Source: Streptomyces ossamyceticus (lineage in GTDB: Bacteria; Actinomycetota; Actinomycetes; Streptomycetales; Streptomycetaceae). Taken from it: a stretch of DNA of 64,000 nt. This document shows, piece after piece, positions 1 to 64,000 of this stretch (positions within the stretch are counted from its first letter, which is position 1; each line of letters opens with the position of its first letter). Location of the stretch: positions 1-64,000 of the forward strand of contig NZ_LIQX01000029.1 of assembly GCF_001418475.1 (NCBI RefSeq), written 5' to 3'. Under the pieces are notes generated by a model that was given only the letters and a program-made list of their open reading frames with translations, was not told the origin of the DNA and made no database searches. The translations under genes and the position numbers were made by a program.

Positions 1-89
1 ACCGGGGCCGCCGCCAGGGCGAGGCACGGGCGCTGGCACAGCGGGAGACCGCGAAGACGCCGGCCGAGCCCGGCGCCGAAGAGGTCTGA
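1..89 (+). CDS. C-terminal end of an upstream gene (partial)
   Basis: An open frame enters the window and ends at a TGA at 87-89, 6 bases before the CbiQ-like start. Only about 28 residues are visible, a charged Arg/Ala/Glu-rich tail. Its position directly before a CbiQ/CbiO pair suggests it is the substrate-binding (CbiM/PDGLE-type) part of the same ECF transporter. That is inference from order only; nothing in the visible tail identifies it. Confidence 0.5.
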   Translation, partial: RGRRQGEARALAQRETAKTPAEPGAEEV

Positions 90-95
90 CGCCCC

Positions 96-845
96 GTGCT
101 GCCGATCGACGAGGCGGCGCACAGCAGTCGCTGGCGCCGCCGCCATCCCGTGGACAAGGCCGTGCTCGGGCTCGGCCTCACCGTGCTCGCGATCTCGCTG
201 CCGCCCTGGCCCGGCGCGGCCCTGGTCCTGCTGACGTCGCTGGTCGTGCTGCTGGGACCGGCCGGCGTGCCGCGTCGCCGGCTGTGGCGCGCCTACCGGG
301 TGCCGCTCGGGTTCTGTGTGACCGGGGCGCTGCCACTGCTCGTCCAGGTCGGCGGGCCCGACGGTTTCATGACCCTCGCCGAGGGTGGTCCGGTCCGTGC
401 GGCGGAGCTGCTGCTGCGGACCTCCGCCGCCTCCCTGGGCGTCCTGCTGTTCGCCTTCACCACCCCCATGTCGGATCTGCTGCCCCGGCTGGTGCGGGCC
501 GGGGTGCCCGCGCCGGTCGTGGACGTCGCCCTGGTGACGTACCGCATGAGCTTTTTGCTCCTGGACTCCGTACGTCGCATCCGTGAGGCGCAGGCGGCCC
601 GGCTGGGGCACACCACGCGGGCCGCCACCTGGCGGTCGCTCGCCGGGCTCGGCGCGACCGCGTTCGTGCGGGCCTTCGACCGGGCGGCGCGGCTCCAGAC
701 GGGGCTCGCCGGGCGGGGCTACGACGGGACCCTGCGTGTCCTGGTGCCCGAGGCGCGGGTCTCCGTCCGCTTCACCACGGTCAGTGTGGTCCTCCTCGCG
801 GCCGTGGCCGCTCTCACCTTCGTCCTGGAAAGGCCGCTGACATGA
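96..845 (+). CDS. ECF transporter transmembrane (T) component, CbiQ-like
   Basis: The 249-residue membrane protein has hydrophobic segments at roughly residues 25-60, 70-85, 105-130 and 225-245. The cytoplasmic stretch between them contains the Ala-Arg-rich coupling helices typical of CbiQ/EcfT, with ARLGHTTRAATWRSL near residue 170 and a second AARLQTGLAGRGY motif. Family members couple the ATPase to a substrate-binding subunit for cobalt, nickel or vitamin uptake. The start is GTG at 96. The stop overlaps the next ATG by 4 bases (ATGA, 842-845), which implies translational coupling with the ATPase. The actual substrate cannot be read from this subunit. Confidence 0.85.
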   Translation: MLPIDEAAHSSRWRRRHPVDKAVLGLGLTVLAISLPPWPGAALVLLTSLVVLLGPAGVPRRRLWRAYRVPLGFCVTGALPLLVQVGGPDGFMTLAEGGPVRAAELLLRTSAASLGVLLFAFTTPMSDLLPRLVRAGVPAPVVDVALVTYRMSFLLLDSVRRIREAQAARLGHTTRAATWRSLAGLGATAFVRAFDRAARLQTGLAGRGYDGTLRVLVPEARVSVRFTTVSVVLLAAVAALTFVLERPLT

Positions 846-1699
846 GCGAGCCCGTACTGGTCGCCCTGCGGGGCGTGTCCTTCGCGTACGAGGACGGCCC
901 TGCCGTGCTCAGCGATCTCGACTTCGAGGTACGGGAGGGCCGCGCGCTGGCCCTGCTGGGCCGCAACGGCAGCGGCAAGACGACGCTGATGCGGCTGCTC
1001 AGCGGCGGACTGCGGCCCCACTCGGGCGAGTTGACGGTCGAGGGTCGGACGGTGTCGTACGACCGCAAGGGCCTGACCGGGCTGCGGACGACCGTCCAGC
1101 TGGTGGTGCAGGACCCCGACGACCAGCTGTTCGCGGCGTCGGTCGCCCAGGACGTGTCGTTCGGGCCGCTGAACCTCGGGCTGCCCGACGACCAGGTGCG
1201 GGTACGGGTGGACGAGGCGCTCGCCGCGCTCGGTGTCTCCGCCCTCGCCGACCGGCCCACCCATCTGCTCTCCTACGGCCAGCGCAAGCGGACCGCGATC
1301 GCCGGCGCCGTGGCGATGCGGCCCCGGGTGCTGATCCTCGACGAGCCGACCGCGGGCCTCGACCCCGACGGGCAGGAACGACTGCTCGCCACCCTGGACG
1401 GGCTCCGCCGGTCCGGCACGACCGTGGTGATGGCCACCCACGACGTCGATCTGGCACTGCGGTGGGCCGACGACGCGGCGCTGCTCACCCCGGCCGGCGC
1501 GCGGACGGGCCCGGTGGCCGCGATGCTGGCCCGCACGGACCTCCTCGAACAGGCGGGGCTGCGCCTCCCCTGGGGCATCGCGGTCACCCGGCTCCTGCGC
1601 GAGCAGGGGCTGTTGACCGACGGGGCACCCGGTCCGCGCACCCCCGACGAGCTGGCCGCGCTGGTCGGTGCCGCTCCCCCGGTGCCGGCCGACGGCTGA
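842..1699 (+). CDS. ECF/cobalt-type ABC transporter ATP-binding protein, CbiO-like
   Basis: The 285-residue ABC ATPase shows Walker A GRNGSGKT at residues 40-47, a signature region LLSYGQ around 142-147 (LSYGQ replacing the canonical LSGGQ, common in CbiO/EcfA proteins), Walker B ending in D167-E168, and a switch histidine in the later ATHDVD motif. It powers the CbiQ-like permease encoded immediately upstream. The length is normal for CbiO. It is the last gene of the operon: a small hairpin follows, and the next gene is convergent. Confidence 0.88.
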   Translation: MSEPVLVALRGVSFAYEDGPAVLSDLDFEVREGRALALLGRNGSGKTTLMRLLSGGLRPHSGELTVEGRTVSYDRKGLTGLRTTVQLVVQDPDDQLFAASVAQDVSFGPLNLGLPDDQVRVRVDEALAALGVSALADRPTHLLSYGQRKRTAIAGAVAMRPRVLILDEPTAGLDPDGQERLLATLDGLRRSGTTVVMATHDVDLALRWADDAALLTPAGARTGPVAAMLARTDLLEQAGLRLPWGIAVTRLLREQGLLTDGAPGPRTPDELAALVGAAPPVPADG

Positions 1700-1720
1700 C
1701 CCCGGCCGCACAGCCGGGGT
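1699..1720. terminator. Short hairpin terminator between convergent genes
   Basis: ACCCCGGC (1699-1706) pairs with GCCGGGGT (1713-1720) around a 6-base loop, starting at the last base of the CbiO-like stop codon. There is no T tract, as usual in streptomycetes. It sits between CbiO and the convergent end of the fucose operon. Confidence 0.5.
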
Positions 1721-1741
1721 GGGAGCGTCGGCGCCGACGGG

Positions 1742-2835
1742 TCAGATCCGCAGGCCATAGGTGCGGACGGCGCAGCCCGCGAGGACGTCGTGGCGTTCGG
1801 CCGGGCTGAGCCCGGAGACCAGTGTCTCGGCCGTGGCCAGCACTTCGCGGTAGTCGGAGGCGAGCCGGCAGACGGGCCAGTCGGAGCCGAACATCAGCCG
1901 GTGGGGGCCGAACGCGTCCAGGACCGTGGCCGCGTACGGCTGGAGATCCGCGACCCGCCAGGTGCCCCGGTCGGCCTCGGTGACCAGACCGGAGAGCTTG
2001 CAGACGGTGTTAGGGGTCCTTTCACTATGAGCGTCCGATCAGGGCGCGTGGTCTGGTGCCGTGCATCGCAAGGCGCCGGAGCGCCCTCGTGGCGGGCCAC
2101 GTGGGCGTTTCGGCAACGCGGCGAGGTGCGGTGCCAGACCACGCGCCCCGGACGGGCATAGTGAAAGGACCCCTTAGGCAGGGCGGCCAGCCGCCGTATC
2201 TCCCCTGCCCACGGCTCCAGTCCACCGGAGGCGACGGGCGGTTTGGCCAGGTGGTCGAGGACGAAGGTGAGCCGGGGCAGCCGCCGGGCGGCCTCCACCG
2301 CGGCCGGGAGCTGGTGGGGTTTCACCAGCAGGTCGTGGACGAGGCCCGCGTCGGCGACGGCGGCCAGGCCGCGCAGCACGTCGGGGCGTGTCAGCCAGCG
2401 GGGGTCCGGTTCGCCCTGCACCTGGTGGCGGATGCCCACCAGGTGCTCACCGCCCGGCCCTTCGCGCAGCCCGTCGAGGGTGTCGGCGACCTCGGGCGAG
2501 GTGAGGTCGGTCCAGCCGACGACCCCGGCGACCAGGTCGCTCCCGGCGGCCAGGGCGAGGAACTCGGGGGTCTCCTCGGCCACGGTGACCGTCTGCACCA
2601 GCACGGTGGCGGTGACTCCGGCGGCACGCGCTTCCGGTTCCAGGTCCGCGAGAGAGAAGTCGCGACGCAGCAGGGCGAGTTCGGGATCGGTGATCCAGTC
2701 CTGGTCGCGGACGGCGAGGTCCCAGACATGGTGGTGGGCGTCGACGATCCCGACGCCCCGGCCCGTGCCCCCGCCGTCAACACCTGTGACCGTGGCGCCG
2801 ATACCCGAGGGCGTGCCGGTGTCCGTCCCGCTCAC
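1742..2835 (-). pseudogene. L-fucono-lactonase (amidohydrolase family 2), disrupted by a MITE
   Basis: From a GTG at 2835 the frame encodes an amidohydrolase_2 protein: Gly-rich N-terminus, IVDAHHHVWDLAV metal motif, then VWD/DLEPEA and FVLDHLAKP motifs. It is interrupted after RLAALP by a 161-bp inverted-repeat element plus a duplicated TTA (164 bp in all). Deleting element plus one TTA restores the frame exactly (930 bp, 309 residues). It then continues LPNTVCKLSGLVTEAD... and ends ...LMFGSDWPVCRLA...TYGLRI with the stop at 1742-1744. The family's conserved FGSDWP aspartate lies after the insertion, so the present product should be inactive: the frame runs through the element and stops at 1894. 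The start overlaps the mutarotase stop (GTGA). The intact enzyme would open the sugar lactone made by the upstream aldose dehydrogenase. Confidence 0.9.
2010..2176. mobile_element. 161-bp foldback MITE (IS5-like ends) with TTA target duplication
   Basis: The element spans 2013-2173 and is flanked by TTA at 2010-2012 and 2174-2176. The ends carry a perfect 17-bp inverted repeat (GGGGTCCTTTCACTATG). After a short imperfect stretch a second identical block follows (GGGCGCGTGGTCTGG). The homology continues, at lower identity, to a central palindrome CGTGGCGGGCCACG at 2088-2101, so the whole element can fold as one long hairpin. There is no room for a transposase. A 3-bp TNA duplication and GG-starting ends resemble the IS427-type branch of the IS5 family, which could mobilise it in trans; that assignment is inference. 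Confidence 0.85.
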
Positions 2836-3143
2836 AGTTCCCACACCACGGGCAGTGACGCGTCGGAGCCGTCCGCGGAGTAGTCGTGGACGACGTCCAG
2901 GAGGTCGGCCATGCGGGCCTGCCAGGCGATGTTGACGGGCAGCTTCTCCAGCTCCGCGATCATCGCCGGGTAGTCCTCGACCTCCAGGAGGTGGAAGAGG
3001 TCGGTGCGGCTGCGCCAGATGGTCCACGCGCTGACCCCGGCGGCGCGGATCGCGGCGGTCAGTTCCTCGGGCACCTCGCGGTGCGCCGCCTCGTACTCGG
3101 CGACGCGGTCGGCACGGACCTTGGTGTGCAGGGCGACCCTCAC
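2832..3143 (-). CDS. L-rhamnose/L-fucose mutarotase family protein
   Basis: The 103-residue product has the dimeric alpha/beta-barrel signature of the RhaM/FucU-like mutarotase family: VRADRVAEYEAAHREVPEELTAAIRAAGV, then the W-rich TIWRSRTDLFHLLEVEDYPAM. Such enzymes interconvert the anomers of 6-deoxyhexoses, feeding the pyranose dehydrogenase. The GTG start overlaps the stop of the aldo/keto reductase (GTGA), and its own stop overlaps the GTG of the disrupted lactonase. It is therefore the penultimate gene of a tightly coupled leftward operon. Fucose rather than rhamnose specificity is inferred from the neighbouring fuconate pathway. Confidence 0.85.
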   Translation of the reverse strand: MRVALHTKVRADRVAEYEAAHREVPEELTAAIRAAGVSAWTIWRSRTDLFHLLEVEDYPAMIAELEKLPVNIAWQARMADLLDVVHDYSADGSDASLPVVWEL

Positions 3144-4210
3144 GACGGCTCCTTCGGCGACGGGGATCCCTCGACGGGCGTGTCCAGCGGCGTCTCCGGG
3201 GGCGTCGTCCGGGGTGTGGGCACCGGGACGTCCGGGGCGAGCAGACCTTCCGCGCGCAGCTCGTCCCAGAGGGCGGCCGGCACGGGGGCCCTCAGCTGCT
3301 CCACCGTGTCGCGCACCTCGTCGGTGGAGCGGGCTCCGGTGAGGACGCTCGCGACCGCCGGGTGGCCGAGCGGGAAGTGGAGGGCGGCGGCGCGCAGGGG
3401 CACGCCGTGGCGTTCGGTGACCGCCTTGAGCCGGCGGGCCCGGTCGAGGACGGGCTCCGGGGCGGGCGCGTAGTCGTAGGTGGCGCCGGGGGCGGGATCG
3501 GTGAGGAGGCCCGAGTTGAGGACGCCGCCGATGAGGACGCTTCTGCCGCGGGCTGCGGCCTCGGGGAGCAGTTCGGTGAGGCCCTCCTGTTCGAGGAGGG
3601 TGTAGCGGCCGGCGAGGAGGACGACGTCGATGTCGGTCTCGCGCAGGAAACGGGCGGGGAGCGCGGACTGGTTCATGCCGACGCCGATCGCGCCGACGAC
3701 GCCTTCGCCGCGGAGGCGTTCCAGTGCGGGGTACGCCTCGTCGAGGGCCTGCTCGGCGTGGTCGTCGGGGTCGTGGAGGAGGACGATGTCCACCCGCTCC
3801 AGGCCCAGACGGTCCAGGCTCGCCTCGAGGGAGCGGCGGACGCCGTCGGCGCTGAAGTCCCAGACGCGGCGCAGGGTCGCGGGGACGGCGAAGCCGTTGG
3901 CCAGGTCGTCACCGTCACCAGCGCCGTCACCAGCGCCGTCGGCGGGCACGAGCAGGCGGCCGACCTTCGTGGAGACGGTGTAGGTGTCCCGGGGGCGGTC
4001 GCGCAGAGCCTCGCCGAGGCGACGTTCGGACAGGCCGAGGCCGTAGTGGGGTGCCGTGTCGAACGTACGGATCCCGGCGTCCCAGGCGGTGTCGATCGCT
4101 GCGGCGGCCTCCTCGTCGGTCACCGGGCGGTAGAGGTTGCCGATGCCGGCGGCGCCGTAGGACAGTTCGGTGACCTCGACGTCGGTGCGGCCGAGGGTCC
4201 TGGTCCTCAT
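3140..4210 (-). CDS. Aldo/keto reductase, probable L-fucose (aldose) 1-dehydrogenase
   Basis: The 356-residue AKR starts [13 protein letters not shown]. The catalytic tetrad is visible as D51 (TFDTAPHY), Y56, K82 (STKVG) and the histidine of VLLHDPDD. It resembles the D-threo-aldose/L-fucose dehydrogenases that oxidise the sugar to the 1,5-lactone with NAD(P)+. The open frame extends further upstream, but the ATG at 4210 overlaps the SDR stop (ATGA) and matches family N-termini. A Thr/Pro-rich tail at residues ~330-356 is unusual and may be unstructured. The product lactone is the substrate of the MITE-disrupted lactonase two genes downstream. Confidence 0.85.
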   Translation of the reverse strand: MRTRTLGRTDVEVTELSYGAAGIGNLYRPVTDEEAAAAIDTAWDAGIRTFDTAPHYGLGLSERRLGEALRDRPRDTYTVSTKVGRLLVPADGAGDGAGDGDDLANGFAVPATLRRVWDFSADGVRRSLEASLDRLGLERVDIVLLHDPDDHAEQALDEAYPALERLRGEGVVGAIGVGMNQSALPARFLRETDIDVVLLAGRYTLLEQEGLTELLPEAAARGRSVLIGGVLNSGLLTDPAPGATYDYAPAPEPVLDRARRLKAVTERHGVPLRAAALHFPLGHPAVASVLTGARSTDEVRDTVEQLRAPVPAALWDELRAEGLLAPDVPVPTPRTTPPETPLDTPVEGSPSPKEPS

Positions 4211-4962
4211 GAGGCCGCCGGTCGGAGCCGGAGTCCCTGCATGCCGCCGTCGACGGCGAGGGAGGTGCCGGTGACGGAGGCCGCGGCGGGGCTCGCCAGA
4301 TAGGCGATGGCGGCGGCGACCTCGTCGGGGGTGACGAGGCGTCCCATGGGCTGGCGGGCGTTGAGGGCGGCGCGCTCGGCGTCCGGGTCGTCGGCCGCGT
4401 CGAGGAGCCGGCCGACCCAGGGGGTGTCGGCGGTGCCGGGGTTCACGCAGTTGACGCGGATGCCCTCGCGGACGTGGTCGGCGGCCATGGCGAGGGTCAG
4501 GGAGAGGACCGCGCCCTTGCTGGCGCAGTACAGGGCGCGCTGCGGCAGCCCGGCGGTGGCGCCGATGGAGCAGGTGTTCACGATGGCCGCGTGGTCCGAG
4601 TTCCGCAGGTGCGGCAGGGCGGCGCGGCTGGTGCGCACGATGCCGAGGACGTTGACGTCGAGGACCTGGTGCCACTGTTCGTCGGGGTTGTCCTCGACGG
4701 TGCCGATGGCGCCGACGCCGGCGTTGTTGACGAGGATGTCCAGACCGCCGAGGTGTTCGACGGCGTCGCCCACGGCGGCTCGTACGGAGGCGTCGTCCGT
4801 GACGTCCGCCTTGAGGGCCAGCAGCGGCGGCGGGACGTCGGAGGGGTTCAGGTCGAACACGGCGACCCCGGCGCCCCGCGCGGCCAGCAGCCGGGCCGTG
4901 GCCAGTCCGATCCCGGACGCGCCACCCGTGACGATCGCGCGCAGCCCTGTCAGATCCGTCAT
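4207..4962 (-). CDS. SDR oxidoreductase, probable 2-keto-3-deoxy-L-fuconate dehydrogenase
   Basis: The 251-residue classical short-chain dehydrogenase shows the cofactor motif TGGASGIG at 12-19, NNAG at 79-82, and catalytic S132, Y145 and K149 (YCASK). D37 after the second beta strand (VAVFDLN) favours NAD+. In the non-phosphorylative L-fucose pathway such an enzyme oxidises 2-keto-3-deoxy-fuconate to the 2,4-diketo acid that the FAH-type hydrolase cleaves. Start and stop are both shared in 4-base overlaps with the dehydratase and the aldo/keto reductase. Substrate assignment rests on operon context. Confidence 0.85.
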
Positions 4963-6311
4963 GCGACTTCCTCCCGTCCAGCGAGGTCGGCGGCCCAGAA
5001 CGTGCCGTCGGGGTAACGGTATTCGGCGAGCGACCCGGGGTGCATGGTGGCGGAGAAACCGGGGGTGCGGGGTGCGAGGTAGTGGCCCTCGCGCAGCACG
5101 ACCGGGTCGGTGAAGTGCTCGTGGAGGTGGTCGACGTACTCGATGACCCGGTCGTCGGTGGTGCCGGAGAGGGCCAGGTAGTCGAACATCGACAGGTGCT
5201 GGACCAGTTCGCACAGGCCGACCCCGCCGGCGTGCGGGCAGACCGGTACGCCGAACTTCGCGGCGAGCAGCAGGATCGCGAGGTTCTCGTTGACGCCGCC
5301 GACGCGTGCGGCGTCGATCTGGAGGACGTCGATGGCGCCCGCTTGGAGGAGCTGCTTGAACACGATGCGGTTCTGGACGTGTTCGCCGGTGGCGACCTTC
5401 ACGGGGGCGACGCCCTCGCGGACGGCGGCGTGGCCGAGGATGTCGTCGGGGCTGGTGGGTTCCTCGATCCAGTAGGGGTCGAACTCGGCGAGGGCGCGGG
5501 TCCATTCGACGGCCTCGCCGATGTTCCAGCGCTGGTTGGCGTCGATGGCGATGCGGACCTGGGATCCGACGGCGGCGCGTGCGGTGCGCATCCGGCGGAC
5601 GTCGTCGGCGAGGTCGGCGCCGACCTTGAGCTTGATCTGGGTGAAGCCGTCGGCGACGGCCTGTTCGGCGAGCCGGGTGAGCTTGTCGTCGGGGTAGCCG
5701 AGCCAGCCCGGTGAGGTGGTGTAGCCGGGGTAGCCGCGCTCCAGCAGTGCCGCCTCGCGCTCGGCGAGCCCGGTCCTGCCGTCGCGGAGCATACGGAGGG
5801 CGTCCTCGGGGGTGAGGGTGTCGGCGATGTAGCGGAAGTCGATCTGGGAGACCAGCCACTCGGGGTCGGCGTGGGCGAGCAGTCGCCACAGCGGCTGGCC
5901 CTGCCGCTTGGCGGCCAGGTCCCACACGGCGTTGACCACGGCGCCGATCGCCATGTGCATCACGCCCTTCTCGGGGCCGAGCCAGCGCAGCTGGCTGTCG
6001 CCGATCAGGTCGCGGTTGAGGGAGCCGGGGTCGGCGCACAGCGCGTCCACCGAGCGGCCCAGGAGGTGGGGGCGGAGGGCGCCGACGGCGGCGACCTGGA
6101 CGTCGTTGCCGCGGCCGATGGTGAACGTGAAGCCGTGGCCTTCGAGCCCGTCGCCGGCGTCGGTGCGCAGCACGACGTAGGCGGCGGAGTAGTCGGGATC
6201 CGGGTTCATGGCGTCGGACCCGTCCAGCTCCCGTGAGGTGGGGAACCGGATGTCGTAGGTGTCGACCGCGGTGATCCGGGCGGGGGTTGCAGTCAAGGGG
6301 GTGCCTTTCAC
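4959..6311 (-). CDS. L-fuconate dehydratase (enolase superfamily)
   Basis: The 450-residue product belongs to the mandelate racemase/enolase group. Visible motifs are [26 protein letters not shown] (typical of L-fuconate dehydratases), the KLKVG lysine pair, metal ligands in [19 protein letters not shown] and ATGEHVQNR, and [15 protein letters not shown] near the C-terminus. It dehydrates L-fuconate to 2-keto-3-deoxy-L-fuconate. GTG at 6311 is chosen because it overlaps the FAH stop as GTGA, the rule throughout this operon; a TTG five codons later is possible. The length is close to characterised fuconate dehydratases (about 440). Confidence 0.92.
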
Positions 6312-7159
6312 GCTTGGCCGAAGGTCTGGCGCTGGCCTCCGAGCCCGTCGATCTCCAGCTCGACGGTGTCGCCGGCGCGGAGATAGGGGGTTCCGGGCAG
6401 GCCGAGGGCCACGCCCGCGGGCGTCCCGGTGTTGATCACGTCGCCCGGCTCCAGGACCATGTACCGGCTGAGGTAGGCCACGACCTGGTGGACCGGGAAG
6501 ATCATGTCGCGGGTGTGGCCGTGCTGGCGCTTGACGCCGTTGACGCTCAGGCGCAGCTCCAGGTCCTGCGGGTCGTCGATCTCGTCGGCGGTGACCAGCC
6601 AGGGCCCCAGCGGGTTGAAGGTCTCGCAGGACTTGCCGAGGTCCCACTGGGACGAGTAGTCGAGCTGGAACTCGCGTTCGGAGACGTCGTGGCTGACCGC
6701 GTAGCCCGCGATCACCCCGGCCGCCTCGTCGGGGCCCTCCAGATAGCGGGCGCGGCGGCCGATCACGACGGCGAGCTCGACCTCCCAGTCGGTCTTCACC
6801 GAGCCGCGCGGGACGAGCACCTCGTCGTAGGGGCCAACGACCGTGCCCGGGTCCTTCATGAAGACGACGGGGCGTTCGGGGATCGCGGCCCCGGTCTCGG
6901 CGGCGTGGTCACGGTAGTTGAGGCCCACGCAGACGATCTTGCCGGGGCGGGCGACGGGGGCGCCGATCCGCAGGCCGCCGGGGTCGAGTTCGGGCAGCCC
7001 GCCCGCTTCGAGGGCGGCGCGGGCCCGCTCGACGCCGCCGGAGCAGAGGAAGGCGCCGTCGATGTCGGCGGTCACGGCGGACAGGTCCCGGATCCGGCCG
7101 TCATCCGTGCGGACCGCGGGGCGCTCCTCGCCGGGGGCGCCTACGCGTAGCAGTTTCAC
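6308..7159 (-). CDS. Fumarylacetoacetate hydrolase family, probable 2,4-diketo-3-deoxy-L-fuconate hydrolase
   Basis: The 283-residue FAH-family protein is the first gene of the leftward operon. It has the [35 protein letters not shown] core, acidic metal-binding residues in the [11 protein letters not shown] and [11 protein letters not shown] motifs, and [10 protein letters not shown] at the end. In the fucose pathway this family cleaves the 2,4-diketo acid to pyruvate plus L-lactate. The start is GTG at 7159. A 447-base region separates it from the divergent transporter genes, which form the uptake side of the same pathway. Confidence 0.87.
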
Positions 7160-7606
7160 TGAGCAGTTCCCTTGCCATAGGAGATTCGAAGATCAGGAGA
7201 TCAGGAGATCAGGAGTCATCGGAGGAATGGCGCACCGTGACTGTAGAGGCCGAACGGCGGGCTGACAACGTATTCCTCGGATGTATATGTCGGATGCAGT
7301 CGCTCCCCGCAGGTCAAAGGTCCTTCATGGACGAAATAGTCCTGCGGCCACTGAGGATGGCCGTCCGACCGCCGACGGAAATCACTGCGAACAACCTCTT
7401 GTCAGTGCCCGCAACGCCGTCGTAACGTCCTCGTCGTCCGAGATACATCGGAGGAATCGTTCCGCGGATTCCCATGGATTCCCATGGCGTAGTGGCTGCT
7501 CGAACTCCGCTGCTCGTACACCGGTTGACCCTCCCCCCTCCCCTCCCATCGGTCCGCGCATGCCCTCAGGCGGCTCCCCCGTCCTGGCTAAGGAGAGAAC
7601 CCGGCC
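7160..7606. promoter_or_regulatory. Divergent control region of the fucose catabolic and transport operons
   Basis: There is no convincing gene here. The region holds three tandem AGATCAGG units (7190-7213), a direct repeat TCGGATG at 7277-7283 and 7290-7296 spanning TCGGATGTATATGTCGGATG, and a related reverse-orientation element CCGAGATACATCGG near 7437-7450. CATCGGAGGAAT also occurs twice (from 7217 and from 7446). These shared GATGTAT/TCGG words are plausible binding sites for the co-encoded GntR regulator, but no family consensus is matched. A Shine-Dalgarno AAGGAGAG precedes the binding-protein gene. Confidence 0.45.
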
Positions 7607-8659
7607 ATGAAGTTCGCTCGCACCCGCTCCACCGCCGTAGCGGCCTGCGCCGTCGCTGCCCTCGGTCTGCTCACCGCGTGCAACCGCGACAGCTCCTCCG
7701 GCTCGGCGGGCTCGGGCGGTGACAAGCCCGCCATCGGCATCGACCTGCCGCGGTCCGACACGGACTTCTGGAACTCCTACGCGGACTACATGAAGAAGGA
7801 CATCAAGACCGAGGGCGTCAACGCCCTGCCGCTCAGCAACTCGCAGAACGACGTCACCAAGCTCGTCGCCAACGTGCAGGTCTTCCAGAACACCGGTGCC
7901 AAGGCCGTCGTCATGGCTCCCCAGGACACCGGCGCCATCGCCTCCACCCTCGACACCCTCGCGTCGAAGAAGATCCCGGTGATCAGCGTCGACACCCGCC
8001 CCGACAAGGGCGACGTCTACATGGTGGTCCGCGCCGACAACCGCGCGTACGGCACCAAGGCGTGCGAGTTCCTCGGCGAGCGGCTCGGCGGCAAGGGCAA
8101 GGTCGCCGAGTTCCAGGGCTCCCTGGACTCCATCAACGGCCGCGACCGCTCCGAGGCCTTCGCCGCCTGCATGAAGGAGAAGTTCCCGAAGATCAAGGTC
8201 TTCGAGTTGCCCACCGACTGGAAGGGCGACGTGGCCTCCGCCAAGCTGCAGAGCCTGCTCGCCCAGCACCCCGACCTGAACGGCATCTACATGCAGGCCG
8301 GCGGTGCCTTCCTCCAGCCCACCCTGGCCCTGCTGGAGCAGAAGGGCCTGCTGAAGCCGGCCGGGCAGAAGGGGCACATCGCGATCGTCTCCAACGACGG
8401 CATCCCGCAGGAGTTCGACGCCATCCGCAAGGGCCAGATCGACGCCACCGTCTCCCAGCCCGCCGACCTCTACGCCAAGTACGCGCTGTACTACGCCAAG
8501 GCGGCCGCCGAGGGCAAGACCTTCGAGCCGGGCCCGACCGACCACGACTCCACCATCATCAAGATCCCGGGCGGGCTGGAGGACCAGCTGCCCGCCCCGC
8601 TGGTGACCAAGGACAACGTGGACGACAAGACCCTCTGGGGCAACACCGTCGGCTCGTGA
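7607..8659 (+). CDS. Sugar ABC transporter substrate-binding lipoprotein
   Basis: The 350-residue protein has a lipoprotein signal: positive MKFARTR, hydrophobic core and lipobox LLTAC with C25 as the lipidated residue, then a Ser/Gly linker. The mature part is a LacI-like periplasmic binding fold (peripla_BP_4): IGIDLPRSDTDFWNSY, VMAPQDTGAIA, SVDTRPDKGDVYMVV and GIYMQAGGAF motifs. It delivers sugar, here presumably L-fucose or a related 6-deoxyhexose, to the ATPase and permease encoded next. An AAGGAGAG ribosome site precedes the ATG. Specificity is inferred from the divergent fucose catabolic operon. Confidence 0.88.
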   Translation: MKFARTRSTAVAACAVAALGLLTACNRDSSSGSAGSGGDKPAIGIDLPRSDTDFWNSYADYMKKDIKTEGVNALPLSNSQNDVTKLVANVQVFQNTGAKAVVMAPQDTGAIASTLDTLASKKIPVISVDTRPDKGDVYMVVRADNRAYGTKACEFLGERLGGKGKVAEFQGSLDSINGRDRSEAFAACMKEKFPKIKVFELPTDWKGDVASAKLQSLLAQHPDLNGIYMQAGGAFLQPTLALLEQKGLLKPAGQKGHIAIVSNDGIPQEFDAIRKGQIDATVSQPADLYAKYALYYAKAAAEGKTFEPGPTDHDSTIIKIPGGLEDQLPAPLVTKDNVDDKTLWGNTVGS

Positions 8660-8711
8660 CCGGCCCGATCGGCGACCTCTCGTACGCACCCGACGAAGGA
8701 CGGTACTGACC

Positions 8712-10370
8712 ATGGCGGACACCGCGACCGCCCCGGCGGACGGCGGCGGGCCCGCGGCCGGCCGGAACCCCGCTCCGGTGGCCGAGGCCACCGGGATCAC
8801 CAAGAGGTTCGGCGCGACCGTCGCCCTGCGCGACGCCCGTATCACCGTCGCCGCGGGCGAGTCGCACGCGCTCGTCGGGCGCAACGGCGCCGGCAAGTCG
8901 ACGCTCGTGTCCATCCTGACCGGCCTCCAGCACGCCGACACGGGCACGCTGCGCTTCTCCGGCGCACCGGCGCCCGCCGTCGGCGACATCGACGCCTGGC
9001 GTTCACGGGTCGCCTGCGTCTACCAGAAGTCGACGATCATCCCGGACCTGACCGTCGCCGAGAACCTCTTCCTGAACCGGCAGAGCGCCGGGCCGCTCCA
9101 GCCCATCCGCTGGAAGCAGCTGCGGCGGCGGGCGGAGGAACTGCTCGGCGAGTACGGCGTGGACGTCGACGCCGCCGCGCGGGCGAAAGACCTCACGGTC
9201 GAGCAGCGGCAGTTCGTGGAGATCGCCCGGGCCCTGTCGTTCGGGGCGCGCTTCATCATCCTCGACGAGCCGACCGCGAAGCTCGACGCCCGCGGCATCA
9301 ACCGGCTGTTCGACAAGCTCCGCGACCTCCAGCGGCAGGGCGTGGCCTTCCTGTACATCTCCCACCACCTCCAGGAGGTGTACGACCTGTGCGCCACGGT
9401 CACCGTCTACCGCGACGCGGCGCACATCCTGACCGCGCCCGTCGCGGAGCTCGGCCACCGGGCGCTCGTGGAGGCGATGACCGGGGAGTCCACGACGACC
9501 GCCGCGGAGATCGTGGAGAACCGGGGCCCGGTCGCGTCCGACGCCGCCGAACTCCTGGCCGTGCGCGGCCTCACCCTGCCCGGCGCCTGCCGGAACCTGT
9601 CGCTGACCGTGCGGGCCGGTGAGGTCGTCGGCCTGGCCGGGGCGACGGCCAGCGGCAATGTACGGGTCGGTGAGGCCATAGCCGGTCTGCACCCCGCCGA
9701 GGAGGGCACCGTCTCGGTCGGCGGCCGGGGCGTCCGCACCGGAGACGTCCCGTCGGCGCTCGCCGTGGGCGTCGGCCTGGTCCCCGAGGACCGGCATCTG
9801 CAGGGCCTGGTGAACAACCGCAGCGTGGCGGAGAACGCGACGCTCACCGTCACCGACCAGCTCGGCCCGTACGGCACCGTGCTGCCGGCCCGCACCCGGG
9901 TCTTCGCGCAGCGCATGATCCGGGCCCTCGACATCAAGACGCCGGGTGCGGCGACCCCGGTCTCCGCCCTTTCCGGCGGCAACCAGCAGAAGGTCGTCGT
10001 GGCCCGCGCGCTGGCCACCGACCCCAGGGTGCTGGTGGCGATCCGCCCCACCAACGGCGTGGACGTCAAGTCCAAGGAGTTCCTGCTGCGCCGGATCCGC
10101 GAGGTCGCGGACGGCGGGAAGGCCGCGCTGATCGTCTCCGACGAGCTGGACGACCTCCGGGTGTGCGACCGGGTCGTCGTCATGTTCCACGGCCGTGCGG
10201 TCGCCGAGTTCGACCGCGGCTGGACGGACGAACAGGTGGTCGCCGCCATGGAGGGCGTGGCCGGCCGGACCGGAACGTCCGACGAGAGCGCGGGCGACCG
10301 CACCGAGGCGCCCGGAGGCGGGACCGACCGCACCGCAGCATCCGACACCACCGAAGAGCACGGAAGGTAG
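8712..10370 (+). CDS. Sugar ABC transporter ATP-binding protein (two ABC domains)
   Basis: The 552-residue protein has two fused ATPase domains in the RbsA/MglA style. Domain 1 is canonical: Walker A GRNGAGKST at 56-64 and Walker B with ILDEPTAKLD. Domain 2 is degenerate: its P-loop reads GATASGNVRV, and the Walker B D-E pair is replaced by I444-R445 (VLVAIRPTNGVDV), although LSGGNQQK is intact. Only domain 1 should hydrolyse ATP well. A short Thr/Ala-rich tail follows. The stop lies 2 bases before the permease ATG, so the two are probably co-translated. Confidence 0.9.
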   Translation: MADTATAPADGGGPAAGRNPAPVAEATGITKRFGATVALRDARITVAAGESHALVGRNGAGKSTLVSILTGLQHADTGTLRFSGAPAPAVGDIDAWRSRVACVYQKSTIIPDLTVAENLFLNRQSAGPLQPIRWKQLRRRAEELLGEYGVDVDAAARAKDLTVEQRQFVEIARALSFGARFIILDEPTAKLDARGINRLFDKLRDLQRQGVAFLYISHHLQEVYDLCATVTVYRDAAHILTAPVAELGHRALVEAMTGESTTTAAEIVENRGPVASDAAELLAVRGLTLPGACRNLSLTVRAGEVVGLAGATASGNVRVGEAIAGLHPAEEGTVSVGGRGVRTGDVPSALAVGVGLVPEDRHLQGLVNNRSVAENATLTVTDQLGPYGTVLPARTRVFAQRMIRALDIKTPGAATPVSALSGGNQQKVVVARALATDPRVLVAIRPTNGVDVKSKEFLLRRIREVADGGKAALIVSDELDDLRVCDRVVVMFHGRAVAEFDRGWTDEQVVAAMEGVAGRTGTSDESAGDRTEAPGGGTDRTAASDTTEEHGR

Positions 10371-10372
10371 CC

Positions 10373-11413
10373 ATGTCCGCCACCACTGATGTCACCGACC
10401 CCGCAGCGGGCGTGGCACGGGAGACCGCGGGCGGCAAGCGCCGCGGGCTCGACCTCGACCGCTTCCGTGAGCTGTCCCTGGTCCCGGCCATCCTCGTGCT
10501 GGGGCTGATCGGGTTCATCGTCTCCCCGGCCTTCCTGACCGCCGACAACCTCATCGGTGTGGCCCAGCAGTCCACCGAGCTGAGCCTGCTGGTCCTCGCC
10601 ACCGCGCTGATCCTGATCGCCGGACGGATGGACCTGTCGCTGGAGTCCACCATCGGCGTGGCCCCGGTCATCGCCGTCTGGTTGGTCCTGCCGACCAGCG
10701 GCGCCCGGTTCACGGGGCTCGGCCTGCTCCCGGAGTGGACGGCCGTCCCGCTCTGTCTGCTGGTGGGCGTGGTGATCGGCGCCGTCAACGGCTTCCTGAT
10801 CCTCAAGCTGCGCCTCAACGGGTTCATCGTCACCCTCGGCATGCTGACGATGCTGCGGGGCCTGCAGGTCGCCCTCTCCGAGGGCCAGTCCATCGTCGAG
10901 CTCCCCTCCTCGTTCACCTATCTGGGCAAGGCGTCGTGGCTGGGCGTACCGGCCGCGATCTGGATCTGCGTGCTGCTGTTCGCGGCGGGTGGGAGCGCGC
11001 TGGCCTGGCTGCGGCACGGCCGGGCGCTGTACGCGATCGGCGGCAACGCGGAGGCCGCGCGCACCGCCGGCATCCGGGTCGACCGGATCGTGTGGGTGGT
11101 GCTGATCCTCGGCAGTGTGCTGGCCGCGTTCGCCGGCATCCTCTACAGCGGGCACTACGGGTCGATCTCGGCCACCCAGGGCAGCGGCTGGATCTTCCAG
11201 GTGTTCGCCGCGACCGTCATCGGCGGGGTGAGCCTGAACGGCGGCAAGGGCTCCGTGTTCGGCGCGCTCACGGGTGTGCTGACGCTGCAACTCGTCGTCA
11301 ATGTGATGACGTTGGCGGGGGTGCCGCCGCTGTGGAACCAGTTCCTCAACGGAGCGATCATCATCGTCGCGCTGATCATCTCCCGCTTCGCCTCGGGTGA
11401 GAAGCAGGAGTAG
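10373..11413 (+). CDS. Sugar ABC transporter permease
   Basis: The 346-residue integral membrane protein belongs to the BPD_transp_2 family (RbsC-like). It has an N-terminal cytoplasmic lead of about 35 residues, then roughly eight to ten hydrophobic segments. The conserved family motifs are GRMDLSLESTIG, GAVNGFLILKLRLNGFIVTLGMLTMLRG, AIGGNAEAARTAGI and GVSLNGGKGSVFGA. It forms the channel with the binding protein and double ATPase upstream. The ATG at 10373 is preferred over longer upstream extensions because it matches family N-termini and follows a GGAAGG site at the end of the ATPase gene. Confidence 0.9.
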   Translation: MSATTDVTDPAAGVARETAGGKRRGLDLDRFRELSLVPAILVLGLIGFIVSPAFLTADNLIGVAQQSTELSLLVLATALILIAGRMDLSLESTIGVAPVIAVWLVLPTSGARFTGLGLLPEWTAVPLCLLVGVVIGAVNGFLILKLRLNGFIVTLGMLTMLRGLQVALSEGQSIVELPSSFTYLGKASWLGVPAAIWICVLLFAAGGSALAWLRHGRALYAIGGNAEAARTAGIRVDRIVWVVLILGSVLAAFAGILYSGHYGSISATQGSGWIFQVFAATVIGGVSLNGGKGSVFGALTGVLTLQLVVNVMTLAGVPPLWNQFLNGAIIIVALIISRFASGEKQE

Positions 11414-11481
11414 ACGCGGCCGCGGGCGGCCCGCCCCGGCGGAGCCGCCCTTCCCCGGCCCCGGCACTGGGAGGGACCCTC

Positions 11482-12183
11482 GTGGCACTGACGGACGAGG
11501 CGATGGACAAGATCAAGGCGATGATCGTCGCCGGTGAGCTCGCGCCCGGCTCCCGGCTGCCCAAGGAAGAGGTCCTCGCCGGCCAGCTCGGTCTGTCCCG
11601 CAGTTCACTGCGGGAGGCGGTGCGGGCGCTGACCGCGATGCGGATCCTGGTCACCCGGCAGGGCGACGGCACCTATGTCTCCAGCCTGGAGCCCCATCTG
11701 CTGCTGGAGTCGCTCTCCTTCGCCTCGGACGTCTCCCAGGGGCAGACGGCCCTGCAACTGCTCCAGGTACGACGGCTGCTGGAGCCGCAGGCGACGGGGC
11801 TGGCCGCCGCGCTGCTCACCGCCGACGACCTCCGGGAGCTGGGGTCCGTCCTGGAGCGGTCCCGGGCGGCGGCGACGGTCGAGGAGTTCGTCGCCCACGA
11901 CATCCTGTTCCATCTGCGGATCGTCGAGGCGGTCGGCAACCCGGTGCTGTCCATGCTGCTGCGGGTGCTGTCCACCCGCACCCAGCGGGCCCGTATCGTC
12001 CGGGGCACGCGCACCGAGCGTGCCGTGGAGCACGCGCACCGGGAGCACGACGAGATCCTCCGCGCGCTGCGGACCCGTGACGCCCAGCTGGCGGTGTCCG
12101 CGGCCACGGTGCACGTGGCCGCGGTCGAGCAGTGGCTGGCCGCCGGGCTCGTCGACGATCCCCTCTGCGCGGCGGAGGACTGA
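11482..12183 (+). CDS. GntR-family (FadR/FCD-type) regulator
   Basis: The 233-residue protein has a winged-helix GntR domain at about residues 5-70 (GSRLPKEEVLAGQLGLSRSSLREAVRAL) and an all-helical FCD effector domain from about 90 with metal-type histidines (AHDILFHLRIVEAVGN and VEHAHREHDEI). It follows the sugar permease by 68 bases on the same strand. Its likely job is repression of the divergent fucose catabolic and uptake operons, released by a pathway acid or sugar. The GTG start at 11482 has GGGAGG upstream. Function is inferred from family and position. Confidence 0.88.
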   Translation: MALTDEAMDKIKAMIVAGELAPGSRLPKEEVLAGQLGLSRSSLREAVRALTAMRILVTRQGDGTYVSSLEPHLLLESLSFASDVSQGQTALQLLQVRRLLEPQATGLAAALLTADDLRELGSVLERSRAAATVEEFVAHDILFHLRIVEAVGNPVLSMLLRVLSTRTQRARIVRGTRTERAVEHAHREHDEILRALRTRDAQLAVSAATVHVAAVEQWLAAGLVDDPLCAAED

Positions 12184-12185
12184 CC

Positions 12186-13502
12186 TCACCGGTCGGCGGC
12201 GTCCACCACGTCACCGAGGTCCACGAACTTGAAGCCGGTGGCCGTGCGGGTGCCGCCGTCGCCGTCCGGCACCGCCGGGGTCTCCTGTCCGTCCTGGACG
12301 ACGAGGAGGCCGCGCGGATAGCGGCGGCCCAACGGGGCGTTGAGGACCGCGGCACCGTCGCACTCCTGCACGCCGTCGAGGGTCGGCGTCGCGGCTCCGA
12401 TCCGGAAGCCGCCCTCGTACTCGTTGTCCTCGCTCACCTCACGGTCGTACAGGGCGAAGGTGTCGTCGCCCTGGCTGGAGGCGAGCAGGTGGCCGTCGCC
12501 GTCCCGCTCCTGAAGGAGCGTCAGGCCCTCGACGTCGGACGACAGCCGCTTACCGCCGTAGCCGGGGTCGGTGCCCGGCACGCATTCCTCGGTCTCCTCG
12601 TCGTAGGTGCCGGGGACTCCGTACTCCTTCACCTTGTCGACGAGGACGGGCCTGCCGGTGAGGTCGGCGCGCAGCCGCCAGATGCCGATGTCCTCCTGGC
12701 CGGCGTAGAGCGTGCCGGTGGCCGGGTCGACGACCATGCCCTCGACCTGCGGGAGTTCACCGGGCTCGGCGCAGGGGCGCCAGGTGGTGCCGTCGGGCAG
12801 CCGGAAGGAGGACGGCAGGTCGAGGGTGCGGACCGTGCGGTAGCCGACCCTGCCGTGCGCGGCGGGGACGAGTTCCAGCAGGGCGAGTCGGGTGCGTTCG
12901 CGTCGGCTGACCAGGGCGTAGGCGCGGCCGCTGGTGCGGTCGGTCCAGGTGGCGAGGCCGTACGCGGTGCGCTGGTCGTTGATCTCGGCCTGGTCGGCGG
13001 AGAACACGGGGGCGGCGGCCGGGTCGGTGATGTCGGTGAGGGGGCCGCCGGGCCGGTCGGGGTCGACGCGGTAGACGCGCAACCGGTCGTTGCCCCGGTC
13101 GCTGACGACGGCGACGTCGGCGCGGCCGGCGGTGGTGCGCAGGCCGGTGACGAGGTCGACGTTGTTGTACCGTCCCGGCGCGTCGTCCTCGGCCGGGGGC
13201 TTCGGGGCGGGCAGGGACTGCACCAGGCGGGCGTCGAGGTCGTAGACCCGCAGGCCGCCCTCCTTGGCGGTGGCGACGACCAGGCTGCGGCCGGGGTCGG
13301 CGGGGTTCCGCCAGATCGCCGGGTCGTCGGCGTCGGAGTTGCCGCCGGCCTCGTCGTCGTGGAGGGCGGCGGTCTCACCGGTGGCGGTCACCACGGGCAG
13401 GGCGGACGTGCCCGCACCGGCGGGAGCCGCCGTGAGCAGGGCGGTCAGCGCGGTACCGGTGGCCAGGGCCGCGACTCGCCGAGTGGTGCGGGGCGTTCTC
13501 AC
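12186..13502 (-). CDS. Secreted 3-phytase, beta-propeller type
   Basis: The 438-residue product has a signal peptide (RRVAALATGTALTALLTAAPAGAG, cut near residue 32). The beta-propeller phytase pattern follows: DADDPAIWRNPADPGRSLVVATAKEGGLRVYDLDARLVQSL, YNNVDLVTGL, and later SSDVEGLTLL, LASSQGDDTFALYDR and a C-terminal TGFKFVDLGDV. Such enzymes release phosphate from phytate outside the cell using calcium. Start GTG at 13502; the stop lies 2 bases after the end of the convergent GntR gene. No Pho box was recognised upstream. Confidence 0.88.
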   Translation of the reverse strand: MRTPRTTRRVAALATGTALTALLTAAPAGAGTSALPVVTATGETAALHDDEAGGNSDADDPAIWRNPADPGRSLVVATAKEGGLRVYDLDARLVQSLPAPKPPAEDDAPGRYNNVDLVTGLRTTAGRADVAVVSDRGNDRLRVYRVDPDRPGGPLTDITDPAAAPVFSADQAEINDQRTAYGLATWTDRTSGRAYALVSRRERTRLALLELVPAAHGRVGYRTVRTLDLPSSFRLPDGTTWRPCAEPGELPQVEGMVVDPATGTLYAGQEDIGIWRLRADLTGRPVLVDKVKEYGVPGTYDEETEECVPGTDPGYGGKRLSSDVEGLTLLQERDGDGHLLASSQGDDTFALYDREVSEDNEYEGGFRIGAATPTLDGVQECDGAAVLNAPLGRRYPRGLLVVQDGQETPAVPDGDGGTRTATGFKFVDLGDVVDAADR

Positions 13503-13790
13503 AGGCGCTTCCTTACCGTCGATCGGAGGTCGGCAGAGCGTGCGCGCACCCCTGCCGATTGTCGGGGACATGCAGATGGTGCGGAGGGAAGCTTGCGCGC
13601 GGGCAGACACGATCTGGCCATGCCATGACCAAAGCCCCGTGGGGTCCGCCGTCGTGTCCCGGTGCGCCTTCGCCGACGGTCCGATCGGCCCCGGTTTCCG
13701 TACAGCCCTCGGCACGAGGCGCACGGCGGACCTATCGTGTAAGAAGCACAGTTTCGCCGCGTTCCGCTCCTGCCCTCCGCGGGGGACCCC

Positions 13791-14003
13791 ATGAAGGTCG
13801 AACTGGTTCAACAGGCCGCCGACGCGCTGTTCGGCGTCCCGGACACCGTCCACGAGGAGCTCGTCGCCCTCATCGAGGCGGTGGCCGAGGAACCGAGGAT
13901 CCAGGTCAGGGAACTGGCCGCGGTGTTCGGCGACTGGTGCTGGCTCGTCTACACGGTCCACGGCGACGTGATCGAGGTGCTGGACGTCGGCTGCGCCCGC
14001 TGA
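13791..14003 (+). CDS. Small conserved-looking hypothetical protein (70 aa)
   Basis: An ATG at 13791, preceded by GCGGGGGACCCC, opens a 70-residue acidic protein. It has a helical first half (VQQAADALFGVPDTVHEELVALIEAVAEEP) and a strand-rich second half (WCWLVYTVHGDVIEVLDVG). Codon use is typical for the chromosome. The second half is vaguely like RelE/ParE-type small proteins, but key residues are not recognisable and no antitoxin partner is adjacent. Function unknown. Confidence 0.55.
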   Translation: MKVELVQQAADALFGVPDTVHEELVALIEAVAEEPRIQVRELAAVFGDWCWLVYTVHGDVIEVLDVGCAR

Positions 14004-14081
14004 CGCGGCCACGGCCGTGAGGCCGGAGGGGCAGAAGGCGCGTTTCGTCGCGGGGCGCGCCACTCCGGTGCTCGCGTCGGC

Positions 14082-15329
14082 TCACCGCGCCGTCCCGGCG
14101 GCGACCCCGGGCTGCTCGTCCGTCTCAGGAACGGTGTCAGCCGTGCCGGGCCGGTCCGCGCCGACCCGTCTCAGGACGAGTGCGGCCGTCGTGGCCAGGA
14201 CGACGAGGGCGGCGCCCGAGAGGACGAAGGCGTGGGCCGCTCCGACGAGGCCGATGGTCGTGGAGGCCACGAAGGGCGAGACCGTCAGGGCGCCGGCGAT
14301 ACCGGCCTCCCACAGGCCGAGCGCCTTCGCGAGATGACGGTCGGGGACGCGCCGCTGCACCAGCGCGATCAGCGGAATGTCCGTCAGGGCCGAGGCCAGC
14401 CCCGTCGCGGCCAGGAGGAGGGCCGCCAGGGCCGTGGAGGTGACGGTTCCCAGCGGGGCGCGGAAGATCCCGAGCACGGCCCAGGCCAGCACCGCCGCCA
14501 GGGCCGGCCGGCGGATCGGCAGCCGGGCCAGCAACAGCGCGCCGGCCACCTCGGCCACGCCCGCGACGCCCAGCAGCAGCCCGTACTGGCCGCCCTGTCC
14601 CACGACGGTCACCAGACCCACCGTCAGGAACCCGTTGGCCAGGGCCAGTGCGAGCACGAAGGTCACGATGACGACCAGGACCTCGGGGGCGGCGCGCACG
14701 GCCCCCAGGCCGGCCGCGAGATCGGCCCACAGGCCCGTCCGTTCGCGGGCCGGTGCGGGGCGCCGGACACGGAGGCCCGCGAGGGCGGCCGCCGACGCCA
14801 GGAACGTCAGCCCGTTGACCACCAGTGCCCACTGGAGCGAGGCATGGGCGAGCAGCGGCGCGAGCATCAGCGGGCCGACGAAGAAGGCCGCCCTGAAGGC
14901 CACTTGGAGGAGACCGTTGGCCTGCTGGAGGGCCTCGGCGGGCACGATCTGCGGGACGATGGCGTTGCGGGCGGGGGCGAACGGGGCGCCGAGCAGCGCC
15001 AACAGGGCCGTGGTCGCCACCAGGACGGGCAGGTTCAGCAGCCCGAGGTACAGCAGGACGGCGCCCGCCGCGACCACCACGACCCGGGCCAGATCGGTGG
15101 CGATCATCAGCTTCCGGCGGTCGTGGCGGTCGGCGTACGAGGCGAAGACGAAGGTGGCGAGGAACGCGGGCGCGAAGGCGGAGACGCCCACGAGGGCCAC
15201 GGCGGCCGGGTCCTTCGTCAGGGTCCAGGCCAACCAGGCGGTCGAGGCGGTGTACAGGCCGTCGCCGAAACGCGATACGCCCTGACCGACGAAGAGAAGC
15301 AGGAAGTCGCGGTCTCTCAGCAGTGACAT
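14082..15329 (-). CDS. MFS transporter
   Basis: The 415-residue protein has about twelve hydrophobic segments and the MFS motif A-like loop YADRHDRRKLM between the second and third helices. It resembles enterobactin-exporter-like (MFS_3) carriers. The ATG at 15329 (MSLLRDRDFLLLFVGQGVSRFGDG) matches family starts. An in-frame GTG at 15389 would add 20 residues, but it overlaps the ArsR stop and a palindrome, so it is less likely. It follows an ArsR-type regulator on the same strand, which probably controls it. Substrate unknown. Confidence 0.85.
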   Translation of the reverse strand: MSLLRDRDFLLLFVGQGVSRFGDGLYTASTAWLAWTLTKDPAAVALVGVSAFAPAFLATFVFASYADRHDRRKLMIATDLARVVVVAAGAVLLYLGLLNLPVLVATTALLALLGAPFAPARNAIVPQIVPAEALQQANGLLQVAFRAAFFVGPLMLAPLLAHASLQWALVVNGLTFLASAAALAGLRVRRPAPARERTGLWADLAAGLGAVRAAPEVLVVIVTFVLALALANGFLTVGLVTVVGQGGQYGLLLGVAGVAEVAGALLLARLPIRRPALAAVLAWAVLGIFRAPLGTVTSTALAALLLAATGLASALTDIPLIALVQRRVPDRHLAKALGLWEAGIAGALTVSPFVASTTIGLVGAAHAFVLSGAALVVLATTAALVLRRVGADRPGTADTVPETDEQPGVAAGTAR

Positions 15330-15368
15330 GGCGCCACTGTCGGGCCGCCGCCGGGCGGTGATCCACTT

Positions 15369-15386
15369 ATTAGGCAGATGGCTAAT
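15369..15386. promoter_or_regulatory. AT-rich dyad between ArsR gene and MFS gene, probable operator
   Basis: ATTAGGCAGATGGCTAAT is an 18-bp imperfect palindrome (arms ATTAGGCAG and ATTAGCCAT), AT-rich against a GC-rich background. It overlaps the ArsR stop codon (15382-15384) and lies 40 bases before the MFS ATG. The position suits a site where the ArsR-type protein blocks the MFS transcript separately from its own. Confidence 0.5.
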
Positions 15387-16539
15387 CACTCCGCGCGGGT
15401 CGGTCGTGCCGTCGGCCGTCCGGGTCGTCCGGGTCGTCGTCGTGGCGCAGGAAGCTCTCCAGTCCGGGAGTGAGGCCCGCCACCTGACCGGGCACGATCC
15501 GGTACAGGACGTAGTAGCCCTCGCGTCGGCGCTCCAGCAGTCCGGCGTCCGCCATCACCCGCAGATGTTTCGACAGCGCGGCCTCGCTCACGCCCACGAG
15601 CGGCGCCAACTCCTGCGTGCTGCGCGGTCGTTCGGCGATGAGCCGCAGGGCGCGCAGGCGGGTGTCGTCGGCGAGGGCCCGCAGGATCCCGACGAGCCGG
15701 GCCGGCGGGATGCGCGGGCGGGCCTCCCTGGCGATGGAGGAGACGGGGAAGACCAGGCCGAGGGGCCACGGTCCGTCGCAGTTCACCCGGACGTGCGGCC
15801 AGACGTAGGTGCTCGGTGCGAGGAGAAGCGTGTCGTCCGTACCGATGACGACCTCGTGGTCGTGGGGGCGCTCCAGCCAGAACCGCTCGGCCCGGTGATC
15901 GCTCCGTACCTCGGGCCACAGGCCGCGGAGCATCCCGTACAGGCCGCTGTGCGCGATCTGCTGTCCCGCCTCGCTGACACCGGCGGCCAGGTCGGGCTCG
16001 ATGCGGGCCCATTCGTCCTCGAACGCCTCGCGCCAGTAGCGCTCCAGCATGTCCAGGAACCGCTCCAGCAGGGCGCGGGGGTCGTCCAGGAGCATCGCGG
16101 CCATCGCGGGGTCGCTGTCCCGCAGGGCCAGGGCGCGCAGCCGTTCACGGAGGTCCGGGCGGTGCAGCAGCCGTGGGTCCCTGCCCCCTCCGTCGTCGTC
16201 CGGCCAGGGGGTGAGCAGGGGGACGGCGAACTCCAGGCGGATCAGGTCCGGGTCCGCCGTCCGCAGGGCCGCCAACTCCTCCCGGAAGTCCCGCAGTCCG
16301 CCGGTGGGACGGGGGAAGAGGAACTCGGGGAAGTACGAGCGCACCGCGTACGCGAACGCCTCGATCTCCCTCTTCAGCGCGGGTGACAGTCGCCGCATCG
16401 CGCGCACCCAGCCGTGCTGGACGGGGTGGTGTTTCGGCTCCACCAGCACATGGAGACTGAGGACGGCTTCCATCGCCGGCGAGTAGGCGAAGCCCACCCG
16501 CTCGGCCCCGTCGGCGGGCACCCGGAACACGATCGTCAT
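15382..16539 (-). CDS. ArsR-family (DUF5937) transcriptional regulator
   Basis: The 385-residue protein has an unusual layout for ArsR regulators. A long N-terminal domain (about residues 1-270; starts MTIVFRVPADGAERVGFAYSPAMEAVLSLHVL) is followed by a C-terminal winged helix (LRALADDTRLRALRLIAERPRSTQELAPLVGVSEAALSKHLRVMADAGLL). Streptomycete members pair with MFS exporters, as here. No cysteine metal site is visible in the HTH part, so a non-metal ligand is likely. The ATG at 16539 follows GAGGA. The MFS gene lies 53 bases downstream with a palindrome between them. Confidence 0.85.
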   Translation of the reverse strand: MTIVFRVPADGAERVGFAYSPAMEAVLSLHVLVEPKHHPVQHGWVRAMRRLSPALKREIEAFAYAVRSYFPEFLFPRPTGGLRDFREELAALRTADPDLIRLEFAVPLLTPWPDDDGGGRDPRLLHRPDLRERLRALALRDSDPAMAAMLLDDPRALLERFLDMLERYWREAFEDEWARIEPDLAAGVSEAGQQIAHSGLYGMLRGLWPEVRSDHRAERFWLERPHDHEVVIGTDDTLLLAPSTYVWPHVRVNCDGPWPLGLVFPVSSIAREARPRIPPARLVGILRALADDTRLRALRLIAERPRSTQELAPLVGVSEAALSKHLRVMADAGLLERRREGYYVLYRIVPGQVAGLTPGLESFLRHDDDPDDPDGRRHDRPARSD

Positions 16540-16602
16540 GACCCGTCATCCTCGTCGTGCCGCCCCGCAGGTCAACCGGGACACGCCCCGCGGCGCGGGC
16601 AT

Positions 16603-16641
16603 GCGCCCTCCCGTCCGGCGGACCACCGGTCGGGAGGGCGC
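16603..16641. terminator. Strong hairpin terminator after the GH43-AbfB gene
   Basis: GCGCCCTCCCG (16603-16613) and CGGGAGGGCGC (16631-16641) form a perfect 11-bp stem with a 17-base loop. It lies 27 bases after the stop of the leftward GH43 gene and upstream of the ArsR gene, insulating the two. Confidence 0.75.
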
Positions 16642-16667
16642 GGGGTGTCACGGTCGGACCGGTCGGG

Positions 16668-18101
16668 TCAGCTCGTCACCCGGAAGGTGGCGTCGCCGCG
16701 TCCGGTGGCGTTGGTGATGGGGTCGAGGCGGAGTTGGTAGGCGTAGTGGCGGATGTAGCGGTCGGGGTGGTTGTACGACTGGAACGAGGACCAGCCGGCG
16801 TCTGCGAGCCCGGCGACCTTGTTGAAGGTGGCGTCCGCGGCGAACTGGGCGGTGCCGTCGTTGTACGCGAGCTGGAAGTCGTAGGTGGAGTGGCGCAGGA
16901 AGTAGCCGGGGAAGTTCACCGACTCGAAGGAGACGGTGCCGGAGCCGGTGAGGCCGGGCCTGAGCCGGAACCGGGAGTCGTCGAGGGGGCTGACGTTCGG
17001 GTCGATCCGTGCGTCGAAGTCGGCGTGCCGTACGTAGCGGTCCTGGAAGTTGAACGACTGGAGCCGGTTGGCGGGGGTGTTCGCGTACCGGGTGAGCACC
17101 CGGCTCTGCTCGGCGGCCGTCAGGGTCAGGATCGAGCCGTGGCGCTTCTTCGTGCCGCCCAGGTCGTAGCTTCCCGACGCCGGCAGTCGGTAGGTGGAGG
17201 TGCTGCTCGGGTCGGTCGTGAAGACGGGCAGGTAGCCGCGGCCGGAGGAGTACTGGTCGAGGTAGAGCGTCCACTCGTTGCGGTCACGGAACTTCATCCA
17301 CATCGGGCCCTCGACCTGGGCGCCGGTCAGGCCGATCCCGGAGAGGTTGCCGATGGTGGTCCACGTCCCGAGGATCGAGTTGCTGCCTTCGAGGGTGATC
17401 TGGCCGTCGCCGGAGGCCCGCACGTAGCGGTGGGCGCCGACGCCCGCCGGCATCTCGACGATCTGCGTGTCGATGATCTCCTGGGCGCCGGGCCGCTCGA
17501 TGTAGGTCTGCGGGGTGGTGATGGAGCGGAAGTCGCTGGTGCGGGCGTAGAAGATGCGGTGCTTCGTCGCACCGTTCTGCGGCACGTTCGTCGCCCAGTA
17601 CAGGACGTAGTCGTTGGTGGCCGGGTTCCAGATCGCCTCCGGCGCCCAGGCGTTGCGTCCGTCGGGGATCGCGCCGGCGACGTTCAGCAGCCACGGCTGC
17701 GACCAGGTGACCAGGTCCCTGGACTCCCACACGACGAGGTTGCGGCTGCCGTCGTTGATGGCCTGACTCCAGGTCTGGCCGCAGTCGATGCACAGATCGG
17801 TGGCGATGATCCAGTACTTGCCGCCGTCGGGAGAGCGCACCAGTGCGGGGTCGCGCACGCCGCGGGTGCCCACCGTCGAACGCAGCGTCATGCCGCCGCC
17901 GTTGAGGTCGTTCCAGTGCAGGCCGTCGGTGCTGTGGGAGAAGTAGATCTGCTGCCCGGTCGCTCCCTCCCCGATGAAGTGCGTCATCAGATAGCCCGGG
18001 TCGGCCGCGGCCGCCCTGTCCGGTGCCGTCAGCACCTGGCCGGTGAGGACGAGGGCGACAGCGACCAGCATCGCCGCCAGCCGGGAGAGAACCGCGGACA
18101 T
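16668..18101 (-). CDS. Secreted GH43 arabinan/xylan-active enzyme with AbfB (CBM42) domain
   Basis: The 477-residue product has a signal peptide (LSRLAAMLVAVALVLTGQVLTAPDRAAAA). A five-bladed GH43-type domain follows (about 35-330: YFSHSTDGLHWNDL, VRDPALVRSPDGGKYWIIATD, APEAIWNPATNDYVLYWAT, VEGPMWMKF). The C-terminal AbfB arabinose-binding trefoil (about 345-477) has the repeated YVRHADFDARID, YFLRHSTYDFQLA and YIRHYAYQLRLD motifs. It probably removes or cleaves arabinose-decorated polysaccharide outside the cell. The ATG at 18101 is chosen to begin at the signal peptide. Confidence 0.85.
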   Translation of the reverse strand: MSAVLSRLAAMLVAVALVLTGQVLTAPDRAAAADPGYLMTHFIGEGATGQQIYFSHSTDGLHWNDLNGGGMTLRSTVGTRGVRDPALVRSPDGGKYWIIATDLCIDCGQTWSQAINDGSRNLVVWESRDLVTWSQPWLLNVAGAIPDGRNAWAPEAIWNPATNDYVLYWATNVPQNGATKHRIFYARTSDFRSITTPQTYIERPGAQEIIDTQIVEMPAGVGAHRYVRASGDGQITLEGSNSILGTWTTIGNLSGIGLTGAQVEGPMWMKFRDRNEWTLYLDQYSSGRGYLPVFTTDPSSTSTYRLPASGSYDLGGTKKRHGSILTLTAAEQSRVLTRYANTPANRLQSFNFQDRYVRHADFDARIDPNVSPLDDSRFRLRPGLTGSGTVSFESVNFPGYFLRHSTYDFQLAYNDGTAQFAADATFNKVAGLADAGWSSFQSYNHPDRYIRHYAYQLRLDPITNATGRGDATFRVTS

Positions 18102-18246
18102 GTACGTCTCCTGTCTCTGTGCGGGCACCACCGTGGAGACCCGACGAACGCCATCCCGAGGTGTTCGACTTCTCGGACACCGTTCGCAAGACCGGCCAGA
18201 CGGTAAGGGTGAGCTGAACGAGGCGTCAATACTTCTCACACGACGA

Positions 18247-18282
18247 ACTCCCCGGCCCGCTCGCTCAGTTGGGCCGGGGAGT
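18247..18282. terminator. Perfect 12-bp hairpin terminator after the CNNM cluster
   Basis: ACTCCCCGGCCC (18247-18258) pairs with GGGCCGGGGAGT (18271-18282) around a 12-base loop, 40 bases past the stop of the last leftward CNNM gene. It closes the whole 18.3-23.3 kb run. Confidence 0.75.
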
Positions 18283-18321
18283 CCGGGTGCCGGGTGGTCC
18301 GCGCTGGGACCGCCGGTCGTG

Positions 18322-19341
18322 TCAGACCACCCGTGGTTGCAGATAGCGGGCCAGCAGGTCGTCGAGGCTGACCAGGGCGGTCGGGCGGCCGGTGTCGTCG
18401 CAGATGACCGCGAGGGAGGCGCGGTTCCTGCGGAGCACGTCGATCGCGTCGGCCACCGTGGTGTCCTCGGTCAGCTCGGGGACGGGCCGGGCGAGCGTAC
18501 GGGCCGTGGTGGTCCGTCCCCTGGCCCGGGCCACCAGCGCGTCACGGGCGTGGACCGAGCCGAGGACGGTGCCGCGGTCTCGGACCAGGAGCCGGGTGCG
18601 GTCGTGGTCGGCGGCGGTACGCAGGATGTCCTCGGTGCCGGCGTCCGCGTCGACCGAGGTGATCTCGGCCGCCGGGACGGCGAGATCGCCCACCGGCGTC
18701 TCGGGTTCGGTCAGCGAGCGGGTGATCAGCTCCGAGTCGGTGTCCGTGATGAGGCCGAGCCGCTGCGACTCCTCGACGAGATGGGTGAGCTGCTCACGGT
18801 TGTGCACCGAGGCCAGCTCGTCGCGCGGGGTGACCCGGCACAGGCGCACCAGCGCGTTGCTGACGCGGTTGAGCAGCCCGATCAGCGGACGTACGGTCTT
18901 GACCACGGCCCGGAAGGGCGGGGCCAGCAGCATCGCCGAGCGCTCGGGGCGGGCGATGGCCCACGACTTGGGCGCCATCTCGCCGACCACCATGTGCAGG
19001 AACACCACCACGACCATCGCGAACACGAACGCCACGCCGTAGCTGAGCGTACTGGGCAGGCCCAGGTCGCGCAGCAGCGGGTCGAGCTCGTGGGAGATGG
19101 CGGGCTTGGAGACCGAGCCGAGTCCCAGGGTGCACACGGTGATGCCGAGCTGGGCGCCGGCCAGCATCAGGGACAGCTCGCGCATCCCGGCGAGCGCCGC
19201 CCCGGCGCCTCTGCGGCCCTCCGCCGCGGCTTTCTCCATGCGGTGTCGTTTCGCGGCGACCAGAGCGAACTCGGCGGCCACGAAGAATCCGCTGCCGATC
19301 AGCAGCAGCACGGTGACGAAGAGCGCCATCGGGAAACTCAT
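18322..19341 (-). CDS. CNNM-domain membrane protein with CBS pair (module B, second gene)
   Basis: The 339-residue protein has a CNNM (DUF21) transmembrane domain at about 1-175: VAAEFALVAAKRHRMEKAA, LMLAGAQLGITVCTLGLGSV and VVGEMAPKSWAIARPE. A CBS pair follows to the end. It lacks the C-terminal CorC_HlyC domain found in its larger partner. CNNM/CorC proteins are linked to magnesium (or cobalt) transport and resistance. Its ATG overlaps the stop of the upstream CNNM gene as ATGA, so it should be made in fixed ratio with it, perhaps as a heterodimer. Confidence 0.88.
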   Translation of the reverse strand: MSFPMALFVTVLLLIGSGFFVAAEFALVAAKRHRMEKAAAEGRRGAGAALAGMRELSLMLAGAQLGITVCTLGLGSVSKPAISHELDPLLRDLGLPSTLSYGVAFVFAMVVVVFLHMVVGEMAPKSWAIARPERSAMLLAPPFRAVVKTVRPLIGLLNRVSNALVRLCRVTPRDELASVHNREQLTHLVEESQRLGLITDTDSELITRSLTEPETPVGDLAVPAAEITSVDADAGTEDILRTAADHDRTRLLVRDRGTVLGSVHARDALVARARGRTTTARTLARPVPELTEDTTVADAIDVLRRNRASLAVICDDTGRPTALVSLDDLLARYLQPRVV

Positions 19342-20675
19342 ACCTGCTCCTCCGGCTCAGGTGCCTGCCGTTCGACGCGGACCCGGTCCGGCACATGCCG
19401 GTCGAGCGTGCGGACATCGATCACCGCGCGCCCGCCGTCGGGCAGGTCCACGGTGAGGCGATCGCCGATGGCCGGGAAGCGGCCCAGTCGGTCCACGACG
19501 AGTCCGGCGACGGTGTCGTAGTCGTCCTCCTCGGGCAGTCGGACGCCGGTGGCGTCGGCGATCTCGTCGAGCCGGCGTCCGGCGTCGACCAGCCAGCCCG
19601 CCCCGTCGGCGACGGCGGGTTCCACGACGGTGTCGGACTCGTCGGCGATGTCCCCGACCAGTTCCTCGGCGATGTCCTCGTAGGTCACGATGCCCGCGAC
19701 GCCGCCGTGCTCGTCGAGGACGACGGCGAACTCGTCGTCCTGCTCCCGCATCCGCGTCACCGCGTCCGGCAGGGGCAGGGTGTCCGGCAGGAAGAGCGGG
19801 CGGCGCGCGAGGGCGCCCGCGGTGGTGGCGGTGAGGTCCGCGGCGGGTGTGCGCATCAGCTCCCGGACGCCCAGCACGCCGGTGACGTCGTCCGGGTGAT
19901 CGCCGAGCACCGGGTAGTTGGAGTGGCCGTACTTCGCGATCAGCTCGACCGCCTCGGCCGCGGAGGCGTCCACGCGCACGAACACCGCGTCCACCCGCGG
20001 CACCAGCACCTCGTCCAGGGTCCGCTCGGAGAACTCCAGGGCGTGGTCGAGGAGTTCGGCGGTGTCCTTGGGCAGTTCGCCCCGCTCGTGGGACTCGCCG
20101 ACGAGGTGGCCCAGCTCCTCCAGGGTCGCGCCGTGGTGCAGTTCCTCGACGGGTTCGATGCCGACCCGGCGCAGCAGCTTGTTCGCCGCGCTGTCGAAGA
20201 CGTGCACCACCGGTCCCACGACCTTCAGATAGGCGAGGGTGGAGGCGGCCAGCGACTTCGCGAGGCGCTCCGGGACGGCGATCGCGAGGTTCTTCGGGGC
20301 CAGCTCGCCGAGCACCATCTGCACGACGGTCGCGAGGACGAAGGCGAGTACGACGGAGATGCCGCCGACCGCCCCCTCGGGGATGCCGATTCCGGTCAGG
20401 GCGGGCTCCAGCAACGCCGACACGGACGGCTCGGCGATGAAGCCGACGACCAGACCGGTGACGGTGATGCCCAGCTGCGCTCCGGACAGCATGAACGACA
20501 GCCGCTCCAGCACCTTCAGGGCCCGGGCCGCGCGCCGGTCGCCCGCCTCCGCCTCACGGGCGAGGGCGAGGCGGTCGACGGAGACGTACGCGAACTCCTG
20601 GGCGACGAAGTAGCCGGTGCCGGCGGTCAGGACGAGGACGGCCAGCAGGCCGAGCACGGCGTTCACGGCACTCAT
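19338..20675 (-). CDS. CNNM/CBS/CorC_HlyC membrane protein (module B, first gene)
   Basis: The 445-residue protein shows the CNNM membrane domain (FVAQEFAYVSVDRLALAREAEAG, SFMLSGAQLGITVTGLVVG, VLGELAPKNLAIAVPERLAK), a CBS pair (about 210-335, LDEVLVPRVDAVF and VVLDEHGGVAGIVTYEDIAEELVG), and the CorC_HlyC domain at the C-terminus (about 355-430). Family members export or help transport magnesium. The ATG at 20675 overlaps the stop of a 37-codon leader ORF (ATGA) and lies in the 3' arm of a strong hairpin, so its translation probably depends on the leader. Confidence 0.9.
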   Translation of the reverse strand: MSAVNAVLGLLAVLVLTAGTGYFVAQEFAYVSVDRLALAREAEAGDRRAARALKVLERLSFMLSGAQLGITVTGLVVGFIAEPSVSALLEPALTGIGIPEGAVGGISVVLAFVLATVVQMVLGELAPKNLAIAVPERLAKSLAASTLAYLKVVGPVVHVFDSAANKLLRRVGIEPVEELHHGATLEELGHLVGESHERGELPKDTAELLDHALEFSERTLDEVLVPRVDAVFVRVDASAAEAVELIAKYGHSNYPVLGDHPDDVTGVLGVRELMRTPAADLTATTAGALARRPLFLPDTLPLPDAVTRMREQDDEFAVVLDEHGGVAGIVTYEDIAEELVGDIADESDTVVEPAVADGAGWLVDAGRRLDEIADATGVRLPEEDDYDTVAGLVVDRLGRFPAIGDRLTVDLPDGGRAVIDVRTLDRHVPDRVRVERQAPEPEEQV

Positions 20676-20785
20676 CGGACACCACCCCGCCGTGTGCCGT
20701 GGCCGAGACGGTCGACGAGTCTGTCTCGGCGGGGTGGTCGGGGACTGTGCCCCGGGGAGTCCGTCAGGTCGGCGGACGCGGACAC
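20672..20785 (-). CDS. Leader peptide ORF (37 aa) overlapping the CNNM gene
   Basis: A GTG at 20785, preceded by AAGGAG at ideal spacing (7 bases), opens 37 codons ending in TGA at 20674-20672, which overlaps the ATG of the next CNNM gene as ATGA. The peptide is Arg/Pro/Gly-rich, with SPRPPRRDR in the middle and TRRGGVR at the end. Early codons are GC-ending, but the centre uses codons rare in streptomycetes (CGA, CCA, CGA, AGA), consistent with deliberately slow translation. A similar ORF precedes the paralogous module at 23271-23339 with the shared core Pro-Arg-Pro. The ORF is too short for standard gene finders; the reading is mine and untested. Confidence 0.6.
   Translation of the reverse strand: MSASADLTDSPGHSPRPPRRDRLVDRLGHGTRRGGVR
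20682..20737 (-). promoter_or_regulatory. Leader hairpin covering the ribosome site of the module-B CNNM gene
   Basis: CCACCCCGCCG (20682-20692) pairs with CGGCGGGGTGG (20727-20737), and inside it CCGAGAC (20703-20709) can pair with GTCTCGG (20723-20729). In the leftward transcript one arm contains the only SD-like GGGGTGG ahead of the CNNM ATG. Ribosomes moving through the leader ORF would melt this stem, so the structure suits a translation-coupled switch. Confidence 0.5.
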
Positions 20786-20851
20786 GGGCTTGCTCCTTGT
20801 GTCGATGTGCTGGGTGAACGATCCTGACCGGATCGGTGTTCCCGGGCCTGC

Positions 20852-21937
20852 TCAGCCCCGCTGCGGCGCGGCGCCCGTCGGTGTCGTGCCCGACGACCGC
20901 GCGGCGCCCGGGGACGTCCCGCCCGGCCGTGCCGGTCCGACCAGTTCGGACAGGACGTCCTCCATGGTCACGAAGCCGAGGACCGTGCCGGTCCCGCCGG
21001 TGACGGCGGCGAGGTGGCTGCCGTCGGCGCGCAGGGCGGTGAGGGTGTCGTCCAGCGGGGTGTCGATGCGGACCCGGGTGACCGGGTGGAGGGTGCCGGG
21101 TGGGAACGGCTGGTTCCGTTCGGCGAGGCCCAGGGTGTCCTTGATGTGCAGATAGCCCAGGAGGTCGCCGCCGGGGCCGGTGACCGGGAAGCGGGAGTAG
21201 CCGGCCGCGGCGGCGGTGCGTTCCAGTTCGGCCGGGGTGACGGTGTGGCCGACGGCGCGCATCCGCTGGGCGGGGACGAGGATCTCGCCGACCGGTCGGG
21301 TGCCCAGTTCCAGGGCGTCGCGCAGCCGCTCGCCGTCGGCGGGTGAGAGGAGTCCGGCCTCGCTGGAGTCGAGGACCATCCGGGCGAGCTGGTCGTCGGT
21401 GAACGCCGACGCGACCTCGTCCTTCGGTTCGACGCGCAGCAGCTTCAGCAGGGCGTTGGCGAGGGCGTTGATCCCGAAGATCACCGGCCGCAGGGCCCGG
21501 GTGAGCGCGACCAGGGGCGGGCCGAGGAGCAGCGCGGTGGGGACCGGTGCGGCCAGGGCGATGTTCTTCGGGACCATCTCGCCGATCAGCATGTGCAGAT
21601 AGGTGGCCAGGGTGAGCGCGACGACGAACGCGATGGGGTGCACCAGTCCGTGCGGAACATGCGCCGCCTCGAACGCGGGTTCCATGAGGTGGGCGATGGC
21701 GGGTTCGGCGACGGCGCCGAGCACCAGGGAGGACGCGGTGATGCCGAGCTGGGCCGTGGCCATGAGCGCGGAGATGTGGCGAAGGCCCCACAGGGTCATC
21801 CGGGCTCGCTTGTCGCCCTGTTCGGCACGCGGTTCGATCTGGCTGCGGCGTACGGAGATCAGGGCGAACTCACCGCCGACGAAGAAGGCGTTGGTGAGCA
21901 GGGTCAGCGCGCCGACGGTGAGCTGCAACGCGGTCAT
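20852..21937 (-). CDS. CNNM-domain membrane protein with CBS pair (module A, second gene)
   Basis: The 361-residue protein has a CNNM domain (FVGGEFALISVRRSQIEPRAEQGD, SALMATAQLGITASSLVLG, LIGEMVPKNIALAAPVPT) followed by a CBS pair (VGEILVPAQRMRAVGH, LGFVTMEDVLSELVG) and a short Ala/Gly-rich tail. Like its module-B counterpart it lacks the CorC_HlyC domain. The ATG at 21937 overlaps the stop of the larger upstream CNNM gene (ATGA). It is the downstream partner of an ancient duplication of the two-gene unit. Confidence 0.88.
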   Translation of the reverse strand: MTALQLTVGALTLLTNAFFVGGEFALISVRRSQIEPRAEQGDKRARMTLWGLRHISALMATAQLGITASSLVLGAVAEPAIAHLMEPAFEAAHVPHGLVHPIAFVVALTLATYLHMLIGEMVPKNIALAAPVPTALLLGPPLVALTRALRPVIFGINALANALLKLLRVEPKDEVASAFTDDQLARMVLDSSEAGLLSPADGERLRDALELGTRPVGEILVPAQRMRAVGHTVTPAELERTAAAAGYSRFPVTGPGGDLLGYLHIKDTLGLAERNQPFPPGTLHPVTRVRIDTPLDDTLTALRADGSHLAAVTGGTGTVLGFVTMEDVLSELVGPARPGGTSPGAARSSGTTPTGAAPQRG

Positions 21938-23274
21938 CGGGCGGCCTCCGACCGCTCCCGCACCGGCCGAGCGGCCGGTGCGGTGATACGGACGCGGTCG
22001 GCGCGGTGGTGGTCGACGTCGAGGACGTCCAGCGTCCAGCCGTCGTCCAGGTCCAGCGCGTCACCCTTGGCGGGGATGCGGGCGAGGCGGGTGGCGACCA
22101 GGCCGGCCACGGTCTCGTACGGGCCGTCGGGTGCGGCCAGCCCTATCCCGCCGAGCCGCTCGATGCGGACCGAGCCGTCGGCCTCCCACACCGCTCGGCC
22201 GTCACCTGTCGCCCGGGCGGGCAGCAGGTCGGGGACTTCGACGGGGTCGTGCTCGTCGCGGACCTCGCCGACGACCTCCTCGACGATGTCCTCGACCGTC
22301 GCGACGCCGGCCGTGCCGCCGTACTCGTCGACGACGACGGCCATGGTGCGTGTCTCGCGCAGCCGCTCCAGCAGCCGGTCGGCGGTGAGGCTGTCGGGCA
22401 CGAGCAGGGGTTCGGTGGTCAGCGCGGTGACCGGTGTGGCGGCGCGGCGGGAAGGCTCCAGGGCGAGCACGTCGCGGATATGGACGGTGCCGATGACCTC
22501 GTCCAGGGTGTCGCGGTAGACGGGGAAGCGGGACAGGCCGGTGGCGTGGGTGAGGTTGGCGGCGTCGGCGGCGGTCGCGTGCGCCTCCAGCGCCTTGACG
22601 TCGACGCGCGGCGTCATCACGTTCTCGGCGGTCAGCTCGCCCAGGTGCAGGGTGCGCACGAAAAGCTCGGCGGAGTCCTCCTCCAGGGCGCCCTCGGCGG
22701 CGGAGTGCCGGGCGAGCGCGACGAGTTCCTCGGAGGTGCGGGCGGAGGCCAGTTCCTCGGTCGGTTCCAGGCCGAAGCGGCGCAGGAAGCCGTTGGCCGT
22801 GCCGTTCAGATGGCGGATGAACGGGCCGAAGGCGGCGGTGAAGCCGCGCTGGGGGCCCGCGACGACCTTGGCCACGGCCAGCGGCCGGGAGATCGCCCAG
22901 TTCTTCGGCACCAGCTCGCCCACCACCATCAGCACGACGGTGGAGAGGGCCACGCCCAGCACGGTCGCCGCCGACGGGGCGGCCCCGCCCAGCCCGATCA
23001 CCCGCAAGGGGCCTTCGAGGAGGGCGGCGAGGGACGGCTCGGCGAGCATGCCGATCACCAGCGAGGTGACGGTGATGCCGAGCTGCGCGCCGGACAGCTG
23101 GAACGTCAGTCGGCGTACGGCCTTCAGGGCACCTTCGGCGCCGCGCTCCCCCGCCTCGACCGCGCGTTCCAGCTCGGCGCGCTCGACGGTGGTCAGGGAG
23201 AACTCGGCCGCGACGAACAGCGCGCAGGCCAGGGTGAGGAGCAGAGCGAGCAGGAGCAGCAGGATCTCGGTCAC
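21934..23274 (-). CDS. CNNM/CBS/CorC_HlyC membrane protein (module A, first gene)
   Basis: The 446-residue protein has the same three-part design as the 445-residue paralogue: CNNM domain (FVAAEFSLTTVERAELERAVEAG, TFQLSGAQLGITVTSLVIG, VVGELVPKNWAISRPLAVAK), CBS pair (TAENVMTPRVDVKAL and VVDEYGGTAGVATVEDIVEEVVG) and CorC_HlyC domain (about 350-430). The GTG at 23274 overlaps the stop of a 22-codon leader ORF as GTGA. It heads a leftward run of four CNNM genes; magnesium homeostasis is the likely theme from family knowledge. Confidence 0.9.
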   Translation of the reverse strand: MTEILLLLLALLLTLACALFVAAEFSLTTVERAELERAVEAGERGAEGALKAVRRLTFQLSGAQLGITVTSLVIGMLAEPSLAALLEGPLRVIGLGGAAPSAATVLGVALSTVVLMVVGELVPKNWAISRPLAVAKVVAGPQRGFTAAFGPFIRHLNGTANGFLRRFGLEPTEELASARTSEELVALARHSAAEGALEEDSAELFVRTLHLGELTAENVMTPRVDVKALEAHATAADAANLTHATGLSRFPVYRDTLDEVIGTVHIRDVLALEPSRRAATPVTALTTEPLLVPDSLTADRLLERLRETRTMAVVVDEYGGTAGVATVEDIVEEVVGEVRDEHDPVEVPDLLPARATGDGRAVWEADGSVRIERLGGIGLAAPDGPYETVAGLVATRLARIPAKGDALDLDDGWTLDVLDVDHHRADRVRITAPAARPVRERSEAAR

Positions 23275-23339
23275 CGCGCCACCCCCGCTCCGTCGTGAGG
23301 TCGGGGCACGCTGCGGCCGGTACTGGGAGGCTCACCCAT
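23271..23339 (-). CDS. Leader peptide ORF (22 aa) overlapping the CNNM gene
   Basis: An ATG at 23339, with GAAGGAG 13 bases upstream, opens 22 codons ending in TGA at 23273-23271, overlapping the GTG start of the CNNM gene (GTGA). The peptide begins MGEPPSTG and contains SVPRPHDGAGVAR. It is Pro/Arg-containing, with a Pro-Pro pair and rare CGA, CCT and GGA codons. CCCCGACC, coding Pro-Arg-Pro, is shared with the 37-codon leader of the other module. Identical placement in two diverged paralogous modules argues that both leaders are real. Confidence 0.6.
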   Translation of the reverse strand: MGEPPSTGRSVPRPHDGAGVAR

Positions 23340-23520
23340 CGGGGGTCTTCGGCTCCTTCGTCGCTCGGTGGGTCGGGAAGTCTTCGCAAGCTCCGTTCCC
23401 ATAGTAAAGGGACGGCAAAACCCGCTGTTCATGTCGTCACGGTCACATCGGCGACGGTTTTCGGACTTTCCTGTTCCGGATCCCGCGACGGCGCCTCGAC
23501 GGGCGTTCCCGACCCTATGC

Positions 23521-23538
23521 TTCTACTCGCCTGTAGAA
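23521..23538. promoter_or_regulatory. BlaI-box-like palindrome upstream of spo0M
   Basis: TTCTACTCGCCTGTAGAA is an 18-bp dyad. Its 16-bp core TCTACTCGCCTGTAGA matches the palindrome before blaI/tatA (TCTACAGTGCTGTAGA, 26431-26446) at 12 of 16 positions, with identical CTAC-N6-GTAG spacing. It lies 77 bases before the spo0M ATG, so the BlaI-type repressor encoded 2.4 kb away may also control spo0M. Confidence 0.5.
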
Positions 23539-23561
23539 CAACCGTGGATTCCCGGTTGTTC
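23536..23561. promoter_or_regulatory. Perfect 9-bp inverted repeat in the spo0M leader
   Basis: GAACAACCG (23536-23544) and CGGTTGTTC (23553-23561) flank an 8-base spacer, overlapping the end of the BlaI-like dyad. It could be an operator for a second regulator or an mRNA hairpin 53 bases before the ATG. Confidence 0.4.
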
Positions 23562-23614
23562 CGCGACGCATGACCGCATGACTTGGACGCACGAAAGAAG
23601 GAGTGAACGCCGCG

Positions 23615-24604
23615 ATGGTGTTCAAACGGCTGCTCGGCTCGCTCGGTCTGGGCGGGCCCACGGTGGACACGGTTCTCGACCCGGGCCCGGCCCGGCCGGG
23701 CGGCAGCCTGTCGGGGCAGGTCCGCCTCAAGGGCGGCGACGCCGACTTCGAGATCGAGCACATCACCCTGGAGCTGGTGGCGCGGGTCGAGGCCGAGCAC
23801 GAGGGAGGCGAGAGCGAGGGGACCGTCCCCTTCGACCGGTTCGTCGTCGGCGGAGGGTTCCGGCTCGCGGCGGGCGAGGAGCGCACCGTGCCGTTCAGCG
23901 CGACGCTGCCGTGGGAGACCCCGATCAGCGAGCTGTACGGCCAGCCGCTGGGCATCGTCCTCGGGGTGCGCACGGAACTCGGGGTGGCCGGAGCGAGGGA
24001 CAAGGGTGACCTCGACCAGCTCACGGTGACGCCGCTGCCCGTACAGGAGGCGATCCTGGAGGCGCTGGGGCAGCTCGGTTTCGGCTTCCGGTCCGCCGAC
24101 CTGGAGTACGGCCGCATCTCCGGCACGGGCCAGCAGCTGCCCTTCTACCAGGAGATCGAGATCACCCCGGCGCCCGCGTACGCGTCACGGGTCAACGAGA
24201 TCGAACTGACGTTCCTGGCCACTCCGGGCGGCATGGAGGTCGTCCTGGAGGCCGACAAGCGCGGCGGGTTCCTCTCCGAGGGCCGTGACGCCGTCACCCG
24301 GTTCACCGTCGCCCACGACGGCGTCGAGCACCAGGACTGGACCGCCCTCGTCGACGGCTGGATCCACCGGCTGGTGGAGAGCAGGCCCGCGTACGGCTCC
24401 CCCGCCGGGTACGCCGCCGAGGGCCACTACGGCCACGGCGAGCACCACGAGGAGGGGCGCCGGTCCGGTCCCGGTATGGGCACCGCCGTGGCCGCGGGGG
24501 CAGCAGGCCTGGCGGTCGGTGTCGTCGGTGGGATGGTCGCCGCCGAAGTCGTCGACGAGGTCGGGGACTTCTTCGAGGGCGACGAGGAGGAGGACGAGGG
24601 CTGA
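23615..24604 (+). CDS. Spo0M-like sporulation-control protein
   Basis: The 329-residue protein has an arrestin-like Spo0M domain through about residue 245: MVFKRLLGSLGLGGPTVDTVLDPGPARPGGSLSGQVRLKGGD, VPFSATLPWETPISELYGQPLG, ELTFLATPGGMEVVLEADKRGGFLSEG. A His/Gly-rich linker, a hydrophobic Gly/Ala segment (AVAAGAAGLAVGVVGGMVAAEVV, perhaps membrane-associated) and an acidic tail follow. In Bacillus, Spo0M acts in sporulation control; the role here is unknown. The ATG at 23615 is chosen because AAGAAGGAG sits 11 bases upstream; a GTG four codons earlier overlaps that site. Two palindromes lie in its leader. Confidence 0.82.
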   Translation: MVFKRLLGSLGLGGPTVDTVLDPGPARPGGSLSGQVRLKGGDADFEIEHITLELVARVEAEHEGGESEGTVPFDRFVVGGGFRLAAGEERTVPFSATLPWETPISELYGQPLGIVLGVRTELGVAGARDKGDLDQLTVTPLPVQEAILEALGQLGFGFRSADLEYGRISGTGQQLPFYQEIEITPAPAYASRVNEIELTFLATPGGMEVVLEADKRGGFLSEGRDAVTRFTVAHDGVEHQDWTALVDGWIHRLVESRPAYGSPAGYAAEGHYGHGEHHEEGRRSGPGMGTAVAAGAAGLAVGVVGGMVAAEVVDEVGDFFEGDEEEDEG

Positions 24605-24753
24605 CGGCCTTGACGCGCCGGACGGCGGCCGACTCCCCTCGGGGCGCCGGCCGGGAGACCGCCCGGCGCGCCGGCGGCCGTCGCCCAGGAGCTCCGCAGG
24701 GCTTGCGTAGCGACCACCGGAGGACTTCCGGCGCCGGCGCGACAGGCCGCCCC

Positions 24754-24945
24754 AGGACTCACCGCGTCCGCGTGACAGCCGCGCGAGGACTCACCACAGC
24801 GTCCGCGCCACCGCCACGCGAGGACCCACAGCGCTCGCGTGACAGCCACGCGAGGACTCACGGCGCTCGCGTGACACCCTCGCGAGGACTCACGGCGCTC
24901 GCGTGACACCCTCGCGAGGACTCACGGCGCTCGCACGGCACTCGG
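24754..24945. repeat. 32-bp tandem repeat with built-in hairpins
   Basis: Six imperfect copies begin at 24754, 24786, 24821, 24853, 24885 and 24917. Those at 24853 and 24885 are identical. Each later unit begins AGGACTCACGGCGCTCGCG and can form CGCGAG-N11-CTCGCG stem-loops. The array fills the gap between the convergent spo0M and M56 genes. It may act in termination; no protein-coding sense was found. Confidence 0.8.
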
Positions 24946-24984
24946 CCGGAAGGCTTGCGGTTCCCTGCCGCGGTCGGCCAGGGC

Positions 24985-25917
24985 TCACAGCGGCGTGGCC
25001 GCGTACAGGATGAGAGCCATGGTGACGGCGGAGTTCGCGGAGGACAGGGCGGAGACTGCGGCGCCGGCGGCCGCGCCCCAGGCGGCGAGGCCCACGCTCG
25101 TGAACACCGACGGCCAGCTCCGCGGCACGGGCTCCGGCGCCAGCAGCGCGGCCACCCTGCGCGGCACCGGACCGGGCACGGCGAACCCCGCGAACGTCCC
25201 GGCCGGGGTGGAGCGGGAGACGAGCGCCGCCTTGCCTATGGCGCGGGCCACGGCCCGCCGGCTGCCGACCGACCGCGCGGCCTCCTCGTCCGCCCACCGC
25301 TCCACCGTGTACGACACGGCCGTGCACAGGGGCCGCAGGAACGGGTTGGCCCGCGCGGCCAGTTGCACGGCCAGCAGGAACCGGTGGTGCCGGGCGACGA
25401 GATGGGCGCGCTCGTGCGCGAACAGCGCCCGCCGCTCGGCAGGTTCGAGGCGGGCCAGCATGCCGGTGGTCACCACCACCCGGCCGTGCCGCCGCCCGGG
25501 AAGCGCGTACGCGTACGGCGTCTCGTCCGCCAGGACGGCGACCGACGTGGCCGGCAGCCCGGCCAGGGCCCGGTGTGCGGCGCGGCGGGTGCGGCCGTGT
25601 CGCCACCCCGTCCGGGCGCAGGCCAGCACGACCGCGAGCAGCGCCGGGATGGCGAGCTTCCCGGCGACCTCGTCGTACGGGACCGCTTCTCGGACCTCGG
25701 GGTCCGACCAGCCGTCGGGAAGGGGATTGCCGGGCAGCTGGGCGGTGCCGACCACCATCAGCAGCCCGAGCGACACCGTGCTGCACGCCGCCATCACGGC
25801 GGCGACGGCGGTCAGCAGCCGGGTGGCGGTCCGCGGGTGCAGCCGCTGCTCGGCGAGGCGGGCGATCGGCCATGCCGTGAACGGCAGGACGAGCGGAAGA
25901 AAGACGAACACCCCCAT
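24985..25917 (-). CDS. M56-family membrane metallopeptidase (BlaR1-like)
   Basis: The 310-residue protein has hydrophobic segments at about 1-15, 35-60, 88-100 and 275-305, and a zinc peptidase site HERAH at 168-172 with a downstream ERWADEEAAR motif. In BlaR1/MecR1 systems such a protease responds to a signal and inactivates the BlaI repressor. No penicillin-binding sensor domain is fused here, so the signal is unknown. It lies 6 bases after the BlaI gene on the same strand, the usual gene order. Confidence 0.87.
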   Translation of the reverse strand: MGVFVFLPLVLPFTAWPIARLAEQRLHPRTATRLLTAVAAVMAACSTVSLGLLMVVGTAQLPGNPLPDGWSDPEVREAVPYDEVAGKLAIPALLAVVLACARTGWRHGRTRRAAHRALAGLPATSVAVLADETPYAYALPGRRHGRVVVTTGMLARLEPAERRALFAHERAHLVARHHRFLLAVQLAARANPFLRPLCTAVSYTVERWADEEAARSVGSRRAVARAIGKAALVSRSTPAGTFAGFAVPGPVPRRVAALLAPEPVPRSWPSVFTSVGLAAWGAAAGAAVSALSSANSAVTMALILYAATPL

Positions 25918-25923
25918 GAGGTC

Positions 25924-26313
25924 TCAGTCTTCCCCTTCGCCCCCCGCCTGCCCGAGCAGTTCTCTCAGGAGTCGCTCGTCGTCCGGCTCCAGGGAGGTGA
26001 CGAAGCTGGCCAGGACCGCCTCACGGTCGCTCTGCCCGTCGAGCACCTTGCGCATCTTGTGCGCGGCCAGGCCCGCCTGGTCCGAGGCCGGGGTCCACAC
26101 GAAGGACCGGCCGGCACGCTCACGGGTCACCGCGCCCTTGGCCAGCAACCGGGTGAGGATCGTGATCACCGTCGTGTAGGCGAGGTCGCCGCCCAGGCGT
26201 TCCTGCACCCATCCGGCGCTCGCCGGGCCGTCCGCCTCGCGCAGGGCCGACAGGACGAGCGCCTCCAGCTCCCCCTGGCCCCGCCGCGGGCCGCGCTGCC
26301 GCCGGTCCGTCAC
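25924..26313 (-). CDS. BlaI/MecI-family repressor
   Basis: The 129-residue winged-helix protein has GELEALVLSALREADGPASAGWVQERLGGDLAYTTVITILTRLLAKGAVTRERAGRSFVW as its DNA-binding part and a helical dimer tail. The GTG at 26313 follows GGGAGG, and homologues begin similarly; longer upstream starts are open but lack a ribosome site. A palindrome with the TACA-N4-TGTA signature of BlaI operators lies 118 bases upstream. It is presumably cleaved under control of the M56 protease encoded next. Confidence 0.88.
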   Translation of the reverse strand: MTDRRQRGPRRGQGELEALVLSALREADGPASAGWVQERLGGDLAYTTVITILTRLLAKGAVTRERAGRSFVWTPASDQAGLAAHKMRKVLDGQSDREAVLASFVTSLEPDDERLLRELLGQAGGEGED

Positions 26314-26430
26314 TCCTGGCCTCCCGTACGTCACCTCTGCGTTCACAGGCGGTCCATCGTATAGACGCCCTGCTCCGCGAGTTCGACCGACGGCAGGAGG
26401 AGCCCTGGACAGGAACCCCACCCATCCGCT

Positions 26431-26446
26431 TCTACAGTGCTGTAGA
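26431..26446. promoter_or_regulatory. BlaI operator-like perfect palindrome
   Basis: TCTACAGTGCTGTAGA is a perfect 16-bp palindrome with TACA/TGTA halves, the hallmark of BlaI/MecI sites. It lies between divergent blaI (118 bases) and tatA (85 bases), so one site could control both. Confidence 0.7.
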
Positions 26447-26530
26447 TTTTCTCTTCGGGCCGCTGCCGGCCCATCCGACCACAGGCCGCCGGCCCGGTCC
26501 GGCCCGAGCCGCCCAGCAGACAGGACCAGC

Positions 26531-26764
26531 ATGTTCGGACTGAGCGAAGTCGCCGTCATCCTCATCGTCGTCATAGCCGTCCTCGCCGCCAAGAAGCTCC
26601 CCGACCTCGCCCGTTCGGCCGGCAAGTCCGCGCGGATCCTCAAGGCGGAGGCCCGCGCCATGAAGGACGACGACACGGGCCCGCCTCCGCGGGTGATCCC
26701 GGGCGAGACCGCACCCCGGCCCGATGCCGCGCCGGGGGCGACGGAGCCGGGCGGGAGGCCGTAG
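26531..26764 (+). CDS. TatA/E-type twin-arginine translocase subunit
   Basis: The 77-residue protein has one N-terminal membrane helix (MFGLSEVAVILIVVIAVLAAKKLPDLAR), the typical F-G-x-x-E start, then an amphipathic helix (SAGKSARILKAEARAMKD) and a disordered Pro-rich tail. TatA proteins form the pore for folded exported proteins. It is probably a second, accessory copy because no tatC is near. Divergence from blaI around a shared palindrome suggests regulation by the BlaI-type repressor. Confidence 0.85.
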   Translation: MFGLSEVAVILIVVIAVLAAKKLPDLARSAGKSARILKAEARAMKDDDTGPPPRVIPGETAPRPDAAPGATEPGGRP

Positions 26765-26840
26765 AGCGTCGGTCGGTCGCAGCCGGAGGTGGCCTCACCG
26801 TGGCGGAGGCCTGGGCAGTGGAACGTTCCGAAAGGGGCTC

Positions 26841-27506
26841 TCAGGCTCGGGGGCGGACCACTCGGCACACCAGGTCCGCCCAGGTGACCCGCAGGCGGGC
26901 GGCGGGGACGGCGTGCTCGTGGCGCAGATGGTCCAGGGTGTCGATGTTCAGGAAGGCGAGCAGGGCGTGGGCGAGCATGTCGGGGTCGTCGCCCGCCCCC
27001 GCCTCCCGCAGGAGGGCCGACACATGGCGGTGGTACGCGGCCACGGTCGCGGAGACGTACCGGCGTTCGCCGGGCAGTTGGCGTATGAGCGCGGCACCCG
27101 GGTCCGAGTCGGTCCCGACGCGCTCAATGAGCGCACAGCCGAACGCCGTGAGCCGCTCCGCCGCCGGGGCTCCGGGTCCGAGGGGCGGCGGACCCGACGT
27201 GCAGGCCTCCTCGAAGTCGGCCTCGGCCTCGGCGAAGAGCGCGAGGAGGAGGCCGCCCCGGTCGCCGAACCGGCGGAAGAGCGTGCCCTTTCCGACGCCG
27301 GCCTCCCTTGCGACCGCCTCCATGGTGACGTGCTCGGCACCGTGTTCGGCGACCAGCCGACCGGCGGCCGCCAGCAGCCGGGCACGGTTGCGAGCGGCGT
27401 CGGAACGCTCGGGGACCGTGACCGTGCCGCCCGACTCGGCGGCCGCGTCACACGAGTCGCCTTCGTCGGCCGTGCACAAGGACGAGGGGCCGCCGCTGTC
27501 GGGCAT
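26841..27506 (-). CDS. TetR-family regulator
   Basis: The 221-residue protein has an HTH at about 35-85 (NRARLLAAAGRLVAEHGAEHVTMEAVAREAGVGKGTLFRRFGDRGGLLLALF) and a helical ligand domain. The N-terminal ~30 residues before the HTH are acidic and may be non-coding; an internal GTG at residue ~29 is an alternative start. No divergent target lies next to it: upstream is only a decayed LacI-like remnant. The target is unknown. Confidence 0.82.
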   Translation of the reverse strand: MPDSGGPSSLCTADEGDSCDAAAESGGTVTVPERSDAARNRARLLAAAGRLVAEHGAEHVTMEAVAREAGVGKGTLFRRFGDRGGLLLALFAEAEADFEEACTSGPPPLGPGAPAAERLTAFGCALIERVGTDSDPGAALIRQLPGERRYVSATVAAYHRHVSALLREAGAGDDPDMLAHALLAFLNIDTLDHLRHEHAVPAARLRVTWADLVCRVVRPRA

Positions 27507-27663
27507 CGGACTCCTTCACGCGTCGAGAATGCGATCGCCCACGCTAACGACGGCCCCCGAGCCCGGAATCCTGCGATGGTCCCGCTCCCTCTCGGCACTT
27601 GGCCCTAGGTCGTGTCCGCGCCCGGCGGTGCCCGAGGCGGAGTGGAAGGGGCTTCCCGGCGGT

Positions 27664-27790
27664 CGGTTCGACGTACACGATCGGCGTGATGCTGCCGGAC
27701 ATCCGCAACCCGTTCCTCCCGGAGATCTTCGACGGCGTCACGGCGCCACGGCGTCCCTGCGGGACACCGACTACCGGTGCGGTCGGGCTG
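27664..27790 (+). pseudogene. Fragment of a LacI-family regulator
   Basis: The frame reads YTIGVMLPDIRNPFLPEIFDGVTA, the start of a LacI/PBP-type effector domain. It then shifts to a second frame reading ATASLRDTDYRCGR, the expected continuation. No HTH or remaining effector domain is present. It sits beside the rhamnosidase gene whose promoter region carries a LacI-type operator, so it may be what remains of the old local regulator. The rest of 27507-27842 shows nothing else. Confidence 0.65.
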
Positions 27791-27842
27791 CTTCAGGCTG
27801 AGGTCCGGCCGGGATCGGCTCGGATCGACCGGGTCTCCGGCG

Positions 27843-30800
27843 TCAGTTGACGCGTATCTCGGCGAGCTGGAGGCGGAACTTGCCGGTCTCGTCGGACGCG
27901 GCCCTGCCGAGCCGGGTGACCTTCAGGCGCAGATAGCGGCCGTTGGCGGAGGTGAGGGTGTAGGTCTGGGCGGCGCCGTTCGGATTGGGCTCTCCGGTGA
28001 GGGTGCGGGCGGTGGTGTAGGTGGTGCCGCCGTCGGTGCGGGTCTGGAAGGTGAAGTCGACCGGGAAGCCCGCCGTGCCTCCGCCCGAGCCACCGGTGTC
28101 GGTGCGCGGGTGGACGGTGACCGACCCGATGGGCCGGTCGGCGCCGAGGTCGACCTCGATCCACACCGGTGTGCCGCTGACGTCGGCGGAGGGGAAATCG
28201 ATGCTGGTGAAGCCCTTGGCGCCGGCCACGCTGGTGGTGGTGCCGTCCAGCACGCGGGTCTTGCCCCAGTCGCCGTTCTCCAGGGTGTAGTTGCCGGTGA
28301 CGGTGGTCGCGGCGGTGGGGACGGTGACTTCGGCGAGCTGGAGACGGTACTTGGCGGTCTCGTCGGACGCGGGCGCGCCGAGCCTCGTGACCTGGAGACG
28401 GACGTGGCGGGCGGTGGTGGTCCGGAAACCGTAGGTCTGCACACGGCCGCCGGGGTTCGCCTGCCCGGTGACGGTGCGGACGGTGGTGTACACGCTGGAC
28501 CCGTCGAGCCGGGTCTGGATGGTGAAGTCGACCGGGAAACCGGCCGTGCCTCCGCCCGCCGCCGGGGTGTCCGTGCGGGGGAAGAGGCGTACGGCGTCGA
28601 GGTCGGTGTCGGCCCCGAGGTCGATCTCCACCCACACGGGGGCTGCGCCGACATCGGCGGAAGCGAAGTCGTTGCTGGTGTACCCCTTGGCCCCGTTCAC
28701 ACTGGTGAGGGTGCCGTCGGTGAGCCGGTCACGGCCCCAGTTGCCGTTCTCCAGGCTGTTGTTGCTGGTGACCGGCCGGCCCAGGGCGAGGTTGTCCAGA
28801 CGGCCCACGCCGGTCGCCGTGAACGTCCATGTGCCGGGTTGGACGACGAAGTACACATACCCCGAGTCCTTGCCGTCGTAGGACAGTCCGGCGACACTCC
28901 CGGTGGAGGAGCCGCCGGTGAAGACGGTGGTGTCGTTCGCCTTGACGACCGGGGACGCGCCCCCGTAGGTCGGGACGCCCACGCGCGCGGTGGTCCCGCC
29001 CGGGGACGTGAGGGTCAGCGTCGCCTTCGTCCCGTCGCGGGTGATGCCGAAGCGGATGTCGCCCTCGACGGTGGACGTCACCGTGTTGATCCTGCTGAGG
29101 CTGCCGGTCTGCGGGACGACCTCGTACGTCTCCCAGCCGGGCTTGGTGGGGCGGACACCGGCCGCGTAGGCCGACAGCGCGTACAGCGGGCCGCCGTTCC
29201 ACGCGTGGTTGTCCGTGCCCTCCGACTTCACCCACACCTCCCACAGGGTGTGGCAGGCCGGGTCGGCGACCTGGGCGGCGAAGCGGTTGCGCATCCGCTC
29301 CTCGGCGACCGTGGCGGCGCCCATCAGGTAGAGCGCCTCCAGGACGTAGAACTCCATGTAGGGGCTGGCGTTGAGGTGGGTGCGCAGCACCTCGGTGATG
29401 GCCCGGTACCGGGAGGCGGGGGCGAGTCCGGCGACGACGGCGAGGCCGTGGGCGCGGTCGTCGGTGTCGCGGGTGTAGCCCGGTGAGCGGTACTCGCCCC
29501 GGGAGGAGTTCCACAGGACGCGGTCGAAGTTGGTCTTGATGCTGTCGCGCCTGGACTTCCAGCCGACCACGTCACCGGAGTTGCCGCTCAGGTCGGCGAG
29601 CTTGGCGGCGGTGTCCAGGGCCAGGTAGTACCAGCAGTTGTCCAGGACACGGGCGTCGATGTTCGAGCCCCAGTCCTCCCAGTCCCAGTCCCCCGCCCGG
29701 TGGTTGACGAGCCCGTCGCTGTCCAGGCTCCACAGGTCCAGGTACTTCTTGACCGCCGGGTAGGCGACGGTGACGGCGGCGGCGTCGCCGGTGTAGAGGT
29801 AGTACGTCCAGAACGACCACACCGAGGCGAGCATCTGCGTGGGCAGTTCGGCGGTCCAGATCGCCGAGGGGACCGGCGAGTACAGTGCGCCGCTCGACTT
29901 CTGCCAGGCGGCGAGCTGGGCGATCGCCTTCTTCCCGAGCGCGTGGGACCTGGGGTCGAAGGTGTAGAAGCCCTCCTTGAGCTGGTTGACGACGTCACCC
30001 CACCACTGGGCCCGTTCACGGGTGGGGCAGTCCATGTAGTTGTCCCGCATGTTGACGTACATCGTGCGGGCGGCCTTGGTCCACAGCGTGTCCAGGAAGG
30101 GGTCGCTGCTGCTGAACGACCCCGCGAAGTCCGTGTCGTAGCCGGACTCCCGGTATTTCAGCTCCAGGATCGTCACACCCGCGGGGATCGTGTACCGCAC
30201 GGCCGTGCCACTCATCCACGCCAGCGACTCGAACTCCTGCACCCCGCCGGCGCAGACGTAGGTGGCGCGCATGTTGTACTGCGTCCCCGGCTCGATGCCG
30301 ACGAGGCCCACACCGTCGTCGTAGTGGTCGGTCTGGATGCCGATCACCGCGCCGGCGGGCGCGTCCACCTTCAGGAACGGGGTGACCTGGAGGTTGGACG
30401 GCAGGGTGGCCGAGATCGCGGTGGAGCCCTGGCCGGTGCCGGGGAGGGACGCGGCGTTCGCGTACGCCTTCAGATCGGAGTGGCGGAACTGCGGGATCGG
30501 CCGCTCGACGAGGGCGTTCCAGGGCGCGGAGCCCGCGGCGCCGAAGTCGGTCGGCGCCGTCCAGGCGCTGTCGTCGAAGCCGGGTGAGCGCCAGCCCGAC
30601 ATGACGGCGGCGGCACGGGCGTCGTAGTACACGTTCGACTCGGGGAGCCGGAAGTTGACCTGTGTGCCACTGGTGTTGTTCGAGTATCCCGGGTGGACGG
30701 TGTGCTTCCAGCTGGTGTCGCTGACCAGGCGGGTCGTGGTCGAGCCGGTCTCGATGTCCGACTGGAGGAGCAGCCCGCCCTTGCCGCTGCTGTTGTGCGA

Positions 30801-31205
30801 GAACCCCTGCTTGCCGAAGTACCACACCAGCAGCGCGACGGTGTTGGAGCCGCTCTTGAGGTACGGGGCGAGGTCGATCTCGTCGTAGTAGGTGTCCGTA
30901 CGGTTCGGGCCGCGCTTGAGGCCGCCTTCGAACACCACCAGCGTGCCGTTGATCCACAGCCAGTACTTCGAGTCCGCCGCGATCCGTGTCACCGCCTTCG
31001 ACGGTGCCGCGTCCAGGGTGAACGCTCTGCGGAAGGCCACCCATTGGTTCGCGGCGCTGGAGGGGGCCCAGATCCATTTCGCGGTCCACGAGACAGCGGC
31101 GGACGCCGTGGAGGCGAGGCGGGGCAGGATCGTCGAAGCAAGGGTGGGGGCGAGGGCCACGGCGATGGCCGAGCCGAGGAGCGAGCGGCGGGACATGTGC
31201 TGCAT
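27843..31205 (-). CDS. Secreted alpha-L-rhamnosidase (GH78) with two C-terminal discoidin-type CBMs
   Basis: The 1120-residue product has a Tat signal (MSRRSLLGSAIAVAL... to TASA near residue 37). An N-terminal rhamnosidase module follows (AKWIWAP... YDEIDLAPYLKSGSNTVALLVW), then an (alpha/alpha)6 catalytic domain containing DCPTRERAQWWGDV (acid glutamate region) and DWDWEDWG, and a C-terminal beta sheet. Two tandem F5/8-type modules occupy about the last 310 residues (each with LENGxWGxxRxxDGT and GFPVDFTxQTRxDG). The enzyme would release L-rhamnose from glycosides or pectin side chains outside the cell. The ATG at 31205 follows AAAAGG. Confidence 0.9.
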   Translation of the reverse strand: MQHMSRRSLLGSAIAVALAPTLASTILPRLASTASAAVSWTAKWIWAPSSAANQWVAFRRAFTLDAAPSKAVTRIAADSKYWLWINGTLVVFEGGLKRGPNRTDTYYDEIDLAPYLKSGSNTVALLVWYFGKQGFSHNSSGKGGLLLQSDIETGSTTTRLVSDTSWKHTVHPGYSNNTSGTQVNFRLPESNVYYDARAAAVMSGWRSPGFDDSAWTAPTDFGAAGSAPWNALVERPIPQFRHSDLKAYANAASLPGTGQGSTAISATLPSNLQVTPFLKVDAPAGAVIGIQTDHYDDGVGLVGIEPGTQYNMRATYVCAGGVQEFESLAWMSGTAVRYTIPAGVTILELKYRESGYDTDFAGSFSSSDPFLDTLWTKAARTMYVNMRDNYMDCPTRERAQWWGDVVNQLKEGFYTFDPRSHALGKKAIAQLAAWQKSSGALYSPVPSAIWTAELPTQMLASVWSFWTYYLYTGDAAAVTVAYPAVKKYLDLWSLDSDGLVNHRAGDWDWEDWGSNIDARVLDNCWYYLALDTAAKLADLSGNSGDVVGWKSRRDSIKTNFDRVLWNSSRGEYRSPGYTRDTDDRAHGLAVVAGLAPASRYRAITEVLRTHLNASPYMEFYVLEALYLMGAATVAEERMRNRFAAQVADPACHTLWEVWVKSEGTDNHAWNGGPLYALSAYAAGVRPTKPGWETYEVVPQTGSLSRINTVTSTVEGDIRFGITRDGTKATLTLTSPGGTTARVGVPTYGGASPVVKANDTTVFTGGSSTGSVAGLSYDGKDSGYVYFVVQPGTWTFTATGVGRLDNLALGRPVTSNNSLENGNWGRDRLTDGTLTSVNGAKGYTSNDFASADVGAAPVWVEIDLGADTDLDAVRLFPRTDTPAAGGGTAGFPVDFTIQTRLDGSSVYTTVRTVTGQANPGGRVQTYGFRTTTARHVRLQVTRLGAPASDETAKYRLQLAEVTVPTAATTVTGNYTLENGDWGKTRVLDGTTTSVAGAKGFTSIDFPSADVSGTPVWIEVDLGADRPIGSVTVHPRTDTGGSGGGTAGFPVDFTFQTRTDGGTTYTTARTLTGEPNPNGAAQTYTLTSANGRYLRLKVTRLGRAASDETGKFRLQLAEIRVN

Positions 31206-31345
31206 CGAGGGAACCTTTTCCAGGAGTGCTGGACGCGGGGAGGGACGAGGCGGCCGAACGTGGCCGGAGCGGAGCGAGGAGCGGAACCGGCCGCCTCCGG
31301 TCAGGGCACCGGGCCTCTCCTGTGCGCAGGACCGAACGACCCATA

Positions 31346-31363
31346 CGATTCTGAATCGTTTCA
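31346..31363. promoter_or_regulatory. LacI-type operator upstream of the rhamnosidase
   Basis: TGAATCGTTTCA (31352-31363; reverse TGAAACGATTCA) matches the TGAAnCGnTTCA form common for sugar LacI regulators. It overlaps a 13-bp palindrome CGATTCTGAATCG (31346-31358). It lies about 150 bases before the rhamnosidase ATG. Confidence 0.6.
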
Positions 31364-31547
31364 ATCGAGGGTGTGCAGGCGCGATCCTCAGCCCTCGGGA
31401 ACACCGGTGTCAATGGTCCGGTCGCCAGAAGTTCCGGTCGACGTCCGCCGCCACTGCCGTCACTCCCCCAACAGCCGTCGCGACCACCGTCTGCGGGCGA
31501 TGCGCGCCTCGACGTCGGGCGGTGACACCGGCCCAGGCGGGGAGGGC

Positions 31548-31568
31548 GGGCAGGCAGGCAGGCAGGCA
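31548..31568. repeat. GGCA microsatellite
   Basis: Five consecutive GGCA units occur just downstream of the YwqG-like pseudogene. It is non-coding as far as can be seen. Confidence 0.8.
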
Positions 31569-31579
31569 GTGGGAGTCTG

Positions 31580-32436
31580 CTACCCCTGCACGGTGAGCCG
31601 GGCGCGGCCGAAGCGTCGGCCGGCGAGGTCTTCGGGGCGAATGAGCCAGTAGAGGGTGTCCCCGTCGCCCCACACCGTCCTCGCGTCGCTGTCACTGTCG
31701 AACTGGGCGAGCACCACCCAGCGCTCAGCCTCCTGGTCCAGGGGCTGTTCGCCCCACGCGTGCATGCCGCCGAGCGCCGCGTTCGCGATGTCGTACTCCA
31801 CCGGGCCCTGGACGGGCACGGCGTGGCCGCCGACCTGGTGACCGATCCGGGTGCGCAGCCGCCCGAAGGCGCGGACGAACGACTTGAGCTCGGCCGGGGT
31901 CTCGCGAGGGTGGGGCCAGTGCCGGGTATCGCCGAGCAGGGCTTGCCGTGCCTGAGGCAGCCACAGGTCGGGGGCGCTCTGCTCCGTGTCCGCGGTCAGC
32001 TCCACCCGCGCGAACGCTTCCAACTCCGGGGGCGCCTCGGTCGGGACCACGGGGGTGTTCTCCGGGACGTACAAGACCTGCGCCCCGGCCCAGGTCTCGG
32101 GGTCATCAGCCGAAACGAAGACGTCCTCGTCGACCTGACCGTCGAAAAGGAAGAAGAGCAGGGTCCCCTCCTGCGGGAACTGCTCAGCGAGCCCCTCACG
32201 AGGGAGTGCGGCACACACCGCACCGAAGCGACGAAGGACCGTGGCCCGCGTCCGGGCCACTCCGGCCAGCCGCTCCCTGCCGGAAGCTCCGGGTTCCCGC
32301 CGAGGGCAGCCACGATCTGCTCGCCGTCCACCGCCCGACGAAGGCGCAGGCAAGGTCGCAGCAGCGCTGTCCAGCGCTGGGCGAGATCGCCGGGAAGATG
32401 CTCGGCAGCCAGCCGGGAGTACTGCTGATCGGTCAT
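31580..32436 (-). pseudogene. YwqG/DUF1963-like protein, frameshifted
   Basis: The N-terminal frame from ATG 32436 reads MTDQQYSRLAAEHLPGDLAQRWTALLRP... PELPAGSGWPEWPG...SFVASVRC. The expected continuation AALPREGLAEQFPQEGTLLFFLFDGQ lies in another frame that runs to the TAG at 31580, with further DUF1963 features (VLAQFDSDSD, WGDGDTLYWLI). The shift coincides with an AC/GT dinucleotide run (CACACAC at 32213-32219): one extra GT pair accounts for it exactly. It is therefore a recent pseudogene, a phase-variable tract or a sequencing error. The intact protein (about 284 residues) would be a soluble protein of unknown function. Confidence 0.75.
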
Positions 32437-32511
32437 GCAGCGCATCATCCCTTCCCCCTCTGACAGCGGGCGTCGACCTCGCGTAGCGCAAAGGCCCCTC
32501 CCCCCGCCCCG

Positions 32512-33945
32512 TCAGGACCCGTCCACCTCCACCCTCGCCCCTCTCAGTTCGCCCTGGCCGAGCGTGCGGAGTGTCTCGATGACCTCCTCGGCGTCGGTGT
32601 CCGGGTTCACGAAGGCCAGGCGGAGGACGGTCGTGCCGTTCCACTGGGTCGGCACGCACAGCATGGCGCCCGATTCGGCGGTGCGGGCGGACCAGGTCGC
32701 GTAGTCCTGCGGGTCCCAGCCCGGACGGTCGAAGAGGAGCACGGACAGCTCGGGTTCGACCAGCAGACGGAGCCGGTCGTCGGCGCGGATGGCGTCGGCC
32801 ACCAGGCGGCTGGCGGTCAGGGTCTGCTCCACGGCGCGCACGTACCGCTCGGTCCCGTGGACGGCGAGGCTGAACCAGAACGGCAGTCCGCGGGCCCGGC
32901 GGCTGAGGTGGAGCGCCAGGTCCGTCGGGTTGTGGACCTCGCGGTCGATGGCGTCGAGATAGCTCGCCGTCTGGCTGTGCGCGGCGCGTGCCGGCGCGGG
33001 GTCCCGGTACAGCAGCGCGCAGCAGTCGTAGGGGGCGAACAGCCACTTGTGCGGATCGACGATGAAGCTGTCGGCACGTTCGATGCCCGCGTAGCGGTGC
33101 CGCACGCTGGGTGCCGCCAGGCCCGCCCCGCCATAGGCGCCGTCGATGTGCAGCCAGACCTGGTGGCGCTCGCAGGCGTCGGCGATGTCGTCGAGGTCGT
33201 CGATCAGACCGGCGTTGGTGGTACCGGCGGTCGCCACGACGGCGAACACCCCGGTCGTGGAGGTGAGCACCGCGTTCACGGCGTCTCCGGTGAGGTGCCC
33301 CCGCCGGTCCACGGGTGCGGTGACGACGGTGACGTCCATCGCCTGTGCCGCGGACCTGATCGAGGAGTGGGCGCTGTCGGCGCACACGATCTTCCAGCCG
33401 TCCGCGGGCCGCGGCCTCGACGCGGTCGCGGCGGCGCGGGCCGTGATGAGCGCGGAGAGGTTGCCCATGGTGCCGCCGCTGACGAAGCATCCCGCGGCGG
33501 TGCTCGGCCATCCGAGCAGTCCGGTGAGCCAGGCCAGCGCCTCGTTCTCGGCGTGGATGGCGCCGGCTCCCGACTCCCAGGTGCCCGCGAAGATGTTCGC
33601 CGCGCCGGTGACCGCGTCGAAGGCGAGCGCGGCACGGGTGGGGGCCGCGGGGATGTAGGCGAGGTTCGTCGGCGCGTTCTGGGAGCGGGTGGCGGGCAGC
33701 AGGACCTGGTCGAACAGTTTGATGGCTGCCGCGGTACCGATCCCCCACGGGGTGACGGCCGTACCGGCCGCGAGGGCGAGGTCGGCGGCGGGGCGGGCGC
33801 CCGAGACCGGGTCCGGGGCCTGCGTGATGCGCCGCCACGCGTAGTTGATGGCGGCGTCGACGATCTCGGCCTCGTCGCCCCACACGCCGTGGTCGGCACG
33901 GGGCCCCTTCTCCGCTGACATGCTGTCGCGTTGCGCTTTTTGCAT
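32512..33945 (-). CDS. PLP-dependent group II decarboxylase (aromatic/diaminobutyrate-type)
   Basis: The 477-residue protein has the group II decarboxylase signatures: SGGTMGNLSALITAR, TAGTTNAGLIDDLDDIAD, HIDGAYGGAG and VDPHKWLFAPYDC, with the PLP lysine at K300. It removes the carboxyl group from an amino acid; whether aromatic, glutamate or diaminobutyrate cannot be told. It is transcribed divergently from an Lrp-type regulator across a perfect 21-bp palindrome, suggesting induction by its amino-acid substrate. ATG 33945 or the internal ATG nine codons on are both possible starts. Confidence 0.88.
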   Translation of the reverse strand: MQKAQRDSMSAEKGPRADHGVWGDEAEIVDAAINYAWRRITQAPDPVSGARPAADLALAAGTAVTPWGIGTAAAIKLFDQVLLPATRSQNAPTNLAYIPAAPTRAALAFDAVTGAANIFAGTWESGAGAIHAENEALAWLTGLLGWPSTAAGCFVSGGTMGNLSALITARAAATASRPRPADGWKIVCADSAHSSIRSAAQAMDVTVVTAPVDRRGHLTGDAVNAVLTSTTGVFAVVATAGTTNAGLIDDLDDIADACERHQVWLHIDGAYGGAGLAAPSVRHRYAGIERADSFIVDPHKWLFAPYDCCALLYRDPAPARAAHSQTASYLDAIDREVHNPTDLALHLSRRARGLPFWFSLAVHGTERYVRAVEQTLTASRLVADAIRADDRLRLLVEPELSVLLFDRPGWDPQDYATWSARTAESGAMLCVPTQWNGTTVLRLAFVNPDTDAEEVIETLRTLGQGELRGARVEVDGS

Positions 33946-33993
33946 GGCGCGAACCTAGAAACGCCCATCGGAATGCGCAATATGCGTCGCGAA

Positions 33994-34014
33994 GATTGAG
34001 CAGACTGCTCAATC
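33994..34014. promoter_or_regulatory. Perfect 21-bp palindrome, probable Lrp operator
   Basis: GATTGAGCAG-A-CTGCTCAATC lies between the divergent decarboxylase and Lrp genes, 34 bases before the lrp-like ATG. TGAGCAG recurs at 34039-34045. Size and position fit an Lrp/AsnC dimer site. Confidence 0.7.
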
Positions 34015-34047
34015 TGGCCCGGTACGCGCCCTGTCATACTGAGCAGC

Positions 34048-34518
34048 ATGCGACATGTCGACGACCTCGACGCCCGGATCCTTCTGGCGCTCGACACGGA
34101 TCCCCGGGCCACGACGGTCGCCCTCGCGGACCGGCTGGGCCTCGCCCGCAACACCGTGCAGGCGCGCCTGAAGCGGCTGGAGGAGAGCGGGCTTCTCAGG
34201 GAGCACAGTCGGCGTGTGGCGCCGGCGGCCCTCGGGTATCCGCTGACGGCCCTCATCACGATGTCGATCAGCCAGCGCGTGGGGCAGCCGACGCAGGAGG
34301 CGATCCTGCGGATCCCCGAGGTGGTCGAACTGCTCGTCACCACCGGCGACGGCGATCTGCTCGCCCGCGTCGTCGCGCGGGACACCACGGACCTGCACCG
34401 GATCACGAACCTGCTGCTGGAAGCACCCGGCGTGGTCCGGTCGAACACCACGATCGTGCTCCAGGAGGTGCAGCCGTTCAGTGTCCGGTCGCTCCTGCGG
34501 CGGCACGCCGGGGACTGA
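34048..34518 (+). CDS. Lrp/AsnC-family regulator
   Basis: The 156-residue protein has an AsnC-type HTH at 5-55 (LDARILLALDTDPRATTVALADRLGLARNTVQARLKRLEESGLL) and an RAM ligand-binding domain (YPLTALITMSISQRVGQ... VVELLVTTGDGDLLARVVARDTTDL). It probably senses the amino acid handled by the divergent decarboxylase and controls both genes through the palindrome between them. Confidence 0.9.
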   Translation: MRHVDDLDARILLALDTDPRATTVALADRLGLARNTVQARLKRLEESGLLREHSRRVAPAALGYPLTALITMSISQRVGQPTQEAILRIPEVVELLVTTGDGDLLARVVARDTTDLHRITNLLLEAPGVVRSNTTIVLQEVQPFSVRSLLRRHAGD

Positions 34519-34661
34519 CGCGGCGCCGGTACGCGCGGCGCGGCGGACGCGCGGCGCGGCGGAGCCAGAGGACGTGACGGCGCAGGTGCGTGCGCCGGAG
34601 GGGTCCGTTCGCCGCCGTGGCGGTCAGGCGGAGTCCCGGACCTGCAACCGGAGCGGTTGGC

Positions 34662-34691
34662 GGGGGAAGCGGTCTCCTGACCGCTTCCCCC
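34662..34691. terminator. Perfect 13-bp bidirectional terminator
   Basis: GGGGGAAGCGGTC (34662-34674), loop TCCT, GACCGCTTCCCCC (34679-34691). It lies between the convergent lrp-like and GH43 genes and is the cleanest terminator in the window. Confidence 0.88.
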
Positions 34692-34723
34692 GGGGGCGCG
34701 CCGGTCCACCGGGGTGCGCGCCG

Positions 34724-36238
34724 TCAGTCGTCGAGCGGCTCGTAGTCGAACCAGTCGAAATGCGCGGAGTCCGCCGAGGCGTACATCCCGAGGACCCGGC
34801 CGGTGAAGCCGCCGGCCACCTCGGTGGAGAGGTAGCGGCCGTCCAGCGAGGCGAGTGCGGTGAAGGTGCCGTCGGGTTCCTCGAATCCGAGGGTGACGGT
34901 GTCGGGGCCGGCGAGCGGATCGTGCGAGGTCCGCACCTCCCTGGTCTCGGCGCGGAGGACCACGGGCCCCGCCGGTGCGGGACGGGAGGCCACGATGGTG
35001 CTCAACGGGCCGATGCGGGCCCGGACCCGCACCTGGCCGGAGGAGACCTCGACGCTGTAGTGGTGCTGCTCGTCGAGGCGTACGGCGAGGCCGCCGTGCC
35101 CGTCCGCGACGTCGATGCAGGTGCGCACCCGGCAGGCCACGTGCTGCTGCCGTCGTCCCACGAACGTCACGTCGGGCTCGTCGAGTGATCCGCCACGGGC
35201 ACGAAGGGTCAGCCATCCTGGCCGCTCCTTCGTGGTGCAGTCCTCCGCCGGGCGGTGCCGCAGGGAGACCCAGCGCGGGGCGAGTTCGCTCGTGTCGAAG
35301 TCGTCCCGGACCTCGGGCGCGGTGGCCGGGGCCAGGAGCGGCCAGGAGGGGGCGGGCATGGTGAGGGAGACCTCGCCGACGACGGGCCAGCCGTCCACCC
35401 ACTCGACGGGGGCGAGGCAGGTCTCGCGGCCGAGGACGTGCCAGCCGGGGGTGCCGCCGCCCGGGCGTACGCCGAGGAGGACCATCCACCAGGTGCCGTC
35501 GGGGCCTTGGACGAGGTCGGCGTGGCCGGTGTTCTGGATGGGGTGGTCGGTGCCGCGGTGGGTGAGGATCGGGTTGGCCGGGCAGGGCTCGAACGGGCCG
35601 GTGGGGGACGGTCCACGGGCGATGGAGACACCGTGGCAGCGTTCGGTGCCGCCCTCGGCGATGAGCAGGTACCAGTGGTCGCCGACGTGGTAGAGGTGCG
35701 GTGCTTCGGGGGCCTTGGCGCCGGGTGTGCCGGACCACAGACGGCGGGAGGGGCCGAGGGTCTCCCCGGTGTGGGGGTCGATGGGGATCTGTGCGACGCC
35801 CGCGGTGGTGCACCAGCAGGTGCCGTCGTCGTCCCAGGCGAGGTCGGGGTCGATGCCGTGGACGCCGGGCAGCCGTACGGGCTCGGACCAGGGGCCGGCC
35901 GGGTCGGTGGCCGTGAACAGCAGATTGCCGTCGCCGCTGACGTTCGTGACGATCAGCCAGAAGCGACCGTCGTGGTGGCGCAGGGTGGGGGCGTAGATCC
36001 CGCCCGAGGCGGGGGTCTCCTTGGGGAGACGCAACTGGCTCGGCCGGTCCAGGGCGTTGCCGATCTGGGTCCAGTGGACCAGGTCCCGGCTGTGGAAGAG
36101 AGGGACGCCGGGGAAGTACTCGAAGCTGGAGCAGGCGAGATAGTAGTCGTCGCCCACGCGGCAGACGGACGGGTCGGGGTGGAAGCCGGGGATCACCGGG
36201 TTGCTGAAGGTGTTGCCGGTATCGGGCAGGTTGGACAC
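34724..36238 (-). CDS. GH43 beta-xylosidase/arabinofuranosidase with GH43_C2 domain
   Basis: The 504-residue protein has no signal peptide, so it is probably cytoplasmic and acts on imported oligosaccharides. The GH43 catalytic residues are visible: base Asp in NPVIPGFHPDPSV, pKa Asp in GIDPDLAWDDDG, acid Glu in KAPEAPHLYHVGDHWYLLIAEGGT. The C-terminal concanavalin-like GH43_C2 domain occupies about 310-504. GTG 36238 follows GAAAGGA. CGAAAG-type palindromes upstream resemble xylan-gene operators of streptomycetes. Confidence 0.9.
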   Translation of the reverse strand: MSNLPDTGNTFSNPVIPGFHPDPSVCRVGDDYYLACSSFEYFPGVPLFHSRDLVHWTQIGNALDRPSQLRLPKETPASGGIYAPTLRHHDGRFWLIVTNVSGDGNLLFTATDPAGPWSEPVRLPGVHGIDPDLAWDDDGTCWCTTAGVAQIPIDPHTGETLGPSRRLWSGTPGAKAPEAPHLYHVGDHWYLLIAEGGTERCHGVSIARGPSPTGPFEPCPANPILTHRGTDHPIQNTGHADLVQGPDGTWWMVLLGVRPGGGTPGWHVLGRETCLAPVEWVDGWPVVGEVSLTMPAPSWPLLAPATAPEVRDDFDTSELAPRWVSLRHRPAEDCTTKERPGWLTLRARGGSLDEPDVTFVGRRQQHVACRVRTCIDVADGHGGLAVRLDEQHHYSVEVSSGQVRVRARIGPLSTIVASRPAPAGPVVLRAETREVRTSHDPLAGPDTVTLGFEEPDGTFTALASLDGRYLSTEVAGGFTGRVLGMYASADSAHFDWFDYEPLDD

Positions 36239-36672
36239 CCTGGTCGAGTCCTTTCGCCGACGGCCGGTGCCGCGCGGGGTGCCGTACCCGGCGGCGGCGT
36301 CGAAAGTTTTCGCTACTTCCTCTGGATACTTTCGGAACGAGGCTAGCCAGGGGTCGCCCATGGGGTCAATGGGCCCTCGCGTACCGCCGGGAGCGCAAGA
36401 ACCCGGCCGATCAGGCCAGTTGACATCCGCCGAGAACCAACTCTGCCCGCCACTCTCGCTCCCGGTCACCGCGCGTTGTCGCTTCGACGCTTCGACGCCT
36501 CGGGCGGAGTTGCGGCCGACGGCATCTCCTCCGTCACAGCTGTGGCCCCGACCACAGCCTCGTGTTAATTTCTCCGCCGCTCATCGCGAAAGTTGCTCTG
36601 TCGAATCCGTATCCGTGTCGGCCTCGGGCCGACTCCACGTGTCGCACACCCCCACAACAGAAGGTGCACGTG
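36239..36672. other. Divergent intergenic region between GH43 and GH5 genes
   Basis: No gene is supported in these 434 bases. Apart from the CGAAAG elements at 36301-36339, one more GCGAAAGTTGC occurs near 36586-36596 ahead of the GH5 gene, so both genes could share a regulator. Confidence 0.5.
36301..36339. promoter_or_regulatory. CGAAAG-type palindromes upstream of GH43
   Basis: CGAAAGTTTTCG (36301-36312) is a near palindrome, and ATACTTTCGG (reverse CCGAAAGTAT) follows at 36326-36335. Similar CGAAA/TTTCG dyads are known before streptomycete xylanase genes. Confidence 0.5.
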
Positions 36673-38469
36673 ATGACGAGGAGACTCGCACGACTTCTTC
36701 CGCGACGGCGCCGGTCGTCGCGGACCCCGCGGAGACTGACGGCTCTCGTCCTGGCGCTCGTCCTGCTTCCGCTGCTGCCCGCCACCGCGCTGGCCGCCGA
36801 TCCCCCTGTGCCGCCGCCCAGTTCCCCGGCCGCCCGGAGCGCGGTGGCGGCGATGCAGCCCGGCTGGAACCTGGGCAACACCTACGACGCCATCCCCGAC
36901 GAGACGTCCTGGGGCAATCCCCCGGTGACCAGGGCGCTCTTCCAGAAGGTCAAGTCACAGGGCTTCAAGAGCATCCGGCTGCCCGTCACCTGGGGCATCC
37001 ACCAGGGCTCGGCGCCCGACCACCGGATCGACGCGGCCTGGATGGCGAAGGTGCGCCAGGTCGTGGATCTGGCGCTGAGCGAGGACCTGTACGTCCTGCT
37101 CAACATGCACCACGACTCCTGGATGTGGGTGAACAACCTCTCCACGGACCACGACACCGTCCTCGCCCGCTACACCGCGACCTGGACCCAGATAGCGGCC
37201 GAGTTCCGAGACAGGTCGCCGAGGCTTGCGCTGGAGAGCATCAACGAGCCCACGTTCAGCGGCACGTCCGGGGACGATGAGAACTACCGGCGGCTGGCGG
37301 AACTGAACAGGGTGTTCCACTGGATCGTCCGCGGGTCCGGCGGCGGGAACGCGAACCGTCTGCTCGTGCTGCCGACGCTGTACACCAACGCCGACCAGGG
37401 CCGCCTCGACGCGCTGGCCACCGAACTGGCCGACCTGCGCGACCCCATGGTGGCCACGACCGTCCACTTCTACGGCTGGTGGCCGTTCAGTGTGAACATC
37501 GCCGGCTACACCCGGTTCGACGCCACCTCCGAGCAGGACCTCACCGGCACCTTCGACCGGGTGCACAACGCCTTCACCGCGCGCGGTATCCCCGTCGTCA
37601 TCGGCGAGTACGCGCTGCTGGCCTACGACCACAACCGGCCCGGCATCATCCAGCGGGGCGAACAGCGCAAGTACTTCGAGTACCTCGGCGACTACGCCCG
37701 CCGGCGGAACCTCACCACCATGCTGTGGGACGCCGGCCAGTTCCTGAACCGCACCACCCTGCAGTGGCGCGACGCGGAGCTGTTCGGACAGATCAGGGCG
37801 AGCTGGACCGCGCGGTCGGGCACCGCCTCCAGCGACATGGTGTTCGTACCGAAGTCCGGGGCCGTCACGAGCCAGGAGCTCACGCTCAACCTGAACGGCA
37901 CCGACTTCCAGGGCCTGCGGCACGGCTCCCACCCTCTCCTCAAGGGCAGGGACTACACCGTCTCCGGCAACCGGCTCACCCTGACGGCCGCCGCGCTCAC
38001 CGCGCTGGTCGGCGACCGGGCGCCCGGGGTCAACGCGACGCTGGAGGCCAGGTTCTCCCGTGGTGTCCCCTGGCGGATCGACGTGATCAGCCACGAGCGG
38101 CCGGTGCTGTCGAGCGCCTCGGGGAACACCGGTGGCTTGAGCGTTCCGACGCAGTTCCGGGGCGACATGCTCGCGACCATGGAGGCGAAGTACGACGACG
38201 GCGGCAACGCGGGGCCGGCCGACTGGACGTCGTACCAACAGTGGGACACGGCCTTCTCGGCGTACACCGGCGACGCCATCAAGCTGACCGCCGAGTTCTT
38301 CACCTCGCTGAGGGACAACTCGCGCGTGACACTCACGTTCCACTTCTGGAGCGGCGCGAAGGTCACGTACCACGTCACCAAGTCGGGCAACACGGTGACG
38401 GGTGCACCCGCCCGATCCCGCTCACCAGTGCCGACGCCGTCCGTGGGAACACCACCCCGCTCCGGCTGA
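36673..38469 (+). CDS. Secreted GH5 cellulase/endoglucanase with X2-type C-terminal modules
   Basis: The 598-residue product has a long Arg-rich signal peptide ending LPATALAAD (about residue 40). The GH5 domain (about 55-375) has MQPGWNLGNTYDA, LNMHHDSW, the acid/base Glu in LALESINEPTF and the nucleophile Glu in VVIGEYALLAY. A CBM_X2 Ig-like module (about 395-485) and a further beta domain follow. It likely hydrolyses beta-glucan. The ATG at 36673 has AAGG 8 bases upstream. The last ~25 residues are Ser/Pro-rich and may reflect a late frameshift. Confidence 0.88.
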   Translation: MTRRLARLLPRRRRSSRTPRRLTALVLALVLLPLLPATALAADPPVPPPSSPAARSAVAAMQPGWNLGNTYDAIPDETSWGNPPVTRALFQKVKSQGFKSIRLPVTWGIHQGSAPDHRIDAAWMAKVRQVVDLALSEDLYVLLNMHHDSWMWVNNLSTDHDTVLARYTATWTQIAAEFRDRSPRLALESINEPTFSGTSGDDENYRRLAELNRVFHWIVRGSGGGNANRLLVLPTLYTNADQGRLDALATELADLRDPMVATTVHFYGWWPFSVNIAGYTRFDATSEQDLTGTFDRVHNAFTARGIPVVIGEYALLAYDHNRPGIIQRGEQRKYFEYLGDYARRRNLTTMLWDAGQFLNRTTLQWRDAELFGQIRASWTARSGTASSDMVFVPKSGAVTSQELTLNLNGTDFQGLRHGSHPLLKGRDYTVSGNRLTLTAAALTALVGDRAPGVNATLEARFSRGVPWRIDVISHERPVLSSASGNTGGLSVPTQFRGDMLATMEAKYDDGGNAGPADWTSYQQWDTAFSAYTGDAIKLTAEFFTSLRDNSRVTLTFHFWSGAKVTYHVTKSGNTVTGAPARSRSPVPTPSVGTPPRSG

Positions 38470-38580
38470 GACCCTTCGTCGACGGCGGCGCCGGCACGGC
38501 TGGTGCGTTCCGGATGACGCCGGATGAACGAGGATGTTCCGCGCATACCCTCTGGTCGCCGGCCTCGGGCGGGCGTCAGT

Positions 38581-39768
38581 TCAGGGGGCCGGCCGGTCGT
38601 AGATGTTGTCAGGTGTGACGACCTCGGTGATCGCGCGGGCGACCAGGGAGGAGGGCTCCTGGCCCTCATGGGTGATGTCGGTGTTGAGCAGCAGCACCAA
38701 CGTCGCCTTCTTGGAGGGGAGATGGACGGTGACGCTCTCATAGCCCGGCAGGGAGCCGTTGTGGCCGATCCACCCGCCGGTCTCCAGGATGCCGAGGCCG
38801 TATCTGGTGCCGGGGAAGCCGGTCGGCAGCATCTTGAGCCGCTCCCGCTGGGTCTCCGCGCTGAGGAGCTTCCCGGTGGCGACGATCTCCGCCCAGCGGC
38901 GCAGGTCGTGCAGGTCCGAGATCATCGCTCCGGCGGCCCAGGCCCAACTGGGGTTCCAGTCGGTGGCGTCCACGACCTCACCGGTGAGGATGTCGTCCGT
39001 GTAGCCGTGCGGGTGCGGCTCGGGGAACTCGGCGCCCCCCGGGAAGAAGGTGCGGTGCAGCCGGGCGGGGCGGAGCACCCGCTCGCGGAGGAAGTCGGCG
39101 AAGGGGCGTCCGCCGACCCTCTCGACCACGAGCCCCAGCAGGACCAGGTTGGTGTTGCAGTACTGGAAGGTCGTGCCCGGCGCGGCGGTGTTCGGGTGCC
39201 TGAAGCCGTGGCGGAGGAGCTCCGCCGGGGTGAACGAGCGGCTCGGATCGCTGAACAGCGCCTCGATGAAGTCCTGGTCAGCGGTGTAGGGGAACAGGCC
39301 GCTGCGCATCTCGGCGAGGTGGCGCAGAGTGATCCGGCGGCCGTTCGGTACTCCCGCGACGTACTTCGAGATCGGGTCGTCCAGGCGGATCTTGCGGTCG
39401 TCGACGAGTTTGAGCAGTGCGGTGACCGTGAACGTCTTGGTCTCGCTGCCGATCCGTACGAAGACGTCGGTGGTCATCGGCGTGCCGGAGGCGGTGTCGG
39501 CCACGCCGGTCGCCCGGACGTAGTTCCCCCTGCCCGGCATCCACAGTCCGGTGACGATCCCGGGGATGCCCGCCTCCCGGCGGGCCTCCTCGATGGTCCG
39601 GTCGAGCCGCGCGGTCAGTTCCGGTCCGAGGCCGTCCGGCGGGCACGCCCGCCGGCCGGGACGACCGGAGGACCGGAGGGCCGCGGCCGGGGCCGCCGTC
39701 AGCGGGGCGAGTACGGAGGCCGCGAGCAGCGCCGCCGAGAACTGTCTGCGGGAGGGGGTGGGTCGCAT
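38581..39768 (-). CDS. Secreted serine hydrolase (beta-lactamase class C/DD-peptidase family)
   Basis: The 395-residue protein has a Tat-like signal (SRRQFSAALLAASVLAPLTAAPAAA). The penicilloyl-serine-transferase motifs are SETK (nucleophile Ser, IGSETKTFTVTALLKL), YCN (FQYCNTNLVLLG) and HNG (WIGHNGSLPGY). It resembles streptomycete D-alanyl-D-alanine carboxypeptidases and esterases rather than true beta-lactamases. It stands alone, with no operon partner. Confidence 0.87.
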   Translation of the reverse strand: MRPTPSRRQFSAALLAASVLAPLTAAPAAALRSSGRPGRRACPPDGLGPELTARLDRTIEEARREAGIPGIVTGLWMPGRGNYVRATGVADTASGTPMTTDVFVRIGSETKTFTVTALLKLVDDRKIRLDDPISKYVAGVPNGRRITLRHLAEMRSGLFPYTADQDFIEALFSDPSRSFTPAELLRHGFRHPNTAAPGTTFQYCNTNLVLLGLVVERVGGRPFADFLRERVLRPARLHRTFFPGGAEFPEPHPHGYTDDILTGEVVDATDWNPSWAWAAGAMISDLHDLRRWAEIVATGKLLSAETQRERLKMLPTGFPGTRYGLGILETGGWIGHNGSLPGYESVTVHLPSKKATLVLLLNTDITHEGQEPSSLVARAITEVVTPDNIYDRPAP

Positions 39769-39929
39769 GCGGTGCCTCTTCCGGGAAGGTCATCGGGTCA
39801 GTACTCGAAAGATCACCGTCCCGGCCCAGGCCGGGGACCACCGTCCGGGGCGCGCTCCGGTGAGTCCACTCGTTCGGCGCCCTAGGGGCGCCGAAGGGCT
39901 CTCCCGGGGTGCCCGGTGGTCCCGACCAT

Positions 39930-39944
39930 GGGGCCGGGTGACCC
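39930..39944. promoter_or_regulatory. DevR/OsdR-like box upstream of the cNMP-binding gene
   Basis: GGGGCCGGGTGACCC fits the GGGxC-N5-GxCCC pattern of dormancy regulators and lies inside a larger dyad CCATGGG...CCCATGG, 70 bases before the ATG. Confidence 0.4.
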
Positions 39945-40013
39945 ATGGCCGGGAGCGGGGCGCGGGACGACGCTGGAGGTGACAGGGTCCGTACGCCCGT
40001 TCCGGAGGTCGTC

Positions 40014-40478
40014 ATGAACGCTCCCCCCACACCCGGCATGCTGCGGGCGTTGCCCGCCGAGCACCGGCAGCGGCTGATGCGGTTCGCCCGCGAGGTGTCC
40101 TTCCCGCAGGGCGCCCGGATCTTCGAGGAGGGGGGCACCGCCGACCGGTTCTGGATCATCCGGACCGGTACGGTCGCCCTCGACATGCGGGTGCCCGGCC
40201 GCCGCCCGGCCGTCATCGAAACCCTGGGACACCATGAACTCATCGGCTGGTCCTGGCTGTTCAGCCCGCATGTCTGGCACCTGGGGGCCGAGGCCACCAG
40301 CCCGGTGCGCGCCCACGAGTTCGACGCCGGCGCGATCCGTCTGATGTGCCAGGAGGACCCCGCGCTCGGCTTCGCCGTCGCCCAGTGGGTCGGCGGCATC
40401 CTCGCCCACCGCCTGCACTCGGCCCGCACCCGACTGCTGGACCTGTACGCGCCCTACGGCAGCGGCAGCCTCCTGTGA
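40014..40478 (+). CDS. Cyclic-nucleotide-binding domain protein (Crp-like, no HTH)
   Basis: The 154-residue protein is a single cNMP-binding beta-barrel: LMRFAREVSFPQGARIFEEGGTADRFWIIRTGTVALDM and ETLGHHELIGWSWLF. It has a helical tail but no DNA-binding domain. Such stand-alone proteins occur in streptomycete stress islands with universal stress proteins. The ATG at 40014 follows GGAGG. It is the first gene of the 40-50 kb stress-type region and has a dormancy-type box upstream. Confidence 0.85.
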   Translation: MNAPPTPGMLRALPAEHRQRLMRFAREVSFPQGARIFEEGGTADRFWIIRTGTVALDMRVPGRRPAVIETLGHHELIGWSWLFSPHVWHLGAEATSPVRAHEFDAGAIRLMCQEDPALGFAVAQWVGGILAHRLHSARTRLLDLYAPYGSGSLL

Positions 40479-40513
40479 CGGCCGACAGCCGACACCTCAC
40501 CGACGGCATCCGA

Positions 40514-40597
40514 CCACCGGCAACGGACGGCCGGCGCCTGGCCACCGGCAACGGACGGCCGGCGCCTGGCCACCGGCAACGGACGACCGGCACCTGC
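40514..40597. repeat. Three tandem 28-bp repeats
   Basis: Units beginning CCACCGGCAACGGACGGCCG occur at 40514, 40542 and 40570. The first two are identical and the third differs at three bases. They fill the gap between the cNMP gene and the CBS-BON gene. Confidence 0.85.
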
Positions 40598-40662
40598 CCA
40601 CCGACAGCTGACGGCGGTCGTCCGGCGTTCGACGGCCCCCGTGACATGACGACCGAGGAGAC

Positions 40663-41367
40663 ATGATGCACGGCAGCCCGCACATCGTGAGCGACGTGAT
40701 GACCCACACCGTCGCCGCCATAGGCAGCGGCGCCGCCTTCAAGGAGATCGTGCGGATGATGCACGACTGGAAGGTCAGCGCCCTGCCCGTCCTGGAGGGC
40801 GAGGGGCGCGTCGTCGGTGTGGTGTCCGAGGCCGATCTGCTGGCCAAGGAGGAGTTCCGCGACAGCGACCCCGACCGGTACACCCAGCTCGCCCGCCTCG
40901 CCGACCTCGCCAAGGCCGGTGCCGTGACGGCCGGAGAGCTGATGACCTCCCCGGCCGTCACCGTCCGCGCCGACGCGACCCTCGCCGAGGCCGCGCGGAC
41001 CATGGCGCACGCCCGGGTCAAGCGGCTTCCCGTGGTCGACGAGCTGGGCATGCTGGAGGGAGTCGTGAGCCGGGGCGACCTGCTGAAGGTGTTCCTGCGC
41101 GGCGACGACGAGATCGCCGAGGAGGTACGCCGGGAGGTGGTGTCGTACCTCTTCCCCGCGCCGGCCTCCGCCGTGCGCCTCACCGTCCGGGAGGGGGTCG
41201 TGCGGCTCGGCGGGCACGTCCGGGACACCTCCCTCGTGCCCGTGGCCGCCCGGCTGATCCGGGCCGTCGAGGGCGTCGTCGACGTCGAGTTCGACCTCAC
41301 GGGGCACTCCGGCGGCTCGGTCGGCACCCCGTCGGGACACGAGGAGAGCGTCGTCCCGTCGTCGTGA
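40663..41367 (+). CDS. CBS-pair protein with BON domain
   Basis: The 234-residue soluble protein has two CBS motifs (IVSDVMTHTVAAIGSGAAFKEIVRMMHDWKVSALPVL... and AGELMTSPAVTVRADATLAEAARTMAHARVKRLPVVDELGMLEGVVSRGDLLKVF). A BON-like domain follows (VRLTVREGVVRLGGHVRDTSLVPVAARLIRAVEGVVDVEFDL). CBS pairs bind adenine nucleotides. The type is typical of dormancy/stress islands. Start ATG 40663, with a second ATG immediately after. Confidence 0.87.
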   Translation: MMHGSPHIVSDVMTHTVAAIGSGAAFKEIVRMMHDWKVSALPVLEGEGRVVGVVSEADLLAKEEFRDSDPDRYTQLARLADLAKAGAVTAGELMTSPAVTVRADATLAEAARTMAHARVKRLPVVDELGMLEGVVSRGDLLKVFLRGDDEIAEEVRREVVSYLFPAPASAVRLTVREGVVRLGGHVRDTSLVPVAARLIRAVEGVVDVEFDLTGHSGGSVGTPSGHEESVVPSS

Positions 41368-41422
41368 CCCTCGACGGCGACGAGCGCAGAGAACAAGCCG
41401 GCCCCGCCTGCTGACGCCGGCT

Positions 41423-41461
41423 GGGCACCGGCCGGGGGCTTCGCGCCTCCGGCCGGTGCCC
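41423..41461. terminator. Bidirectional hairpin terminator
   Basis: GGGCACCGGCCGG (41423-41435) pairs with CCGGCCGGTGCCC (41449-41461), with further GGC/GCC pairing toward the loop. It lies between the convergent CBS and D-lactate dehydrogenase-like genes. A three-fold 11-bp repeat, TGTCGTCGTCA-like, follows at about 41466-41494. Confidence 0.8.
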
Positions 41462-41487
41462 GCTGTCATGTCGTCGTCATGTCGTCG

Positions 41488-42501
41488 TCATATCGTCGCG
41501 GGGCCGACCAGGGTGTTGGCGCCGGTGCGACCGGCGAAGTAGTCCTCGACGTTGGCGATCGTCGTGGCGGCGATCTGCTCAACGGCTTCCCGGGTGAAGT
41601 ACGCCTGGTGCGAAGTGACCAGCACGTTGTTGAAGGTCATCAACCGGGCGAGACGCTCGTCGGTCATCACCTCCAGCGACTTGTCGAGGAAGAAGAGTCC
41701 GGCCTCCTCCTCGTACACGTCCAGACCGACCCCCCTCAGCCGTCCCGCGCGCAGGGTGTCCAGCAGGGCGTCGGTGTCGATCAGACCGCCCCGGCTGGAG
41801 TTGACCAGGAGCGCGTCGTCCTTCATCAGGGCGAGGGCGACCGCGTCGACCAGATGGTGAGTGCTCTCCATGAGCGGCACGTGCAGGCTCACCAGGTCCG
41901 CCTCGGCGAACAGCTCCTCCCGTGAGACGTACCGCATGCCGAGCGCCAGGCAGTCGGGGTTCTCGGTGGCGTCCCAGCCCAGCAGCCGCATGCCGAAGCC
42001 GTGGGCGATCCGGGCGAACGCGGTGCCGATCTTGCCGGTGCCGACGACACCGGCGGTCCGGCCGTGCAGATCGCGGCCCATCAGTCCGGCCAGCCTGAAG
42101 TCGAACTCCCGGGTGCGATGGGCGGCCCGGACGATGCGCCGGTCGACGGCCAGGGCCAGCGCCCAGGCGAACTCGGCCACCGCGTACGGGGAGTAGGAGG
42201 AGACGCGGGCCACCGTCAGGCCCAGTTCCCCGGCCGCCGTCAGGTCGATGTTGTTGTAGCCGGTGGCACGCTGGGCGATCATGCGGGTGCCGCCCGCCGC
42301 CAGGGTGCGCAGCACTGCCGCGTCCAGGGTGTCGTTGACGCCGCAGAGGACGACGTCGTGGCCGTCGGCGGTCGGGGCGGTGTCCTGGTCCAGGAACAGT
42401 GACAGGCAGCGCAGCCGGTGCCGGTCGGCGAACGCCCGGTCGAAGGCCGCCCGCAGCAGGGGTTCCTCGTCCGACTGGACGCCGTACGCCACGATCTCCA
42501 C
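41488..42501 (-). CDS. D-2-hydroxyacid (D-lactate-type) dehydrogenase
   Basis: The 337-residue protein has the Rossmann motif GVVGTGKIGTAFA, catalytic Arg in LLVNSSRGG, Glu in GLDVYEEEAG and His in VLVTSHQAYFT. The DKSLEVMTDERLARLMTFNNV stretch is typical of fermentative D-lactate dehydrogenases. It could reoxidise NADH when oxygen is low, fitting the neighbouring stress genes. GTG 42501 is chosen for the GGGAGGAAA site; an ATG five codons earlier is possible. A perfect palindrome lies just upstream. Confidence 0.87.
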   Translation of the reverse strand: MEIVAYGVQSDEEPLLRAAFDRAFADRHRLRCLSLFLDQDTAPTADGHDVVLCGVNDTLDAAVLRTLAAGGTRMIAQRATGYNNIDLTAAGELGLTVARVSSYSPYAVAEFAWALALAVDRRIVRAAHRTREFDFRLAGLMGRDLHGRTAGVVGTGKIGTAFARIAHGFGMRLLGWDATENPDCLALGMRYVSREELFAEADLVSLHVPLMESTHHLVDAVALALMKDDALLVNSSRGGLIDTDALLDTLRAGRLRGVGLDVYEEEAGLFFLDKSLEVMTDERLARLMTFNNVLVTSHQAYFTREAVEQIAATTIANVEDYFAGRTGANTLVGPATI

Positions 42502-42521
42502 GTGCTTTCCTCCCATGAGGC

Positions 42522-42533
42522 GAGTGATCACTC
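42522..42533. promoter_or_regulatory. 12-bp perfect palindrome before the D-lactate dehydrogenase-like gene
   Basis: GAGTGATCACTC lies 21-32 bases upstream of the GTG start, overlapping the expected promoter or leader. It is a probable operator, regulator unknown. Confidence 0.45.
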
Positions 42534-42743
42534 CTCCCACCGTAGGGCGAGACGGTCGCTGTGACGGGCCCGGCGGCTCCGGGCGTCCGGACGGCCGCCG
42601 CCCTGTGCGCCGGTGAGGGCGGCGGCCGTGGCGCGAGTCCTCCTGCTCTCCCCTGTCAGGAGGGCTCGCTGGGCGCCCTCGCGACCGCTGCGGCACACGG
42701 GTGCGTGCCCGCCGGCGAGCAGCCGCGAGGGGTGGCTGGGGTG

Positions 42744-42778
42744 CCGGCCCTCCGCCCCGTCGGGCGGCGGAGGGCCGG
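42744..42778. terminator. Hairpin terminator after the flavodoxin gene
   Basis: CCGGCCCTCCGCC (42744-42756) pairs with GGCGGAGGGCCGG (42766-42778), 36 bases beyond the flavodoxin-domain stop. Confidence 0.7.
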
Positions 42779-42813
42779 TCCGGTGGACGGTCGGCGGAGG
42801 GCCGTGGTGGTGC

Positions 42814-43338
42814 TCACCCTGCGGCGCGGCTCCCTCCCGGCGCGACGCCCGTGAGTTCCGCCGCCAGGCCGGCGGCCCATGCCCGGATCGCGGGGAAGTC
42901 ACGGAAGTCCCCGCCCTTCCCGGACCGGAGGATCATGCCGGCGACCCACCCCTTGGCCCCTTCCTCCAGGCAGCCGCCGAAGGTGACGTGGCCGTTGGCG
43001 CCGAGGCGGACCATGGCCTTGCGCACTCCGGGGACGGGCGGGATGTCACGTTCCGAGGCGGAGGGGTCGAGGGGGCCGCTGCTGAACAGCCACAGGGGGC
43101 GTTCGGCGAGGGCGTGACGGTGCCGGCGCAGGAGGCGCCGGGCGTCCTTGTGCCAGCGTCCCGCGTAGAGCGCGCCGCCGACGACGACCGCGTCGTACGG
43201 CGCGAGGCTCGCCACGGAGGGGGCCGGGAGTGCCTCGGCGGTGAGTCCCGCCTCGTTGAGGGCGTCCGCGACGGTCTCGGCGATCCTCGCGGTGGATCCG
43301 TTGGTCGTTCCATAGGCGACCAGCACGCGGGTGGACAT
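42814..43338 (-). CDS. Flavodoxin-domain protein
   Basis: The 174-residue protein has an FMN-binding start VLVAYGTTNGSTARIAETVADAL and a VVVGGALYAGRWHKDARRLLRRHRHAL region typical of protoporphyrinogen-oxidase-like flavodoxin domains. It then has LFSSGPLDPSASERDIPPVPGVRKAMVRLGANGHVTFGGCL. It probably carries electrons in redox stress. It lies 41 bases downstream of a universal stress protein gene in the same direction, so they may be one operon. Confidence 0.85.
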   Translation of the reverse strand: MSTRVLVAYGTTNGSTARIAETVADALNEAGLTAEALPAPSVASLAPYDAVVVGGALYAGRWHKDARRLLRRHRHALAERPLWLFSSGPLDPSASERDIPPVPGVRKAMVRLGANGHVTFGGCLEEGAKGWVAGMILRSGKGGDFRDFPAIRAWAAGLAAELTGVAPGGSRAAG

Positions 43339-43379
43339 GTGGTCCGCCTCCTCTCGGAAGCCGTGGTGGGTGCGCGGTG

Positions 43380-44273
43380 TCAGTCGTCGTGCGCCCCGTG
43401 GGGGACGACGGCGACCGGGCAGGCGGCGTGGTGGAGCGCGGTGTGGGCGACGCGGCCGAGTTGGAGCCCCACGCGGTGCTCCGGGCGGCGCCGGGCCCCG
43501 ACGACCAGCAGGTCGGCATCGGCAGAGGCGTCCAGCAGCACCTTGCGGGCGGGGCCCTCGGCGGTGCGCCGGTGCACCCGTACGGTCGGGTACTGGGCGG
43601 CCACGTCGTCGAGCGTGGCCTCCAGGGTCTCGGCGGCGCGCTGTTCGTGCAGACGGGCGGGTTCGCCCGCGAGCAGGGGGTGGTCGGTGGTCTCGTGCGC
43701 GGGGCACCGCCAGGCGCGTACGGCCTCCAGTACGGCGCCCCGGCGCTCCGCCTCCTCGAAGGCGAAGCGGACGGCCTCGGCACCGTGGGCCTCCTCACCG
43801 ACGCCCAGCAGGATCCGGCCGTGCGTCACCGGCCGCGGCTGCCCGTCGGGGTGGCCGCGCAGCACGACCACGGGGCAGGTGGCGTACGCGGCGACGCCCA
43901 GGCTGACGGAGCCGAGCAGGAACTCGGCGATGCCGCCGCGCCCCCGCGCGCCGAGGACCAGTGCGGCGGCCTCCCGTCCCTCCCGGACCAGCGCGTACTC
44001 CGGCTCCTCCGGGGCGATCAGGGTGGTCACCTTCACGTCCGGGCGGCGGTCGCTCACCCGCCGGGCGGCGGCGTCGACGATGTCCTCGGCGAGTGTCTCC
44101 TCGGACGGTTTGCCGAGGTCCTCGGCGAGCGCGGCGCCTTCGTAGCGCTGCCACAGCGAGGCGTGCACCAGTCGCAGCGGCACCCCGCGCAGGGCGGCCT
44201 CGTCGGCCGCCCAGTCGACGGCCCGCAGGCTGGGTGCGGAGCCGTCGACTCCGACGACCAGGGGACGTTCCAT
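43380..44273 (-). CDS. Universal stress protein, tandem Usp domains
   Basis: The 297-residue protein has two Usp domains. Each starts with a beta strand and aspartate (VVGVDGSAPSLRAVDWAADEAALRG; RILLGVGEEAHGAEAVRFAFEEAERRG) and ends with an ATP-binding Gly loop (LVLGARGRGGIAEFLLGSVSLGVAAYATCPVVVLRG; LVVGARRRPEHRVGLQLGRVAHTALHHAACPVAVVPHG). The first loop matches the G-2x-G-9x-G-(S/T) nucleotide motif; the second is degenerate. It lies between another Usp gene and the flavodoxin gene, all leftward. Confidence 0.9.
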   Translation of the reverse strand: MERPLVVGVDGSAPSLRAVDWAADEAALRGVPLRLVHASLWQRYEGAALAEDLGKPSEETLAEDIVDAAARRVSDRRPDVKVTTLIAPEEPEYALVREGREAAALVLGARGRGGIAEFLLGSVSLGVAAYATCPVVVLRGHPDGQPRPVTHGRILLGVGEEAHGAEAVRFAFEEAERRGAVLEAVRAWRCPAHETTDHPLLAGEPARLHEQRAAETLEATLDDVAAQYPTVRVHRRTAEGPARKVLLDASADADLLVVGARRRPEHRVGLQLGRVAHTALHHAACPVAVVPHGAHDD

Positions 44274-44313
44274 CGGTGGTCCTCCTCGGATGGTGGGGAG
44301 CGCGGGCGCCCCG

Positions 44314-45219
44314 TCAGGGGTGGGCGATCACGGCCACGGGGGCGGTGGAGTGGTGCAGGACGGCATGGGTGACGGGACCGATGTGCGTGCCGAGGGGGCT
44401 ACGGCGGACACGGCGGCCGACGACCACGAGGGACGCCTCGCGGGAGGCCTCGACGATGTGGTGGGCGGGGCTGCCCCAGCGGCACACCTCGGTCACGTCG
44501 ACGTCGGGGAACTTCACCTGCCACGGCCTGAGCACCTCGGTCAGGGCGGTGACCTGGTTGGTGCGCAGCTCGGGGCCGAGTTCCGGGTCGGCGGGGATGG
44601 CGTAGGCGTAGTAGGGCGGCGGGTTCCAGCCGTTGACGACCCGCAGGGCGGTTCCGCGGCGGGAGGCCGCGTCGAAGGCGAACTCGATCACGGTGTCGTG
44701 CGGGTTCTCGGTGTCGATGCCGAGGACGACGGGCCGGAAGGGGGTGGCGGCCGACGGGATGCCGACCGGGTCGGCCTGGTGCTCGTCGGCGGCCTGTTCC
44801 CCGGCGCGGACGAGGACGACCGGCTGCTCGGCGTGCGCGACGACCATCTGGCCGACGGAGCCCACCAGGAAGCCGCCGATGCCGCTGAGCCCCCGGGAGC
44901 CGAGGACGAGCAGCGCGGCGTCCTTCGCCACGCGGGGCAGGACCTCTCCGGGTCGGCCGCTGATCTGTTCCACAGTCACGTTCACGCCGGGATGCCGCAG
45001 CCGCAGCCCCTCGGCCGCCTCGCGCGGGATGCGCTCGCTCCAGTGCTGGAGTGTCTCGGCGGCGAGCAGCGGTGCCTGGGCAATGGGGTCGGGTACCGGT
45101 TCCCAGACGTGGACGAGGGTCAGCGGCAGGTCCCGCAGCTTCGCCTCGCGGGCCGCCCACTCGGCGGCGGCCCGGCTCTCCGCCGAACCGTCGAGCCCTA
45201 CGACAACGGTGTTCACCAT
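44314..45219 (-). CDS. Universal stress protein, tandem Usp domains
   Basis: The 301-residue protein has the same double-Usp layout as its downstream neighbour. Domain 1 is complete, with VVVGLDGSAESRAAAEWAAREAKLRDL and an intact nucleotide loop LVLGSRGLSGIGGFLVGSVGQMVVAHAEQPVVLVR. Domain 2 ends VVVGRRVRRSPLGTHIGPVTHAVLHHSTAPVAVIAHP. It heads the leftward usp-usp-flavodoxin unit and diverges from the SulP gene. The 178-base gap holds two dormancy-type boxes. ATG 45219. Confidence 0.9.
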   Translation of the reverse strand: MVNTVVVGLDGSAESRAAAEWAAREAKLRDLPLTLVHVWEPVPDPIAQAPLLAAETLQHWSERIPREAAEGLRLRHPGVNVTVEQISGRPGEVLPRVAKDAALLVLGSRGLSGIGGFLVGSVGQMVVAHAEQPVVLVRAGEQAADEHQADPVGIPSAATPFRPVVLGIDTENPHDTVIEFAFDAASRRGTALRVVNGWNPPPYYAYAIPADPELGPELRTNQVTALTEVLRPWQVKFPDVDVTEVCRWGSPAHHIVEASREASLVVVGRRVRRSPLGTHIGPVTHAVLHHSTAPVAVIAHP

Positions 45220-45280
45220 GGTTCTGCCTCCTGAACGGGGGGTGTGCTCCCAGCCTCGTGCCGCGGGGGCCGGTGGTGGA

Positions 45281-45315
45281 GGGGCCGCAAGTCCCCGGCA
45301 GGGGCCGAACGTCCC
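45281..45315. promoter_or_regulatory. Tandem DevR/OsdR-like boxes between usp and sulP
   Basis: GGGGCCGCAAGTCCC (45281-45295) and GGGGCCGAACGTCCC (45301-45315) are spaced 20 bp centre to centre, the two-helical-turn layout typical of DosR/DevR-class sites. They could serve both divergent genes. Confidence 0.65.
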
Positions 45316-45397
45316 TGCTGCGACCGGTTCCGCTGTGGGGCTCGCGTCCGGGCCTGTCCGCGGTGGATGCTGATCTCCACGCGGTGGAGGGAGGCCC

Positions 45398-47113
45398 ATG
45401 GTCCAGGGCTCGGGCAGACGGCACGTTCCGGAGTGGCGCCGCCTGGCTCCCGGGCTCGGCACGCTCCTCGGCTATCGGCGGGCGTGGCTGAGGGGCGACG
45501 TCCTGGCCGGGGTGACGGTCGCCGCGTATCTGGTGCCGCAGGTGATGGCGTACGCGGGGGTGGCGGGGCTGCCGCCGGTCGTCGGGCTGTGGGCGATCCT
45601 GCCGGCCCTGGCCGCGTACGCGCTGCTCGGCTCGTCACGGCTGCTGTCGGTGGGCCCGGAGTCGACGACGGCGCTGATGACGGCGACGGTGGTGGCTCCT
45701 CTCGCCGCCGGGGACCCGGACCGGTACGCGGCCCTGGCGGCGACGCTCGCGATCACGGTGGGCCTGTTGTGCGTGGTGGCGCGTCTGGCGCGGCTCGGCT
45801 TCGTGGCGGACCTGCTGTCCCGGCCGGTGCTGATCGGCTATCTGGCGGGCGTGGCGCTGATCATGACGGTGGACCAGTTGCCCAAGCTCACGGGGGTCGA
45901 CACGACGGGGTCCTCGTTCTTCGCGCAGCTGGGGTCGTTCCTCGGGAACCTGCCGGAGGCGCACACGGCGACCGTCGTGTTCTCCGCCGTCGCGCTGGCC
46001 GTCCTCTTCAGCGCCGCCCGGTACGTCCGGGCCGTTCCCGGCCCCCTGCTGGTGCTGGTCCTGGGCACGGCGGCCGTCGCCGCCTTCGGGCTGGACGACC
46101 GGTACGGCATCGAGGTGATCGGTGACGTGCCGATCGGCCTGCCCGGGTTCTCCTCGCCGGACCTGAGTGAGCTGCCGCGGCTGGTGCTGCCCGCGCTGGG
46201 GGTGCTCCTCGTCGGCTACACCGACTTCATCCTCACCGCGCGGGCCTTCACCGACCGCGACGGCGAGGAGGCGCTCGACGCCGACCAGGAGTTCCTCGCT
46301 CTGGGTGCCGCCAACCTCGGGGCGGGTGCGCTGAGCGGCTTCCCGGTGAGCAGCAGCGCCAGCCGTACCGCGCTCGCATCCTCCGCGGGTGCCCGCAGCC
46401 AGGCGTACTCGCTGGTCGCCGGGGTGGCGGTGCTGGCGGTCCTGCTCTTCCTCAGCCCGCTGCTGTCCCGCACGCCGAGGGCCGTCCTGGGCGTCCTCGT
46501 CGTGTACGCGGCCGTCCGCATGATCGACCTGGCGGGTTTCCGCAGGCTCGCGTCGTTCCGCAGGCGGGAGCTGCTGCTGGCCCTCGGCTGCCTCGCCGGG
46601 GTCCTCGCCCTCGACATCCTGTACGGGGTGCTCGTCGCCGTCGGCCTGTCGATCGCGGAGCTGCTGACCCGGGTGGCGCGTCCGCACGACGCCGTCCTGG
46701 GGCTGGTGCCCGGGGTGGCCGGCATGCACGACATCGACGACTACCCGAACGCCCGGACCATCCCCGGCCTGCTGGTGTACCGCTACGACTCCCCGCTGTT
46801 CTTCGCCAACGCGGAGGATTTCCGCCGCCGTGCCCTGGCCGCGGTGGACGAGCAGGAGGACCCGGTGCGCTGGTTCGTCCTCAACACCGAGGCGAACGTC
46901 GAGGTCGACATCACCGCCCTGGACGCCGTGGACGAGCTGCGCCGTGAACTGACCCGGCGGGGCGTCGTCCTCGCGCTCGCCCGCGTCAAACAGGACCTGA
47001 TGGACGACCTGAGGGCCTACGGCCTCGCGGAGTCCATCGGCGCCGACCGGATCTTCCCCACGCTGCCGACGGCCGTGGCCGCGTACCGGGAGTGGGGCGG
47101 TGACGGGGGCTGA
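45398..47113 (+). CDS. SulP-family anion transporter with STAS domain
   Basis: The 571-residue membrane protein has the SulP signature region (LAGVTVAAYLVPQVMAYAGVAGLPPVVGLWAILPALAAYALLGSSRLLSVGPESTTALMTA) and about 11-12 hydrophobic helices to residue ~430. A STAS domain occupies about 450-560 (GLLVYRYDSPLFFANAEDFRRRALAAVDEQ... VDITALDAVDELRRELTRRGVVLALARVK). Substrates in this family include sulfate, bicarbonate and dicarboxylates; here unknown. Its promoter region carries two DevR-like boxes shared with a usp gene. Confidence 0.9.
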   Translation: MVQGSGRRHVPEWRRLAPGLGTLLGYRRAWLRGDVLAGVTVAAYLVPQVMAYAGVAGLPPVVGLWAILPALAAYALLGSSRLLSVGPESTTALMTATVVAPLAAGDPDRYAALAATLAITVGLLCVVARLARLGFVADLLSRPVLIGYLAGVALIMTVDQLPKLTGVDTTGSSFFAQLGSFLGNLPEAHTATVVFSAVALAVLFSAARYVRAVPGPLLVLVLGTAAVAAFGLDDRYGIEVIGDVPIGLPGFSSPDLSELPRLVLPALGVLLVGYTDFILTARAFTDRDGEEALDADQEFLALGAANLGAGALSGFPVSSSASRTALASSAGARSQAYSLVAGVAVLAVLLFLSPLLSRTPRAVLGVLVVYAAVRMIDLAGFRRLASFRRRELLLALGCLAGVLALDILYGVLVAVGLSIAELLTRVARPHDAVLGLVPGVAGMHDIDDYPNARTIPGLLVYRYDSPLFFANAEDFRRRALAAVDEQEDPVRWFVLNTEANVEVDITALDAVDELRRELTRRGVVLALARVKQDLMDDLRAYGLAESIGADRIFPTLPTAVAAYREWGGDGG

Positions 47114-47114
47114 G

Positions 47115-47155
47115 ACGGGGCCGGAGAACGCCGGGCTCTGCCGCGCGGGCCCCGT
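47115..47155. terminator. Hairpin after sulP
   Basis: ACGGGGCC (47115-47122) pairs with GGCCCCGT (47148-47155), directly after the sulP stop. Beyond it, 47156-47418 holds no supportable gene, only Arg/Glu-rich readings on the minus strand that change frame (for example RLEYRRRYGDIRRLDRILE), perhaps a decayed gene. Confidence 0.5.
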
Positions 47156-47418
47156 CCAGGCGGGCCGGTGCCGATCCGCAGGGCGGCACCACCGGCGAGG
47201 GCATGCATGCATCCATCTCGGCACCCTGGGCCTCGTCCGGCGCGGGCGCGATCGCCCTCGGCGTCGGCCTCGGCCTCGGCCTCCAGGATCCGGTCGAGGC
47301 GCCGGATGTCGCCGTACCGTCTGCGGTACTCGAGCCGGTCCGGTTCGGCGAGATCCCCGCACCCTCGAACCGGCTGATGACGCCGCTGTGGAAGGGCACA
47401 TGCAGGGTGCGTGACACG

Positions 47419-47655
47419 TCATCCCAGCGTCGAGTTCACCGCCGTCCAGGCCGCGGTCCGCTCGGCCGGTTCGCGGCGGGGCTGCGGGGTTCCCCAGCCG
47501 GCGGCGTAGGTGCCCGGGTAGCGCATGCCGTCGGCGGCGCATTCGGGCAGGGCCCCTCGGGTGGCGAAGCAGCCGTAGCCGAGGGTGCACGGCGGCTCCC
47601 TCAGCCGCTCGTCGGCGGCCTCGTAGCCCTCGCACTCCCCTGTCCAGCCGGTCAC
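47419..47655 (-). CDS. Small four-cysteine protein next to VKOR (uncertain)
   Basis: A GTG at 47655 with AAGGGCGGA upstream opens 78 residues: VTGWTGECEGYEAADERLREPPCTLGYGCF... then ECAADGMRYPGTYAAGW. The composition and four cysteines look protein-like, not like noise. No signal peptide is visible, so it may be the tail of a decayed larger gene; the frame stays open into the end of the VKOR gene. It lies 71 bases after the VKOR stop on the same strand. Its family was not recognised. Confidence 0.4.
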   Translation of the reverse strand: MTGWTGECEGYEAADERLREPPCTLGYGCFATRGALPECAADGMRYPGTYAAGWGTPQPRREPAERTAAWTAVNSTLG

Positions 47656-47726
47656 TCCGCCCTTACCGAAGAGAGCGGGGCTCGCGTCCGTCGGGACGGC
47701 GCGGGGGTGCCGGGCGGCCCGGCCGG

Positions 47727-48368
47727 TCAGGCGAGCAGGGCCTGCCAGTGGGTCCAGAACCGGGTCGCGATGAGCATCCCGATCAGGGCGTACCAGGTGA
47801 CGGGGACCGCCCAGTGGAATTCCCAGGCGGCGGCGACGAGTTGGCGCGGTGCGCGGATGATGCCGTGGCGGAGGTTGTGGACGGTCGTGTACCAGAACAT
47901 GGCGATGGTGGCGGCCCACACGAGCATGCACCACAGGCAGAGCGCGCCGATGTCGTACAGCGCCTGCGTCATGAGCCACATGCTGAAGACCACCCCGCCG
48001 AGGGTGCCGGCGTTGAGACCGAGCCAGTACCAGCGCCGGTAGCGGGCCCCCGCCAGCAGCCCGAACCCGATGCCGGTGACGACGCCGAAGGCGATCAGGC
48101 CGATCACCGGGTTGGGGAAGCCGAACACGGCCGCCTGCTCGCTGCGCATCACGCTCGTGCAGGACACCACGGGGCTGAGGCTGCACGGAGGCACGTACGA
48201 GGCGTTCTCCAGCAGCCGGAACTTGTCGACGGTGATGACGAAGGAACCCAGGAGCCCGAGCGCCCCCGTGATCACGAGGAGCCAGGCGAAGGCGGGCCGG
48301 GCTCCCGTCCGCGAGCCGTCGCCCCGCAGCGGGGCGTCCTGGCCGGGCGTGAGACTCGTCGTGCTCAC
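47727..48368 (-). CDS. Vitamin K epoxide reductase (VKOR) family membrane protein
   Basis: The 213-residue protein has five hydrophobic helices. The VKOR cysteines are present: a pair around YVPPCSLSPVVSCTSVM and the active CxxC in DIGALCLWCMLVWAAT. The second helix is flanked by AAVFGFPNPVIGL. VKOR re-oxidises DsbA-type thiol oxidases for disulfide formation outside the cell. Its GTG start overlaps the stop of the upstream hypothetical gene (GTGA), so the two are coupled; dormancy-type boxes precede that operon. Confidence 0.9.
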   Translation of the reverse strand: MSTTSLTPGQDAPLRGDGSRTGARPAFAWLLVITGALGLLGSFVITVDKFRLLENASYVPPCSLSPVVSCTSVMRSEQAAVFGFPNPVIGLIAFGVVTGIGFGLLAGARYRRWYWLGLNAGTLGGVVFSMWLMTQALYDIGALCLWCMLVWAATIAMFWYTTVHNLRHGIIRAPRQLVAAAWEFHWAVPVTWYALIGMLIATRFWTHWQALLA

Positions 48369-48940
48369 CTTGCACCGCCCTTCACCGCGCGGGCAGCCGC
48401 GCGGGGCATGGCCGCAGGGCGGGTGTCCGCCTGTGCGGTCGACGTGTCGGGGGCGTCCGCCGGTGTCGCCCTGCGGGTGGCGCCGGCCGGCCAGACGACC
48501 TCGACGGGGATGCCGCGGGACCGGGCGAACGCCACCAGGTGAGCGGTGGCGTCCGTGCCGTTGGACGGCGAACCGTCCCAGACCGCGTACACCCTCCGGC
48601 CGGCCGCGACGACACGTTCGTCGGCGCTCACGCGGGCGTCGCGGTCGGCGGGGTCGAAGCCCAGCAGCCGGACCTCCTCGGCCAGCATCAGCAGTTCCGC
48701 GGCCCCCGACCGATCGGGCTCGGGCAGGACGGCGGGCACGGCGCGCTGCGTCGGCAGCAGCACCACCAGCCTCCGGCCCGCCGCGCGCGCCGCCCGCCCG
48801 AACGCCAGGGGCACCCCGGCCCCGGCGCGCACGAGCCCGGCGGCGCCGTCGCTCAGCCGGTCCAGGTGGTCCCGTAGTTCGGTCTGCACCAACTCCAGCG
48901 CGGGCGCGGTCAGATCCGCGTGCCCCACCGCGACGATCAC
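48365..48940 (-). CDS. Hypothetical protein with SLOG/Rossmann-like C-terminal motif, coupled to VKOR
   Basis: The 191-residue protein starts at GTG 48940 (VIVAVGHADLT; GGGAGGG upstream) and ends overlapping the VKOR start. A Rossmann-like region includes RLVVLLPTQ and VYAVWDGSPSNGTDATAHLVAFARSRGIPVEVVWP. That resembles the DGxPxxGxGGTAxxVxxAR nucleotide-handling motif of SLOG-type domains, though the GG is T-D here. The N-terminal part (HADLTAPALELVQTELRDHLDRL) is helical. A disordered Ala/Thr-rich tail ends it. Function unknown. Confidence 0.7.
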   Translation of the reverse strand: MIVAVGHADLTAPALELVQTELRDHLDRLSDGAAGLVRAGAGVPLAFGRAARAAGRRLVVLLPTQRAVPAVLPEPDRSGAAELLMLAEEVRLLGFDPADRDARVSADERVVAAGRRVYAVWDGSPSNGTDATAHLVAFARSRGIPVEVVWPAGATRRATPADAPDTSTAQADTRPAAMPRAAARAVKGGAR

Positions 48941-49038
48941 CGCTCGCCCTCCCCAGCCGTCCTCTTGCCGGACATGCGTGTCCTTCCGCCTCAACAACCG
49001 ATGGGATGCAGTGAAGCCCGCGCCGATCGCTCACGGGT

Positions 49039-49076
49039 AGGGCCGAACGGACCTACGGACAGGGCGATTCCGCCCT
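49039..49076. promoter_or_regulatory. Two DevR/OsdR-like boxes upstream of the VKOR operon
   Basis: AGGGCCGAACGGACCT (49039-49054) shares GGGCCGAACG with the box at 45301. AGGGCGATTCCGCCCT (49061-49076) is a perfect-arm dyad. Centres are 22 bp apart, about 100-125 bases before the GTG. Confidence 0.5.
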
Positions 49077-49197
49077 GGTCGCGTGGCGTGCGGGGAGGTG
49101 GGGGAGCGAGCGGGAGGCGCGGAGGCGACGAGGAGAAACGGCGGGGAGCGGCAGGAAGCCGGGGGCTTCGTCTCGCCAGGGGCGGCAGGTGGCGGTA

Positions 49198-49585
49198 GGG
49201 CCGGGGCGGTTCCGTCCCACCGGGAACGGCGCCGAGCCGCTTCGCCCCGCCGGGGGGCGGCAGGTAGCCGTACGGCCGGGCGGTTCCGTTCCGCCGGGAG
49301 CGGGGCCTGGTGTCCCGCCGAGGGGCGACAGGGAGCCGCGTAGCCGGGGCGGTTCCGTTCCGTCGGGAGCAGCGCCGGGCGGCATCGCCCCGCCGAGGGC
49401 CCGCAGGGAACCGCACAGCCAAGCAGATCCGAACCACCAGGAACGGCGCCGGGCACCATCGCCCCGCCGAGGGCCGCAGGGAACCGCACAGCCAAGCAGA
49501 TCCGTCCCGCCGGGAGCGGGGCCGGGTGGCTTCGTTCCGCCGGGAGCGGGGCCCGGCGGTTCCGTCCCGCCGGGGCGGCCGGGTC
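49198..49585. repeat. Degenerate 70-75 bp minisatellite
   Basis: CGGTTCCGT/CCGTCCCGCCGGGAGCGG words recur about every 69-75 bp (near 49208, 49282, 49351, 49426 and 49498). A 48-bp segment at 49384-49431 is repeated at 49458-49504 with a single base missing. Both strands read as Gly/Pro/Arg-rich low-complexity frames, judged non-coding. It fills the 720-base gap before the SRPBCC gene. Confidence 0.75.
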
Positions 49586-49659
49586 CGCGCATACGTCGGC
49601 GCCGGCCACCGGGCAGGCGGCCGGCGCCGACGAGGACGCGTCTCAGGGGTGGGGCGGAG

Positions 49660-50118
49660 TCACTGGCCGGGCCTGATGCGGCCACGCCAGGCTCCGGACT
49701 CGCCGCCGCGCTTCTCCATGTACTCCTTGAAGCGCCGCATGTCGCCCTTCACACGCCGGTCGATCATGCCCAGCATGTCGCCCGCCTTCTCGATGCCGCT
49801 GGGCTCGATGTCCATGACGAGCTCCACCCGGGTGTGCGTGTCGTCCAGGCGCTCGAAGTGGACCGTGCCCTTCTGCCTGCTGTCACCCGTGGTCGTGCGC
49901 CATGTGATCCGCTCGTCCGGAAGCTGGTCGACGATCTCGGTGTCGAACTCGCGCTTCACCCCACCGATCTTGGTCGTCCAGTGGTTGTGGCGGTCGTCGA
50001 GCTGCCGGACCTCCTCGACCCCTTCCATGAACTGCGGGAACTCCTCGAACTGGGTCCACTGGTTGTAAGCGGTGTGGACGGGGACCTCGACTTCCACCGC
50101 TTCCTTGACCGTGCTCAT
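49660..50118 (-). CDS. SRPBCC/polyketide-cyclase-like protein
   Basis: The 152-residue START-like fold protein reads KEAVEVEVPVHTAYNQWTQFEEFPQFMEGVEEVRQLDDRHNHWTTKIGGVKREFDTEI... and ends VKGDMRRFKEYMEKRGGESGAWRGRI. Such proteins bind hydrophobic ligands; this cytoplasmic subtype is common near stress genes in actinobacteria. ATG 50118 follows GGAGGT. Confidence 0.87.
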   Translation of the reverse strand: MSTVKEAVEVEVPVHTAYNQWTQFEEFPQFMEGVEEVRQLDDRHNHWTTKIGGVKREFDTEIVDQLPDERITWRTTTGDSRQKGTVHFERLDDTHTRVELVMDIEPSGIEKAGDMLGMIDRRVKGDMRRFKEYMEKRGGESGAWRGRIRPGQ

Positions 50119-50507
50119 CTGAGACCTCCTCGATGCGGTTCTCACCCCGACCGAACCGTCACGGGGCCGGGCCGGGGCCTCTGCACGGCGACCGGGTACC
50201 CGTGGATCACTGGCCTACGACCGATGCCGCGATCGGATCTCGTCCGGGGCGGTCGCGACCGCGCCGACCGGGGGCCCCGCCACCGGGGGCGGCCGGCAAA
50301 AGGTCACGTCGTCACGGTTGCGAACGCCGGGTTTGGCGTGAAAATGGGGCCGCGCGATGTGTCTGCTTCGTGACGAGGTCGGGCTCCCCCGGTGGGACAG
50401 CGCACTCCGCTGGCAGGGGTCCAGCGGACGCCGGGGCGTCAGCGGCGGTGGCCGCCGGTGGCGGGACCGATCCGCTGGTCGCCGACGCGGACGGGAAGGC
50501 GGCAGCC
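50119..50507. other. Divergent intergenic region before the WhiB-like gene
   Basis: No gene is supported in these 389 bases. It must hold promoters for the SRPBCC and WhiB-like genes. A run of GGGGCC words near 50160-50180 resembles dormancy boxes only weakly. Confidence 0.45.
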
Positions 50508-50777
50508 ATGGACTGGTGGCGGGACGCGGCATGTGCCCACGAGGACCCCGACCTCTTCTTCCCCGTGGCCGTCACCGGGGCCGCCCTGCGGGATCAGCAG
50601 GCCAGGGCGAAGGCGATCTGCCGGCGCTGCCCGGTGATCCACCCCTGTCTGTCGTGGGCGCTCCAGGCGACCGGCGCGCAGGGAGTGTGGGGCGGTACGT
50701 GCGAGGAGGAACGGCGCGGGCTGCTCCGGGGCAGGGCCCAGGGAGAATCGGCGCTCGGCGTCACCGGCTCGGCGTGA
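50508..50777 (+). CDS. WhiB-family iron-sulfur regulator
   Basis: The 89-residue protein has the four cluster-binding cysteines C9, C38, C41 and C47 (C-x28-C-x2-C-x5-C), the GVWGG turn at 59-63 and a basic tail (EEERRGLLRGRAQ) for DNA contact. WhiB-like proteins sense redox or NO through a 4Fe-4S cluster and act with sigma factors. ATG 50508 follows GGGAAGG; open sequence upstream is not WhiB-like. It belongs to the redox-stress theme of the region. Confidence 0.92.
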   Translation: MDWWRDAACAHEDPDLFFPVAVTGAALRDQQARAKAICRRCPVIHPCLSWALQATGAQGVWGGTCEEERRGLLRGRAQGESALGVTGSA

Positions 50778-50964
50778 AACGGTGAAACGGGTCGGCCGGG
50801 GCCCTCGTCGCCGGTGGGACACCCCCGTCCGACCGCTGCCGTAGGCTGGCCGTAACAGCCGTGCGGGCTTCTCGTCTTCGTCAGCCGTCAGCCGTTCCTG
50901 ACCACCGTGAACGAACGAGGTCGACGGGCGGAACCGGGCAGTCCCCCTTTCGACGGGGCTTGGT

Positions 50965-52155
50965 GTGACGGTGTACGAAGACCCGGCGCGCATGCTCGTG
51001 GCACTCACCCGGGCCAGCCATCTGACGACGTTCGAGGAGATGTCCACCCTCGTCGCGACGCACGCGGAGCGTGCCGGACTCGGCCGGACCAGTATCTTTC
51101 TGGCCGATCTGCAGCAGGACGTGCTGCGGGAGGTGACCGGCCGCGGCCTCGACGCCGGAGACGGCGGCGAGGAACTCCGCGTCGACGCCACTCTGGCGGG
51201 CCGGGCCTTCCAGAAGGGCCTGGGCGGCGCGGTGAGCGACGGACGCGGGCGGCACTGGATCCCCGTGGTGGACGGCACCGAACGCCTCGGGGTGCTGCGC
51301 GTCGACGTCACCGCCGCCGCCCCGGACCAGGAGGCGATGCAGGACCTCGCGTCCCTGGTGGGGCTGATGCTGGTGTCCAAGCGCAGCTACAGCGACTCCT
51401 ACGCCCGCCTCACCCGCACCCGGCGGATGAGCCCCTCCGCCGAGATGCAGTGGACCCTGATGCCGCCGCAGACGTTCTCCGACGGCAGGGTGACGATCGC
51501 GGCCGCGATGGAACCGGCGTACGAGACCGCCGGGGACGCCTTCGACTACGCCCTGGCCGCGGACGTCGCCCACCTGGCCATCTTCGACGCCATGGGCCAC
51601 GACACGGCCGCGGGGCTCACCGCGAACCTGGCCATCGCCACCTGCCGCAGCCACCGCCGCCGGGGAGCCGGACTGTCCGAGGCGGGCAGCGCGATCGAGG
51701 CGGCGCTCCTCGAACAGTTCCGGCACAGCCGCTACGCCACCGGCATCCTCGCCGACCTCGACCTCACGACCGGGTACCTGAGCTGGGTCAACTACGGGCA
51801 CCCTCTGCCCGTGCTCATCCGGGGCGGCCGCTGGGTCACCACCCTGGCCTGTCCGCCCACCCACCCCCTCGGCACCGACCTGGGCGTGTCCGCCACGGTC
51901 TGCCGGGAGCAGCTGGAACCGGGCGACCGGCTCCTGTTCCACACCGACGGCGTCACCGAGGCACGCGACACCAGCGGGCAGGAGTTCGGCCGCGACCGCT
52001 TCGTCGACTTCGTCGTCCGCCACCACGCCGACGGCGTCCCGCTGCCCGAGACGCTGCGCCGACTGGTCCACGCGGTCCTCGACTACCACGACGGTTTCCT
52101 GGCCGACGACGCCACGGTCCTGTGCTGCGAGTGGCACGGCAGCACGCCGCAGTGA
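50965..52155 (+). CDS. GAF-PP2C (SpoIIE-type) serine phosphatase
   Basis: The 396-residue protein has an N-terminal GAF domain (about 15-140) and a PP2C/SpoIIE phosphatase domain (about 165-390). The metal-binding motifs are EPAYETAGDAFDYAL, IFDAMGHDTAAGL, LLFHTDGVTEARD and LADDATVLC. Such proteins dephosphorylate anti-anti-sigma factors, activating sigma-B-like pathways. No anti-sigma partner is adjacent. The GTG start at 50965 lies between weak ribosome-site words. Confidence 0.9.
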   Translation: MTVYEDPARMLVALTRASHLTTFEEMSTLVATHAERAGLGRTSIFLADLQQDVLREVTGRGLDAGDGGEELRVDATLAGRAFQKGLGGAVSDGRGRHWIPVVDGTERLGVLRVDVTAAAPDQEAMQDLASLVGLMLVSKRSYSDSYARLTRTRRMSPSAEMQWTLMPPQTFSDGRVTIAAAMEPAYETAGDAFDYALAADVAHLAIFDAMGHDTAAGLTANLAIATCRSHRRRGAGLSEAGSAIEAALLEQFRHSRYATGILADLDLTTGYLSWVNYGHPLPVLIRGGRWVTTLACPPTHPLGTDLGVSATVCREQLEPGDRLLFHTDGVTEARDTSGQEFGRDRFVDFVVRHHADGVPLPETLRRLVHAVLDYHDGFLADDATVLCCEWHGSTPQ

Positions 52156-52282
52156 CTCGATCCGGGACCGTCACCCGTCACCCGTTGCCCGTCACCCGCC
52201 GCCCGTGCCCGGCGGGTGTGGCGCAGGAACGCGAGCGGGTCATGTGCTGGAGGTGTGCGGTGCGGTGTGCGGGAGGTGGCCG

Positions 52283-53320
52283 TCAGCCACCGTGCCGACG
52301 GAGTCCGTGCCGGTGGCTCCGCCCCGTGGCCCCGGCTCCGCTGGGCCGCTGCCGGTCGGCCGCCTGCCCGTCCGCCGCCTGTCCGCCAGCCGCCTGCCCG
52401 TCCTGCGCCCGGCCGTTCGCCGTCGGCTCCGCGCCGTCCCGCTGACGCAGGCGTATCTCGACGTGGCCGTCGGTGATCCGGGTGTCGAAGGCGGGCTGGG
52501 GCGCGGTGGCGGGGCCGCGTACGTTCCAGCCGTCCGAGAGGCGGAAGACGCTGCCGTGCCAGGGGCACTGGACGCATCCGTCCGCGACGGTGCCCTCGGA
52601 CAGCGGTCCCGCGAGGTGGCTGCACCGCTCGGCCAGCGCGTGGAGCGTCCCGCCGGTCTCGCGTACGACCAGGATCGGCACGTCGTCCACGGCGCGCCGT
52701 ACGGCCCGGCCGACGGGGAACTCGTCCACGCCGCCGATCCTGCGCCAGCCCTGCGACACGACGTGCGGGACCTCTTCGGCGTGGTTGGCGCCGGACGCCT
52801 GGCGGTAGGCGAGGTGGCCGCCGAGCATGCCGCCGGCGCCGACCGCCGTCAGCCCCGGGAAGCCGTAGGCACGGCCGGCGAGCGTACGGCCCCGGGCTCG
52901 TGAGACGAGCGAGGCGGCGTAGAGGCCGACCGCAGCCACGTTGGCCGCGGCGTGCACGAGTCCGACTCGCTGCTGCTGACGGTGGAGTTCCGCCCAGTCG
53001 ACGGCGCCGGCCAGAGCAGCCGGAGCGGCGGTCGCGAGTCCGACGCCGACTAGGAGGCCGGCCTCACGGGAGCGGCCGGGCCGCAGATCCAGGACGGCGG
53101 CGGAGAGCCAGCTGCCGATCGGCACCTGGACCAACAGGGGATGGACCGGGTGTCCCAGCCAGCGGCCGTGCAGCACGTCCCGGCCGCGCCCGAGCGGCAG
53201 GGACCGCACCCGCTCACGGAGCACGCCGATCACCGCATCGCCCCGTGGCTCCCGCTCCAGCCGGTCCAGCAGCCGCAGGAGCCGGTTCTGCGCCGTCCGA
53301 CGACGTGATGGTGCGTTCAT
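52283..53320 (-). CDS. DUF2231 membrane protein fused to a Rieske [2Fe-2S] domain
   Basis: The 345-residue protein has a basic N-terminus, then a DUF2231 membrane part with about four helices (GHPVHPLLVQVPIGSWLSAAVLDL... VDWAELHRQQQRVGLVHAAANVAAV). A Rieske domain follows with cluster ligands in AERCSHLAGPLSEG and VQCPWHGSVFRL (C-x-H...C-x2-H). The last ~35 residues are Gln/Ala/Gly repeats (DGQAAGGQAADGQAADRQ). It is a plausible membrane electron carrier; partners are unknown. It is divergent from a tiny zinc-ribbon gene. Confidence 0.88.
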   Translation of the reverse strand: MNAPSRRRTAQNRLLRLLDRLEREPRGDAVIGVLRERVRSLPLGRGRDVLHGRWLGHPVHPLLVQVPIGSWLSAAVLDLRPGRSREAGLLVGVGLATAAPAALAGAVDWAELHRQQQRVGLVHAAANVAAVGLYAASLVSRARGRTLAGRAYGFPGLTAVGAGGMLGGHLAYRQASGANHAEEVPHVVSQGWRRIGGVDEFPVGRAVRRAVDDVPILVVRETGGTLHALAERCSHLAGPLSEGTVADGCVQCPWHGSVFRLSDGWNVRGPATAPQPAFDTRITDGHVEIRLRQRDGAEPTANGRAQDGQAAGGQAADGQAADRQRPSGAGATGRSHRHGLRRHGG

Positions 53321-53480
53321 GACCTGCGGGTCCCCGCCGCTGCCGACGGCAAACAGCCAGGCCGGTGCCGGGCCGACAGCCCGCCCCAATAACGACATAT
53401 ACCTTTCACCCGATTGGATCGCTTTGCAAAGTATGTAATAGTTATGCCTGCGAGACCTCTACCCGAGGGAGTACGGCCGC

Positions 53481-53639
53481 ATGATCCACGGAGCCCACCC
53501 GAACGCTCCTGTCTCAACCCGCCACGTGAACATCGCCCGCGCCCGTGACTGCGACAACTGTCGCGGCTGGGGAAGCGTCGTCAACCAGGGACAATTCGAA
53601 CTCTGTCCTGCCTGCCAGAGCCCGGCGCAGACCCCGTGA
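53481..53639 (+). CDS. Small zinc-ribbon protein (52 aa)
   Basis: ATG 53481 with GAGGGAG upstream opens 52 residues containing C24-x2-C27 and C42-x2-C45 in NIARARDCDNCRGWGSVVNQGQFELCPACQ, a classic two-knuckle zinc ribbon. The stop overlaps the GTG of the next gene (GTGA), so it is translationally coupled to a membrane protein. A GTG at codon 16 is an alternative start. An AT-rich promoter-like stretch with CTTTGCAAAG lies at 53422-53450. Too short for routine gene finding; function unknown. Confidence 0.75.
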   Translation: MIHGAHPNAPVSTRHVNIARARDCDNCRGWGSVVNQGQFELCPACQSPAQTP

Positions 53640-54484
53640 GCACGTTCAGCGCTCCGCGGCGCGCCGAGGGCGCCGGACCGTTCGTCACGCGGCTCACCTG
53701 GCAGCCGCCCGGCGGCGGTACCGCAGTCTGGGAATCCCGGCTCGCCCGACGCCGCGGACTCATCACCGTCCATCCGCCCGGAGCGACCGCCGGTCATCGG
53801 GCCAGGGCCGACGAGACCGCCGTCGCCCGGCTGCGCAGGCTCAACGCAATCGCCGCCACCGCGTTCGTCCTCGGCGGAGCGCTCTTCGCCGCGGGTGCCG
53901 CCGTCGCCCAGTTAGGCTCCGGCGACGCCGCCACCTGCGCGTCGATCTACTTCGTCGGCGGCCTGTGCTTCAACACCGGCGGCTATGTGTCCCTGCTTCA
54001 GGTGATCAACGCGCCCCGCCATGTGCCAGGAGGCGCGGGTGCTCTGGTCACCCAGCGCTGGCGCTGGTGGAGTTATGAGCCGGCGCGGGCCGACTGGGTG
54101 AGTACGTTCGTTCTGTTCGCCGGCACCCTGGTGTTCGCCGTCAACCTGCTCGACTCCTTCCTGCAGGGCCTGACCGTGCAACAGATCAACCGTCTGATCT
54201 GGGCGCCCGATGTGATCGGCTGTGTACTGTTCCTGATCTCCGGGCATCTCGCCCTCGTCGAGATCTGCCACGGGCGGCCGCGCCTGCTGCCGCGCGACCT
54301 CGGCTGGTGGATCGTCGCCGTGAACCAACTCGGCTCCGTCCTCTTCATGGTCGCGGCGATCGCCACCTACAGCCGCCCGACCACCGGCGGCCTGGTCAAC
54401 GCCGACATCGCCAACTGGGGCACCCTCACCGGCGCCCTCTGCTTCCTCATCGGCGGCCTCCTCCAACTCTTCGAACGGCCGTGA
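53636..54484 (+). CDS. YrhK-like multi-pass membrane protein
   Basis: The 282-residue protein has a soluble N-terminus and about six to seven hydrophobic helices (for example AIAATAFVLGGALFAAGAAVAQ, FVLFAGTLVFAVNLLDSFL, VIGCVLFLISGHLALVEI, LTGALCFLIGGLLQLFE). Gly-rich ends and W-rich junctions resemble YrhK-type proteins. It is coupled by GTGA to the small zinc-ribbon protein. Function unknown. Confidence 0.82.
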   Translation: MSTFSAPRRAEGAGPFVTRLTWQPPGGGTAVWESRLARRRGLITVHPPGATAGHRARADETAVARLRRLNAIAATAFVLGGALFAAGAAVAQLGSGDAATCASIYFVGGLCFNTGGYVSLLQVINAPRHVPGGAGALVTQRWRWWSYEPARADWVSTFVLFAGTLVFAVNLLDSFLQGLTVQQINRLIWAPDVIGCVLFLISGHLALVEICHGRPRLLPRDLGWWIVAVNQLGSVLFMVAAIATYSRPTTGGLVNADIANWGTLTGALCFLIGGLLQLFERP

Positions 54485-54613
54485 TCAGCCGGTCTCTGGC
54501 GACCGGTCCGCCGCGGCGTCATAGGCGGCGCGGGCCTCTGCGATGGAGGACCCGTGCCGCTCGGCCCAGCCCACCAGTCCGATCAGCGAGGCGTGGAGTT
54601 GGGACTGCTTCGC
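54485..54613 (-). pseudogene. C-terminal remnant of an unidentified gene
   Basis: A leftward frame ending at TGA 54487-54485 reads QSQLHASLIGLVGWAERHGSSIAEARAAYDAAADRSPETG, a plausible helical protein tail. Upstream the frame loses protein character before reaching a start. It probably marks a deleted gene. The remaining 54614-54740 stretch shows only a small CCAGGA/TCCTGG hairpin. Confidence 0.4.
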
Positions 54614-54740
54614 CGAAGCCACCGAGGCCCTGCGCGGGCGCCGGGTCGCCGGAAAGGCGGTCCCGCGGGTGCACGCGGTGAGCCGGACGCACCGACGCGT
54701 GTCCCGCAGGACCAGGACACTCCTGGACCGGCGAAGCCCC

Positions 54741-56381
54741 TTACGCGTTCAGGGCCGCCAGCACCACCGACTTGGCCTCGTCCTGGATGCGGGTCAGATG
54801 GTCGGGGCCGTGGAAGGACTCGGCGTAGATCTTGTAGACGTCCTCCGTGCCGGAGGGGCGGGCCGCGAACCAGGCGTTGGCGGTGGCGACCTTGATGCCG
54901 CCGAGGGCGGCGCCGTTGCCGGGGGCCTCGGTGAGGACCGCGGTGACCGCCTCGCCGGCGAGGGTGTCGGCGGTGACCTGGCGCGGGGAGAGCTTGGCGA
55001 GCAGGGCCTTCTCCTCGCGCGTGGCCGGGGCGTCGACGCGCGCGTAGGCGGGGGCGCCGAACCGGTCGGTGAGCCCCGCGTAGTGCTGCGACGGGGTCCT
55101 TCCCGTGACCGCCGTGATCTCCGAGGCGAGCAGCGCCAGGATGATGCCGTCCTTGTCGGTGGTCCACACCGATCCGTCGCGGCGCAGGAACGACGCGCCC
55201 GCCGACTCCTCGCCGCCGAAGCCGAGCGTGCCGTCGGACAGGCCGTCCACGAACCACTTGAACCCGACGGGGACTTCGACCAGTTCCCGGCCGCCGTCCG
55301 CCGCGACCCGGTCGATCATGCTGGACGACACGAGGGTCTTGCCGATCCCGGCACCGGCCGGCCACTGCTCCCGGTGGGAGAAGAGGTAGGAGATCGCCAC
55401 GGCCAGATAGTGGTTGGGGTTCATCAGGCCGCCGTCCGGGGTGACGATGCCGTGCCGGTCGGCGTCGGCGTCGTTGCCCGTGGCGATGTCGAACCGGTCG
55501 CGTCGCTCGATGAGCGAGGCCATGGCGTACGGCGAGGAGCAGTCCATGCGGATCTTGCCGTCCCAGTCCAGCGTCATGAAGCGCCAGGTGGGGTCGGTGA
55601 GCGGGTTCACCACCGTCAGGTCGAGCCGGTGCTGTTCGGCGATCCGGCCCCAGTAGGCGACGGAGGCGCCGCCCAGCGGGTCGGCGCCGATGCGCACACC
55701 CGCGGAGCGGATCGCGTCCAGGTCCAGCACGGCGGGCAGATCGGCGACGTAGGTGCCGAGGAAGTCGTAGCGACTCGTGCCGGGGGCCGCGAGGGCGCGG
55801 GTGTACGGGATGCGGCGTACGTCCTTCAGGCCGCCGGTGATGATCTCGTTGGCGCGGTCCTGGATCCAGGAGGTCGCCTCGGAACCGGCGGGGCCGCCGC
55901 TCGGCGGGTTGTACTTGAAGCCGCCGTCGGCGGGCGGGTTGTGCGAGGGGGTGACCACCACGCCGTCGGCGAGGGCCGAGGTGCGGCCGCGGTTGTGGGC
56001 GAGGATGGCGTGCGAGACCGCCGGGGTGGGCGTGTAGCCGTCGGCCTGGTCGATGAGGACGGTCACGTCGTTGGCGGCGAACACCTCCAGCGCCGTGATC
56101 CGCGCCGGCTCGGACAGGGCGTGCGTGTCGGCCCCGAGGAAGAGGGGGCCGTAGGTGCCCTGGGCGGCGCGGTACTCGCAGATGGCCTGGCTGGTGGCGG
56201 CGATGTGGTCCTCGTTGAACGCCGCCGCGAGGGACGAGCCGCGGTGGCCCGAGGTCCCGAACGCCACCCGCTGCCCGGGCTCGGCCGGGTCGGGGTGCAG
56301 CGCGTAGTACGCCGTGACCAGGCGGGCCACATCGACGAGGTCGTCGGGTCCGGCGACCTGCCCCGCTCGCGCGTCCTGCAT
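54741..56381 (-). CDS. pgm: Phosphoglucomutase (alpha-D-glucose phosphate-specific)
   Basis: The 546-residue protein shows the phosphohexomutase motifs: N-terminal [13 protein letters not shown], phospho-serine loop [19 protein letters not shown] (active Ser), metal loop [11 protein letters not shown], sugar loop [12 protein letters not shown] and the phosphate-binding [15 protein letters not shown]. It interconverts glucose-1- and glucose-6-phosphate for glycogen, trehalose and cell-wall sugar supply. The length matches the bacterial alpha-PGM subgroup (about 546). Confidence 0.95.
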
Positions 56382-56535
56382 TTCCCGCTCCTCCGCAAGG
56401 GTCGACCGTTGGGTACGGCCCCATTCTCCCCTGCCGGGCCCGTCGGGACGCGCACCGGGCGGACGTTGCGGCGAACGTTGTGGCCCACATCCCGCGAGTG
56501 CGACGATGCGGGTCGGCCATCGAAGGGACACCGAC

Positions 56536-57183
56536 GTGACGCAGGAGCACCAACGGCCGCCCGCCGCCGTGCTGTTCGACGCCCTGGGCGCCGACTACGA
56601 GAGGGCGTTCGCCCATGCCCCGGCGCATCTGGCGGCGTTGGAGTGGCTGGTGGAGCGGCTGCCTCCCGGCGCGCGGACGCTGGACGTCGGCAGCGGCACC
56701 GGGCGGCCCACCGCGGCGGCGCTGGTGAAGGCGGGGCACGCGGTGCTGGGGGTCGACGTCTCCCCCGTCATGGTGGAGCTGGCCCGGCGCCAGGTCCCCG
56801 AGGCCGAGTTCCGCCACGCGGACGTCCGTGAACTCCCGCTGGAGGCGGACTCGTTCGACGGTGTGTGCGTGTTCTTCTCGCTCCTGCAGATGACCCGCGC
56901 CGAGCAGTCGGCCGTGCTGCGGCGGCTGGCCCTGGCCCTGCGGCCCGGCGGGCATCTGGTGCTGGCCACCGTGCCGGCGGACGTCGAGGATGTCGAGGTG
57001 GTCTTCATGGGCCGTCCGGTCCGCGCGACCAGCTTCGCCGAGGAGTCCGTCGTCGCCACGGTGGAAGCGGCGGGCCTGACGGTGCTGTCCCGGCACACCG
57101 CCCTCTTCACCCCGGACCACCCCGGCGCCGGCCCCGAGCCGCACCTCTTCCTGCGCTGCCGACGCGACGGGACCGAACGCTGA
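56536..57183 (+). CDS. Class I SAM-dependent methyltransferase
   Basis: The 215-residue Rossmann methyltransferase has motif [17 protein letters not shown], acidic motif [41 protein letters not shown] and [17 protein letters not shown] 56536 has GAAGGGA upstream. It is divergent from pgm (154-base gap). The substrate cannot be inferred. Confidence 0.87.
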
Positions 57184-57286
57184 TCCGAGAGGGCGGTGCG
57201 GGCGGCCGCCCCGGTCCGCCGAACGGCTCGCGGGGGCGGGCCTCGCCGGGGCGCGTGGGCCCGCGGGTGCGGTTACCGTCGGCGGT

Positions 57287-58492
57287 ATGGGCAGTGATCT
57301 TGGCGGCTGGCGGCGGTGCCTGCTCGGCGGGGCGGTGTTCGCCGTGTGCATGGTCGGCACGACGCTGCCGACCCCTCTCTACGGCCTCTACCAGGAGAAG
57401 TTCGGCTTCTCCGAGCTGACGGTCACCGTCGTCTACGCCGTCTACGCCGTCGGGGTCATCGGGGTGCTGCTCCTCGCGGGCAATGTCTCGGACTCCGTGG
57501 GCCGCCGCCCGGTGCTGCTGTGGGGGCTGGGGTTCGCGGCAGCGAGCGCCGTCTGTTTCCTGTGCGCCACCGCGATGGGCTGGCTCTACGCGGGGCGGCT
57601 GCTGTCGGGCCTGTCGGCGGGCCTCTTCACCGGGGCCGCCACGGCGTACGTCATGGAGCTGGCGCCGCCCGGCGGTGCCTCGCGTGCGACGTTCGTGGCG
57701 ACCGCCGCGAACATGGGCGGCCTCGGCTGCGGTCCGCTGCTGGCGGGGGTGCTGGCCCAGTACGCCGACTGGCCGCTGTATCTGCCGTTCGCCGTCCACC
57801 TCGCCCTGGTGGCCTGCTCGGCCGTCGTCCTGCTGAGGCTTCCGGAAACCGTGCGCGCGCGGCGGCCGCTGAGCACCGTACGGCCCGAGCGGCCGGGCCT
57901 GACCCCGGGTGTCCGGGCGGTGTTCGCGCCCGCGGCGACCGCGTCCTTCGTGGGGTTCGCGCTGTTCGGGGTGTTCACATCGGTCAGCCCGGCCTTCCTC
58001 GCCCAGTCCCTGGACGTGCGCGACCACGCGGTGAGCGGTCTGGTCGTCGCGCTGGCCTTCTTCGCGTCCACCGGCGGGCAGCTGGCCGTCGGCCCGGTCG
58101 GGGTCGGCCGGTCGCTGCCGCTGGGGTGTGCCGCGCTCCTGACCGGTCTGGCGCTGCTGGCGGGTGCGCTGCGGTGGGATTCGTTGCCGCTGGTCGTACT
58201 GAGCGCGCTCGTCGGCGGCGCCGGGCAGGGGCTGGCGTTCCGCGGGGCGCTGTCGGCCGTGGCCCGCGCCGCCGAGGCGGACCGTCGCGCGGCCGCGATC
58301 TCCGCGCTCTTCGTGGTGGCCTACACGGGCATCTCCCTTCCTGTCATCGGGATGGGGCTGCTGACGGAGCCGATCGGCCTGGAGAGCGCCGGCCTGGTGT
58401 TCATCGCCTGCATGGCGCTGCTGGTGTCGGCCGCGGGCCTCTACCTCCTGCGCCGCCCGGTGCCCGCGCCGGAGACCGGCGGGGTGCGCTGA
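57287..58492 (+). CDS. MFS transporter
   Basis: The 401-residue protein has about twelve hydrophobic helices and the motif A-like loop GNVSDSVGRRPVLLWG. It begins MGSDLGGWRRCLLGGAVFAVCMVGTTLPTPLYGLYQ, as in streptomycete drug exporter-like MFS proteins. No regulator is adjacent. A GGTTACCGT stretch just before the ATG could be a -10 region with a leaderless start. Confidence 0.85.
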   Translation: MGSDLGGWRRCLLGGAVFAVCMVGTTLPTPLYGLYQEKFGFSELTVTVVYAVYAVGVIGVLLLAGNVSDSVGRRPVLLWGLGFAAASAVCFLCATAMGWLYAGRLLSGLSAGLFTGAATAYVMELAPPGGASRATFVATAANMGGLGCGPLLAGVLAQYADWPLYLPFAVHLALVACSAVVLLRLPETVRARRPLSTVRPERPGLTPGVRAVFAPAATASFVGFALFGVFTSVSPAFLAQSLDVRDHAVSGLVVALAFFASTGGQLAVGPVGVGRSLPLGCAALLTGLALLAGALRWDSLPLVVLSALVGGAGQGLAFRGALSAVARAAEADRRAAAISALFVVAYTGISLPVIGMGLLTEPIGLESAGLVFIACMALLVSAAGLYLLRRPVPAPETGGVR

Positions 58493-58522
58493 CCGTCCGG
58501 TCCGGCCTCGGCGGGGCGCCGT

Positions 58523-58626
58523 CTCAGTACGGTGCCCGCGTGGTTCGGACCGGTGCCGCGCAGGTCAGTCCGGTGCCCGCATCGGTCAGTCCGGTGTCCG
58601 CTCTGTTCGGTCCGGTGTCCGCGCGG
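58523..58626. repeat. Five imperfect 19-21 bp repeats at the doxX 3' end
   Basis: Units of the form GGTCAGTCCGGTGTCCGC occur about five times between 58523 and 58626. The last copies code for the RTPDRTERTPD tail of the DoxX protein, and the others lie beyond its stop. Confidence 0.7.
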
Positions 58627-59041
58627 GGCGGTAGCGCTCGGCGAGCCGGGCGAGGGCGACGGCGCCGAGCAGGAGACCGAAGTCCCGCAGGGCGATGTCG
58701 TAGTAGCCGGGAATGGTCAGCAGGTTGACGATGATGCCGGCGAGCCAGCCGGCCACGAGCCAGCCGCCGAACCGCGGGGCGAGGGCGACCGTGAGGCCGG
58801 CGACGATCTCGACGACGCCGACGGCGTACATGGCGGCCTGGGCGCTGCCCGGGACCAGGTCGTCGATCCACGGGGCGAGATAGGTCGGCCAGTCCACGAG
58901 CAGGTTGGCGAACTTGTCCAGGCCGAACAGGATCGGCGCCACGGCGAATCCCGTCCGCAGGATCCAGAACGCCTGGTAGGCGGGGTCGGCGGCCAGGGCG
59001 CGCCGAGGCGTGACCGGTGGGGTGCTGAGGGTGGACGGCAT
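58586..59041 (-). CDS. DoxX-family membrane protein
   Basis: The 151-residue protein has four hydrophobic helices with DoxX features: AFWILRTGFAVAPILFGLDKFANLLVDWPTYLAPWI, AMYAVGVVEIVAGL and YDIALRDFGLLLGAVALARL. The family is linked to oxidative-stress membrane complexes. ATG 59041 follows AGGAGGGG. Divergent from a cysteine-containing HTH regulator with an AT-rich dyad between them, it is the likely regulated target. Confidence 0.87.
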   Translation of the reverse strand: MPSTLSTPPVTPRRALAADPAYQAFWILRTGFAVAPILFGLDKFANLLVDWPTYLAPWIDDLVPGSAQAAMYAVGVVEIVAGLTVALAPRFGGWLVAGWLAGIIVNLLTIPGYYDIALRDFGLLLGAVALARLAERYRPARTPDRTERTPD

Positions 59042-59052
59042 GACGCCCCTCC

Positions 59053-59082
59053 TTCTATCGACAAGGTTCACTATCAATAGAA
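59053..59082. promoter_or_regulatory. AT-rich dyad between doxX and its regulator
   Basis: TTCTATCGA (59053-59061) and TCAATAGAA (59074-59082) form a 30-bp imperfect palindrome (8 of 9 matches). A leftward TTGACT-type -35 (59097-59102) lies beside it, so binding would block doxX transcription. Confidence 0.55.
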
Positions 59083-59131
59083 GCCCCGCTCGGCTCTTAA
59101 GTCAATGACTGTTGGTTTTACACTGGTGTGC

Positions 59132-59803
59132 GTGGACCACTCGAAAGAAGCACCCGGCGGTGACGTCTCCGCCGTCGCGGCCCTGGACGAGCCGACGCGC
59201 CGGCGGCTGTACGACCACGTGGCGCGGCAGTCCGGCCCGGTCGGCCGGGACGACGCAGCCCATGCCCTGGGCCTGGCGCGACAGACGGCGGCCTTCCACC
59301 TCGACCGGCTGGCCGCCGAGGGGCTGCTGGAGGTGGTCTACGAGCGGCGCAGCGGACGCAGCGGGCCGGGCGCCGGGCGGCCCGCGAAGCTGTACCGGCG
59401 CTCCGGGAAGCAGATCAGCGTCACTCTGCCCGAGCGGCGCTACGAGCTGGCCGGGCGGCTGCTGGCGCAGGCGGTGGAGGTGTCCGACGCGACGGGCGAA
59501 GCGGTCCGTGAGGTGCTGCACCGCAAGGCGGCGGAGCTGGGCGAGCGGTTGGGCGGGCAGGAGACCGCCGGGGTGGTGGACCTGCTGGAACGCCAGGGCT
59601 TCGAGCCGCGCCTCGACGGGGAGGCGATCGTGCTCGGCAACTGCCCCTTCCATGCGCTGGCCCGCGAGCACACCGAGACGGTGTGCGGAATGAACCTGCA
59701 TCTGCTGCGCGGCGTGCTCAGCACGCTCGGCGAGGACGGCTGGGAGGCCCGCCTCATGCCCTCCCCGGACCACTGCTGCGTCCGCCTGCTGCCCGTCGCC
59801 TGA
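59132..59803 (+). CDS. HTH regulator with C-terminal cysteines (SufR-like)
   Basis: The protein has a winged helix (LDEPTRRRLYDHVARQSGPVGRDDAAHALGLARQTAAFHLDRLAAEGLLEVVYE). The C-terminal domain carries cysteines in LGNCPFHALAREHTETVCGMNLHLLRG and PDHCCVRLL, an arrangement (C-x13-C...CC) resembling iron-sulfur sensing regulators such as SufR. GTG 59132 is chosen because a TACACT -10-like box lies just before it, suggesting a leaderless message; an ATG at 59105 is the longer alternative. It probably regulates the divergent doxX by redox or NO. Confidence 0.8.
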   Translation: MDHSKEAPGGDVSAVAALDEPTRRRLYDHVARQSGPVGRDDAAHALGLARQTAAFHLDRLAAEGLLEVVYERRSGRSGPGAGRPAKLYRRSGKQISVTLPERRYELAGRLLAQAVEVSDATGEAVREVLHRKAAELGERLGGQETAGVVDLLERQGFEPRLDGEAIVLGNCPFHALAREHTETVCGMNLHLLRGVLSTLGEDGWEARLMPSPDHCCVRLLPVA

Positions 59804-59926
59804 CCGTCGGGGCAGTGGTTCCGATGCGGGTCGGCTCCGTGGATGCCGGCTGGGTCGCCGCAGTCGGCGAGGGGCCTCAGACGGTCCTCGGAGGCGGTGC
59901 CCGGCTCGGCGGCGTAGAGGGTCACG

Positions 59927-60298
59927 TCAGGTCGTGGACGACGCGCGGCGAGAGGGGAAGGGCCAAGGCGCGATACGCCAGCTCCAGGCCCCCTCGGGGC
60001 GCCGCAGTCGTTTGACGCCCTCGTGGCTGATGCGGACGTCGTGCGCGGCCCGGATGGCCCGGAAGTCGGGGCGTGGTGTGGAGAGTTCACCGACCGGCTC
60101 CCGCAGGGACCTGCCGTAGGGGTCCCGACCGGCCTCGGCGCGGAGCGGTGCCGCGGCGGCGGTCGCGCCGTCCTCCCAGCCGACGAAGAAGTGCCGGGAG
60201 CCGGGGCCGAGGAAGAAGGCAGTCGGGGCTGGAGGGCATGCGCTCCACGGTCGCCGCGTGGCGCCGGGGAGGGAGGTCGAGCTTGTACCCCCCATGTA
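59927..60298 (-). pseudogene. Frameshifted small hypothetical protein
   Basis: One leftward frame reads GYKLDLPPRRHAATVERMPSSPDC. The natural continuation FFLGPGSRHFFVGWEDGATAAAAPLRAEAGRDPYGRSLREPVGELSTPRPDFRAIRAAHDVRI...WSWRIAPW is in the next frame, ending at 59927. One extra base in the GGC at about 60218-60220 explains the break. A GGGGGG run near the apparent start blurs the N-terminus. Family unknown, but composition and codon use look genuine. The rest of 59804-60484 holds nothing else. Confidence 0.6.
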
Positions 60299-60484
60299 CA
60301 CGACCTTCCGCGGGCCGGGCGAAGCGGGCAGGGCCGACGGCGGGGCACCGCACGACGCGGGGCACCGCACGACGCGGACGGCGGGGCACCGCACGACAGC
60401 CCGGCGAGGAAGCGGCCGGCCGCATCGGTCACACTCGGTGCCGCGCACCACGCCCCCGTTCTCCACACCTTTCAGGGACCCACC

Positions 60485-61150
60485 ATGACGACCTTCGCCC
60501 TCATCGGCGCCGGTGCCGGCCTCGGACTGGCCGCCGCCCGCCGCTTCGGCACCGCCGGTCACACCGTCGCCCTCATCGCCCGCGGCGCCGAGCGCCTCGA
60601 CGCCCTGACCGCCGAACTCGCACGCGACGGCGTCCGGGCCCGCGGCTTCACCGCCGACGCCCTGGACCCCGCGTCGCTGGTCACCGCCCTGCGGGCCGCC
60701 GCCGACACCCTCGGACCCGTCGAGATCCTCCAGTACAGCCCCGCTGTGCGCGCCGACTTCATGAAGCCGGTCCTCGACACCACCGCCGACGACCTCGACG
60801 CACCCCTCACGTTCTCCGTCAAGGGCCCCGTCACCGCGGTGAACGCCGTCCTGCCCGGCATGCGCGAACTCGGCCGCGGCACGCTCCTGTTCGTCAACGG
60901 GGGAAGTGCCGTACGCCCCCACCCGGAACGCGCCGGCACCTCCATCGCCTTCGCAGCCGAGGGCGCCTACGCGCGCATGCTCCACGACACGCTCGCCCCG
61001 GAGAACGTCCACGCCGCCCAGCTGATCGTCCCCGGCGCCATCCACCCCGACTCCGAGCACAGCAACCCCGGCACCCTGGCCGAACGCCTCTACGCCATGC
61101 ACACCGAGCGGGACGGCTTCCGCCACTACGCCGAGGCCCTGCCCGACTGA
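60485..61150 (+). CDS. Short-chain dehydrogenase/reductase
   Basis: The 221-residue SDR has an atypical nucleotide motif GAGAGLGLA at residues 8-16, then VALIARGAERLDALTAEL. The usual catalytic YxxxK is replaced by an AEGAYARMLH region (Tyr present, no Lys four residues on), so catalysis may differ or be lost. It resembles putative SDRs of streptomycetes. ATG 60485 lies directly after ACCTTTCAGGGACCCACC. No operon partners. Confidence 0.8.
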   Translation: MTTFALIGAGAGLGLAAARRFGTAGHTVALIARGAERLDALTAELARDGVRARGFTADALDPASLVTALRAAADTLGPVEILQYSPAVRADFMKPVLDTTADDLDAPLTFSVKGPVTAVNAVLPGMRELGRGTLLFVNGGSAVRPHPERAGTSIAFAAEGAYARMLHDTLAPENVHAAQLIVPGAIHPDSEHSNPGTLAERLYAMHTERDGFRHYAEALPD

Positions 61151-61158
61151 TCCGGCCC

Positions 61159-61228
61159 GGCTGATCGGGCCCGGCTGATCGGGCCCGGCTGATCGGGCCC
61201 GGCTGATCGGGCCCGGCTGATCGGGCCC
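61159..61228. repeat. Five perfect 14-bp tandem repeats
   Basis: GGCTGATCGGGCCC is repeated five times without change, with a degenerate copy just before. Each junction forms GGGCCC palindromes. It lies directly after the SDR stop and may terminate transcription. Confidence 0.9.
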
Positions 61229-61304
61229 GGATCCGGCCCGACGGGCGCCGTCCGAGCGGGCACAGACCCGGCGGGGGCCGGCGGGGTGGCGGGTGCCGCC
61301 CGGT

Positions 61305-61853
61305 TCAGCGGCGTCCGCCGAACTCCCAGTCGTGGACCTCGATGTCGGCGTATCGGTCCGTGGTCAGGACCGCGCGGGCCTCGTCAGGGTCGGCGGCCCT
61401 GATCAGCACGGCCGTGCCCAGCCAGGTCTCGCCGTCGTCGGCCAGCAGCGGCCCGTACGCGATCAGCCCGTCATGGCCGGGCGGCACGACGAGGTCGGCG
61501 GGCCCGCCCGAGCCGAGGCCGAGCACCAGGTACCGGTTGCCGCCGGTCCGGCCGCCGGGAAACTCCCACATGGTCCGCCCCAGCAGGTTGCGCCACCGGC
61601 GCAGCAGGACGTCGCGGTAGGCACCCGCCTGGTAGTTGGGTTCGTCGAAGGCGAACGCGCGGGCGGCGGCGGGATCCGGCAGATCGACGATGTGGACACT
61701 GCCGGTGGGGGTCTCGCCGTCCTCGGCGAAGGTCGGGCCGCGGGCGATCAGTTGTTCCGCGTACTGATCCATGTAGGACCAGTGCGCTTCCACCAGTTCC
61801 TCGCGCAGGGGGAGGGAGCCGGGCCGGTCACGGTGATAGCAGAGGAACTCCAT
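61305..61853 (-). CDS. YCII-domain protein (two copies)
   Basis: The 182-residue protein has two YCII-like ferredoxin folds. The first is FLCYHRDRPGSLPLREELVEAHWSYMDQYAEQLIARGPTFAEDGETPTGSVHIVDLPDPAAARAFAFDEPNYQAGAY. The second is YLVLGLGSGGPADLVVPPGHDGLIAYGPLLADDGETWLGTAVLIRAADPDEARAVLTTDRYADIEVHDWEFGGRR. ATG 61853 is chosen for GAGGG 9 bases upstream. Function unknown. Confidence 0.85.
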   Translation of the reverse strand: MEFLCYHRDRPGSLPLREELVEAHWSYMDQYAEQLIARGPTFAEDGETPTGSVHIVDLPDPAAARAFAFDEPNYQAGAYRDVLLRRWRNLLGRTMWEFPGGRTGGNRYLVLGLGSGGPADLVVPPGHDGLIAYGPLLADDGETWLGTAVLIRAADPDEARAVLTTDRYADIEVHDWEFGGRR

Positions 61854-62169
61854 GGACACAGACCCTCGCCGAGATCAGGCGCCGCCTCAACCGACTTTCG
61901 TGATCACGGGAGCGGGACCCTGTCATGACCCGCGCCGCGCGTGGTCCTGACGCCGACCGGTAGGGCGTACTCCCCCGACGTACTGCCCCTACATGCGTCC
62001 CGGATGCGGCGCGGCCGCCGCCGGTGCTTGACCCGCCGCGGGGCGCGGGCGTCGCGCCGGTCCGAGGTTCTGTCGACGCGAGGGGAGAGCGAGTCCCCTG
62101 CGAGCGCGCTGCCGTATCTGCCGCCTTATGTGAACGTGCCCTGGGTGGAGGGGCGGTGAGGCCGGGCCG

Positions 62170-62490
62170 ATGGCGCGGGACCTGCTCGCGGGGGCCGTGT
62201 TCCCGTCGGGGCGCCCGCTGTCGCCGAGTCCGCGTGCGTGGCCGACGTACGACATCAGCCTGTTGGCGCGCCACGGAGGGCGCCCCGGACGGCGTGTTCG
62301 CGCCGCGGACGACGAGGGTGAGTACCCGGTGTTCGCCCTCGATCTCGACGACATGCCGTTCCCGGGGCTGACGTGCCCGGGCATCGACGTGGACCTGGCC
62401 GACACAACCGGCCTGCTCCCCCGCGAGGGCGCACTCGTCGGCTACATCAGACGGTGCGGACGACGGTCCCCCCGGCTTCGAGTGCGGTGA
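62170..62490 (+). pseudogene. Fragment resembling DUF1963-type protein (uncertain)
   Basis: A frame from 62170 includes WPTYDISLLARHGG and DEGEYPVFALDLDDMPFPGLTCPGIDVDLADTTGLLPREGALVGYI, which looks like part of a YwqG/DUF1963 N-terminal region. It then runs into the convergent DeoR gene and loses sense. A truncated gene is the likeliest explanation. The rest of 61854-62169 shows no gene. Confidence 0.35.
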
Positions 62491-63208
62491 CCTCGTCGGC
62501 GGCCGCGGTGGTGTCCGTGACCAGAGTGTGCACGACGGCGGCGGGGCCCACGTGGGCGTGGGCGGTGTGGCCGAGTTTGCTGCCGTCGGCGGCGGCGATG
62601 ACGCGGCGGGAGGAGGCGATGGCCGCCTTCTTCACCGCGGCGTCGTCGAGGTCGTAGGCGGTCAGGCCGTCGGCCGCGGTCAGCCCGCAGCAGCCGACGA
62701 CGGCGGTGTCGAAGCGCAGGGCGGCCAGGGAGGCGAGGGTGAGGGGGCCGGTGAGGGCCCCCTCGGCGGCGCGGGGCTGGCCGCCGGGCACGACCAGGGT
62801 GGCCGGACCGGGCGTCTCGGCGAGCAGATGGACGGCTTGCAGGGACAGGGGCATCACGGTCACGGGCCGCTCGCGCAGGAGCCGGGCGACCTCCAGGCAG
62901 GTGGTGCCGCTGTCCAGCAGGACGGTCTCACCGTCGGCGACGAGGGCGGAGATCTCGGCGGCGATCCGGCGTTTGGCGTCGACGGCCTCGCGGGCGCGCA
63001 GCGCGAACGGGGGTTCCTCGCCCCGGAGCAGCAGGGTGCGCGCGCCGCCGCGGACGCGTTCGAGGACTCCCTGGGCGGCGAGGACGTCGAGGTCGCGGCG
63101 GATGGTCATCTCCGAGGCGCCGGTCAGCTCGGCCAACTCCTGGACCGTGGCCCCTCCGGAGTCCCTGACGACCTTGGCGATCAGCCCGTGCCGGTCTGCG
63201 TTGCTCAT
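62447..63208 (-). CDS. DeoR-family regulator
   Basis: The 253-residue protein has a DeoR HTH at 5-55 (DRHGLIAKVVRDSGGATVQELAELTGASEMTIRRDLDVLAAQGVLERVRGGA). A sugar-phosphate-sensing DeoRC domain follows (AAEISALVADGETVLLDSGTTCLEVARLLRERPVTV... FDTAVVGCCGLTAADGLTAYDLDDAAVKKAAI). ATG 63208. It is divergent from an MFS gene across TGTTCGTTA repeats, presumably repressing both until a sugar phosphate appears. Confidence 0.9.
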   Translation of the reverse strand: MSNADRHGLIAKVVRDSGGATVQELAELTGASEMTIRRDLDVLAAQGVLERVRGGARTLLLRGEEPPFALRAREAVDAKRRIAAEISALVADGETVLLDSGTTCLEVARLLRERPVTVMPLSLQAVHLLAETPGPATLVVPGGQPRAAEGALTGPLTLASLAALRFDTAVVGCCGLTAADGLTAYDLDDAAVKKAAIASSRRVIAAADGSKLGHTAHAHVGPAAVVHTLVTDTTAAADEVTALEAGGTVVRTV

Positions 63209-63232
63209 GCCGCGATTGAACACCACTTGCGA

Positions 63233-63288
63233 AATGAACAACAGATCTGTTCGTTAACGCACTTTCCGAACACCATAGATGTTCGTTA
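63233..63288. promoter_or_regulatory. TGTTCGTTA direct repeats and GAACA dyads before the MFS gene
   Basis: TGTTCGTTA occurs at 63248-63256 and 63280-63288, three helical turns apart. AACAGATCTGTT (63240-63251) and GAACA-N7-TGTTC (63268-63284) add dyad symmetry. This is a typical spread DeoR-type operator. Confidence 0.6.
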
Positions 63289-63299
63289 CCCTGGTCGGC

Positions 63300-64000
63300 A
63301 TGGAACGTTCCCTGCGAGCCGCCCGTGTGGCGACCTACGTGTACTTCGTCCTGTGCGGCACCTTGCTGAGCACCTGGGTGGTGCACATCCCCGCGATCGA
63401 GGAGCGCGTCGGCATCAGCCACGCCACGCTCGGCGGGCTGCTGGTGGTGCTCGGGCTCGGAGCCTTCGTGGGCATGCGGGTGGCGGGCCCGCTGACCGAC
63501 CGCCTCGGCACCCGTGTCGTGGTGCCCGTCGGCGGCGTCCTCTGCGGCGCGACCCTGTTCCTGCCCGGTCTCGCCCACGATCCGTGGACGCTGGCCGCCG
63601 CGCTGCTGGTCTTCGGGCTCTGCAACGGCTGTCTGGACGTGAGCATGAACGCCCACGCCGTGCATGTGGAGAAGGCGTACGGCCGCCCCGTCATGTCCGG
63701 ATTCCACGCCACGTTCTCCGTCGGCGGTGTCCTCGCCGCACTCGCCGGAGCGGGCGTGGCGAGCGCCGGCCTGCACCCGGCCGCGGGCATGGCCGCCATG
63801 GGAGCCGTGGGTGTCGTCGTCGCCGTGGCCGCGGCACGCGCCCTGCTGCCCGCAGCACCCGCCGTCGAGGGCCCCGGCTCCGTGCACGGGACCGCGACGT
63901 CACCGGCCGTCGGGGCCGGCAGCACCAGGGGCCGGGTCTGGCTGCTGGCCGTCCTGGCGCTGATGGTGATGCTGTGCGAGGGCGCCGCCAACGACTGGAG
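63300..64000 (+). CDS. MFS transporter (cut by window end)
   Basis: The visible 233 residues show about six to seven hydrophobic helices. The first loop GMRVAGPLTDRLGTRVVVPVGG matches MFS motif A, and GLCNGCLDVSMNAHAVHVEKAYGRPVMSGFHATFSVGG is typical of the FucP/YbjJ-like subgroup. It continues past the window end. Control by the divergent DeoR protein suggests a sugar or polyol substrate. Confidence 0.85.
   Translation, partial: MERSLRAARVATYVYFVLCGTLLSTWVVHIPAIEERVGISHATLGGLLVVLGLGAFVGMRVAGPLTDRLGTRVVVPVGGVLCGATLFLPGLAHDPWTLAAALLVFGLCNGCLDVSMNAHAVHVEKAYGRPVMSGFHATFSVGGVLAALAGAGVASAGLHPAAGMAAMGAVGVVVAVAAARALLPAAPAVEGPGSVHGTATSPAVGAGSTRGRVWLLAVLALMVMLCEGAANDW

Follow-up and report, generated by a model that had tools for sequence, protein, structure and literature searches.

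ApcA and ApdA are RAPP-type arrest peptides. Both are actinobacterial upstream open reading frames (ORFs) that, in the passages cited, are thought to act via the nascent chain (PMC7897499, PMC10951233). MgtL is described in a cited passage as a leader in which an EPDP stretch leads to ribosome drop-off at low Mg2+ (PMC11282234). High Mg2+ induces both mgpA and corC in Salmonella, where the short ORF YoaL overlaps the upstream region of mgpA (yoaE) and a stop introduced at the YoaL start codon lowers MgpA; the same 2025 study states, in the passages cited, that the regulation of mgpA and corC is unclear (PMC12421838). Searches of an open-access library returned no publication on the Streptomyces leaders described below.

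We analysed a 64,000-nt stretch of Streptomyces ossamyceticus (GCF_001418475.1, contig NZ_LIQX01000029.1), hereafter the window, in which two modules, A and B, each carry a leader ORF ahead of a pair of CNNM genes (Table 1). The initial annotation had described the module B leader as 37 codons long, with AAGGAG 7 bases before a GTG start and an ATGA overlap with the CNNM gene, and all of these elements were confirmed on the minus strand (20785..20672). The leader's TGA lies inside the ATGA at 20675..20672 (minus strand), and the ATG at 20675 starts the 445-aa CNNM protein. The first gene of each module encodes CNNM, CBS and CorC_HlyC domains, while the second genes of both modules matched CNNM and CBS and gave no CorC_HlyC match. 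For all four CNNM proteins of the window, the best NCBIfam match is PaeA, a polyamine exporter, at a score far under its cut-off; a metal is assumed here as the transported substrate. The window's genome contains four CNNM gene pairs, each with its own overlapping leader upstream.

Table 1. Positions of leader, RNA and gene features of modules A and B in the window
Feature	Position	Strand	Remark
Leader ORF, module B, 37 codons, VSASADLTDSPGHSPRPPRRDRLVDRLGHGTRRGGVR	20672..20785	-	Stop overlaps CNNM start (ATGA)
Shine-Dalgarno-like AAGGAG	20793..20798	-	7 bases 5' of GTG start at 20785
Thr-Asp-Ser-Pro, residues 8–11	20753..20764	-	Window's form of the acidic-Pro stretch
Possible hairpin P1, leader start	20759..20783	-	GUCCG 20783..20779 with CGGAC 20763..20759
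P3 5' arm ACCACCCCGCC, within R-P-P-R codons	20728..20738	-	Complementary to CNNM ribosome-binding region
P3 3' arm GGCGGGGTGGT	20681..20691	-	5 bases 5' of CNNM ATG
Possible P4, encloses CNNM start	20666..20699	-	CGGCAC 20699..20694 with GTGCCG 20671..20666
CNNM-CBS-CorC_HlyC protein, 445 aa, first gene of module B	19338..20675	-	PF01595 E 3e-37, PF00571, PF03471
Second CNNM-CBS protein, module B, 339 aa	18322..19341	-	Start overlaps first gene's stop
CNNM-CBS-CorC_HlyC protein, 446 aa, first gene of module A	21934..23274	-	Domain matches
Second CNNM-CBS protein, module A, 361 aa	20852..21937	-	Domain matches
Leader ORF, module A, 22 codons, MGEPPSTGRSVPRPHDGAGVAR	23271..23339	-	Stop overlaps CNNM A GTG start (GTGA)
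Glu-Pro-Pro codons GAG CCT CCC, leader A	23325..23333	-	CCUCC resembles anti-Shine-Dalgarno

Among 150 genomes of the genus, 41 module B loci were read, the window's included, and in 40 of them a leader ORF runs into the CNNM gene, its stop codon overlapping that gene's start codon; the sole exception, L032, has no such leader. These B-type leaders span 13–38 codons, and AGGAG-like sites also lie upstream of those listed. An exact core pattern was matched 59 times in 84,980 species genomes, always in records titled Streptomyces. In all 59 contigs the frame ends in NTGA, and in 58 it starts behind an AGG/GGA-like site; in the remaining contig (L238), where no such start was found, only 37 bases separate the match from the edge of the stretch. 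The start of a CNNM gene comes next in 58 contigs (56 recognised by motif, plus L199 and L202), the stretch of the other (L225) being cut off where that start would come. Five short leaders (L010, L017, L024, L040 and L049) are without the core and without the full helix and keep the overlap, four of them also keeping DP, and in L017, L024 and L040 frame and overlap persist despite the loss of most of the RNA. An MGEPP leader replaces the usual one in two module B loci (L036, L043). At the sequence level, coupling between leader and CNNM gene is well supported. No loss of the leader by frameshift, which the initial annotation had named as evidence against its reading, was seen in these loci, and a PRP-like core, whose confinement to this strain would have counted in the same way, is present outside it. 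The proposed analysis of substitution patterns gave a pN/pS of 0.70 for the core codons and 0.87 for all others, which points to a weak constraint on the peptide and gives no sign of strong peptide selection. Many synonymous sites of the leader hardly vary.

The pairing of leader codons with the CNNM ribosome-binding region (helix P3) was evaluated mainly in alignment A1, which holds 21 of the 38 B-type leaders and omits 15 shortened or divergent leaders, one with a disturbed arm (L012) and one near copy of L047 (L048), so that its covariation figures describe full-length leaders only. Alignments A2 and A3 hold 17 of 19 A-type (L059 and L110 omitted) and 18 of 46 C410-type leaders. Across the 21 leaders of A1, 96% of P3 cells are paired overall (97.6% and 95.2% in two halves), with compensatory changes at 3 of the 11 pairs. 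For the whole named structure 94.2% of cells are paired, compared with 34–56% when it is slid along the alignment. None of 500 column shuffles matched the observed cells paired, covarying cells or covariation score, while the number of pairs changed on both sides was matched in 16 and the number of pair types in 137. P1 has 100% of its cells paired, and four of its five pairs never vary, leaving no covariation test; P4 has 95.2% paired, but at none of its pairs have both partners changed; if formed, it would either make a pseudoknot together with P3 or be in competition with other pairing of GTGCC.

In the 59 core-pattern contigs, P3 reaches 11 of 11 pairs in 49, with the 3' arm at one distance in 53. 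A reversed-arm control reached 9 of 11 pairs in 32 contigs and 10 of 11 in 4, so 9–10 pairs mean little, and the full helix at the window's position occurs in only 16 of the 38 B-type leaders. A-type leaders can likewise pair with the CNNM start. Scores of the duplex between leader and start fell below z −1.65 against mononucleotide shuffles in 58% of 19 A-type and 27% of 37 B-type leaders, and in 9% of 46 C410-type, 4% of 23 C155-type and none of five B leaders from other genera; the duplex thus stands clearly above shuffles in the A type and in a minority of B-type leaders only, and is weak for C410 and C155. Single leaders had no better minimum free energy than their shuffles, with z at −0.16 for leader B and +1.66 for leader A, and the structure claims therefore rest on the alignments. 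A known Rfam element was unsupported, with no match at the gathering threshold in the 64 kb and none at E values up to 1 in 20560–20960.

The module B core SPRPPRRDR is encoded by AGT CCC CGA CCA CCC CGC CGA GAC AGA. As the initial annotation had noted, CGA, CCA and AGA are rare, occurring 9, 2 and 1 times among the 1595 codons of the window's four CNNM genes; its description of the flanking codons as GC-ending held only in part, since A or T is the third base in 10 of the 36 leader B codons that follow the start codon. The rare codons conserved in the leaders are AGA, AGT, CGA, CCA and CCT. Within the aligned core of 38 B-type leaders, PRP was observed in 16, PGP in 7, PQP in 2 and other residues in 13. 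Of seven B loci from other genera in the family to which Streptomyces belongs, six read ETDPPST and have no PRP; where the B leaders of these genera were compared at the core, GPSR stands in place of PRP, missing in all six. PRP is also scarce in the other leader types (2 of 19 A-type, 1 of 46 C410-type and 0 of 23 C155-type). The window's own A leader has VPRP and its orthologue L107 also has PRP, while other A orthologues have, for example, IPCP, IPGP, IPTP or VPCG. The 8-mer CCCCGACC had been taken as a sign of common selection on modules A and B, and it is indeed present in both modules of the window (in module A at 23306..23299). In the wider set it was found in 11 of 38 B-type leaders and in 1 of 46 C410-type leaders, but among the 19 A-type leaders the window's is the only one to have it, and it was rejected as such a sign.

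Among the 16 leaders that pair at all 11 positions, 12 have PRP and 4 PGP; the other 22 include 4 with PRP and 3 with PGP. Changes of S to P, F or L occur in the P3 arm codons with pairing retained. Three leaders (L013, L031 and L037) keep PRP without the full helix (8, 7 and 9 of 11 pairs), so the helix by itself does not account for PRP. Conversely, the Pro/Arg codons are not by themselves evidence of a stalling peptide, because the same codons form one hairpin arm over the CNNM start. The claim that a stalling peptide is under selection thus stands in part: the leader is conserved, its codons are rare and a PRP-like core is found elsewhere, but the core codons double as a helix arm and the core is not invariant.

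A feature that the initial annotation did not name, an early acidic-Pro stretch, recurs in paralogous leaders (MGEPPS, STDPP, MDDPSG) together with a rare AGU codon and the NTGA overlap, though not in all of them. Asp is found at the TDSP column in 31 of 38 B-type leaders, with TDPP or TDPS in many orthologues. The pattern [DE]S?P within residues 2–10 is present in 26 of the 38 and absent in 12, including the window's own, whose TDSP ends at residue 11, one residue past that limit. In 40 hand-picked leaders (12, 19 and 9 from three leader families), early [DE]P was observed in 9, 12 and 5, compared with 1.5, 2.6 and 1.3 in composition-preserving shuffles; as the leaders are related, these counts cannot be read as probabilities.

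The MGEPPS pattern was found in 45 of 61 genomes of the genus. All 30 loci read among its 54 matches have the overlap, 29 by four bases and one by TGATG, as do 22 of 24 further loci of the same genus, and NTGA overlaps are also present in the C155-type leaders listed. L103 shows the MGEPPS pattern by chance, and L091 has the sequence MGEPPST with no CNNM gene seen after it in the stretch read. A- and C410-type leaders from genomes without the exact pattern have early acidic-Pro in 13 of 16 cases and lack it in 3 (the 16 come from 18 loci, of which L111 and L121 gave no leader). The [DE]PP counts for the C410 and A types in a 69-row set are biased upward, the set having been chosen by a regular expression that requires an early Pro, which makes 13 of 16 the less biased figure. 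The fourth codon of MGEPPS reads CCT in 60 of these 69 rows and CCUCC is a possible anti-Shine-Dalgarno sequence, so selection on the RNA may explain part of this motif as well. Among C155-type leaders, 14 of 23 are without [DE]P and 9 have it; those of Streptomyces read MDGSSCST or MDGPSCST. In family f44, 21 of 30 loci have an MSAASDAP leader, and an overlapping ORF was found in 3 of the other nine, which have other CNNM types. Outside the family of Streptomyces, overlapping ORFs were found in 9 of 30 loci (29 genomes), in a thin survey that took several loci in the reverse of their true orientation and whose nine hits include some that are probably fortuitous (e.g. L156, four codons); overlapping ORFs outside the family are also present at L143, L151, L152 and L157.

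Taken at about an even chance, leader B would be a cis-acting leader that gates CNNM translation by early ribosome drop-off, probably set by Mg2+, where the drop-off and the Mg2+ dependence are the parts that we infer. With P3 closed, CNNM would be little translated, and a ribosome that finishes the leader would open the helix and re-initiate at the overlapping NTGA. Less surely, the early acidic-Pro stretch, which is TDSP in the window's leader B, TDPP in many of its orthologues and GEPPS in leader A, would at low Mg2+ make ribosomes leave or pause, so that the leader stays unfinished and CNNM off; with plentiful Mg2+ the leader would be finished and the exporter-type protein made. Such a leader would use the principle of MgtL, in which ribosome instability is the Mg2+ sensor, with its output reversed. 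A broader and more doubtful proposal is that these leaders form an old leader-peptide family in several actinobacterial families, where the ribosome's need for Mg2+ might switch exporter-type proteins on at high Mg2+. Its features would be the early acidic-Pro stretch, a conserved AGU serine codon, the NTGA overlap and a place before paralogous CNNM genes, and it could tentatively be seen as the mirror image of MgtL, a translational rather than transcriptional attenuator.

The Pro/Arg core could instead be an arrest peptide, in which a stall in SPRP(P/S)R covers the P3 5' arm, frees the CNNM ribosome-binding region and turns CNNM on. The alignment implies that a ribosome at PRP would cover this arm, and in an accessibility model of 30 leaders this position raises the openness of the CNNM start most, from 25% unpaired in the free RNA to 38%, with 33% for a ribosome near codon 8; the modelled effect is small. 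Consistent with an arrest peptide, CGA accounts for 14 of 20 core Arg codons and CCA for 18 of 31 core Pro codons, SPRPS recurs in family f44 in other codons (AGG CCT TCG; 17 PRP, 3 RRP and 1 PGP of 21), and the three leaders noted above have PRP without the full helix. We nevertheless consider it unlikely, given a core that is not invariant among B-type leaders and becomes GPSR in other genera of the same family, short leaders that do without it, and the near absence of PRP from the A, C410 and C155 types. RAPP or RAPG was found in 0 of 131 leaders in five groups, and a RAPP-type arrest peptide is not supported.

An overlap conserved better than any peptide motif, with pN/pS at 0.70–0.87, would also be expected if coupling were fixed and involved no sensor, the leader setting a low, constant level of CNNM through termination–reinitiation and a hidden ribosome-binding site. 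This too seems improbable to us, as it leaves unexplained both the recurrence of early acidic-Pro and the conservation of the rare codons AGA, AGT, CGA, CCA and CCT. Were the RNA itself to bind a signal, as in a riboswitch, with the reading frame secondary, the near-invariance of many synonymous sites would follow, as would the P1 and P3 pairing kept in 21 aligned leaders and the A/T third positions, which average 28–35% over codons 2–21 in five leader groups compared with 5–6% in CNNM genes. Frame and overlap, however, outlast most of the RNA in L017, L024 and L040, and the window gave no Rfam match, which leaves this explanation little probability. A chance ORF in GC-rich DNA is conceivable in a region where 77 ORFs of at least 25 codons overlap 16000–26000, but it is refuted by conservation, since 40 of 41 loci keep the overlap and all 59 contigs end the frame in NTGA, and we give it almost no weight.

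For the reading of leader B as a gate set by Mg2+, the genus supplies many natural leader variants with which to ask how generally ribosome instability serves to measure Mg2+. These leaders are also a case in which an arm directed against a ribosome-binding site can resemble a Pro/Arg stalling peptide.

Compared with described systems, the arrangement resembles that of YoaL and mgpA in Enterobacteria, where a short leader overlaps the upstream region of an exporter-type gene with a CorC domain. That pair belongs to another phylum, and the membrane domain of MgpA is TerC, while here it is CNNM. The cited passages on YoaL mention neither an anti-ribosome-binding-site helix nor an acidic-Pro motif, and there, as here, Mg2+ sensing is a candidate role of the leader (PMC12421838). 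CorC (YbeX) of E. coli shares the CorC domain and the same proposed logic of more protein at high Mg2+; as described in the passages cited, it differs in that a destabilising N-terminal sequence lies in the protein itself, with no separate leader (PMC12421838). ApcA and ApdA begin with a membrane or signal segment, are conserved in a stretch at the C-terminus and precede yidC2 or secDF2, whereas the Streptomyces leaders have neither RAPP nor RAPG and lie upstream of CNNM genes. MgtL, the mgtA leader of Salmonella and E. coli, has acidic-Pro codons at its start, and by analogy the acidic-Pro stretch of those Streptomyces leaders that carry one may play a similar role. Because the leader stop overlaps the gene start, no stretch remains between leader and gene to hold a Rho-dependent terminator, so the leader would work like MgtL and not be a member of its class. 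The mechanism of MgtL is Rho-dependent transcription termination, and at low Mg2+ it switches on an importer, whereas the Streptomyces leaders overlap their gene and under the same condition would switch off one of exporter type.

The leader ORF of module B, one of two CNNM gene pairs in the window, has the layout that the initial annotation gave it, including the AAGGAG seven bases before the GTG, the 37 codons, and the ATGA overlap, and the gene downstream encodes a protein of 445 aa that carries CNNM, CBS, and CorC_HlyC domains. For the CNNM proteins, the nearest NCBIfam scores, none of which reached its cut-off, included those for the polyamine exporter PaeA, GldE, and CorC. Our sample comprised 150 genomes of the genus, the window's included, every one of which gave some match to the module B protein; 41 of the matches were orthologue-grade (E below 1e-150) and all 41 loci were read, with a partial match carrying an internal stop (G108) set aside. 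A leader ORF ending on the CNNM start was found at 40 of these loci (36, plus L030 and L048 of B type and L036 and L043 of MGEPP type), the sole exception being L032, with no leader ORF on the CNNM start. B-type leaders range from 13 to 38 codons with the overlap retained, so indels have preserved the frame; frameshifting indels in orthologues, named at the outset as evidence against the leader, were not encountered. The leaders nearest to the window's (VSASA..TDSPGHSPRPPRRD) are those of L202 (S. neyagawaensis), L214, and L220. At L036 and L043, the MGEPP leader of other CNNM operons stands in place of the usual B leader, a replacement that suggests the leader types are interchangeable. A degenerate 25-base core pattern run against a collection of 84,980 species gave 59 matches, every one in Streptomyces records and every one with an NTGA frame end (48 ATGA, 6 GTGA, 3 TTGA, and 2 CTGA). 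A CNNM gene follows in 58, the L225 stretch stopping there, and the leader start was not found at one (L238).

The 38 B-type leaders have the consensus (L/V)SARSTDP[PS]GHSPRPSR...GTRRGGVR, with Asp kept at its column in 31. Their three-residue core is PRP in 16, PGP in 7, and PQP in 2, and the middle position of the core holds Arg in 20, Gly in 7, and Gln in 2; the PRP core is thus present outside this strain. The substitution patterns, proposed as a check on the peptide, point to weak constraint, with pN/pS of 0.70 over 14 core columns vs 0.87 over 16 other columns, while several columns are nearly fixed synonymously (AGA in 20/22 at Arg column 3, ACG in 29/29 at Thr column 5, AGT in 22/24 at Ser column 15). 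CGA, CCA, and AGA are rare, as had been claimed (9, 2, and 1 of the 1595 codons in the window's four CNNM genes), and 28–35% of leader codons 2–21 in five groups end in A/T, against 5–6% in CNNM genes. The low synonymous variation, the raised share of A/T third positions, and the weak peptide constraint thus mean that the leader B sequence is maintained largely at the nucleotide level.

A predicted helix between the middle codons of leader B and the CNNM ribosome-binding region (P3) was evaluated in an alignment of 21 full-length module B orthologues. Its halves have 97.6% and 95.2% of cells paired, and three helix pairs change on both sides (one A-U to G-C and two C-G to U-A). Over the named structure as a whole, 94.2% of cells are paired vs 34–56% after sliding, and none of 500 column shuffles attains its cells paired, covarying cells, or covariation score; the number of covarying pairs was attained by 16 and that of pair types by 137. 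RNAalifold prolonged the pairing toward the CNNM start. Across the 59 core-pattern contigs, the arms form 11/11 pairs in 49 and lie at one distance in 53, while a backward-arm control reached 10 pairs at most, with 9 in 32.

Helix and core co-occur, but not strictly: all 11 pairs form at the window's position in 16 of the 38 B-type leaders (PRP in 12, PGP in 4), while the other 22 hold PRP in 4, PGP in 3, and PQP in 2. PRP is retained without the full helix at L013 (8/11), L031 (7/11), and L037 (9/11), and five short leaders (L010, L017, L024, L040, and L049) have neither core nor full helix (6–8 of 11), with DP in four. The Pro/Arg run is, at least in part, an anti-ribosome-binding-site arm.

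Features of the module B leader region and in-frame AGU codons in the window
Feature	Position	Strand	Remarks
Leader ORF, module B	20785..20672	minus	GTG start, 37 codons, ATGA shared with CNNM start
AAGGAG	20798..20793	minus	Seven bases upstream of GTG
Helix 5' arm ACCACCCCGCC	20738..20728	minus	Inside Arg-Pro-Pro-Arg codons
Helix 3' arm GGCGGGGTGGT	20691..20681	minus	Ends five bases ahead of CNNM ATG
CGGCAC and GTGCCG	20699..20694 and 20671..20666		Flank CNNM start; nearly invariant; putative pseudoknot with P3
In-frame AGU serine codons	20746..20744 and 23324..23322		Often followed by ACC or CCC in the leader groups

Nine CNNM matches were found in the window's genome (9.3 Mb in 1008 contigs), and all but one belong to four pairs. 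The 22-codon module A leader, MGEPPSTGRSVPRPHDGAGVAR, overlaps its CNNM gene through a closing GTGA and includes CCCCGACC, the sequence said to be common to both modules; overlapping leaders also precede the pairs on contigs C410 (MGEPPSSRPG...TEVTR) and C155 (MDGSSCSTCAAPSRDIEAAA). An MGEPPS DNA pattern, matching A- and C410-type leaders, gave 54 matches, spread over 45 of the 61 genomes scanned in the genus (two with the backward pattern); all 30 loci read overlap the CNNM gene (through four bases in 29, through TGATG in the other), as do 22 of 24 further same-genus loci, the exceptions being L103 and L091. L091 has an MGEPPST-like leader after AAGGAG with no CNNM within roughly 400 bases downstream, and is either an orphan or a copy that has decayed. 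Where the exact pattern is missing (16 genomes), an overlapping leader is present at 16 of 18 orthologous loci, 13 with [DE]P (including MGDPPS, MEPPS, MDEPPS, MGEPPG, MGEPPR, and MGEPSG) and three without (MGES, MGGPP, VGPAS). Outside the genus, in 296 genomes of the class, four matches were found, none before a CNNM gene. Ser-Arg-Ala codons of A-type leaders could pair with the GUG start region, and the CCUCC of Pro-Pro in C410-type leaders with the CNNM Shine-Dalgarno, both with little covariation; duplex scores are convincing for A only.

In other genera of the window's family, a VSAQETDPPSTGPSR leader precedes the B gene at 6/7 loci, and C155-type genes have leaders MDDPSGST, MDEPSGST, or MDGPSGST. 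A third leader type, MDGSSCSTCAAP... (L003, L126–L137), has, at most Streptomyces loci, a cysteine or two around its AGU codon and could respond to another signal than the acidic-Pro leaders. Another actinobacterial family has a 30-codon leader MSAASDAPSDSPRPSG... (L157, L254–L274), with a UUCG-loop hairpin, read by eye, over PRPSG in most loci and the CNNM-start overlap kept. A further leader type outside the window's family, such as MNDSGDTGCSPNRSARVGAPVGVDR (L143, L144, L147, L151), also overlaps the CNNM start and has Asp near its own start.

In three paralogous leader families, with hand-chosen representatives, acidic-Pro pairs at residues 2–10 are more frequent than in composition-preserving shuffles. 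[DE]P is not universal (23/38 B-type, 9/23 C155-type leaders), and in the window's own leader B, TDSP ends at residue 11. An in-frame AGT Ser lies within the first 20 codons in 29/38 B, 23/23 C155, 5/5 B leaders of other genera, and 21/21 leaders of the actinobacterial family f44, as well as in 18/19 A and 39/46 C410 leaders, counts partly biased since most of these loci were fetched with an AGY-requiring pattern (AGC also admitted). Of the 463 Ser codons in the genus's B CNNM genes, AGT accounts for 6.

Comparison across loci shows a conserved leader ORF, its overlap, and, in many full-length B leaders, a predicted helix over the CNNM ribosome-binding region; the leader is very probably a coupling switch for CNNM. 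Completion of the leader would open the helix and supply CNNM initiation, while the early acidic-Pro would cause ribosome drop-off at low Mg2+, and CNNM would be made when Mg2+ is ample. By analogy, the acidic-Pro may be the gate of this switch, at slightly under an even chance, and Mg2+ as its signal is a little more doubtful still. The initial annotation proposed selection for a stalling peptide; a PRP arrest peptide would turn CNNM on by stalling, with a sign opposite to the drop-off model. An MSAASDAP-type leader at 21/21 f44 loci (at least 77% identity to the CNNM of G371) has the core SPRPSG, SRRPSG, or SPGPSG, mostly written AGG CCT TCG (17 PRP, 3 RRP, 1 PGP), and a PRP-like core kept with other codons speaks for the peptide. 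These codons also lie under a small hairpin, AGGCC-UUCG-GGCCU, read by eye, in most loci. Set against this is the Pro/Arg run's part as a pairing arm. We consider the arrest peptide improbable.

In the open-access literature, with most subscription journals outside it, no description of these CNNM/Streptomyces leaders was found. For the drop-off model of the coupling switch, a parallel is the EPDP of MgtL, the leader peptide before mgtA, on which ribosomes fall off at low Mg2+ according to PMC11282234. Expression of CNNM at ample Mg2+ would agree with the direction given for Salmonella mgpA and corC, and with the role proposed for YoaL, the leader peptide that overlaps the region upstream of mgpA (yoaE), in PMC12421838. 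By kind, leader B is a leader-ORF translational attenuator that would work like MgtL and YoaL, yet is a member of neither.
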